From Candidatus Segetimicrobium genomatis (GTDB taxonomy: Bacteria; Sysuimicrobiota; Sysuimicrobiia; Sysuimicrobiales; Kaftiobacteriaceae), in assembly GCA_005888595.1 (NCBI GenBank), contig VBAL01000091.1, positions 1 to 35,843 of the forward strand: a DNA stretch of 35,843 nt, written 5' to 3'. Below the pieces are notes generated by a model that saw only the letters and a program-made list of their open reading frames with translations, searched no databases and was not told where the DNA came from. Below are positions 1 through 35,843 of the stretch, one piece after another. The position numbers were made by a program, and so were the translations under genes. Positions within the stretch are counted from its first letter, which is position 1, and each line of letters begins with the position of its first letter.

Positions 1-246
1 CACGCGCACTGTCCCGGGGAGCCCCATTTCCTGCAGCAGCCGCGCCATCACCGTGTGCGCGATCGCGCCGGGGTTGCCTTTGAGGGTCACGCGGACCCGA
101 GCCTCACGCGCGCCCAGACCGAGCATCCCGCGGGCGCCCGGATCGACGATCTCGACATCGACGTCATCGCGCTCGACGCCAAGCTCCCCCGCGGCCCTGC
201 CGACCGCCTCCTCCACCGTCCGCCCAGTTGTTTCGACTTGCCTCAT
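1..246 (-). CDS. jag: Jag/KhpB RNA-binding protein, N-terminal part (cut by window edge)
   Basis: My translation from the ATG at 246 gives 82 residues of an open frame that runs off the left edge. It starts MRQVETTGRTVEEAVGRAAG and contains GARGMLGLGAREARVRV, the typical Jag-N motif (GxKGFLGLGxxxAxV). The KH and R3H domains would lie outside the window. Jag/KhpB is an RNA-binding partner of KhpA and is usually encoded directly after yidC, as here. The ATG overlaps the yidC stop by four bases (ATGA), which suggests translational coupling. The ORF track lists no entry because the frame is open at the edge. Confidence 0.9.
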   Translation of the reverse strand, partial: MRQVETTGRTVEEAVGRAAGELGVERDDVDVEIVDPGARGMLGLGAREARVRVTLKGNPGAIAHTVMARLLQEMGLPGTVRV

Positions 247-977
247 CTCTTTTTCGTCCCCTTGGGGCGCTGTGGCAGCAGAGACGGTAAGGCCTTCTGG
301 GGGGCCGGCCCAGAGGCAGGTGTGGGCCTCGGCCGGCCGACGACGACGAGGTACTCAACCAGGTATGCGAGCGTCGAGACGGCCCAGTAGATCGACAAGG
401 CGACCTGAAAGCTCAGTGCGAAGAAGGCGATCATGACGGGCATGAAGATGAACATCCGGGCCTGCTGCGGGTCGGAAATCGTCATCCGTTGCTGCAAGTA
501 CGTGGTGAAGCCCACCAGGACGACTATCGCCAGCAACACCGGCTGGCGAACGAGGTCGATCACGCAGGTCGTCGAGAACGGATGCTGGCACGGTACCTTG
601 TCGAGCACCAAGCCGAGAAAGGTTTCGCCACCGAAAAGATTCGGCCGCCGCAGTGCGCCGAACAGGCCGTACAGCACCGGCAACTGCACCAGCTGAGGCA
701 GGCAGCCGGAAAACGGGTTGACGCTGTTGGCGCGGTAGAGATTCATCATCTCTGTGTTCATGGCCCGGGGGTCGTCGCGGTACTTCTCCCGCAGCACGGC
801 AAGTTGGGGCGCCAACGCCTGCATGGCTTTCATCGACTTCAGCGACTTCCGCGTCAACGGATGCAGGACGAGTTTCATGGCCAGCGTCAGCAGGATGATG
901 TCGACGCCGTAGTTGGCGATCCAGCCGTGGAGCGTGTTCAGAATCTGCACCAGCACGTCCGCGATGGGTTTGATCAA
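243..977 (-). CDS. yidC: Membrane protein insertase YidC/SpoIIIJ (short Gram-positive type)
   Basis: This 244-residue protein is a YidC/Oxa1 insertase that places membrane proteins in the lipid bilayer, alone or with SecYEG. It has hydrophobic segments near residues 10-40, 95-110, 145-165 and 175-215, the cytoplasmic stretch KSMKAMQALAPQLAVLREKYRDDP, and the conserved NPFSGCLPQLVQLPVLYGLF. The C-terminal tail is basic (LPQRPKGTKKR), as expected for ribosome contact. There is no large periplasmic domain and no lipobox at the N terminus. The hydrophilic-groove arginine (E. coli R366 in VRGIMYPLT) aligns with lysine here (MKLVLHPLT). It lies between yidD and jag in the classic rpmH-rnpA-yidD-yidC-jag order. 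Confidence 0.96.
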   Translation of the reverse strand: MIKPIADVLVQILNTLHGWIANYGVDIILLTLAMKLVLHPLTRKSLKSMKAMQALAPQLAVLREKYRDDPRAMNTEMMNLYRANSVNPFSGCLPQLVQLPVLYGLFGALRRPNLFGGETFLGLVLDKVPCQHPFSTTCVIDLVRQPVLLAIVVLVGFTTYLQQRMTISDPQQARMFIFMPVMIAFFALSFQVALSIYWAVSTLAYLVEYLVVVGRPRPTPASGPAPQKALPSLLPQRPKGTKKR

Positions 978-1010
978 CTGCGCACGTCCTCCTCGCTCAC
1001 CACCGCGCCG

Positions 1011-1223
1011 CTATGGAACCGGATCATAGCCGCCGGGATTCCACGGATGGCATCGCAGCAAGCGCCGCACCGCCAGCCCCGCTCCCCGCCAGGGCCCGTG
1101 GCGGGCGATGGCCTCCGCCGCGTACGACGAACACGATGGGGAGAACCGGCAACTCGGCGGCGTGTAGGGGGAAACAAATCGCTGGTAGGCACGGATCAGG
1201 ACCAACAGCAGACGGGTCATCAC
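1011..1223 (-). CDS. yidD: Membrane protein insertion efficiency factor YidD
   Basis: This 70-residue protein carries the full YidD signature: [29 protein letters not shown], followed by [17 protein letters not shown]. The family is a small membrane-associated protein with conserved cysteines that helps YidC-dependent insertion; the exact mechanism is unclear. The start is one of two adjacent ATG codons (1223 or 1220). It begins 10 bp after the rnpA stop and ends 33 bp before yidC, so it sits within one operon. The longer antisense-frame ORF at 974-1192 is a shadow of this gene. Confidence 0.95.
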
Positions 1224-1233
1224 ACCTGCACCA

Positions 1234-1590
1234 CTAGAAACCTTCGCCAGCGCCGCGGACGACCCCCGCCTGCCTCAGAAGGCCGCGCACAGCCTCACGC
1301 AGCGCAGTGAACGGCGCATCGGCTGCCGGGATGCGAGGCACCAGCACAACGTCGAACCCACCGGCCACTCGATCCCGCTCCAAACGAATCGCTTCACGCA
1401 CGCGGCGGCGTATCCGGTTACGGCGCACGGCGCTGCCCGCGCTCCGTCTCACGGAGATGCCGATGCGCGTCACCGGCAGGCCGTTGGGCCGCGCGTATAA
1501 CACGGCCACATCGCCGGTCAATCGCCGGCCCTCACGATATGCGAGGCGGAACGCCGCAACGGAGCTCAGGGGATGTACCCGCGCCGGCAA
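1234..1590 (-). CDS. rnpA: Ribonuclease P protein component
   Basis: RnpA is the basic protein subunit of RNase P, which with the M1 RNA matures the 5' ends of tRNAs. The 118-residue product contains the family signature [13 protein letters not shown] near residues 56-68, preceded by [15 protein letters not shown], and ends in a short Gly-rich tail. The called start is TTG ([10 protein letters not shown]), 21 bp after rpmH. No better in-frame ATG or GTG is seen, and length is normal for the family. rpmH-rnpA adjacency is nearly universal in bacteria and supports the call. Confidence 0.94.
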
Positions 1591-1611
1591 CGTACCCGCA
1601 GCCGCCGGCGC

Positions 1612-1749
1612 CTACACCGTCAGCCGCCAGCGCCCTTTGGCCTTACGCCGCCGCAGAACGTTGCGGCCACCGGTTGTACGGATCCGCTGCAAGAAGCCGT
1701 GAGTCTTCTTCCTGCGGTGCGCCTTCGGTTGGTATGTGCGTTTCGGCAC
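1612..1749 (-). CDS. rpmH: 50S ribosomal protein L34
   Basis: This gene is too short for the ORF track but clear on the minus strand. A GTG at 1749 opens 45 codons reading [45 protein letters not shown]. That is L34, with the invariant KRTYQP start, HGFLxRxxTxxGRxVLxxRRxKGR core and strongly basic composition. It is the first gene of the leftward operon next to the origin, which is its standard place. GTGAGGG just upstream may act as the ribosome binding site. Confidence 0.97.
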
Positions 1750-1782
1750 GTGCCCTCACCCGCGTTCGGAGGAACAGCCTCC

Positions 1783-1811
1783 ACTATAACACAGCCGGAA
1801 AAACCGCTTCA
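1783..1811 (-). promoter_or_regulatory. Putative promoter of the rpmH operon
   Basis: On the minus strand TATAGT (1788-1783) matches the -10 consensus at five of six positions. A weak -35 candidate TGAAGC lies 17 bp upstream. It is 33 bp ahead of the rpmH GTG. The -10 is convincing, the -35 is poor. Confidence 0.4.
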
Positions 1812-1826
1812 GCGCGAGCGGGGTGG

Positions 1827-2106
1827 TGTGGATAACCTGGGCACAACACGGCCCTGTATCCACAGATTCTCCGGAAAGTAACGGCCCCGTGACGAACACA
1901 CTCTCCCGAAACCATGGGGAGTCCCGGTCGTGGAGCTTTCTCACCAGTCCTCCGTTCAGACTATCCACAGCATTTTTCATTGCTGTGGATAACTCCGCGA
2001 AGGCGCCCGGATAGCGGATGCCATTGCGCCGCCGCGCACCTGTGTTCGGCAGGAAGCGTCTTCACGCTGCACGAACATCCGGTCACTTCCCCAGGGACTA
2101 TCCACA
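1827..2106. other. oriC: oriC, first DnaA-box cluster (rpmH side)
   Basis: Five DnaA boxes lie in the intergenic region between rpmH and the GHKL/HTH gene. Two are perfect on the minus strand (TGTGGATAA at 1827-1835 and 1984-1992). Three on the plus strand have one mismatch to TTATCCACA: GTATCCACA at 1856-1864, CTATCCACA at 1961-1969 and CTATCCACA at 2098-2106. The flanking genes diverge from this region. No strongly AT-rich tract is present here; the likely unwinding element is in the dnaA-dnaN gap. The rest of 1750-2283 holds nothing else I can identify. Confidence 0.88.
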
Positions 2107-2283
2107 ATCGTGGTCACCGTTCGCTCGCTCACGGAGTATCGTGAAATGTGCTTCCGCGCGCTCGCCGGGGTAGGACTTTGCGACCCGGCGGCAAACTTCG
2201 GTGACCATCTCACACGATCAGACGGCCCATGTCCGCGCACCGTCGCCCTGCGGCAGCACCACTTGACCTGACGGAGGGCGGCA

Positions 2284-3051
2284 ATGGCGGAGTTCTTGCG
2301 ATCTATTCAGGACAGCGACGGACCGGCGGACGCCGCCGAGCCAGAAGTCCGGCTCGCCGTGTATGATTCGCCGCTGGCCGCGCCCAGGGTGGTGTCGCTG
2401 CGCGGGCGCGAATTCCACGAGTTCGTGGGCGATCTTGCGGCACGGACGTACAACTTCGGGCGAGAACGCGGCGGCCGCATCCCGTACATCGTCATCCGGG
2501 AGATCATCGAGAATCTGATCCACGCATACTTCCAGGGCGCCGTGATCAGCATCTTGGACGACGGGAACACGATCCGTATCTCTGACCAGGGACCAGGCGT
2601 TCCGGACAAGGAGAAGGCGCTGCAACCCGGATTCACGACCGCCACGCCCCAGATGCGCCGCCTCATCAAAGGCGTGGGCTCGGGCCTACCCGTGGCCAGA
2701 GAGCAACTGGCATTCCTCGGCGGCGCGATCGCCATTGACAACAACCTCGCCCGCGGCACCGTCGTCACGCTCACCGTCGGCGCCGAAAGTCCCAAGGCCT
2801 CCCCTCAAGTGCTGGAGCACCCCAGCCGGCCCGAACCTACACCCCGACAAAAGAAAGTCCTCCTGCTCATCGCCGAGCTGGGATCCGCGGGACCATCGGC
2901 GATCGCGAAAGAACTCGCCGTCAGCCAGAGCACGGCCTACCGCGAACTCCATCTCCTGGCGCGCTGGCGGCTCGTGGACAGCAAGGGTGGTGGAAAACGC
3001 ACGCTCACGGAAGAAGGCATCGCGGTCCTAGGCGAGGTCTTTAAGCCGTAA
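2284..3051 (+). CDS. GHKL (histidine-kinase-like) ATPase domain protein with C-terminal winged helix, upstream of dnaA
   Basis: This 255-residue protein has an N-terminal region without a recognisable sensor (1-50), a HATPase_c/GHKL fold (about 70-165) and a C-terminal winged helix-turn-helix (about 185-250). The ATP-binding boxes are visible: N box [11 protein letters not shown]1 box [11 protein letters not shown]2-like box GVGSGLPVA and closing [20 protein letters not shown]. The C-terminal part ([42 protein letters not shown]) reads as a transcription-factor-type wHTH. No clear H-box for autophosphorylation is seen, so it may be an ATP-gated DNA-binding regulator rather than a kinase. GGAGG precedes the ATG at good spacing. 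It lies between two DnaA-box clusters, immediately before dnaA, which suggests a role linked to replication initiation. That role is inference. Confidence 0.8.
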
Positions 3052-3089
3052 GGCATGACCACCAGCACTCATCCCGGGGGGCAACAGTC

Positions 3090-4408
3090 ATGGCCGTCGA
3101 CACGTCATCTGCGGTCGGCATCTGGCAGGAAGCGCTCCGCCGCATCGAGAGCCGACTGAGCAAACCGACGTACGAGTTGTACCTCAAGAACATGACGCCG
3201 CTGGCGGTCCGCGGGGACACCTTTGTGTTTTCCGTGCCCAGCCGCCACGCCAAAGAGTGGATCGAGTCGCGACATGCCAGTCTGATCCACGGCGCGTTGC
3301 AGGAAGTACTGGCGCGCGCCATCACGATTCAACTGACCGTGGTGGAAGACGGCCCGGCCGCACCCGCCCCGACGGCGCCCGTGCGCGGACCGGACGGACT
3401 CCCGCTGAGCCCCAAGTACACGTTCGATACGTTTGTCATCGGCACGGGCAACCGCTTTGCACACGCAGCCGCGATGGCCGTGGCGGAAGCGCCGGCCCGC
3501 GCCTACAACCCCTTGTTCATCTACGGCGGCGTGGGCCTCGGCAAAACCCACCTGCTGCAAGCCATCGGGCACCACGTCGTTCATCGCCAGCAATTACACC
3601 GCGTCGCCTACATCAGCAGCGAGAAGTTTACGAACGAACTGATCAACGCCATCCGCGACGACCGGACCCTGGAGTTCCGCACCAAGTACCGGAGCGTCGA
3701 CGTCCTGCTCATCGATGACATCCAGTTCCTGGCCGGAAAAGAACGGACACAGGAAGAGTTCTTCCACACCTTCAACACGCTGCATGAAGCCAGCCGGCAG
3801 ATCATCATCACCAGCGACCGACCACCCAAAGAGATCCCCACGCTGGAGGACCGTCTGCGCTCCCGTTTCGAGTGGGGCCTCATCGCCGACATCCAGCCGC
3901 CGGACCTGGAGACACGCATAAGGCCGAACTTGACGGCCTGAGCGTTCCAGACGAAGTCGCGGAATTTATCGCCCAGCGCATCCAATCCAACATCCGCGAG
4001 CTCGAGGGTGCGCTTGTCCGCGTCGTCGCTTACGCCAGCCTGACCCGCGCTCCTATGACGGTGGATCTCGCCGCTGAGATCCTCAAAGAATTGCTCCCGG
4101 CCTCCGCCAGCCGGCCCGTCACGATCCAGATGATCCAGAAAGCCGCAGCCGAACACTTCGGGTTGCGCGTTGAGGAAATGCGGGCCAAGCGTCGCACCAA
4201 AGGAATCGCTTTCCCCAGGCAAGTCGCCATGTACCTGGCGCGCGAACTGACGGACGCTTCGCTCCCGCGGATCGGCGAAGAATTCGGCGGTCGCGATCAT
4301 ACGACTGTGATGCATGCGTGTGATCGTGTGAAAGAAGCGCTTACAAAAGACTCGTATCTCGCCGCAGGCCTGAAAAAACTCATAGACACTTTACGCAACT
4401 CCGAGTGA
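3090..4408 (+). CDS. dnaA: Chromosomal replication initiator DnaA, frameshifted by an apparent 16-nt deletion
   Basis: DnaA binds origin boxes and melts the unwinding element. Frame one from ATG 3090 encodes domain I ([19 protein letters not shown]) and most of the AAA+ domain: Walker [13 protein letters not shown], Walker [26 protein letters not shown], sensor [14 protein letters not shown] and box [16 protein letters not shown]. It goes out of frame after PPDLETRI (near 3920) and stops at 3941. The rest continues in another frame as [18 protein letters not shown] through the domain IV signature [12 protein letters not shown] to the stop at 4408. Family proteins have about five more residues (AILRK) at this junction, so about 16 nt are missing. 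dnaA is essential in nearly all bacteria, so assembly error or strain mixture is more likely than a true null. ORF 3872-4408 is the out-of-frame C-terminal part. Confidence 0.93.
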
Positions 4409-4430
4409 CCTCCGCCCTGTTTGGGGATAC

Positions 4431-4563
4431 TGTGGATGGACCCGCGTATCTATCCCCGGGCTATACACACCCCTTTCCCCTTGATACTGTAAGCGTGCAT
4501 CGGCTTGTCCACACTATCCACAGCAATATTAGTACTACGTATAGTTTTGTAATTATTAATTCC
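4431..4563. other. oriC: oriC, second DnaA-box cluster and AT-rich unwinding element (dnaA-dnaN gap)
   Basis: Two abutting near-consensus boxes, TTGTCCACA (4505-4513) and CTATCCACA (4514-4522), are followed at once by about 40 bp of very AT-rich DNA ending TTTTGTAATTATTAATT (to about 4562). That contrasts sharply with the GC-rich surroundings and is the best DNA unwinding element candidate. Weaker box-like sites are TGTGGATGG (4431-4439) and CTATACACA (4461-4469), and another TTGTCCACA (4586-4594) lies inside the first dnaN codons. TAGTACTAC in the AT tract could contribute DnaA-trio-like elements, but this is uncertain. Confidence 0.85.
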
Positions 4564-4574
4564 GGAGGGAAACG

Positions 4575-5687
4575 ATGTGGGTGAGTTGTCCACAGACGGC
4601 GTTGTTGAAAGCAGTACAAATCGTGGGACGAGGAATTTCAGCGCGCACAACGATGCCCATTTTAGGCTACGTTTTGATGGAGACCCAAAAAGACGGGATC
4701 AAATTAACAGCAACCGATCTGGAACTTGCGATGCAAGTAGTGGAAGTGGCCGCCGAGGTGAAGCAGGGCGGCCAGTTGACGCTGCCGGCGCGGATTCTGA
4801 GCGAGATCATAGGCAACTTACCTGTGGCGACGGTCGAGATCAAGGCGCCGGAAGGAAGTGCGCAGGCGGAGATCACTTGTGAGACGAGTCACTTCGAGAT
4901 CCTGGGCTTACCCGCGACTGATTTTCCCACGTTGCCGCGTACGGATGGAGAGGCTGTGGGCGAAGTCGATGCCGATGTCATGCGTATGATGATCAACCAG
5001 ACCATTTTTGCCGTTTCCGCGGACGAAACGCGGCCATTCTTAACCGGTGTATATACGGTGCTAGACGGTGGGGAGGCCAAGTTCGTCGCAACGGACGGCG
5101 GTCGTTTGGCATTGCGAAAAGCGCAGCTCCCGCAAGCCGCGCGGCAGAAGATCGGGGTGATTGTACCGGCGAAGGCGATGCAGGAACTAGCGCGCGCGCT
5201 GGCGGGCGTGGAGGGTGCGGTGCAGCTGAGGATGGCCGACAACCAGCTGGTCTTTACCGTGCCGGGTCTACGCGTGTACTCCCGTTTGATCAGCGGGCAG
5301 TTTCCGAATTACCAACAGGTCATCCCGCAGGAATTTAAGCAGCGCATCCGCGTCCAGACCGAGCGCTTGCTGCGCGCCGTACGCCGCGCCTCAATCACGG
5401 CGCGGGACTCGGCGAATGTCGTGCGGTTGCGGGCCGAGGGCAAGAAGTTGACGCTGACGTCGAATACGCCGGAAGTCGGCAAGGCGCGCGAGGAAGTAGA
5501 GGTCGCCGCCGAGGGAGAGCCAATCGAGGCGGCGTTCAATGCGCGGTATCTGATGGACTGCCTCAACAGCATCGAGGCAGATGAACTGTTTTTGGAACTC
5601 ACCGGACCGCTCAGCCCCGGGGCGATCCGCCCGGCCCACCACAGCGACTACGTCTACGTTCTTGCGCCGGTGCGAGTCTATTCATAA
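4575..5687 (+). CDS. dnaN: DNA polymerase III beta subunit (sliding clamp)
   Basis: DnaN forms the dimeric ring that tethers DNA polymerase III to DNA. The 370-residue length is normal for three clamp domains. Family features include TTMPILGYVLMET, ATDLELAMQV, LPARILSEIIGNLP, FVATDGGRLALRK, SGQFPNYQQVIP, SITARDSANVVRLR and the C-terminal tract FNARYLMDCL...GAIRPAHHSDYVYVLAPVRV. The ATG follows GGAGGG at ideal spacing. A DnaA-box-like TTGTCCACA overlaps codons 4-7, so origin and coding sequence overlap slightly. The codon use in the first 50 codons is less GC-rich than the rest, like the adjacent unwinding element. Confidence 0.97.
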   Translation: MWVSCPQTALLKAVQIVGRGISARTTMPILGYVLMETQKDGIKLTATDLELAMQVVEVAAEVKQGGQLTLPARILSEIIGNLPVATVEIKAPEGSAQAEITCETSHFEILGLPATDFPTLPRTDGEAVGEVDADVMRMMINQTIFAVSADETRPFLTGVYTVLDGGEAKFVATDGGRLALRKAQLPQAARQKIGVIVPAKAMQELARALAGVEGAVQLRMADNQLVFTVPGLRVYSRLISGQFPNYQQVIPQEFKQRIRVQTERLLRAVRRASITARDSANVVRLRAEGKKLTLTSNTPEVGKAREEVEVAAEGEPIEAAFNARYLMDCLNSIEADELFLELTGPLSPGAIRPAHHSDYVYVLAPVRVYS

Positions 5688-5785
5688 TAAGAACGGATTC
5701 TCCCCGGTCTTCCTGGTCTTCGCGGTTTCATCCGGCACGGCCACGCGCATGCAACCGACCGCGTGCAGGTAGACCAGATAGACGC

Positions 5786-6004
5786 TTGGCGGCGAAGCGC
5801 ATTCTCATCGAAACGAAGAGCGTTGAGTTGGCCGCATTCTTAAAGTGGGCTCAGGCCGTCGGTACCGGGGGGCAGGCGAAGACGTTGATTCAATCCGGGC
5901 GGGTGAAGGTGAACGGTCAGGTGGAACTCCGGCGGGGGCGGACGCTTGTGCCGGGAGACCGCGTGGAGGTCGGGGGGCGCGTTCTGGAGGTCGTTGGCGC
6001 GTGA
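5786..6004 (+). CDS. yaaA: S4-domain RNA-binding protein YaaA/RlbA
   Basis: This 72-residue protein is a single S4 domain: FLKWAQAVGTGGQAKTLIQSGRVKVNGQVELRRGRTLVPGDRVEVGG. In B. subtilis the equivalent gene yaaA lies between dnaN and recF, as here. The family binds RNA and has been linked to ribosome assembly. The start is TTG at 5786 and no clear ribosome binding site is seen. The stop is one base before the recF ATG. The 98-bp gap before it holds short GGTCTTC-like repeats but no recognisable gene. Confidence 0.9.
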   Translation: MAAKRILIETKSVELAAFLKWAQAVGTGGQAKTLIQSGRVKVNGQVELRRGRTLVPGDRVEVGGRVLEVVGA

Positions 6005-6005
6005 G

Positions 6006-7133
6006 ATGTACCTGACGCAGTTGCGGCTCGTGAACGTGCGGAATCATCGCCGGACTGAACTTGAACCGGCGCCGGGCGTCAATATCTTTGTGGGAGCGAA
6101 CGCCCAGGGGAAGTCAACGGTGTTGGAAGCGGTGGAACTGACGGCCACCGGCCGGTCGCAGCGCGCTGCGCAGGAGGCCGAGCTGATCACGCTGGGAGAA
6201 AGCTGGGCCCGGGTGCACGCACGCAGCAGGCGCGCCGATCGCGATGAAGACGTCGATCTGGCGTTTCGGCAAGAGGCCTCGGCCCCGCGCGTGGACCACA
6301 CCTGGAGAGAGATCCGCATCAACGGAGTGCCGGTGCGCAGGGGTGAGCTGTTTGGGCACGTGCTGTGCGTGACGGCGGGCCCGGATGATCCCGAGGTCGC
6401 CCGGGGACGTGCCGCGTTCCGCCGGCGCTTGGTGGATGTGTTGCTGGCGCAGATCAGTCCCGCATACTATTACGTGGCGACGCGCTACGCGCGGGCGGTC
6501 GTGCAGCGCAACCGGTTGCTGCGCGGCAAGACCGTGGCTGCGGCCGACTTCGATCCGTGGGACGATCAGGTAGCATCGCTCGGCGCTACGGTAACATTGC
6601 GCCGTCGGGATCTGGTGGCGCGACTGGCTGCGGCGGCGGGCCGGATCTACCGGGAGCTCAGCGGGGGCCGCGAGGAGCTGGTTGTGACATACGCGGCGAA
6701 CCTCCCCGGGAGTGAAGAAGCTGAACTCATCCAGGCGGCCCGAGAGGCGATGGCCGCACAGCGTCAGGCCGAGCGGGCTCGGGGCGTGACGCTGGTGGGA
6801 CCGCACCGGGATGAGATTACGCTGGAAGTGGACCGCCGGCTCCTGCGGCTTTACGGGTCGCGAGGGCAGCAGATGGCGGCGGTGCTGGCGCTGCGCCTGG
6901 CGGAACGGCAAGTGCTGCACGAAGAAACCGGAGAAGAGCCGGTGCTGCTGCTGGACGACGTCGTCATGACCCTCGATGAGTCCCGGCAGGCGCGGCTGCT
7001 GGCATTTGCCCGCGGCGCCCAGGCGCTCGTCACGGTTACGACGCTGGCCGCTCTGGCCGTGCTGCCGTCTGATGCCATGGTATTCCGAGTCGCCGGGGGG
7101 GCCGTTGAAGCGCAGCGCGCTCACCTCGCTTAG
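6006..7133 (+). CDS. recF: DNA replication and repair protein RecF
   Basis: RecF is an SMC-like ATPase that helps load RecA at gaps and stalled forks. From the ATG at 6006 the product is 375 residues, typical for the family, and starts MYLTQLRLVNVRNHRRTELEP. Walker A is GANAQGKST, the family YGSRGQQ motif appears as LYGSRGQQMAAVLALRLAE, and Walker B is EEPVLLLDDVVMTLDESRQ. The track ORF begins 20 codons earlier, but that stretch lies over the S4 gene and is not RecF-like. It ends 29 bp inside the next gene, consistent with coupling. Confidence 0.95.
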   Translation: MYLTQLRLVNVRNHRRTELEPAPGVNIFVGANAQGKSTVLEAVELTATGRSQRAAQEAELITLGESWARVHARSRRADRDEDVDLAFRQEASAPRVDHTWREIRINGVPVRRGELFGHVLCVTAGPDDPEVARGRAAFRRRLVDVLLAQISPAYYYVATRYARAVVQRNRLLRGKTVAAADFDPWDDQVASLGATVTLRRRDLVARLAAAAGRIYRELSGGREELVVTYAANLPGSEEAELIQAAREAMAAQRQAERARGVTLVGPHRDEITLEVDRRLLRLYGSRGQQMAAVLALRLAERQVLHEETGEEPVLLLDDVVMTLDESRQARLLAFARGAQALVTVTTLAALAVLPSDAMVFRVAGGAVEAQRAHLA

Positions 7134-7635
7134 AACGATCCTGCGCTCCGCGGCCACGGCGCTCGGTGTCGAACGGGCCGCGCACGAAGCGCTGATCGTC
7201 GAGATGTGGTCGGAGATCGTAGGCCAGGAGGCGGGTGCACACGCACACCCGGTCGAGTTACGCGGGACCACACTGCTCGTAGAGGTGGAACCGGGGTTGT
7301 GGGTGCAGGAACTGTCGGCCCGGCGGGGGCAGTTCGTGGAAGCCATCAACCGCCGGCTGGAGGGCCGCGTCGTCGCCGAGATCCGGATCCGACCGGGCCG
7401 CGATGCGGCGGTAGAGCCTGGGCCGGAAGGTGCGCCGCGGGTCGAGGGCGGTGGGCCAGAACTATCAGAGCAAGAGCTGAGCACGATTGACCGGACCGTC
7501 GCGGAGATTCCCGACCAGGAGTTGCGTGAAGCCGCGCGGCGGGCGATGCACAGCGAGATGATGTGGAGGAAGCGCCGTGCTCAGGGTCAGCAGCCGGCAG
7601 TCACCACTCAACAGTCATCCGAACCCCATGATTGA
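7105..7635 (+). CDS. DUF721 (DciA-like) protein
   Basis: This is the DUF721 family gene that commonly follows recF. Some members (DciA) load the replicative helicase in bacteria lacking DnaC/DnaI. The likely start is TTG 7105 behind a G-run, giving 176 residues beginning LKRSALTSLRTILRSAATALG. The conserved core WSEIVGQEAGAHAHPVELRGTTLLVEVEPGLWVQELSARRGQFVEAIN is present, and the C-terminal half is acidic and low complexity. The last residues (AQGQQPAVTTQQSSEPHD) are encoded by the left arm of a heptamer inverted repeat, so the tail looks acquired. Family assignment is firm, helicase-loader function is inference. Confidence 0.82.
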   Translation: MKRSALTSLRTILRSAATALGVERAAHEALIVEMWSEIVGQEAGAHAHPVELRGTTLLVEVEPGLWVQELSARRGQFVEAINRRLEGRVVAEIRIRPGRDAAVEPGPEGAPRVEGGGPELSEQELSTIDRTVAEIPDQELREAARRAMHSEMMWRKRRAQGQQPAVTTQQSSEPHD

Positions 7636-7664
7636 CTGCAGACTGTCGACTGCCGCCTGCTGAC
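7586..7664. repeat. Heptamer inverted-repeat element (CAGTC unit)
   Basis: Left arm 7586-7616 and right arm 7634-7664 are reverse complements at 25 of 31 positions around a 17-nt loop. Each arm is a run of 7-nt units (GACTGCA, GACTGTC, GACTGCC on the right). The left arm is the 3' end of the DUF721 gene. Confidence 0.8.
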
Positions 7665-7672
7665 ATGCTGCT

Positions 7673-7948
7673 GTGTACGTCCACCTCGGCGGTGAGTTGA
7701 TCGCGCGCGTCACCGATATCGTGGCGGTGCTTGATGTCCGGCTGGTGCACAGCTCCGATATCAACCAGGAGTTCGTCGACAAAGCCGGGGCGGCGAAGCG
7801 CCTGTTGGGAAGTGGGCTCACGCCCGACTGCCGGGCCCTCGTCGTCACCAAAGCGGGTGTCATTACGTCCTCCCTTTCCCCCGCGACGCTGGCCCGCCGG
7901 ATGACCCATCTGCGGCAAGCGGCGATGGCCTGGGAACGCGAAACGTAA
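7673..7948 (+). CDS. remB: RemB/YaaB-type DUF370 protein (extracellular matrix regulator family)
   Basis: The 91-residue product starts MYVHLGGELIARVTDIVAVLDV and contains LVVTKAGVITSSLSPATLARRM, matching the YaaB/RemB family (B. subtilis MYIHLGDDF...SIVVTVQNIYYSPLSSSTLKKR). The same gene lies between recF and gyrB in B. subtilis. RemA of this family binds DNA as rings and controls matrix genes; the RemB role is less clear. The start is GTG at 7673, nine bases after a heptamer hairpin and without an obvious ribosome binding site, so the hairpin may affect translation. Confidence 0.88.
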   Translation: MYVHLGGELIARVTDIVAVLDVRLVHSSDINQEFVDKAGAAKRLLGSGLTPDCRALVVTKAGVITSSLSPATLARRMTHLRQAAMAWERET

Positions 7949-7970
7949 GGCTGGGCGCGGGTTTCGTGCG

Positions 7971-7998
7971 TTGACACCCCTTCCAGGTGCGTGATAAA
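7971..7998 (+). promoter_or_regulatory. Promoter for gyrB-gyrA
   Basis: A perfect TTGACA (7971-7976) is followed after 16 bp by GATAAA (7993-7998), a four-of-six match to the -10 consensus. It precedes a roughly 150-nt leader before gyrB and follows the remB stop by 22 bp. Confidence 0.6.
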
Positions 7999-8094
7999 CT
8001 GACTTGTGCTGCTTTTTGGCACCCTTACACGCGCTAGGCCAGCAACGTCTGTTTCGCAAGCGCCTGCAGGGTCCAAAAAAGTCTACGATTCGGG

Positions 8095-8131
8095 GAGGGG
8101 CACCGGCTGCGGTAGGCCCCTCTTCCTTTGT
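8095..8131 (+). terminator. Hairpin with U-rich tail in the gyrB leader (possible attenuator)
   Basis: GAGGGGCACCG (8095-8105) and CGGT-AG-GCCCCTC (8110-8122) form an 11-bp stem with a GCTG tetraloop and a 2-nt bulge. TTCCTTTGTT follows. It lies 90 nt after the promoter and 22 nt before gyrB. The T-run is interrupted, so termination would be partial at best. Confidence 0.4.
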
Positions 8132-8134
8132 TGA

Positions 8135-10084
<1,950 letters not shown>

Positions 10085-10089
10085 CCACC

Positions 10090-10127
10090 GGAAACGCGGA
10101 ATCGCGTTTCCCCGTTTCCGCGTTTCC
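10090..10127. repeat. Inverted-repeat element between gyrB and gyrA (GTTTCC unit)
   Basis: Left arm 10090-10103 (GGAAACGCGGAATC) pairs with 10114-10127 (GTTTCCGCGTTTCC) at 13 of 14 positions. The right side is a run of GTTTCC-type units. There is no T-run after it, so it is not a standard terminator. Confidence 0.7.
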
Positions 10128-10151
10128 TGCTTCCGTCAGTGAGGTGATCCG

Positions 10152-12575
10152 ATGGCGTTGGCCGACGAATCTCGCATCGTTCCCAAGCCGATTGAGGAGG
10201 AGATGAAGACCTCCTACCTCGATTACGCCATGTCCGTCATCGTCAGCCGGGCGCTGCCGGACGTCCGCGACGGGCTGAAACCCGTACAGCGCCGCATCCT
10301 GTTTGGGATGCTGGAAGCGGGGTTGCGGCCCGACCGCCCGTACCGCAAATCCGCGGCCGTGGTGGGCGATGTGATGAAAAAGTACCATCCTCACGGCGAC
10401 GTCCCGATCTATGAGTCGCTGGTGCGGATGGCCCAGCCCTGGTCGTTCCGATACCCGCTGGTCGACGGCCAGGGGAACTTTGGCTCGATCGACGGGGATC
10501 CGCCGGCGGCCATGCGGTACTCGGAGTGCCGCCTCACGCCGCTGGCGATGGAGCTCCTGGCCGACATCGACCGGGACACCGTCGACTTCATCCCCAACTA
10601 CGACGAGTACGAGAAGGAGCCGGTGGTGCTGCCGGCCAAAGTCCCGGACCTGCTCATGAACGGCGCCTCCGGCATCGCCGTCGGTATGGCCAGCAACATT
10701 CCGCCCCACAACCTGGGCGAGCTGGTGGATGGCCTGGTGGCGATGATCGACGACGCGGATACCACCGACGAGACGTTGAGGAAGATCATCAAAGGTCCGG
10801 ATTTCCCCACCGGCGGGATCATCATTGGCCGCGACGGGATCAAGGCCGCATACACGACCGGCCGGGGCAGCATCACGCTGCGGGCCAAGGCCGACATCGA
10901 AGAATTGAAGGGCGGCCGCACGGCGATCATCGTCACGGAAATTCCGTACATGGTGAACAAGTCGGCGATGATCGCCCGTATTGCCGAGCTGGTGCGCAAC
11001 AAGAAGCTGGCCGGGGTCTCTGATCTGCGCGACGAATCCGACCGCAGCGGGATGCGGATCGTCATGGAATTGCGCCGCGACGCCAACCCGCAGATCGTCC
11101 GAAACCAGCTGTTCAAGCACACGCAGATGCAGACCACGTTCGGCGCCAACATGCTGGCGTTGGTGGGGGGCGTGCCGCGCACGTTGAAACTGCGTGAGAT
11201 GCTGGACCAGTATCTGAAGCATCGCCGCACGGTGGTCATCCGCCGCACCAAGTTCGAGTTGTCCCGCGCCGAGGAGCGGGCCCACATCCTCCAAGGTCTG
11301 AAAGTGGCCTTGAAGCACCTGGACGACGTCATCGCCCTAATCCGCAAATCCAAAGACGTACCGGTCGCGCGCGAGGGGTTGATGAAGCGGTTTAAGCTCA
11401 GCGAGCGGCAGGCCGACGCAATTTTGGAGATGCGATTGCAGCGCCTGACCGCGCTGGAGCGCGAGAAGATTGAGGAAGAGTACAAACTGCTGGTCAAGGA
11501 CATCGCCAGGTATAAGGAGATGCTGCGCGACGCCACGTCGGCTCGACCGAAGCTGATCATGGCGGCGGTGCGCGCGGAACTGCTGGAGATGAAGGAGAAG
11601 TATGGCGACGCGCGGCGCACCCGGATCACGAGCAGGGAAGCCGAGGAGTTTGAGGCTGAGGACCTCATCCCTAACGTGGACGTGGTGATCAGCATGACCC
11701 ACAACAACTACATCAAGCGCCAGCCCCTGGAGACCTACAGGTTGCAGCGGCGTGGGACGCGCGGGGTCATCGGGGTGGCCACGAAAGAAGAGGACTTCGT
11801 GGCGCAGGTGCTCACCACGACCAACCATGCCTTCCTGCTGTTTTTCTCCGACCGCGGGAAGGTGTACCGGATGAAGGCGCACGAGGTCCCGGAGGCGGGC
11901 CGCACCGCCCGCGGCACGGCGATGGTGAACCTGCTGGCGCTGGCCCAAGGCGAGCGAATCAACGCCATGATCGGTCTGCGCTCATTCGAAGATGCGGGTA
12001 GTATCGTCAAGCACACCGGCCTGATGGAATTCATCAACGCCAAGCGCGCCGGCATCTTTGCCATCACGCTGGACCGTGCGGACAGCCTCGTCGGCGTCAA
12101 ATTGATTTCGAAAGAGACGCAGATCGTACTGGCCACGCAGCAGGGCAAAGCGATCCGCTTCAAGGCCGGGCAGGTTCGCGAGATGGGCCGCGGTGCCCGT
12201 GGCGTGCGGGGGATCCGGCTCCGAACCGGTGACGCGGTGGTGGGCGTGGCCGATGCCAAGGAAGGACGGACCCTGCTCACGGTGACGGAGCTGGGTCTGG
12301 GCAAGCGTACCCCAATGGGACAGTATCCCATCAAGAGCCGCGGCGGCATGGGCGTGATCAACGTAAAGATCACCAAGAAGTCGGGAGCGGTCGTCAGCGT
12401 GCGCGCGGTGGACGACGATGATGAGATCCTGCTCGGGACCACCGGCGGGGTATTCAATCGCATTCCGGTGGCGCAGATTTCGGTGATGAGCCGCCACGCG
12501 CAGGGCGTGCGGGTGATGAAGCTGGGTGAGGGGGAGAAAGTGGCCGCGGTGGCCCACATTCCGGCGAAGGAGTAA
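10152..12575 (+). CDS. gyrA: DNA gyrase subunit A
   Basis: GyrA cuts and rejoins DNA through its active tyrosine (in [12 protein letters not shown]). The 807-residue product has the winged-helix cleavage domain ([22 protein letters not shown]), a coiled tower region and the C-terminal beta-pinwheel. The GyrA box appears as QRRGTRG instead of QRRGGRG, a small deviation in the motif that distinguishes gyrase from topoisomerase IV. In the quinolone region the sequence is [17 protein letters not shown]: the E. coli Ser83 position is Val and Asp87 is Glu. GAGGTGA precedes the ATG at good spacing. Pairing with gyrB next to the origin supports gyrase rather than ParC. Confidence 0.95.
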
Positions 12576-12599
12576 CCGCCGGGAACGCGGAGACGACGA

Positions 12600-13325
12600 A
12601 TGCGGGAACACGACGCGATGCGAAGCCGCGAAGCACGAATCACAAATCACGGTCCCCGCCACTGGCGACACCTCCTTACCGCGCTGGGCGTGATCGGCGC
12701 CACCGTGGCGCTCCATGAGGGAGCGCATGCCCTCGTCACCGCGCGCGCAGGCGGGAAGGTGAAGGAGATCGGCATCGGCTTTGGCCCTCCTCTGTTCCGC
12801 CTCCGGGTCCGCCATCTGCCCGTCGTGGTGCGGATGCTGCCGCTGGGCGGGTACGCCGCGGTGGATCCAGAGCAGATCCCGCCACGCCGCAGGATCCCGA
12901 TGCTGCTGGCCGGCCCCTTGGCCAATATCGCTGCCGGACTGCTGCTGATGCTGGCGTTCCGACGCCATCCGGTGGAGATCCCTACCGACGGCAGGCGCGT
13001 CGGCCTCACCGGGTTCGCGGGTACCCTGGCGGCTCTGGTCCGGGCCGCGGCGCGGGGTCCCGGGTCCATTGCCCGGCTGGCCGGTTCCATGAACGTCGGC
13101 CTGGGCCTCGCGAATCTGCTCCCGGTCTACCCGCTGGACGGCGGCCACGTGGTGATGAGCATCCTGGAAGAGCGCGGCGTTCCGCGCGAGACCCGCATCC
13201 GATTCGCCCGCTGGACTGCTGCCTTGTTCATCATGCTGGCGCGGGCGGCCATGCTCGGCGACCTGCGCCGCCTCGCCGGCAAGGAACCAGGCGACCAAGG
13301 AACCAGGGGACCAGACAACACGTAA
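12600..13325 (+). CDS. M50-family (site-2-protease-like) membrane metalloprotease
   Basis: The 241-residue membrane protein has the zinc motif HEGAH (HExxH) in its first hydrophobic segment (LLTALGVIGATVALHEGAHALVTARAGG) and the second M50 motif LLPVYPLDGGHVVM, whose Asp is the third metal ligand. MLLAGPLANIAAGLLLML is another conserved M50 segment. There is no PDZ domain, and it is shorter than RseP. The substrate is unknown. The start is uncertain: the first 20 codons (to about 12652) run through CACGAAT-type heptamers. The last residues (KEPGDQGTRGPDNT) come from the left arm of a GGAACCA inverted repeat, so both ends seem altered by repeats. Confidence 0.82.
   Translation: MREHDAMRSREARITNHGPRHWRHLLTALGVIGATVALHEGAHALVTARAGGKVKEIGIGFGPPLFRLRVRHLPVVVRMLPLGGYAAVDPEQIPPRRRIPMLLAGPLANIAAGLLLMLAFRRHPVEIPTDGRRVGLTGFAGTLAALVRAAARGPGSIARLAGSMNVGLGLANLLPVYPLDGGHVVMSILEERGVPRETRIRFARWTAALFIMLARAAMLGDLRRLAGKEPGDQGTRGPDNT
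12634..12652. repeat. Single-arm heptamer run (CACGAAT unit)
   Basis: CACGAAT-CACAAAT-CACGG is a short run of 7-nt units inside the apparent N-terminal codons of the M50 gene. The same unit forms the arms of the element at 26151-26238. No reverse-complement arm is seen nearby. Confidence 0.5.
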
Positions 13326-13414
13326 GACGCCTCAGATAATTCAGAAGGTCAACTAAATTCAGAAGGTCAACGAGATGCTTACGTGGTCCCCGGGTTCCGT
13401 GGTCCCGAGGTTCC
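13283..13414. repeat. Long inverted-repeat element (GGAACCA/GGGGACCA units) with internal direct repeat
   Basis: Left arm 13283-13314 and right arm 13383-13414 are reverse complements at 26 of 32 positions. The 68-nt loop contains two exact copies of AATTCAGAAGGTCAAC (13338-13353 and 13356-13371) two bases apart. The left arm encodes the end of the M50 protein and the right arm lies just before the GNAT start. Confidence 0.8.
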
Positions 13415-13424
13415 CCTAACTGGA

Positions 13425-14294
13425 ATGTCAATCATCATCCGCACCGCAACTCCGGACAGCGCGCAACTCCCCCTTCGCATCGGCGGGCGTGCCGCCGGTC
13501 CGGAAGAGTGGGACCAATGGAGCGAGGAGCCCGGGCATGACCTGGTCGCCCAGGATGACAGTCGTGTGGTGGGCGGTCTTCACGTCAGCCTGGTCAGCCG
13601 CAGCGAAGCGTGGCTTGAAAATCTCCGTGTGCATCCCGATGTGTGGGGCCGCGGCATTGCCGTGCAACTGGTGAAAGAGGGCGAAGCGGTGGCCCGGCGT
13701 TATGGGGCCGCAGTGGCACGCACCGCCATCCCGGCGCACGAGTACGCGGCTCAGGCGGTGGCTGAGCGTGCGGGGTACAAGCCGTCGCTCCGGTGCGTGG
13801 TGGTCGAGGCTCCCCTGCCATCCGGTCCTGCGCACATGCCCTACGATGCGCCGGTACAGGCGCTCGGGCCGGATCGGGCATCCGACCTGATGCGGTTTTT
13901 GGAATCCACGCCGGCGCTGGCCGCATGGCACCGTCTCGTGCCGCTGGGGTGGCGGTTCCGCCGGATCGAGCTGGACCTGGTCCGGGGCCTGCTCAAGGAT
14001 CGCCGCGCGCAGGCGGCGCTGCATCCGGGCGCGCAGGCCGGCGTGGTGCAGGCAGCCGCCCTGTTCACGGTGCGTGGAGACGCCGTCGTGCTCTCGGTCC
14101 TGGACGGGAGTCCGCCCGGAATGCAGGCGGTGTTCGGCACGGTGACCGAAGACGCGCGGGCTGCTGAGGCCACGCGCGCCGCGATTTTTGCCCCGGAGTT
14201 TCGGTCGCTCGAGACGCTCGATGTGCGCGGATGGACGCCTCATCCGTGGTGCCCGGAAGGGCTCGTGGTCGTCGAGAAAAACCTCGCCTCCTGA
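13425..14294 (+). CDS. GNAT-family N-acetyltransferase
   Basis: From ATG 13425 the product is 289 residues (MSIIIRTATPDSAQLPLR). The GNAT core is in the first half: VVGGLHVSLVSRSEAWLENLRVHPDVWGRGIAVQLVKEGEAVARRYGA, where VHPDVWGRGIA is the acetyl-CoA binding motif A (R/QxxGxG/A type), followed by NAxAxxxxERxGY-like AAQAVAERAGYKP. The C-terminal half is probably a second, degenerate acetyltransferase domain. The substrate cannot be told from sequence. The 14 extra codons of the track ORF are translated repeat and are excluded. It is not obviously linked to its neighbours. Confidence 0.8.
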   Translation: MSIIIRTATPDSAQLPLRIGGRAAGPEEWDQWSEEPGHDLVAQDDSRVVGGLHVSLVSRSEAWLENLRVHPDVWGRGIAVQLVKEGEAVARRYGAAVARTAIPAHEYAAQAVAERAGYKPSLRCVVVEAPLPSGPAHMPYDAPVQALGPDRASDLMRFLESTPALAAWHRLVPLGWRFRRIELDLVRGLLKDRRAQAALHPGAQAGVVQAAALFTVRGDAVVLSVLDGSPPGMQAVFGTVTEDARAAEATRAAIFAPEFRSLETLDVRGWTPHPWCPEGLVVVEKNLAS

Positions 14295-14455
14295 CCGCGT
14301 CGGCACGGCACCGAACCACGAATCACCCGCTTCGCTCGGGTACGTGGCCCTGCGCGTCTGACAGGAGGCACCCGCTACTGCGCCGAAGTCATCGCTGCGA
14401 ATCTTTCCCTGCAATCGCAACTGGCTGGTTTGATTTCCCAGGGGGTGGTATTGGC

Positions 14456-15805
14456 ATGAGCAACGGTGCGACGAAGGCGCCGGTCTCCCAGATCGTGGTC
14501 GGCGTGGTCATTGCCGCGCTGGTCGCCGGCGTAGCCGGATACTGGGCCGGTACGCAGCGCGGTGGTGGGATGGCGAAGGCGGAAGAGCGCAAGCTGGAAA
14601 TCTTCCACTGGTGGACAGCCGGCGGTGAGCGCGAGGCTGCCGACGCCATGTTCAAGGCGTTGAAGGCAAAATACCCGGACATCCAGCTCGTGGAGAACCC
14701 GGTGGCCGGTGGGGGCGGCGTCAGCCACCGTGTCGTCCTGCAGGCGCGGCTGTCGGCCAACCTTCCGCCTGACACCTGGCAGACGCTCGGCGGCGCGGAG
14801 TTGAAATCATACGTGGACGGCGGATACCTGGTGCCGCTGGATAGTCTCTACACAGAGATTAAGTATTCCGACGCGATCCCGAAGCCATTGGCGAACGCGG
14901 TGACCATCGGCGGCCATCCGTACGTGGTCCCGCTGAACATGCACATTCAAAACATCCTGTACTATAACAAGAAACTGTTCGATGAACTTGGCTTGAAGCC
15001 GCCGACAACCTTCGACGAGTTGCTGGCGGCTGCCAAGGCGATCAAGGCAGCGCGCCCGAAGATGTCGCCGTTAGGGCTGGGTACGAAGGAGAAGTGGGAG
15101 GCCGCCTTTGTGCTGGATAGCCTCCTGCTTGAGCTCGGTGGACCCGAGTACTATGTAAAGCTGTACAAGGGAGAAGTGGACGTCGCCACGGACCCAATCT
15201 TCAAGGCGGCGCTGGACAGGCTGAATACGTTGAGGCCATTCACCTATCAGTTCCATGCGGGGCTCACGTGGGACGAGTCCTGCGGCCTTGTGGTCTCCGG
15301 CGACTCGGCGATGGTCATCATGGGCACGTGGGCCATCGGCTACTTCAAGAGCCGAGGATGGAACCCCGGGGTGGATTTCGGCGCGGTCACGTTCCCGCAG
15401 AAGCCGGATCGCATTTTGCTGTTCCACCCAGACACGTATGGCCTGGCCAAGGGCGCACCACACCCCAAGGCCACGCTGGACTGGCTGAAGGTGGTGGCGT
15501 CGCCCGACCTCCAGGTGCCAACTGACGTGACGCAGGGTGGACTCTTCGCCAGGATCGACATCGACCCCGGGCAGTTCCCGGACCCGATTCGCCAGGAGCT
15601 GCAGAACTACGTGCGCAGCAACCCCGGCAAGTTAATCCTGGATCAGCATGGAAGCATCGCCCCGTTCAGCTTCACGCAGGCCTACTGGGACGTCGCGGCG
15701 GCCTTCACCGCTAAACCCGACGTCGCCGGTACGGTGAAGGGGGTGAATGGTCTGTTCACGACATACAAGGTCCAGGAGGGCGCGGCGTGGTATCAGTGGC
15801 CTTAA
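14456..15805 (+). CDS. Sugar ABC transporter, extracellular substrate-binding protein
   Basis: The 449-residue protein starts at ATG 14456 behind GGGGGTGG. An N-terminal hydrophobic segment (IVVGVVIAALVAGVAGYWAG) looks like an uncleaved anchor or signal peptide, without a lipobox cysteine. The mature part starts KLEIFHWWTAGGEREAADAMFKALKAKYP and continues with VSHRVVLQARLSANLPPDTWQTLGG, NMHIQNILYYNKKLFDELGL and GDSAMVIMGTWAIGYFKSRGWNPG. This is the family 1 carbohydrate binder and resembles the glucose/galactose-binding proteins of Thermus. It is separated from the two permease genes by a strong terminator, which would let it be made in excess over the permeases. The sugar bound is an inference. 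Confidence 0.9.
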   Translation: MSNGATKAPVSQIVVGVVIAALVAGVAGYWAGTQRGGGMAKAEERKLEIFHWWTAGGEREAADAMFKALKAKYPDIQLVENPVAGGGGVSHRVVLQARLSANLPPDTWQTLGGAELKSYVDGGYLVPLDSLYTEIKYSDAIPKPLANAVTIGGHPYVVPLNMHIQNILYYNKKLFDELGLKPPTTFDELLAAAKAIKAARPKMSPLGLGTKEKWEAAFVLDSLLLELGGPEYYVKLYKGEVDVATDPIFKAALDRLNTLRPFTYQFHAGLTWDESCGLVVSGDSAMVIMGTWAIGYFKSRGWNPGVDFGAVTFPQKPDRILLFHPDTYGLAKGAPHPKATLDWLKVVASPDLQVPTDVTQGGLFARIDIDPGQFPDPIRQELQNYVRSNPGKLILDQHGSIAPFSFTQAYWDVAAAFTAKPDVAGTVKGVNGLFTTYKVQEGAAWYQWP

Positions 15806-15855
15806 GTCTGACTTCGGAGCCACCCAGCCGCACGTCCAGGTTTTGCAGCCCAGGT

Positions 15856-15920
15856 AGCTAGGAGCGGCTGTTTGGACGATAGCGGGTAAAGGCCGTCAGC
15901 TAGGAGCGGTTGTTTGGTCG
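15856..15920. repeat. Two direct repeats of 23 bp, period 42
   Basis: AGCTAGGAGCGGCTGTTTGG begins at 15856 and a near copy at 15898, matching at 21 of 23 bases. They lie between the binding-protein gene and the terminator. The role is unknown; a regulator site is possible. Confidence 0.6.
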
Positions 15921-15942
15921 TCGCACCCAGGTATGTGTATGA

Positions 15943-15990
15943 GGGTCCCTCACGGGCACGGCAACGTCGTGAGGGACCCGTCTTTTTTCC
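15943..15990 (+). terminator. Rho-independent terminator
   Basis: GGGTCCCTCACG (15943-15954) and CGTGAGGGACCC (15968-15979) form a perfect 12-bp stem with a 13-nt loop, followed by GTCTTTTTTCC. It ends transcription after the binding-protein gene, ten bases before the permease start. Confidence 0.92.
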
Positions 15991-15999
15991 GCTGATGTC

Positions 16000-16902
16000 G
16001 TGAATCCCACAGGCCTCGCCGCCCGGCTCGCCCGCGCGAAGGAAGCGGCCGTCTTCGTACTTCCCCTGCTGGCGTTCCTGCTTGTGCTGTATGGCATGCT
16101 GGCGTGGACGTTTTATACTTCGTTCGCGGACTGGGAGGGCACCGCACCTAACTACACGTTCGCCGGCCTGAAATGGTATCGTTTTATGGTCGGCCTCGAC
16201 CGTTTCTGGGTCGACCTCGGCAACAATCTGCGGTGGTTGATCCTCGGTGTCGCCCCCACTGTGGTCCTGGCACTCTTCATCGCCTACCTGCTTGAAATTG
16301 GTGCGATCAAGGGGATCGAGGCGTACCTCCGCACGCTGGTCCTCTATCCGGCGGCGATGTCGTTCGTGGTGACAGGGACGATCTGGTCGTGGATGTATCA
16401 GCCCGATCGGGGTGTGCTGAACACCCTGCTGCGAGCCGTCGGACTGGACGCGCTGACGAGCGGGTACACGACGGACCCCGGGACGGCCACCTACTGGCTC
16501 ATTCTGATCTTCGTGTGGCAGTATCTGGGGCTGGCGGTGCTCATCCTGCAGGCGTCGTTCCGCAGCGTCGAGTTGCAGGAGATGGTGGAATCGGCCATGC
16601 TCGACGGCGCGTCGCGGCTGCGCATCCTCTTCGCCGTGCTCATCCCGAACATCCGGGGCGGGATCCTGGTGGTCGTCTCCCTGTTGCTGATCGCGGCGTT
16701 GAAAGTCTTCGACATCGTGTATGTCGTCACGTTCGGCGGCCCGGGCTACGCCACCGACGTGCTGGCGCTGTTCCAATTCATTGCCACGTACCAACAGCAC
16801 CTGGTGGCGCTCGGTTCTGGGCTGGCCATGGTGATCTTCGCCCTGGCATTTATCATCATCATCCCCTACACCGTCTATGCGCTGCAGCGGTGGTTCGAAT
16901 GA
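16000..16902 (+). CDS. Sugar ABC transporter permease 1
   Basis: This 300-residue inner-membrane protein has six predicted hydrophobic segments starting with AVFVLPLLAFLLVLYGMLAW. The EAA loop that contacts the ATPase is ESAMLDGASRLRILFAVLIPNIRGG (about 203-227). It is of the MalF/UgpA type. The start is GTG 16000 with no visible ribosome binding site, directly after the terminator, so translation and transcription signals are both weak here. Its stop overlaps the next start by four bases (ATGA). Confidence 0.93.
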   Translation: MNPTGLAARLARAKEAAVFVLPLLAFLLVLYGMLAWTFYTSFADWEGTAPNYTFAGLKWYRFMVGLDRFWVDLGNNLRWLILGVAPTVVLALFIAYLLEIGAIKGIEAYLRTLVLYPAAMSFVVTGTIWSWMYQPDRGVLNTLLRAVGLDALTSGYTTDPGTATYWLILIFVWQYLGLAVLILQASFRSVELQEMVESAMLDGASRLRILFAVLIPNIRGGILVVVSLLLIAALKVFDIVYVVTFGGPGYATDVLALFQFIATYQQHLVALGSGLAMVIFALAFIIIIPYTVYALQRWFE

Positions 16903-17723
16903 AGATGCGGGGGACCCCGCTGCGGGTGCTGGTGCTGGGGACGGTGGCGGTCCTGTCCGTCATCTACATCCTCCCCGTCTACGTGATGGTGACGACCTCG
17001 CTGAAGACCCCGCTGGAAATTACGCAGCGGCAGTACCTGGCGCCCGGGGGGAATTTGCAGTTCGGCAACTTTGCGACCGCACTGCGTTTGGTCGCGCCGG
17101 CGCTCTTGAACTCCTCGGTGATCAGCGTGACGGTCACCGCCCTATCGGTGTTCCTCGGTGGCCTGGGGGGATATTTCCTGGCCCGGTTCCGGTGGCCGGT
17201 GACGAAGGTCATCTTCGTTCTGCTGGCCATCGCGTTGTACCTGCCCTACCAGGCGGTGCTGATCCCCCTCGTCCGGATCATGGCCACGACCAAGCTGGCC
17301 CTCACGCATTTCGGTCTGATCTTCAGTTATCTGATCCTCAACGTGCCGCTGGCCTCGATCCTGATGGCCACGTTCTTCTTCTCGGTTCCGCGGGAATTGG
17401 AGGAGTCGGCGCAGATGGACGGCGCCTCGCGGCTGCAGATTTTCTTCCGGATTGTGTCGGTGGTGGCGCTCCCCGGATACGCCTCTACGGCGATCCTGGT
17501 GTTCATCCAGGTGTGGAACGAGTTTCTCCTGGCCCTCACTCTGGTCACGCCGTACACCACGACCATCCAGGTAAAGCTCAACGACATCAAGGGGAGCTAC
17601 GTCGCCTTGTACAATCTCCAAATGGCCGCCGCCCTGATCACGGTGGTGGTCCCGCTGACTTTCTTCCTGTTCCTCGGTAAGTATTTCATCCGCGGTATTC
17701 TGGCCGGAGCGCTGAAAGGCTGA
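16899..17723 (+). CDS. Sugar ABC transporter permease 2
   Basis: The 274-residue MalG/UgpE-type permease starts at ATG 16899, overlapping the previous stop. It opens MKMRGTPLRVLVLGTVAVLSVIYILPVYVMVTTSLKTP, typical of the second permease, and has the EAA loop EESAQMDGASRLQIFFRIVSVVALPGYAS. It pairs with permease 1 to form the channel. No nucleotide-binding subunit is encoded nearby, so a shared ATPase of the MsmK/UgpC kind encoded elsewhere probably powers it. The much longer track ORF from 16389 is a shadow of permease 1. Confidence 0.93.
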   Translation: MKMRGTPLRVLVLGTVAVLSVIYILPVYVMVTTSLKTPLEITQRQYLAPGGNLQFGNFATALRLVAPALLNSSVISVTVTALSVFLGGLGGYFLARFRWPVTKVIFVLLAIALYLPYQAVLIPLVRIMATTKLALTHFGLIFSYLILNVPLASILMATFFFSVPRELEESAQMDGASRLQIFFRIVSVVALPGYASTAILVFIQVWNEFLLALTLVTPYTTTIQVKLNDIKGSYVALYNLQMAAALITVVVPLTFFLFLGKYFIRGILAGALKG

Positions 17724-17743
17724 CACGTAAGGAGACGTTGTTG

Positions 17744-18151
17744 ATGGATCCGCACTGTGACATCCATGCGTTAGAGGCGGACGTTGTCGTCCAGGAGGAC
17801 AGCAGCGTCGTCCTGGTTCGCCCGAGGACTCCATCGGATGGCGCTGAAGGGTGGCGATTGCCCACAGATATGCTGCGGTTTGGCGAAGCGCCAGAGACCG
17901 GCGCGCGCCGCATCCTACGAGACCGGCTGGGCCTGGAACCGGAGTGGGTGGTCCTCGCCGAGGTCGAATCGTCCGTGGATGGCGGCGTGTGGAGCCTGGT
18001 TTTCCATTTCCAATGTGATGCGGACCGCCGGCCGGCTCCGGGGCCGGCGATTGCCGAGGCGCGGTTCTTTCAGATCGAGCATCTTCCCCCCACCGCGCAT
18101 GGGACGAGGGAGCGAGATGTCATCTACCGTGTGATCACGGCAGCGGGATGA
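17744..18151 (+). CDS. Nudix-fold protein with degenerate Nudix box
   Basis: The 135-residue product (ATG 17744, GGAG nine bases upstream) aligns with the Nudix fold, with TDMLRFGEAPETGARRILRDRLGLEPEW at the position of GGxxxxGExxxxAAxREvxEExGl. The leading Gly pair and the metal-binding glutamates of REvxEE are replaced (RIlRDR), so normal Mg-dependent hydrolysis seems unlikely. It may be a binding or regulatory relative. It follows the sugar permeases by 20 bp, and its stop overlaps the start of a 29-codon ORF. Confidence 0.68.
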   Translation: MDPHCDIHALEADVVVQEDSSVVLVRPRTPSDGAEGWRLPTDMLRFGEAPETGARRILRDRLGLEPEWVVLAEVESSVDGGVWSLVFHFQCDADRRPAPGPAIAEARFFQIEHLPPTAHGTRERDVIYRVITAAG

Positions 18152-18237
18152 TTCTGCCCGCCGAGGTACAGCGGTTTCTCGAAGCCTGGTATCCGACCGG
18201 TTGGCCTGGGTGTCCGAACGTAGTGTGCGATGACTGA
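18148..18237 (+). CDS. Small ORF of 29 codons between the Nudix and alaX genes
   Basis: ATG 18148 overlaps the Nudix stop (ATGA) and the frame ends with TGA at 18235-18237, eight bases inside alaX. The peptide is MILPAEVQRFLEAWYPTG followed by WPGCPNVVCDD. It is amphipathic at first and has two tryptophans and two cysteines. It fills exactly the gap between the two genes, and alaX has no clear ribosome binding site, so it may serve as a translational coupling ORF. I do not recognise a family. Whether the product matters is unknown. Confidence 0.4.
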   Translation: MILPAEVQRFLEAWYPTGWPGCPNVVCDD

Positions 18238-18940
18238 GTTGCTCTATTTGCACGACAGTTATTTGCGGGAGTTTGATGCGACTGTCCAGGCGCACAGCGG
18301 CCAGGCTGTATCGTTGGACCGCACGGCGTTCTTCATTGGCGGCGGCGGCCAGCCCGCGGATGTGGGACTGCTGCGATGGGCCGGCGGCGAGTGCCGCGTG
18401 GTTGAGATGCGCAAAGACGCCGAGGGCGTGTGGCATGTCTTGGAAGGGGCGCCGCCCCCTGCCGGGACGCCCGTCCGCGGGATTGTGGAGTGGGAGCGGC
18501 GGTACGCCATCATGCGGCACCACTCCGCGCTGCATGTGCTCGTCGGCGTGGTCTACAAGCAGTTCAACGCGCTGGTGACCGGTGGGGCGATCCACCCGGA
18601 TCGCGCGCGGATGGATTTCTCGCTGGAGGACCTCGACAAGGTACGCGTGGCCGCGATCGAAGCCGAAGCCAACCGTGTCATTGCAGAGCGCCGGCGCATC
18701 CTGGTGCGTTTTGTGTCGCGCGAAGAATTTGAGCGGTCTGATCTCACCCGCCTGGCCAGGAATCTGCTGCCGCCGGAAATTCGGGAGGTCCGTGTGATCG
18801 AGATCGAAGGCTTCGATGCGCAGGCTGACGGTGGGACACACGTGCGCAGTACGACGGAGATCGGGCGGCTCCGGATTACGAAGACGGAGAACAAAGGGAA
18901 GATTAATCGGAGACTGGAGATCGCGCTCAGCGGGGAATGA
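18230..18940 (+). CDS. Alanyl-tRNA editing protein AlaX
   Basis: AlaX is a free-standing editing domain that hydrolyses mischarged Ser- or Gly-tRNA(Ala). The 236-residue protein is the AlaX-M type: an N-terminal beta-barrel (FFIGGGGQPADVG) and the editing core with zinc motif MRHHSALHVL (HxxxH) and the late motif FDAQADGGTHVRSTTEIG. The usual Cys of CGGTH is Asp here, which changes one zinc ligand; the two motif-1 histidines and the later His are kept. The ATG overlaps the preceding sORF. The gene is not near alaS. Confidence 0.88.
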   Translation: MTELLYLHDSYLREFDATVQAHSGQAVSLDRTAFFIGGGGQPADVGLLRWAGGECRVVEMRKDAEGVWHVLEGAPPPAGTPVRGIVEWERRYAIMRHHSALHVLVGVVYKQFNALVTGGAIHPDRARMDFSLEDLDKVRVAAIEAEANRVIAERRRILVRFVSREEFERSDLTRLARNLLPPEIREVRVIEIEGFDAQADGGTHVRSTTEIGRLRITKTENKGKINRRLEIALSGE

Positions 18941-19012
18941 GACAGGAGGAGGACTCCTTCGCGCGCGGCGCCAACCCATATCAGTGCGTTCCCCGGAGGA
19001 CTGAGATCTGTC

Positions 19013-19411
19013 ATGCAGTGGCGGTCTGCTGGCGACCTTTTCGACCGTTTGCGCCGCGTGGTCCGGGCGCTGGACTTGAACTACGTCGATGTGCGGCGGA
19101 TCCGGTGCGTCCGGGTGACGGGGTCGCGCGCCAATGCCCTGGCGCGCATCTGGGGGCTGCCGCCGGTATTTCAGGACGCCCTGCGCCTCCGACCCCATTA
19201 CGTGATTGAGTTCATGGTGCCGGCGTTCGACCGGCTCCCCCACGAAGAACAGGATCGCGTGATTATCCACGAACTCCTCCACATCCCCCGGACGTTCAGT
19301 GGCGGGATCCGGCCGGAACGCTCGCCCTCGATGAGCATCAACCGGCACACCGTAGAGCGGTACTATCGGCAGTACCTGGCCGCCATGCGACAAACGAAAC
19401 AACGGGAATAG
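19013..19411 (+). CDS. Predicted HExxH metallopeptidase (COG4900-like)
   Basis: The 132-residue protein has VIIHELLHIPRTFSGGIRPERSPSMSINRHTVERYYRQY, with HELLH as the zinc site and a conserved downstream C-terminal region typical of a small family of predicted metallopeptidases in archaea and bacteria. There is no signal peptide or membrane segment, so it is likely cytoplasmic. Its substrate is unknown. GGAGG lies about 12 bases before the ATG. The TAG stop is the first TAG of a GGGATTAG heptamer element, so the repeat supplies the stop. Confidence 0.7.
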   Translation: MQWRSAGDLFDRLRRVVRALDLNYVDVRRIRCVRVTGSRANALARIWGLPPVFQDALRLRPHYVIEFMVPAFDRLPHEEQDRVIIHELLHIPRTFSGGIRPERSPSMSINRHTVERYYRQYLAAMRQTKQRE

Positions 19412-19490
19412 GGATTAGGGAGTAGGGATTGGGAATGCCCTGCCCTCACCTGTTTGGCCTGCTAATCCCTAATCCCCAATCCCCAGTCCC
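19404..19490. repeat. Heptamer inverted-repeat element (GGGATTA unit)
   Basis: Left arm from 19404 (GGGAATAGGGATTAGGGAGT...) and right arm 19462-19490 (CTAATCCCTAATCCCCAATC...) are reverse complements at 24 of 29 positions. Units have a clear 7-nt period. It resembles cyanobacterial STRR heptamers in style. Confidence 0.85.
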
Positions 19491-19498
19491 GTAGTTTC

Positions 19499-20107
19499 GT
19501 GCCTACCCGTATTTATCTCATCCGGCACGGCGAATCCACTTGGAATGCGCAGCGTCGCTGGCAAGGCGTCGCGGACGCGCCGCTGTCCGACGCCGGACGG
19601 GCCGAGGCGACACTCCTGGCGGACGCGTTGCACACCGTGCCACTGCGGGCTGTGTATTGCAGCCCTCTGCGGCGGGCAGTAGACACGGCAGCTGTGGTCG
19701 CCGCCGTGCACCGGCTGGACGTGATACCGGTGGCGGATTTGCGCGAGATCGCGTTTGGCGTCTGGGAGAGCCTGCTCGCTACGGAGGTGGAGCAGCGGTT
19801 TGGGGCGCTGCTGAAGGAGTGGTGGGACCGGCCGGACCAGGTGCAGATCCCGGGGGCGGAGCCCCTGGAGGCCGCGCGCGCACGGGTCGCGGCCGCCATT
19901 CATGAGATCGTCGCCCGCCACGAAGACGGTCAGGTGGCCGTTGTTGCCCACGGCGGTGTGAACAAATTGCTCGTGCTGACGCTGCTGGACGCCCCGCTGT
20001 CCTCATACTGGCGGATGCGCCAGGACAATGCCTGCGTCAACATCGTCGAGTTTGACGGCGATCGCGGACGCGTGTTGGTACTGAACGATACGACGCACCT
20101 GAGATAG
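19499..20107 (+). CDS. Histidine phosphatase (phosphoglycerate mutase-like) family protein
   Basis: The 202-residue protein begins at GTG 19499, eight bases after a heptamer element. The catalytic histidine motif is YLIRHGESTWNAQRRWQG, supported by YCSPLRRAVDTA and by VAVVAHGGVNKLL near the end. These are the RHG and second-histidine motifs of the family. Members include GpmB, CobC and broad-specificity phosphatases, and the substrate is not clear here. It lies before the shikimate genes but has its own promoter-like separation from aroE. Confidence 0.85.
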   Translation: MPTRIYLIRHGESTWNAQRRWQGVADAPLSDAGRAEATLLADALHTVPLRAVYCSPLRRAVDTAAVVAAVHRLDVIPVADLREIAFGVWESLLATEVEQRFGALLKEWWDRPDQVQIPGAEPLEAARARVAAAIHEIVARHEDGQVAVVAHGGVNKLLVLTLLDAPLSSYWRMRQDNACVNIVEFDGDRGRVLVLNDTTHLR

Positions 20108-20169
20108 CGTCCCCGTTCCCCCGCGCCGCCCCGAGCGAAGCGTGGGGGTTCCCGTCATATCGCGTAAGT

Positions 20170-20175
20170 TATAAT
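20170..20175 (+). promoter_or_regulatory. -10 element of the aroE promoter (possible leaderless mRNA)
   Basis: TATAAT matches the consensus exactly and lies only eight bases before the aroE ATG at 20184. Transcription would start within a few bases of the start codon, giving a leaderless or near-leaderless mRNA. No good -35 is visible. Confidence 0.5.
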
Positions 20176-20183
20176 CTCAATCA

Positions 20184-21029
20184 ATGGTTGAGATCGACGC
20201 CCAGACAACCCTGGTCGGAATCATCGGCGATCCCGTGGCGCACTCGTTATCGCCGCGGATGCATAACGCTGCTTTCAACGCGCTGCAGATGAACTGGCGG
20301 TACGCTGCGTTTCGCGTGCCTGCGGCCGGGTTGAGCCAGGCGCTGCGTGGGATCGTGGGCCTGGGGATGGCCGGAGTCAACGTGACCATCCCCCACAAGG
20401 AATCCGCGGCAGGCGTGCTCGATGAACTGGATGACCTGGCGCGGCAGATTGGTGCCGTCAAGGGGATGCTCGATGCGTTGACGTCCGATGGAGGAATGCC
20501 GGCAGCGGGTCGTCGCTGCGTTGTGGTTGGGGCCGGTGGCGGCGGACGGGCCGCGGCGTTTGCGCTTGCGGCCGCGGGCGCCTCGCGGGTCACCGTGCTC
20601 AACCGTACCGAACGCAAGGCGCAGAGTCTCGCCGACGCGGTGCGCCGTGCCGCTCCAGGTTGCCGGGTCGAGCCGGCTCCACTCCTGGCGGAGGCGGTGG
20701 AGCGTGCTGTCGCAGATGCCGAGATCGTCGTTCATGCCACCGCGGCGACGATGTCCGCGGCGATGGGCGGCGGCGGCGGACGGGCCGACTGGCTGCAGGT
20801 CCTGGCCCGCCGCCTGCATCGGGGTATGGCCGTGCTCGACATGGTGTACACTCCGGCGTGGACGGAGTTGCTCGGCGCGGCGAAGGCGGCCGGGGCGACC
20901 GCAGTGAGCGGTCTCTCCATGCTCGTCTTCCAAGGAGCCCGCAGCTTCCAGCTGTGGACGGGACGCCAGGCGCCGCTGGATGTGATGCGGCGGGCCGTCG
21001 GACTAAACGAACTGCCGTTGAAGCGTTGA
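20184..21029 (+). CDS. aroE: Shikimate dehydrogenase, missing the catalytic-Asp segment
   Basis: AroE reduces 3-dehydroshikimate to shikimate with NADPH. The 281-residue product has HSLSPRMHNAAF (substrate serines), NVTIPHKESA (catalytic Lys), the nucleotide loop GAGGGGRAAAFAL, and SGLSMLVFQGARSFQLWTG. Between IGAV and the nucleotide fold the normal NTxxxxDGxxxGxNTDxxG stretch is absent: the text reads IGAVKGMLDALTSDGGMP. That removes the equivalents of E. coli Asn86 and Asp102, roughly 17-20 residues, in frame. Either the enzyme is inactive or the assembly has lost about 50-60 bases. The stop codon is formed by the first unit of a GTTGAAGC repeat. Confidence 0.87.
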   Translation: MVEIDAQTTLVGIIGDPVAHSLSPRMHNAAFNALQMNWRYAAFRVPAAGLSQALRGIVGLGMAGVNVTIPHKESAAGVLDELDDLARQIGAVKGMLDALTSDGGMPAAGRRCVVVGAGGGGRAAAFALAAAGASRVTVLNRTERKAQSLADAVRRAAPGCRVEPAPLLAEAVERAVADAEIVVHATAATMSAAMGGGGGRADWLQVLARRLHRGMAVLDMVYTPAWTELLGAAKAAGATAVSGLSMLVFQGARSFQLWTGRQAPLDVMRRAVGLNELPLKR

Positions 21030-21164
21030 AACGTTGGGACGTTGAAACGAAGTATGGTTGAAACGTTGAAGCGTTGGAGCGTTGAACCGAACATGCCGAA
21101 TCGTCGTGATCCTAGGTTTCCATGGCTTTCACGTTTCAACGTTTCAACGTTTCAACGTTCCAAC
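21017..21164. repeat. Octamer inverted-repeat element (GTTGAAAC unit), aroE-aroC
   Basis: Left arm from 21017 to about 21089 is at least eight copies of GTTGAAAC-like units. Right arm 21117-21164 has GTTTCAAC copies. The period is 8. The left arm supplies the aroE stop. Confidence 0.85.
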
Positions 21165-21187
21165 ATCTGGGTGGAGCGATCGGCGTT

Positions 21188-22309
21188 ATGCTGCGCTTTC
21201 TAACGGCCGGGGAATCTCACGGGAAGGCGTTGACCGCTGTCGTGGAGGGACTGCCGGCCGGGCTTGGGGTGAGCGAGGACGCCGTCAACGCGCAGATGAT
21301 CCGCCGCCAGCTTGGCTACGGCCGGAGCGTGCGGATGAAGCTGGAAGCAGACCACGTAGAGCTCGTGTCAGGCGTCATGGGCGGGCAGACCATCGGGGGA
21401 CCCGTCGCGCTGCGCATTGAGAACCGCGATGCCAGAGCTGATGAGCCGCCCCTCACTCGACCGCGGCCCGGGCATGCCGATCTCGTCGGCACCATGAAGT
21501 TTGGTTTTGACGATGCCCGGCGCGCCCTGGAACGCGCCAGCGCCCGGGAGACCGCGGCCCGGGTGGCGGTCGGCGCCCTCTGCCGGACCCTGTTGAACGA
21601 GTTCGGCATACAGGTGTGTAGCCACGTCGTGGAGATCGGCGGCGTCGCGATCCGCACACGGCCGGAGCGCTGGGAGGACATTCCATCGCTCGCGGAGGCC
21701 TCCGAGCTCCGATGTGTCGATGCCGGCGCGGAAGGGGAGATGCGGGCGGCGATCGATGATGCGCGCCAACGTGGCGACACCCTGGGCGGCGTGTTCGAGG
21801 TCATCGCCCTGGGCGTCCCGCCGGGGTTGGGGAGCTATGTGCACTGGGACCGGAAGCTGGACGGGCGCCTGGCCCAGGCGGTGATGTCCATCCACGCCGT
21901 CAAGGGGGTCGAAGTCGGCCCAGGATTCGAGATGGCACGCACGCCGGGCTCGCGCGCCCATGACGAGATCTTCTGGACCCGCGGGCGCGGCTTTTTCCGA
22001 GAGACCAACCGCGCCGGGGGAACCGAGGGCGGGGTCACCACCGGGGCGCCGGTGGTAGTGCGGGGAGCGATGAAGCCGCTGTCTACGCTGATGTCTCCGC
22101 TGCGATCTGTCGACATTAAGACCAAGGAAGCGATCACCGGCGCGGTCGTCCGCAGCGACGTCTGTGCGGTACCGGCCGCCGGCGTCGTGGCAGAGTCCAT
22201 GGTGTGTTTCGTGCTGGCCGACGCCTTGTTGGAGAAGTTTGGGAGTGACAGTCTTTCCGATATCAAGATGGCATACGAGGCGTATCTACGGCGGATCAAG
22301 GAGATGTGA
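21188..22309 (+). CDS. aroC: Chorismate synthase
   Basis: AroC converts EPSP to chorismate using reduced FMN. From ATG 21188 it is 373 residues and begins MLRFLTAGESHGKALTAVVEG. Family motifs are RIENRD, TRPRPGHADL, ERASARETAARVAVGAL, and SGxxxxIAAxG-like DTLGGVFEVIALGVPPGLG plus GVTTGAPVVVRGAMKP. Between RIENRD and TRPRPGHADL there are only eight residues (ARADEPPL), where Gram-positive-type enzymes carry about 25 including a conserved Trp. This could be a lineage trait or an in-frame loss. The track ORF starts 22 codons earlier in repeat sequence; I reject that start. Confidence 0.94.
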   Translation: MLRFLTAGESHGKALTAVVEGLPAGLGVSEDAVNAQMIRRQLGYGRSVRMKLEADHVELVSGVMGGQTIGGPVALRIENRDARADEPPLTRPRPGHADLVGTMKFGFDDARRALERASARETAARVAVGALCRTLLNEFGIQVCSHVVEIGGVAIRTRPERWEDIPSLAEASELRCVDAGAEGEMRAAIDDARQRGDTLGGVFEVIALGVPPGLGSYVHWDRKLDGRLAQAVMSIHAVKGVEVGPGFEMARTPGSRAHDEIFWTRGRGFFRETNRAGGTEGGVTTGAPVVVRGAMKPLSTLMSPLRSVDIKTKEAITGAVVRSDVCAVPAAGVVAESMVCFVLADALLEKFGSDSLSDIKMAYEAYLRRIKEM

Positions 22310-22312
22310 CCT

Positions 22313-22419
22313 GACGTTGAAACGTTGGAACGTTGAACCGTTGAAACGTCAATGGCGACGGATGGCCGCTCGACACACGAGTCTTCGTTTCAACGCTCCA
22401 ACGCTCCAACGCTTCAACA
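22313..22419. repeat. Octamer inverted-repeat element (GTTGAAAC unit), aroC-aroK
   Basis: Left arm 22313-22350 and right arm 22386-22419 contain GTTGAAAC and GCTTCAAC/GCTCCAAC units around a 35-nt loop. The unit matches the aroE-aroC element 1.2 kb away, so this pair shares a family. Confidence 0.85.
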
Positions 22420-22444
22420 ACCGTGCCGGGAGAGCTGGCCGAGT

Positions 22445-24052
22445 ATGCGCAACGTCGTCCTGATTGGTTTCATGGGTACCGGGAAGAGCGAAGTCGGTCA
22501 ATTGTTGGCGCGCCGGCTGGGATGGACGTTCATCGACACCGACCGCCGCATCGAAACCCGCCAGCGGGCCACCGTGGCCCAGATTTTTGCACGCCACGGC
22601 GAGGAGTATTTCCGCAGGGCGGAAGCGGGCGTGGTGGCGGAGGTGGCGTCGCGACGCGACGCAGTGGTCGCCACCGGCGGCGGCGTGGTGCTGCGGCCGG
22701 AGAACATGATGCACCTCCGCCGTCAAGGGTTGATCGTGTCCCTGACCGCGCCGGTGGACATCCTGGTCCAGCGGCTGGGCGAGGCAAAAACCCGTCCCCT
22801 GCTCCGTGGCAACGTCCGTGAGAGCGTCGTCCGGCTTCTCGATCAGCGCCGGCCTCTCTACCGCGATGCCGACCTGCTTGTGGATGTGTCCGACGCGACG
22901 CCGGAGCGTGTCGTCGAGGCGATCATGGCCCTTCTGCGCACGCGTGAGCGGACCACGATCTCCGTGCGACTGGCTGACCGGACGTACCCGATTCACGTCG
23001 GCGAAGGGATCCTGCCGCTGCTGCCTGCCGATCTCCGTGAAATAGAGGCGGGTACGAAGGTCGCGGTGGTTTCGCACCACGCCCTGTTGCGGGGCCCCGG
23101 GGCAAAGCTGCTGGCCGCGCTCCGGGCCGGGGGGTACGAGGGGTTCCCGATCGCAGTGCCGGCCGGCGAGGCCAGCAAAAGTCTGACCGCCGCCGCGCAC
23201 CTGTATACGCGGCTGGCACGGTTCCGCCTCGACCGCTATAGCCCGCTGATCGCCCTGGGGGGTGGGGTCATCGGAGACCTTGCCGGATTTGTCGCGGCCA
23301 CGTACATGCGCGGGATTCAGTTGATCCATGTGCCCACAACGCTGTTGGCGATGGTGGACAGCAGCATTGGCGGCAAGACCGGTGTGAACCACGCCCGGGT
23401 GAAGAACCTGGTCGGCGCATTTTACCAACCCGCGCTCACCGTGGCTGACGTGCGCATGCTCGCCACGCTGCCCGAGCGCGAACTGCGCAGCGGTCTAGCG
23501 GAGGTGATCAAGACTGCCGTAATTGGGGACGCGGTGTTGTTCGAGTTCCTGGAACAGCACCTGCCCGCCGTGCTCCGGCGCGAGACGGCGGCGCTGGTCG
23601 AAGTCATCTCCCGCTGCGCCGGGTTCAAGGCCCGGGTGGTGGAGGTCGACGAGCGCGAGCGATCGGAGCGCCGCATCCTCAATTATGGGCACACCATCGG
23701 CCACGCCGTGGAGGCCGCCGCGGGATTCCGGCGCCTGACCCATGGAGAGGCCATCGCCATCGGGATGGCGCTAGAAGCCCGTGTGGCGCAGCGCCTGGGG
23801 GTCGCCGATGCTAAGATGGTAGACCGTCAGAACACGCTCCTGACTCGAGCGGGACTGCCGACCAAACTGGGCGCCGTGAACCGCCGAGCGGTGTGGCGGG
23901 CGATGGCCCTGGACAAGAAGATCCGCGACGGGGTGCTGCGCTGCCCGCTGCCGGTAGGCATCGGTGAAGTTGTGCGCGAACAGGAAGTGCCGGATACGCT
24001 GCTGCGGGAGGTGCTGGCCGGTGGCCAGAATTCTCGTCGTCTACGGGCCTAA
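22445..24052 (+). CDS. aroKB: Shikimate kinase / 3-dehydroquinate synthase fusion
   Basis: The 535-residue protein joins two shikimate enzymes. Residues 1 to about 170 are shikimate kinase: GFMGTGKSEVGQLLARRLGW (Walker A), FIDTDRRIE, FRRAEAGVV and VATGGGVVLR. Residues about 175-535 are 3-dehydroquinate synthase: ALGGGVIGDLAGFVAATYMRGIQ, HVPTTLLAMVDSSIGGKTGVN, LNYGHTIGHAVEAA and HGEAIAIGM. The order of the fusion (kinase first, synthase second) is known in other bacteria. Start ATG 22445 is chosen because it begins MRNVVLIGFMGTGKS; the longer track ORF reads repeat. The stop lies 32 bp inside aroQ. Confidence 0.95.
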   Translation: MRNVVLIGFMGTGKSEVGQLLARRLGWTFIDTDRRIETRQRATVAQIFARHGEEYFRRAEAGVVAEVASRRDAVVATGGGVVLRPENMMHLRRQGLIVSLTAPVDILVQRLGEAKTRPLLRGNVRESVVRLLDQRRPLYRDADLLVDVSDATPERVVEAIMALLRTRERTTISVRLADRTYPIHVGEGILPLLPADLREIEAGTKVAVVSHHALLRGPGAKLLAALRAGGYEGFPIAVPAGEASKSLTAAAHLYTRLARFRLDRYSPLIALGGGVIGDLAGFVAATYMRGIQLIHVPTTLLAMVDSSIGGKTGVNHARVKNLVGAFYQPALTVADVRMLATLPERELRSGLAEVIKTAVIGDAVLFEFLEQHLPAVLRRETAALVEVISRCAGFKARVVEVDERERSERRILNYGHTIGHAVEAAAGFRRLTHGEAIAIGMALEARVAQRLGVADAKMVDRQNTLLTRAGLPTKLGAVNRRAVWRAMALDKKIRDGVLRCPLPVGIGEVVREQEVPDTLLREVLAGGQNSRRLRA

Positions 24053-24488
24053 CCTCAACCTGCTGGGGGAGCGCGAACCCCACATCTATGGCCGTGAGTC
24101 GATGCAGCAGATCAACGCGAAACTGGCCGAGTTCGCCCGGCGCGAGGACGCCGGCGTGGAGTTCTTCCAGTCCAACAGCGAAGGCGCCATCATTGACCGC
24201 CTGCACGCGGCGCGCCAGACCAGTGACGCAGTGGTGATCAACGCGGGCGCCCTGTCCCATTACAGTTATGCGCTGCGCGATGCGATCGCTGCGATTCAGA
24301 TTCCTGTGATCGAAGTGCACATGACGAATGTCGTGGCCCGGGGTGAGTTCCGGACGTCGCTGGTGCTCGCGCCGGCGTGCCGGGGCGTGATCTACGGCTT
24401 TGGGGCAAACAGCTTCCTGCTCGGCCTTCGCGCCGCGATCGACCTGGTGAGTGACGGGGCCCGAACCCCGAAGCCCGAGGCCCGGTAG
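24021..24488 (+). CDS. aroQ: 3-Dehydroquinate dehydratase, type II
   Basis: This 155-residue protein dehydrates 3-dehydroquinate to 3-dehydroshikimate. It has VVYGPNLNLLGEREPHIYGRES (active-site Tyr region), FFQSNSEGAIIDRLHAAR, INAGALSHYSYALRDAI (catalytic His) and PVIEVHMTNVVARGEFR. The GTG start at 24021 has GGGAGG nine bases upstream and overlaps aroKB by 32 bases. The earlier start in the track ORF would run over aroB and lacks family similarity. The C-terminal tail ARTPKPEAR is poorly conserved. Confidence 0.93.
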   Translation: MARILVVYGPNLNLLGEREPHIYGRESMQQINAKLAEFARREDAGVEFFQSNSEGAIIDRLHAARQTSDAVVINAGALSHYSYALRDAIAAIQIPVIEVHMTNVVARGEFRTSLVLAPACRGVIYGFGANSFLLGLRAAIDLVSDGARTPKPEAR

Positions 24489-24490
24489 TC

Positions 24491-24859
24491 ATGCATATCC
24501 GAGGGATCCGCGGGGCGACGACGGTCGAGGAGAACTCCGAGCCCGCTGTACTGGAAGCCACGCGTGAGCTCCTCGGGCGACTGGCGCAGGACAACAACGT
24601 CGAGCCCGACGAGATTGCCGCGATCATGTTCACCTGCACCCCCGACCTCACCGCCGCGTTTCCCGCTGAGGCGGCGCGCCAGCTGCAGTGGACACACGTC
24701 CCGCTGATGTCCGCCACGGAGATCGGTGTGCCCGACAGCGTGCCGATGTGCATCCGCGTGCTGATCCTGTGGAACACGGCGCGGTCACAGGAGGAGATCG
24801 TACACGTGTACCTGCGGCGTGCCACTGCGTTGCGGCCGGACCTCCGCGCGCGCCGCTAG
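24491..24859 (+). CDS. aroH: Chorismate mutase, AroH class
   Basis: AroH rearranges chorismate to prephenate for Phe and Tyr. The 122-residue trimeric-type mutase starts MHIRGIRGATTVEENS (catalytic Arg in RGIRGATT) and has LMSATEIGVPDSVPMCIRVLILWNT (Arg in CIRV) and IVHVYLRRATALRPDL (Tyr of HVYL). The B. subtilis Cys75 position is Ser here. It starts two bases after the aroQ stop and ends eight bases before aroA, so the four genes are probably one transcript. Confidence 0.94.
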   Translation: MHIRGIRGATTVEENSEPAVLEATRELLGRLAQDNNVEPDEIAAIMFTCTPDLTAAFPAEAARQLQWTHVPLMSATEIGVPDSVPMCIRVLILWNTARSQEEIVHVYLRRATALRPDLRARR

Positions 24860-24867
24860 GCGATTCG

Positions 24868-26142
24868 ATGGACATCACGATCTCGCCCGTCCGCAACATT
24901 CAGGGCCGCCTCCACGTCCCGGGTGATAAGTCGATCTCGCACCGTGCGGCGCTGATCGGTGCGCTCGCCCGCGGCGATACTCTCATCGATAACTTCTTGC
25001 GCGCCGAAGACTGCCTGAGCACGCTGAGCTGCCTGCGGGCGCTGGGCGTGGCGATTGAGGACGACGGCAGCCGCGTCATCGTCCACGGGGTGGGACCACA
25101 TTGGCGCGCCCCGGCCTCCCCGCTGGACGCGGGGAACTCGGGGACTACGATGCGGCTGCTGGCGGGGATCCTGGCCGGGCAGCCCTTTGAGGCCGAACTG
25201 ACCGGCGACGCATCGCTGCGGAACCGGCCGATGGATCGCATCGTGGAACCACTGTCGCAGATGGGCGCGCGGATTGCCGCCCTGGGCGACGGGCGCTTCC
25301 CGCCGCTGCGGATCACGGGCGGGCCGTTGCGAGGGATTTCGTATACGTTGCCGGTGGCCAGCGCGCAGGTGAAATCCGCCGTGCTGCTGGCCGGACTGTT
25401 TGCCCGTGGAGAGACGACCGTGGTCGAGCCCACCCTCACGCGGGATCACACGGAGCGCATGCTGGCCTGGTTCGGTGCCCAGGTCCACCGGCAGCCGGGG
25501 AGAGTTTCGGTCACGCCCGGCGGGTTGCGCGGCCGCGAGCTCGCCGTGCCGGGCGACATCTCGTCCGCCGCGTTTGTCCTCACCGCCGTCGCCGCACGGC
25601 CGGGTTCGGAGGTCATCGTGGAAGGCGTCGGCCTGAATCCAACCCGGACCGGAGTGCTGGACGTCCTGCGCGCCATGGGCGCCGATGTTGCGGTTCTCAA
25701 CCCCACCGTCCGTTGTGGGGAACCGGTCGCTGATGTGGTGGTCCGCGGTCGGTCGTTGCGTGGAGTGCGGATCGCCGGCGAGATGATTCCGCGTGTGATC
25801 GATGAGCTGCCGGTGCTGTGCATGGCCGCGGCGCTGGCTGGCGGCGACACGGTGATCGCCGACGCCAGTGAGTTGCGCGTCAAGGAATCAGACCGCATCG
25901 GTGTGATGGCTCGAGGGCTGCGGGCCCTCGGCGTCCAGGTGGTTGAACGGCCGGACGGGATGATCATCACCGGGGGACGGCTGCGCGGTGGCCGCGTGGC
26001 CAGCACCGGTGACCATCGTATCGCGATGGCATTCGCCGTGGCCGGACTGCTGGCTGACGGACCGGTGACGGTGGAAGGGGCAGAGTCTTTAGCGATCTCG
26101 TTTCCGGAGTTCGAGAGGGTTCTTCAGGAGGTTGGGCATTAG
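24868..26142 (+). CDS. aroA: 5-Enolpyruvylshikimate-3-phosphate synthase
   Basis: AroA joins shikimate 3-phosphate and PEP; it is the target of glyphosate. The 424-residue product has VPGDKSISHRAALIGALA (catalytic Lys), LDAGNSGTTMRLLAGIL, VIDELPVL, ELRVKESDRIGVM and STGDHRIAMAFAV, with the terminal SFPEFERVL. GNSGTTMRLL in place of GNAGTAMRPL is the form seen in Bacillus-like enzymes, which are often less glyphosate sensitive; tolerance here is inference. The start at ATG 24868 follows aroH by eight bases, and the longer track ORF reads through aroH in another frame. Confidence 0.95.
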   Translation: MDITISPVRNIQGRLHVPGDKSISHRAALIGALARGDTLIDNFLRAEDCLSTLSCLRALGVAIEDDGSRVIVHGVGPHWRAPASPLDAGNSGTTMRLLAGILAGQPFEAELTGDASLRNRPMDRIVEPLSQMGARIAALGDGRFPPLRITGGPLRGISYTLPVASAQVKSAVLLAGLFARGETTVVEPTLTRDHTERMLAWFGAQVHRQPGRVSVTPGGLRGRELAVPGDISSAAFVLTAVAARPGSEVIVEGVGLNPTRTGVLDVLRAMGADVAVLNPTVRCGEPVADVVVRGRSLRGVRIAGEMIPRVIDELPVLCMAAALAGGDTVIADASELRVKESDRIGVMARGLRALGVQVVERPDGMIITGGRLRGGRVASTGDHRIAMAFAVAGLLADGPVTVEGAESLAISFPEFERVLQEVGH

Positions 26143-26150
26143 GCGAAAGG

Positions 26151-26238
26151 CGTGATTTGTGATTCGGAACGACAATGTTTCGCGCCAACTCGTGAGCTTC
26201 ATTTGTGCGCAGTTGCGAGTCACGAATCACGAATCACG
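26151..26238. repeat. Heptamer inverted-repeat element (CACGAAT unit)
   Basis: Left arm 26151-26166 (CGTGATTTGTGATTCG) and right arm 26223-26238 (CGAATCACGAATCACG) match at 15 of 16 positions, with a 56-nt loop. The unit is shared with the single-arm run at 12634. Confidence 0.75.
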
Positions 26239-26255
26239 CGCGTGGGAATGTGAGG

Positions 26256-27209
26256 GTGACATCTCCTGTGGTCGTGGCTGAAGTTGCCGGTCGCATCCGC
26301 GCCAGTATCGAGCAGGTCATCGTCGGCAAGAGCCAGGTGATCGATCTGGCCCTGGTGACGCTGCTCTGCGAAGGGCACCTGCTCATCGAAGACGTACCCG
26401 GCATCGGGAAGACGATGCTGGCGAAAGCCCTGGCCAGATCGCTGGGGTGTACGTTTCGCCGGCTGCAGTGCACCCCAGATCTGCTGCCGACCGACATTAC
26501 CGGTCTCCACTACTTCAATCAGAAAACTCAGGAATTCGAGTTCCGGCCGGGTCCGGTCTTCACCAGCGTGTTGCTGGCCGATGAAATCAACCGCGCCACC
26601 CCCCGCACTCAGGCTGCACTGCTGGAGTGCATGGAAGAACGTCAGGTCACGCTGGAGACCGGGACGGTGCCGCTGGGGCGGCCGTTCATGGTGATCGCCA
26701 CTCAGAACCCGATTGAGCTGCAGGGTACCTTCCCGCTGCCCGAAGCGCAACTGGACCGGTTCTTGATGCAGCTCCCGGTGGGGTATCCGTCCGCGGAGGA
26801 AGAGGCGGAGATTCTGCGTCGTTTCCGGGCGTCCAATCCTCTGGAGGATCTGCAGCCGGTGACGTCGGCCGATGAGCTGGTGGCCATGGAGCGAATGGTG
26901 CGGGACGTGCACATTAGTTCGGCCGTGGAAGAGTACATCGTCGCCATCGTGCGGGCCACCCGGTCCCATCCTGAGATCGAGCTCGGGTCCAGTCCTCGCG
27001 GCAGTCTGGGCCTGCACCGGACCGCTCAGGCTCTGGCTGCCATCCATGGCCGGTCGTTTGTCCTTCCCGATGACATCAAAACCCTTGTTCCGTATGTCTT
27101 ACCCCACCGGCTGATCACCACATCACAGGCCCGGTTGCGTGAGCGCGGCGCGCGCGAAATTGCACGCGAAATCTTAAAGTCGGTTCCTGCTCCGGTGGAA
27201 GCCGAGTAG
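26256..27209 (+). CDS. MoxR-family AAA+ ATPase
   Basis: MoxR ATPases act as chaperones for activation of target complexes, often with DUF58 proteins. From GTG 26256 the product is 317 residues; GTG 26250 is an alternative, and longer starts lie in repeat sequence. Motifs are VIVGKSQVIDLAL, Walker A DVPGIGKTMLAKALA, DITGLHYFNQKTQEFEFRPGPVF, Walker B LLADEINRATPRTQAALLECMEERQVT, sensor ATQNPIELQGTFPLPEAQLDRF and SSPRGSLGLHRTAQA. The DUF58 gene follows by six bases and DUF4129 after that, the usual gene trio. Confidence 0.92.
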   Translation: MTSPVVVAEVAGRIRASIEQVIVGKSQVIDLALVTLLCEGHLLIEDVPGIGKTMLAKALARSLGCTFRRLQCTPDLLPTDITGLHYFNQKTQEFEFRPGPVFTSVLLADEINRATPRTQAALLECMEERQVTLETGTVPLGRPFMVIATQNPIELQGTFPLPEAQLDRFLMQLPVGYPSAEEEAEILRRFRASNPLEDLQPVTSADELVAMERMVRDVHISSAVEEYIVAIVRATRSHPEIELGSSPRGSLGLHRTAQALAAIHGRSFVLPDDIKTLVPYVLPHRLITTSQARLRERGAREIAREILKSVPAPVEAE

Positions 27210-27215
27210 GTTCGT

Positions 27216-28529
27216 ATGTTCACGCAGGGCTGGCTCCTCCTGGCGTGGTTTCTCCTCGCCGTCGGCGTGGCCACCCGGCACGCGTTTGCCTTTCTGCTGG
27301 GGCTGGTGGTTCTGGGCAGCGCGGCGGCATCATACTTGTGGGACCGGTATTGCCTGGCACGCGTGGAATACCGGCGCGCGTTTACGCCCCGTCGAGCGTT
27401 CTACGGCGAAACGGTGACCTTCACCATGGAGGTCACAAACCGAAAACCACCGCCCCGTCGAGCGTTCTACGGCGAAACGGTGACCTTCACCATGGAGGTC
27501 ACAAACCGAAAACCACTGCCGCTGGCCTGGCTGGAGGTCGTCGATGAACTTCCGCAGCAGCTGGTGCCGCTGTACGGCCGGGTGATTCCCAGCGTACGCC
27601 AGCGCCGCCATCATCTGGTGAATCTCTTTAGCGTGCGCTGGTACGAGCGGGTGCGCCGGCACACGACGCTGCGCTGCGACGCTCGTGGCTATTTTCCACT
27701 CGGCCCGGCGAGGCTGCGATCGGGCGATATCTTCGGCTTCACCGTGCGCGGCATCGACAGCGAGCAGGTGGATCACCTGCTCGTCTACCCGAGGGTCGTT
27801 CCCCTGGCCGCGCTGGGGCTCCCCGCCCTCTACCCGCTGGGCGATGTCCGGCGCCGGCATCTGCTCGAGGACCCCACCCGGATTGCCGGCACCCGCGAGT
27901 ATTCTCCGGGCGATCCCCTGCGCGCGATTCATTGGAAGGCAACCGCGCGGGTGCAGGCGCTGCGGTCTAAGCAGTACGAGGCATCGGCCAGCCATCGCCT
28001 CGTGATTTTCGTCAATCTCGACACGCTGGGCAGGTATGCGGAGTACCGAGGCTTTGTGCGGCCGCTGTTGGAGTTGAACATCATGACCACAGCCTCGATC
28101 GCGAACTGGGCTGTGGAGTCCGGGCATCACCTCGGGCTCTTCGCCAACGGCTACCTCCCGCAGGGGCTGCGATGGGTGCGCATTCTGCCGGCTGCCGGGA
28201 CCAGCCAGCTGGCATCGGTGCTCGAAGCACTGGCCAAGATCTTTCCCACCCCCGTCATGCCGATTGGAGACCTGATGCAGCTGGAGGCCTCCGCCCTGCC
28301 GTGGGGCACCACCGCGGTTGTGGTGACTGCTGTGACGGATGATCCGCTTCGGGTCGGACTGGCGCGGCTGGCGGACGCCGGACACGCCACCGTGGTGATT
28401 CTCATCGGCGACGAGGTGGCCCCGCCGGACATGGCGGTGGCAACGTATCGCGTGCCTGAGGCGCGCGGCTGGCAGGCGCTCGATGGCATTGTGCCCCAGA
28501 CGATTCGCGCAGTTGAGGGTGAGCGCTGA
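27216..28529 (+). CDS. DUF58 protein with an exact 22-residue internal duplication
   Basis: The 437-residue protein has an N-terminal membrane anchor (WLLLAWFLLAVGVATRHAFAFLLGLVVLG), then a beta-rich part and the DUF58 motif GTREYSPGDPLRAIHWKATAR (about 226-246), followed by a VWA-like region. DUF58 proteins usually partner with MoxR. Residues near 57-100 contain FYGETVTFTMEVTNRKP twice: 66 bp are repeated exactly in tandem at 27385-27516, in frame, which adds 22 residues. The duplicate is otherwise without precedent in the family and may be an assembly artefact or a recent event. Confidence 0.9.
   Translation: MFTQGWLLLAWFLLAVGVATRHAFAFLLGLVVLGSAAASYLWDRYCLARVEYRRAFTPRRAFYGETVTFTMEVTNRKPPPRRAFYGETVTFTMEVTNRKPLPLAWLEVVDELPQQLVPLYGRVIPSVRQRRHHLVNLFSVRWYERVRRHTTLRCDARGYFPLGPARLRSGDIFGFTVRGIDSEQVDHLLVYPRVVPLAALGLPALYPLGDVRRRHLLEDPTRIAGTREYSPGDPLRAIHWKATARVQALRSKQYEASASHRLVIFVNLDTLGRYAEYRGFVRPLLELNIMTTASIANWAVESGHHLGLFANGYLPQGLRWVRILPAAGTSQLASVLEALAKIFPTPVMPIGDLMQLEASALPWGTTAVVVTAVTDDPLRVGLARLADAGHATVVILIGDEVAPPDMAVATYRVPEARGWQALDGIVPQTIRAVEGER
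27385..27516 (+). repeat. Exact tandem duplication of 66 bp in the DUF58 gene
   Basis: Copy 1 is 27385-27450 and copy 2 is 27451-27516, identical over 66 bases and in frame. Both start CGCCCCGTCGAGCGTTCTAC. The zero divergence means it is either very recent or an artefact. Confidence 0.95.
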
Positions 28530-28578
28530 GCATGCGTCGGCCCGCGCGAATCGTCCGGGGTGTGCCAGAGATGGTGCG

Positions 28579-29997
28579 ATGAAGGTCGAGGTGCGGCAGC
28601 TGCTTGCGCTGACCATCGTCGCCATAGAGTTCACATGGGCCTACCCGTGGGTGCTGCTGGTGAGCGGCACCTTCTACGGGCCGTCGGCGGCGCCGTTGCT
28701 TCCTCCGGCTTCGGCGTTCGCATTGCTGATGCTGGCGTATCTTGCTGTCCGCGCGGCTGTGACGCGGCCGTGGTCGCTGCGCGACACGCGGGTGATGATC
28801 GTTGCGGCCGGATTCCTCAGCGGGATGACTGCGGTGAGGCTTGCGTATTATCCGGGGCGCGGACAGATGGATTTCCGCTGGATCGGGACGCTCCTGCTGG
28901 CCGCGCACGACGCGCTGCCGGCGATCACGCCCGCGGTCATGGCCGCGCTCCTGGCGACGGTGCTGTGGTGGCGCGGCGTGGTGTTGAGTGAGCGGGAGTT
29001 CGGCTACTTCGAAGTTGACCGGGCTTTCCGCCGGGGGATCGGCTGGAGTGTGCTGTTTGTGATTCTGCTGGCAGCCTATGGAGATACTCGCGGCTTCACA
29101 CTCACGGCTGCGGCTCCAGCCTACCTGCTGGCGTTCTTCTCTCTCTGCCTCATGACGCTGTCCATCACCCGGCTGCTGATGTTGTGGGAAGAGACACACG
29201 CCGATCCGGCGCAGGCGCTGGCCGCCAACCGGCACTGGTTGCTGTTGCTCCTCGGAGTCGTCGGCGTAATCTTCGTCTCGGCCGCCGGGCTGGCCACGGC
29301 CGTGCATGTGGAGTTTCGACCTGTGCTGGCCCGGCTGCTGCGCCCGCTGGCCCCCCTGGCGGAGGCACTCTTTTATGCGCTCTTCGCCGTGGCGATGGTG
29401 GTCGCGCGCGCGCTCGTCTTCGTGTTCGCGCGGCTGCCGTTCCGCCGGATGATCTCCCCAACGCCGTCGGCGGCGCCTCCGTCATTTCGTGACCTGTTGA
29501 AGGACTTACCGCCACGACTGGTGAGCGGGGCGCGGTGGGGCATGGTGGCGGTAGCCATCGCCGTTCTGGTTATTCTCGTCGCCATCTCGGTGGTGCGGGC
29601 CCGCCGGAGGATGCGCAGAAACGACGAAGATGAGCGCGAATCGGTATGGTCGAGCCAGCTTGCGCTCAGCGGGTTGGGCGAGGCATGGCGGAGGCTATGG
29701 CGCCGCCAGCGCCTCGTAGGGCGCGATCACGAGGTTGCCGCAGTGGGCGCCATCCGGGCCATCTACCGGGAGATGCTGCGTCTTGGTGCGGCGGCGAACT
29801 CCCCCCGGGCGCGGCATCAGACCCCTCATGAGTATCGCCCGGTGCTGGCCGGCCGCCTGCCGGCGCGTGGAGTGGACATCGAGACCGTTACCGAGGCCTA
29901 CGTGCGGGCACGGTATTCGCCGCGTCTGCCGGAACTGTCCGAGATTTCCGGCGCGCGGGAAGCACTCGAACGCATCAAAACGTCCGCTAATCCTTGA
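28579..29997 (+). CDS. Polytopic membrane protein with C-terminal DUF4129
   Basis: The 472-residue product (ATG 28579) has many hydrophobic segments in residues 1 to about 350, including LLALTIVAIEFTWAYPWVLLV, LLLLLGVVGVIFVSAAGLATA and a last one MVAVAIAVLVILVAISVV. A basic linker and a DUF4129 domain follow (IRAIYREMLRLGAAANSPRARHQTPHEYRPVL...VTEAYVRARYSP). In the usual MoxR-DUF58 set this slot is a TgpA-like protein with a transglutaminase core; I see no Cys-His-Asp core here. The start is uncertain, and GTG 28519 is an alternative overlapping DUF58. The trio may serve cell-envelope work. Confidence 0.8.
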   Translation: MKVEVRQLLALTIVAIEFTWAYPWVLLVSGTFYGPSAAPLLPPASAFALLMLAYLAVRAAVTRPWSLRDTRVMIVAAGFLSGMTAVRLAYYPGRGQMDFRWIGTLLLAAHDALPAITPAVMAALLATVLWWRGVVLSEREFGYFEVDRAFRRGIGWSVLFVILLAAYGDTRGFTLTAAAPAYLLAFFSLCLMTLSITRLLMLWEETHADPAQALAANRHWLLLLLGVVGVIFVSAAGLATAVHVEFRPVLARLLRPLAPLAEALFYALFAVAMVVARALVFVFARLPFRRMISPTPSAAPPSFRDLLKDLPPRLVSGARWGMVAVAIAVLVILVAISVVRARRRMRRNDEDERESVWSSQLALSGLGEAWRRLWRRQRLVGRDHEVAAVGAIRAIYREMLRLGAAANSPRARHQTPHEYRPVLAGRLPARGVDIETVTEAYVRARYSPRLPELSEISGAREALERIKTSANP

Positions 29998-30000
29998 CAG

Positions 30001-30012
30001 TTGTGTTATAAT
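30001..30012 (+). promoter_or_regulatory. Extended -10 promoter for the T-box operon
   Basis: TGTTATAAT (30004-30012) is a perfect extended -10 (TGnTATAAT). TTGACA at 29994 is only seven bases upstream, too close to be its -35. The transcript would begin near 30019, just before Stem I of the T-box. Confidence 0.65.
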
Positions 30013-30145
30013 TCCGCTTACCAATTCCATAGTGGCCAATGATCGAGAAGAGTACCCGCCGTCGTGTTTCGAAGAGAGCCGCGGGCCGGTGAGAACGCGG
30101 CAGCCAGACGGTGAGGGAATGGACTCGTGAGGCGCGCACCAAACA

Positions 30146-30218
30146 AGTGAAGAGTGATTAGTGAATAGTGAGTACCTGCTGGCAGTCAGCAGTCACTATT
30201 CACCATTCACTATTCACT
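30146..30218. repeat. Heptamer inverted-repeat element A inside the T-box (GTGAATA unit)
   Basis: Left arm 30146-30173 and right arm 30191-30218 match at 24 of 28 positions, with 7-nt units (GTGATTA, GTGAATA, GTGAGTA). It is flanked by GGCGCGCACC (30131) and GGTTGCGCC (30225), which can pair and hold it as the apex of a Stem II-like helix. Confidence 0.85.
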
Positions 30219-30273
30219 GTAGTAGGTTGCGCCGGTCCTCCACCGTAACTCCGGAGTAACGAGCGCCGGCCCA

Positions 30274-30348
30274 AACTGAAGTTGGAAAGTTGAAAGTTGA
30301 AGAGTTGAATCCAACCCTCCAACTTTCCAACTCTTCAACTCTGCAGTT
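30274..30348. repeat. Inverted-repeat element B inside the T-box (AAGTTG unit)
   Basis: Left arm 30274-30312 has GTTGAAA-type units and right arm 30312-30348 has CAACTTT/CAACTCTT units; the pairing is imperfect and needs gaps. It is closed by GCCC/GGGC and lies just before the antiterminator. Confidence 0.78.
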
Positions 30349-30388
30349 GAGGGCGGGAAGCCGGGTGGCACCGCGGGAGTTTCTAGTA

Positions 30389-30429
30389 CCTCTCGCCCCC
30401 TTGATGGGGTGAGAGGTGTTTGTTTTTTG
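30389..30429 (+). terminator. T-box regulated terminator
   Basis: CCTCTCGCCCC (30389-30399) and GGGGTGAGAGG (30406-30416) form an 11-bp stem with a CTTGAT loop, followed by TGTTTGTTTTTTG. It lies 12 bases after the T-box sequence, as expected. Confidence 0.92.
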
Positions 30430-30457
30430 TGAGCTGTGTTTCGGGCGAGACTTGGAA

Positions 30458-30540
30458 GAACGCAGATGGCAGAACGCAGCAGGCAGAAAGCATTATCTCA
30501 GGGTAGTCTGCGTTCTGCATTCTGCGCTCTGCGTTCTGTC
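30458..30540. repeat. Heptamer inverted-repeat element (GCAGAAC unit), leader of aroF
   Basis: Left arm 30458-30491 and right arm 30508-30540 are GCAGAAC-type and CTGCGTT-type heptamer runs. It lies between the T-box terminator and the aroF start. The unit is the same as in the element at 34765. Confidence 0.8.
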
Positions 30541-30606
30541 AGGGGTGGTCGACGTGGCCGCTGAAAGCGAGAAGCCGGAATGGGACTTTTCATCGGGGGC
30601 GAGAGC

Positions 30607-31647
30607 ATGATTGTCGTCATGGAACCTCGCGCGACGCGCGAGCAGATCGATGCCGTCGTCAAGAAGATCCAGGAGGCCAGCCTGGGTACGCATCTGTCGG
30701 TAGGCGTGGAGCGTACCGTCATCGGCGTGGTGGGCGACAGCCACACCAAGGAACTCCTGCGCCAGTCGCTGGAGGCGACATCCGGTGTGGAGAGAGTCGT
30801 CCCCATCCTGCAGCCGTTCAAACTCGTCAGCCGCGAGTTCAAGTCCGATAACACGGTGGTCGACGTCAAAGGCGTCCACTTCGGCGACGGGTCGGTCGCC
30901 GTCATCGCCGGCCCTTGTTCGGTGGAGGGTCTCGAACAGATTATTGCCACGGCGAAGGCGGTGAAGGCAGCGGGCGCAGTGATGCTGCGCGGCGGAGCGT
31001 TCAAACCGCGTACATCGCCCTACTCGTTTCAGGGCCTGGAGGAGGAGGGCCTGCGCTATCTGGCGGAGGCGCGGAAAGAGACGGGCCTGCCGGTGGTCAC
31101 CGAAGCCATGGATGCGTACCAGTTGCAGCTGGTCACGAAATACGCCGACATGATACAGATCGGCGCCCGGAACATGCAGAACTACACGCTTCTGCGGGAG
31201 GCCGGTCGCGCCAAATACCCGGTACTGATCAAACGCGGCCCCAGCGCCACCATCCAAGAACTGCTGCTGGCGACCGAATACGTCATGAACGAGGGCAACT
31301 ACCAGGTGGTGTTGTGCGAACGCGGCATCCGCGGGTTTGACAACTACACGCGCTATCTGCTCGATCTCAGCGCCGTCCCCGTACTCAAGGAACTCTCGCA
31401 CCTGCCCGTGATCATCGATCCCAGCCAGGGGACGGGGAAGCGCAAATACGTCTCGCCTATGTCGCGGGCGGCAGTGGCCGCCGGCGCGGACGGGTTGATC
31501 ATCGAGGTCCATCCCGACCCCGAAAAGGCGCGCAGCGATGGCCCACAGCAGTTGACCCCGGAACATTTTCGGACCTTGATGTCGGAGCTGGACCCGCTGG
31601 CGAAAGCACTCGGACGAAGGATGCAGGCGCCCCTACTAACGCGATGA
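30607..31647 (+). CDS. aroF: DAHP synthase, Thermotoga-type (AroF/AroA-beta) with N-terminal regulatory domain
   Basis: DAHP synthase condenses PEP and erythrose 4-phosphate, the first shikimate step. From ATG 30607 (GGGGG upstream) it is 346 residues. Residues 1 to about 70 ([21 protein letters not shown]) are a ferredoxin-like domain that in this class mediates feedback inhibition, then the barrel: [10 protein letters not shown] (metal Cys), [57 protein letters not shown] (metal Glu and Asp). The DPSH motif, whose His is a metal ligand, reads [10 protein letters not shown] here. It is the first gene after the Trp T-box. The earlier ATG 30580 in the track ORF is less likely. Confidence 0.93.
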
Positions 31648-31726
31648 TTGCGGACCGTAAATTGACGATTTTGAATTGGCACGCACGTCCCAATTTACAA
31701 TTTACAATTGTCAATTGGCAATCCGC
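31646..31726. repeat. Heptamer inverted-repeat element (CAATTTA unit), aroF-tyrA
   Basis: The left arm starts at the aroF stop (31646-31679) and the right arm is 31689-31726, with units CAATTTA, CAATTTA, CAATTGT, CAATTGG. Outer ends GATTGCGGA and AATCCGC also pair. It is notably AT-rich for this region. Confidence 0.8.
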
Positions 31727-31741
31727 AGTGGGGGTTTTGTA

Positions 31742-32611
31742 GTGGATCGTCTCGGCACTGTCGGCATCGTTGGTGTAGGCCTCATCGGCGCGACTATTGG
31801 TTTGGCCCTCCGGCAGCGGGCGGTGGCCGGGCAGGTCGTGGGCGTCGACATCGACGCGCAGGCGATTGCGGCGGCGCGCGAGATCGGCGCACTGGACGCC
31901 GGGGGCGCGGACCTGGACGCGCTCCGCCCCGCCGACTTGGTCGTCGTGGCCGTGCCGCCGGACGACGTGGTCAGCACGGCGGTGCAGGCGGCCGCGGTGA
32001 TGAAGCGAGGGAGCATTTTGACCGATGTAGCCAGCACGAAAGCTGAGATCGTGCGCGCGCTGGATGAGAGGCTGGCCGGGCGCGTTCGCTACATCGGCGG
32101 GCATCCCATGGCCGGCTCCGAAGGCCGTGGCGCGCGCATGGCCGATCCCGCATTGCTGTCGGGCCGGCCGTTTCTGTTGACGCCGACCGACCGCACGGAT
32201 CCTGCCGCGGTGTCGACGATGACAGAAGTTGCGGAGCAACTGGGGATGCTGCCGGTGCTGCTGTCGCCGGATGATCACGATGATCTGGTGGCGCAGGTCA
32301 GCCACCTCCCGTACCTGATGGCAGTGGCAGCGGTGGGGGCGGCCACGGACCGGGCGATCGGCATCGGCGGTCCGGCGTTCGGTGGGCTGGGCCGCATCGC
32401 CCGTGGCCCGGTCGAACTGTGGGTCCAGATCTGCCGGAGTAATCGTGCCGCCATCAGGCGGGCGCTGGGACAGTTCCGGCGGGAGCTGGACCGGTTGGAA
32501 CGCGCGATGGAAGGCGAAGAGCCATTGGAGATCCTGTTGCAGCGGAGCCGGCGTCGAGCCCCCGTGGACGGCGTTCCACTCGATAAGCCTCCGCGCAAGT
32601 CGGTAACGTGA
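31742..32611 (+). CDS. tyrA: Prephenate dehydrogenase
   Basis: TyrA oxidises prephenate to 4-hydroxyphenylpyruvate, using NAD, for tyrosine. The start is GTG 31742, with GGGGG seven bases upstream, giving 289 residues (VDRLGTVGIVGVGLIGATIGLAL). It has the Rossmann GVGLIG, DVASTKAEIV, YIGGHPMAGSEGRGARMADP (catalytic His) and DHDDLVAQVSHLPYLMA. The usual GF(R/K)DxTRIA motif reads AFGGLGRIARG. There is no ACT or mutase domain. The stop overlaps trpE by one base. Tyrosine-branch placement in a Trp-controlled operon is unusual. Confidence 0.92.
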   Translation: MDRLGTVGIVGVGLIGATIGLALRQRAVAGQVVGVDIDAQAIAAAREIGALDAGGADLDALRPADLVVVAVPPDDVVSTAVQAAAVMKRGSILTDVASTKAEIVRALDERLAGRVRYIGGHPMAGSEGRGARMADPALLSGRPFLLTPTDRTDPAAVSTMTEVAEQLGMLPVLLSPDDHDDLVAQVSHLPYLMAVAAVGAATDRAIGIGGPAFGGLGRIARGPVELWVQICRSNRAAIRRALGQFRRELDRLERAMEGEEPLEILLQRSRRRAPVDGVPLDKPPRKSVT

Positions 32612-34149
32612 TGGCGACGGTACTGGATATCGAACCGACCAAAACTGAGTTTCTCAGCCGCGCCCGCGGCGGCAACCTCATCCCGGTGTCATGCGAGTTG
32701 CCGGCCGACCTGGAAACACCCATCTCCACATTTATGAAGGTCCGCGGGGACGGCGACGCCTTCTTGCTGGAGAGCGTGGAAGGCGGCGAGCGCATCGGCC
32801 GCTATTCCTTCATCGGCAGCCGCCCGATGATGACCATCGTCTCCCGAGGCGATCAGGTGGAGATCCGCGAGGGGCCGCCAGGCGACGGTGCGCGCGCCAG
32901 GCGGGTGGAACGGCAGACGGCTGATGTGCTGGACGTGACCCGCGGCCTTCTCCGCCGACACCGGCCCGTGCCGGATCCTTCGCTGCCCCGGTTCGCCGGC
33001 GGCGCCGTCGGCTACTTCGGGTACGATCTGGTGCGCTCATGGGAGCGGCTGCCCAACCGGCCGGTGGATGACCTGAGCCTGCCGACATGCTATCTGGCCG
33101 TGGCCGATACCGTCGTCATCTTTGATCACGTGCGGCACACGATGAAGATCGTGGCGAACGCGGCCGTGGACGGCGACGGAGGTGCCGCCTACCGGCGTGC
33201 CGTTGAGAGAGTCGAGCAACTCTACGAGCGGCTGCGAACGCCGATCGTGGCGGTCCAGGGCGGCGGCAGGATCCACCCCGCGATGGACACCGACATGCCG
33301 GTGTCCGCGTTCCTCGGGGCCGTCGAGCGTGCCAAGGAGTACATCCGCGCCGGTGACATCTTCCAGGTCGTGCTGTCACGCCGGTTCTCAGCGGTGGTCG
33401 AGGATGTGGACGCGCTGGACATCTACCGTGCGCTGCGCACGGTAAACCCCTCGCCGTATATGTTCTTCCTGGACTTCGAAGACGCGAAAATCATCGGATC
33501 CTCGCCGGAACTGCTGGTGCGCCTGGAAGGCGGCGTCGTGGAATCCCGGCCGCTCGCCGGCACGCGGCCGCGTGGGGATACGGACGAGGATGATCGGGGG
33601 CTGGAAGCGCAGCTGCTGGCCGACGAGAAGGAGCGCGCGGAGCACGTGATGCTGGTGGACCTGGGGCGGAATGACCTGGGCCGGGTCTGTGACTACGGGA
33701 CCGTGCGTGTGACGGATCTGATGAGCGTGGAACGATTCTCGCACGTCATGCATATCGTCTCGGATGTGCAGGGCCGCCTCAGAGCGGACCTGGACGCGAT
33801 TGACGTGTTGCGGGCCTGCTTCCCTGCCGGCACCGTGACCGGCGCACCGAAAGTGCGCGCCATGGAGATTATCGACGAGCTGGAACCGGTTTCGCGTGGC
33901 CCGTATGCCGGCGCGGTCGGCTATCTCGGCTTCTCGGGCAACATGGACACGGCCATCACCATTCGTACCATCGTCATGGCCGGGAACCGTGCCTACGTGC
34001 AGGCCGGCGCCGGGATCGTGGCCGACTCTGTCCCGGAACGCGAGTATGTGGAGACGGTGAACAAAGCCAAGGCACTTGTGAAAGCGATGGAGAGAGTGAA
34101 TCGGAGGAAGGTGGAGGCGCCCCCGCGCGTGGACGCGGATACGCGATAA
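32611..34149 (+). CDS. trpE: Anthranilate synthase component I
   Basis: TrpE makes anthranilate from chorismate with ammonia from TrpG. From ATG 32611 (TGATG overlap with tyrA) it is 512 residues, normal length. The N-terminal part contains LIPVSCELPADLETPISTFMKV and LLESVEGGERIGRYSFIG (the Trp feedback region LLES), and the C-terminal chorismate-binding domain contains DIFQVVLSRRFSAVVEDVDALDIYRALRTVNPSPYMFFL, SSPELLVRLEGG, GTRPRGDT, LVDLGRNDLGRV, FPAGTVTGAPKVRAMEII and GAGIVADSVPEREY. Feedback by tryptophan at the LLES site is inferred from the family. Confidence 0.96.
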   Translation: MATVLDIEPTKTEFLSRARGGNLIPVSCELPADLETPISTFMKVRGDGDAFLLESVEGGERIGRYSFIGSRPMMTIVSRGDQVEIREGPPGDGARARRVERQTADVLDVTRGLLRRHRPVPDPSLPRFAGGAVGYFGYDLVRSWERLPNRPVDDLSLPTCYLAVADTVVIFDHVRHTMKIVANAAVDGDGGAAYRRAVERVEQLYERLRTPIVAVQGGGRIHPAMDTDMPVSAFLGAVERAKEYIRAGDIFQVVLSRRFSAVVEDVDALDIYRALRTVNPSPYMFFLDFEDAKIIGSSPELLVRLEGGVVESRPLAGTRPRGDTDEDDRGLEAQLLADEKERAEHVMLVDLGRNDLGRVCDYGTVRVTDLMSVERFSHVMHIVSDVQGRLRADLDAIDVLRACFPAGTVTGAPKVRAMEIIDELEPVSRGPYAGAVGYLGFSGNMDTAITIRTIVMAGNRAYVQAGAGIVADSVPEREYVETVNKAKALVKAMERVNRRKVEAPPRVDADTR

Positions 34150-34183
34150 CGTGACCGCGCGACCGCGCGACGGCGCCACGGCC

Positions 34184-34819
<636 letters not shown>

Positions 34820-34870
34820 CTGCGTTCTGCATTCTGCGGTCTGCATTCTGGCATTAGCGGGGAGGCCCGT

Positions 34871-35843
34871 GTGGCGATTAAAGAGACGCTGAAGAAAGTG
34901 GTCGATAGAGAGGATCTCTCGGAGAGCGAGGCCTGGAGCGCCATGGGCGAGGTGATGGACGGGCAGGCGACCCAGGCGCAGATTGCCGCGCTGATCACCG
35001 CGATGCGGATGAAGGGCGAGACGGTGCAGGAGATCGCCGGATTCGCCCGGGCGATGCGGGAGCGGGCGCAACGCATCACCCCCAAGGCCGATGCGCTCAT
35101 CGACATCGTGGGGACCGGCGGCGATCGGCTGAACACCTTTAACATCAGTACGACCAGCGCGTTCGTGGTCGCCGCCGCCGGCGGATACGTGGCCAAGCAC
35201 GGCAACCGGGCGGTGTCGCGTTTGTCCGGCGCGGCCGATGTCTTGGAGGCGCTGGGTGTGCAGATCCAGGTGCCCCCCGAGGTGGTGCGACGCGCCATTG
35301 AGGATATCGGCATCGGCTTCATGTTTGCGCCGATCTATCACACGGCGATGAAGCACGCCGTGGGCCCGCGCAAGGAGATCGGGATCCGCACTGTGTTCAA
35401 CATCCTGGGGCCGCTGACCAACCCCGCCAACGCGAACTACCTGGTCGTGGGGACCTATGATCCCGCGCTAACCGAGATCATGGCCCGCGTGCTCGGCGAG
35501 ATGGGGGCCCGCCGCGCTCTGGTGGTCCATGGGCTGGATGGCGTGGATGAGGTGTCGACGATGGGGTCGACGCGCGTCTCCGAGTTGCGGAACGGCAGCG
35601 TGCGGACGTACGCGATCGCACCCGACGACCTTGGACTTCCCAAGACCTCGCCCGAGGCGATCGCCGGGGGCCGTCCGGATGAGAACGCCGCGATCACCAC
35701 CGCCGTCCTGCAGGGCGAACGCAGCCCGCGCCGCGATATTGTGTTGGCCAATGCCGGCGCGGCGCTGTGCGCGGCCGAACTGGCCGGCGACTGGAAGGAT
35801 GGGATCGAGCTGGCCCGACGGGCCATTGACTCCGGCGCCGCCT
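34871..35843 (+). CDS. trpD: Anthranilate phosphoribosyltransferase (3' end outside window)
   Basis: TrpD joins anthranilate to PRPP. GTG 34871, with GGGGAGG upstream, opens at least 324 codons without a stop to the edge. It starts VAIKETLKKVVDREDLSESEAWSAMGEVMDG and has DIVGTGGDRLNTFNISTTSAFVVAAAGGYVAKHGNRAVSRLSGAADVLEALG and GIRTVFNILGPLTNPANANYLVVG, RALVVHGLDGVDEVSTMG. The canonical GTGGDG reads GTGGDR, and the conserved SSKSGSAD reads SRLSGAAD, losing a Lys near the PRPP site. It is not in the ORF track because it runs off the end. Confidence 0.93.
   Translation, partial: MAIKETLKKVVDREDLSESEAWSAMGEVMDGQATQAQIAALITAMRMKGETVQEIAGFARAMRERAQRITPKADALIDIVGTGGDRLNTFNISTTSAFVVAAAGGYVAKHGNRAVSRLSGAADVLEALGVQIQVPPEVVRRAIEDIGIGFMFAPIYHTAMKHAVGPRKEIGIRTVFNILGPLTNPANANYLVVGTYDPALTEIMARVLGEMGARRALVVHGLDGVDEVSTMGSTRVSELRNGSVRTYAIAPDDLGLPKTSPEAIAGGRPDENAAITTAVLQGERSPRRDIVLANAGAALCAAELAGDWKDGIELARRAIDSGAA

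Follow-up and report, generated by a model that had tools for sequence, protein, structure and literature searches.

Repeat hairpins of a genome-wide dispersed class in the Stem II and Stem III loops of a tryptophan T-box leader

STRR heptamers reportedly lie within the RNase P RNA of heterocystous cyanobacteria, to go by the title of a 1997 report by Vioque. In Nostoc, the P6b stem of the tRNA-Leu(UAA) group I intron always consists of one of two heptamer motifs and has undergone repeated class replacements, with the classes replacing each other between relatives in a manner that does not follow the species tree (PMC4476775). Intergenic heptamer repeats of the unit TAACTGA, found in Beggiatoaceae and cyanobacteria, are abundant 7-nt tandem repeats near gene starts; they are one-strand direct repeats of a single unit rather than hairpins of many units, and that study reports none in riboswitches (PMC4679880). 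For T-box riboswitches, a review gives Stem II a length of ~10 to 200 nt and notes that every domain is subject to insertions whose structure and function are unknown; lineage-specific ones, located in Stems II and III and in other domains, are common and unexplained (PMC7583486).

Here, we analyzed a window (the whole stretch of DNA, 35,843 nt, from the genome of an uncultured soil bacterium, referred to as G000) in which a tryptophan T-box leader carries a repeat hairpin in each of two loops. As in Nostoc P6b (PMC4476775), a peripheral stem of a functional RNA is made from complementary 7-nt tandem repeats. However, P6b belongs to a group I intron of cyanobacteria and uses two motif classes (TDNGATT and NNTGAGT), whereas the host RNA here is a riboswitch of another phylum, in which numerous unit families of 7 or 8 nt occupy two host loops in many leaders of each genome. 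The leader units AGTGAAT and AGTTGAAA do not fit either Nostoc consensus. Peripheral RNA stems with heptamer hairpins have a precedent in the Nostoc trnL intron, and the T-box is a new host RNA in a new phylum. The likeness to the cyanobacterial RNase P RNA, as far as the title of that report conveys it, lies in genome-dispersed heptamer repeats within a structured RNA; the RNA and the phylum differ. Beyond the insertions covered by the T-box review (PMC7583486), those described here are traced to a genome-wide repeat class, and orthologous leaders are filled, empty, or swapped. Such orthologues indicate that a riboswitch can grow by nearly 150 nt through dispersed bacterial repeats with its core untouched, that the distribution of the repeats marks T-box loops that are free in nature, and that at least some of the unexplained T-box insertions have a concrete origin.

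The tryptophan T-box leader and its two inserts

We confirmed that positions 30030–30403 of the window form a full-length tryptophan T-box leader upstream of aroF-tyrA-trpE-trpG. The features of the leader and the operon, all on the (+) strand, are as follows.

30007..30012 (+), TATAAT, −10-like element of the leader promoter, extended TGTGTTATAAT (sequence)
30030..30403 (+), T-box leader RNA, full RF00230 model (69.3 bits, E 6e-15)
30034..30130 (+), Stem I, approximate limits (covariance-model alignment; alignment of ten Trp leaders)
30120..30122 (+), specifier codon UGG (Trp), within a GAAUGG that is invariant across ten orthologous leaders
30134..30140 (+), Stem II 5′ strand GCGCACC, pairing with 30225–30232 (compensatory changes in relatives)
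30146..30218 (+), heptamer-repeat hairpin 1 in the terminal loop of Stem II, built of AGTGAAT units (pair probabilities mostly 0.8–1.0)
30221..30224 (+), AGUA, immediately following hairpin 1, 3′ half of the S-turn in Stem II (aligned to the RF00230 AGUA)
30225..30232 (+), Stem II 3′ strand GGUUGCGC (covariance-model alignment; pairing count)
30232..30260 (+), Stem IIA/B region (covariance-model alignment)
30261..30265 (+), GAGCG, the 5′-RRRxG motif ahead of Stem III (sequence; motif per PMC7778990, PMC7583486)
30266..30272 (+), Stem III 5′ strand CCGGCCC (covariance-model alignment; pairing count)
30274..30348 (+), repeat hairpin 2 in the terminal loop of Stem III, built of AGTTGAAA/AGTTGAA units (alignment, folding)
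30351..30359 (+), Stem III 3′ strand GGGCGGG and the conserved AA, one G-G mismatch (alignment, sequence)
30363..30403 (+), antiterminator, T-box sequence GGGUGGCACCGCGG, bulge UGGC at 30366–30369 (covariance-model alignment; complementary to the GCCA of the genome's own tRNA-Trp)
30388..30428 (+), intrinsic terminator, 13-bp stem at 30388–30417 followed by a U-rich tract (folding, sequence)
30457..30537 (+), third heptamer-repeat hairpin, unit AGAACGC, between the terminator and aroF, outside the T-box (counterpart in G001)
30610..31647 (+), aroF, DAHP synthase, first controlled gene (NF006421 1.2e-148, TIGR01361 1.6e-119)
31676..32611 (+), tyrA, prephenate dehydrogenase (NCBIfam 3.3e-51)
32608..34149 (+), trpE (TIGR00564 8.5e-172)
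34151..34819 (+), trpG (TIGR00566 9.7e-70)

The leader matched model positions 1–219 of RF00230 with an E-value of 6e-15 in the local search and 7.1e-15 in the genome-wide search. Since its score lies below the Rfam gathering score of 93 bits, which is a listing threshold and not a structural feature, the default-threshold Rfam scan of the window listed no match, and the leader emerged from the local E-value scan. Nearly all T-box leaders of the genus fall below this cut-off, with or without inserts; an insert-free Trp orthologue (G007:C10) scored 97.6 bits, above it. Relative to the T-boxes of RF00230 (transcriptional, long Stem I, Trp), the leader has the UGG specifier, the S-turn AGUA, Stem IIA/B, the conserved 5′-RRRxG-Stem III-AA-3′ purine motif (PMC7778990, PMC7583486) in the form GAGCG...AA, the UGGC bulge, and the terminator, and it differs by the 73- and 75-nt dispersed-repeat hairpins in the Stem II and Stem III loops and by its score. 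The genome's own tRNA-Trp (RF00005 and ARAGORN) has the anticodon CCA and the 3′ end GCCA and is complementary to both the UGG specifier and the UGGC bulge. The partition function had Stem II, GCGCACC/GGUUGCGC with one bulged base, formed at a probability of ~0.98, while the unconstrained minimum-free-energy (MFE) fold of the whole leader did not reproduce the canonical Stem I, as is usual for T-boxes.

The RF00230 alignment assigns hairpin 1 to the Stem II terminal loop and hairpin 2 to the Stem III terminal loop. The arms of hairpin 1 (30146–30171 and 30193–30218) are 88% complementary with a 7-nt period, and hairpin 2 consists of mixed 7- and 8-nt units, with 30274–30278 pairing with 30344–30348 in the MFE fold (probability of 0.87–0.99). 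Both hairpins also occur in the equivalent leader of the separately binned G001 (VBAP01000032.1, isolate NP_8) and are therefore no assembly accident. Matches of the hairpins to miRNA and snoRNA models scored below the cut-off and were dismissed as chance matches to eukaryotic hairpin models.

The earlier note had proposed a Trp T-box with two repeat hairpins between Stem I and the antiterminator and with its sensing and switching parts intact, and the analysis agrees on both counts: the RF00230 match, the periodic complementary arms, Stem I with its UGG, the UGGC bulge, the antiterminator, and the terminator were all found. Its description of the central region as replaced or expanded holds for the expansion only, as Stem II, Stem IIA/B, and Stem III are all present. 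It had also pictured one hairpin growing from the Stem II apex; the closing GGCGCGCACC/GGTTGCGCC helix proved to be none other than Stem II, in which nine relatives show compensatory changes, and the second hairpin grows out of Stem III.

Orthologous leaders and the dispersed repeat class

Among the relatives compared, nine genomes belong to the family of G000 (two of these also to its genus), and 33 more belong to its order; all sequences are from metagenome-assembled genomes (MAGs), with G000 itself being 88% complete. The aroF protein was 98% identical to that of the MAG 'Terrabacteria group bacterium ANGP1 isolate NP_8' (G001, VBAP01000032.1) and 65–79% identical to those of several MAGs filed as Armatimonadetes, CSP1-3, and Bacillota; going by these names, the organism probably belongs to phylum CSP1-3/Sysuimicrobiota. 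At the DNA level, G000 and G001 share ~96% identity in the compared region. In the promoter of the leader, a TGTGYTATAAT motif occupies the equivalent place in G005, G006, and G007.

When ten Trp leaders representing four families of the order were aligned, the T-box sequence proved almost invariant and GUAG at the Stem II S-turn conserved. Pairing was retained in 64 of 70 cells for Stem II, with changes from C-G to G-C and from A-U to C-G, G-C, or U-G, and in 49 of 50 cells for Stem III, with several full compensations; the Stem III pairs were counted by hand segmentation, which leans towards structure, because MAFFT misplaces Stem III in insert-bearing leaders. The related leaders display short, normal Stems II and III at this position, and the covariation lies in the base stems and not in the repeat arms, an outcome that leaves the reading of the earlier note standing. 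The distance from the specifier to the T-box sequence is 238 nt in both G000 and G001 and 90–158 nt in G004, G005, G006, both copies of G007, G010, and G031. In G012, whose leader has inserts of its own, it is 255 nt. Most of the nine relatives with a UGG leader have short loops; the G004 leader has its own Stem II hairpin, and G005, G006, G007, and G009 have none. The single G-G mismatch in Stem III of G000 is absent from G001, in which this stem is fully paired, and the differences between the hairpin arms of the two genomes are inconsistently compensated. Separately, the Trp leaders G007:C5 (L048) and G009:C53 (L179) are identical although their genomes were assigned to different genera, which suggests a probable cross-binning of one contig.

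We searched 503 kb of stretches of G000 for inverted repeats whose arms are periodic at 7 or 8 nt and found 72 such hairpins, whereas an order-3 Markov control yielded 1. Of the 72, at least 50 lie outside predicted open reading frames (ORFs), as delimited by a crude ORF caller. Their unit families include AATCACG, AAACGTTG, AACGCAG, AATAGTG, ACTGCTG, and AAAGTTGG, among others. The two T-box hairpins are of the AATAGTG and AGTTGRAA types, the AATAGTG and AAAGTTGG families recur in the genome outside T-boxes, and the two hairpins belong to this genome-wide dispersed class. Both of them, together with the hairpin at 30457, are common to G000 and G001, while the hairpins at 26150 and 31660 of G000 are absent from G001. 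At the trpE-trpG and trpG-trpD junctions (34073–34183 and 34760–34860, compared with L073), G001 has a hairpin of another unit at the identical spot.

A repeat-bearing leader is the rule in the genus and not a single case. By eye, ~20 of its 26 T-box leaders carry periodic repeat arms, a count that depends on the reader, and the automatic detector confirmed 14 of them. Within this set, from which leaders broken in Stem I would have escaped detection, every repeat falls in the loop region of Stem II or of Stem III, with none in Stem I, Stem IIA/B, the antiterminator, or the terminator. Their occupancy varies between orthologues, as four leaders illustrate (ilvB, like ilvE, was identified by profile search and the other genes from reading translations). 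In the ilvB leader, Stem III holds a CGCAGTCG-type repeat in G000 (L001) versus a AGTTGGAA-type repeat in G001 and G002 (L027, L035). Stem III of the pheS leader is filled in G000 and G001 (L002, L154); in G002 (L156), Stem III is empty and Stem II is filled. The proS leader is without a repeat in G000 (L007) and has one in G001 (L165), and the valS leader has both loops filled in G000 and G001 (L008, L161) and neither in G002 (L158). When the filled and empty proS pair (L165/L007) was inspected by eye, we saw no clean insertion junction and no target duplication, features that would bear on an origin as a MITE- or REPIN-type mobile element. An unusual arrangement was observed in the proC leaders L009, L163, and L160 and in a pheS-type leader of G004 (L189): the complementary arms are split between the two loops, the 5′ one being in that of Stem II and the 3′ one in that of Stem III, and judging by their complementarity they could pair across the IIA/B region.

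Probable passenger hairpins and alternative readings

The best explanation, which we hold to be probable, is a working Trp T-box with passenger hairpins in its Stem II and Stem III loops. Acting as a transcriptional T-box, the leader would sense uncharged tRNA-Trp and so control the aroF-tyrA-trpE-trpG operon. The terminal loops of Stems II and III would each have received one tandem inverted repeat of the dispersed 7/8-nt class. Each repeat would fold by itself into a long hairpin directed away from the core, and the S-turn, Stem IIA/B, the purine motif around Stem III, and the choice between antiterminator and terminator would keep working as usual. The hairpins would then be passengers that survive where the loops make no required contact and that are gained, lost, and exchanged between related genomes. 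From the sequences compared, we infer that tRNA-Trp still operates the switch and that the hairpins make no functional difference, and the comparison favors hairpins that would be tolerated rather than used by the RNA. Confinement of the repeats to two T-box loops is best read as survival where nothing is harmed. Preferential insertion into hairpin loops was considered and rejected: across the 72 genome-wide hairpins, the flanks pair no better than shuffled sequences, and there is therefore no general targeting of hairpin loops, which favors survival in tolerated loops.

A different reading, to which we give a small but real chance, is that a long Stem II and/or Stem III is a requirement for T-boxes in this lineage, which would recruit any repeat hairpin at hand, with possible roles in the speed of folding, in pausing of transcription, in stability, or in a further contact with the tRNA, much like the interchangeable heptamer classes of the Nostoc trnL intron. 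The identical two loops are indeed used repeatedly, one class is swapped for another in place (L001 versus L027/L035), and the replacement pattern is as reported for the Nostoc P6b stem (PMC4476775). There is also a mild excess of hairpins in leaders, as the strict detector counted ~6 in the ~2.1 kb of G000 leader core versus 1.5–2.2 expected from the density in noncoding DNA, and this could reflect some preference or use. Retention of both hairpins in G000 and G001, while several neighboring hairpins turned over, would also be predicted by a mild function. However, many orthologues in the genus and family have short loops (L007, L158, L046, L048, L176, L181), replacement in place also occurs at non-T-box junctions such as trpG-trpD, and the G000 and G001 arms differ without consistent compensation.

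Two further readings fit the data less well than neutral passengers in a working leader. If the inserts had broken the leader, it would be a decaying pseudo-riboswitch and the operon would be constitutive or otherwise controlled; the score of 69.3 bits, below the gathering cut-off, and the G-G mismatch in Stem III agree with decay, but we regard it as improbable, given that the core motifs are all intact and matched by the genome's own tRNA-Trp, that G001 keeps the architecture with Stem III fully paired, and that sub-cut-off scores are shared by nearly all leaders of the genus irrespective of inserts. It is still less probable, to the point of being negligible, that these are ordinary lineage-specific elaborations of Stem II and Stem III whose repeat character is a chance product of low complexity, as the repeat units form hairpins genome-wide far from T-boxes (72 versus 1 in the Markov control) and their presence varies between orthologues.

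A tRNA-Ala gene nested in a leucine T-box

Another kind of RNA module was found in a Leu-type T-box leader (specifier CUC), in which ARAGORN identified a complete tRNA-Ala(GGC) gene with an encoded CCA within the Stem III loop. In G000, the tRNA search placed this gene as follows.

C297:28101-28175 (L261:8101-8175), nested tRNA-Ala(GGC) (tRNA search)

The genes 3′ of the Leu leader in L166 are ilvE and then leuS. The nested tRNA-Ala(GGC) is present in 17 genomes of four families (f1, which includes G000, f2, f4, and f5), the loci examined being L261, L166, L188, L190, L203, L229, L231–L236, L267–L276, and L288–L292. In 16 genomes, the tRNA is followed by the T-box motif within ~115 nt; in the 17th (G009), the sequence ends at the contig end. 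When the strands of the helix that encloses the tRNA were paired within and across genomes, the mean energies were −14.0 versus −8.2 kcal/mol (0 of 300 shuffles), and by this sequence-based measure the predicted enclosing Stem III helix covaries. A query with tRNA-Ala(GGC) returned a single close copy in most of the genomes with the nested gene; in family f7, tRNA-Ala(GGC) stands alone behind a TATAAT, without a T-box. A literature search with partial coverage returned no report of a tRNA gene inside a T-box. If the nested tRNA-Ala is processed, one transcript would be both a tRNA precursor and a tRNA sensor. We tentatively suggest, as a possibility we would not bet on, that the Stem II and Stem III loops of the T-boxes in this phylum are general docking sites for exchangeable RNA modules, namely repeat hairpins from shifting families and, for the Leu leader, the sole close copy of tRNA-Ala(GGC) in the cell, and that a single Leu leader both makes a tRNA and regulates ilvE-leuS, with the tRNA taking the part of the Stem III loop and its processing coupled to the T-box decision.

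Two other repeat-related observations were made in these genomes. Within the window, the ORF at 27216–28529 contains a tandem 66-bp duplication (98% identical) at 27385–27520, which yields a repeated PRRAFYGETVTFTMEVTNRKP segment. In the RNase P RNA, G001 (L296:256-713) has ~50 nt more in the P12 loop than G002 (L297:1501-1881); this P12 insert is of another repeat type than the heptamer hairpins, and the extra segment ends in GAGCGUAGCGAGUGG, a dispersed repeat type that also lies beside the nested tRNA in L166.
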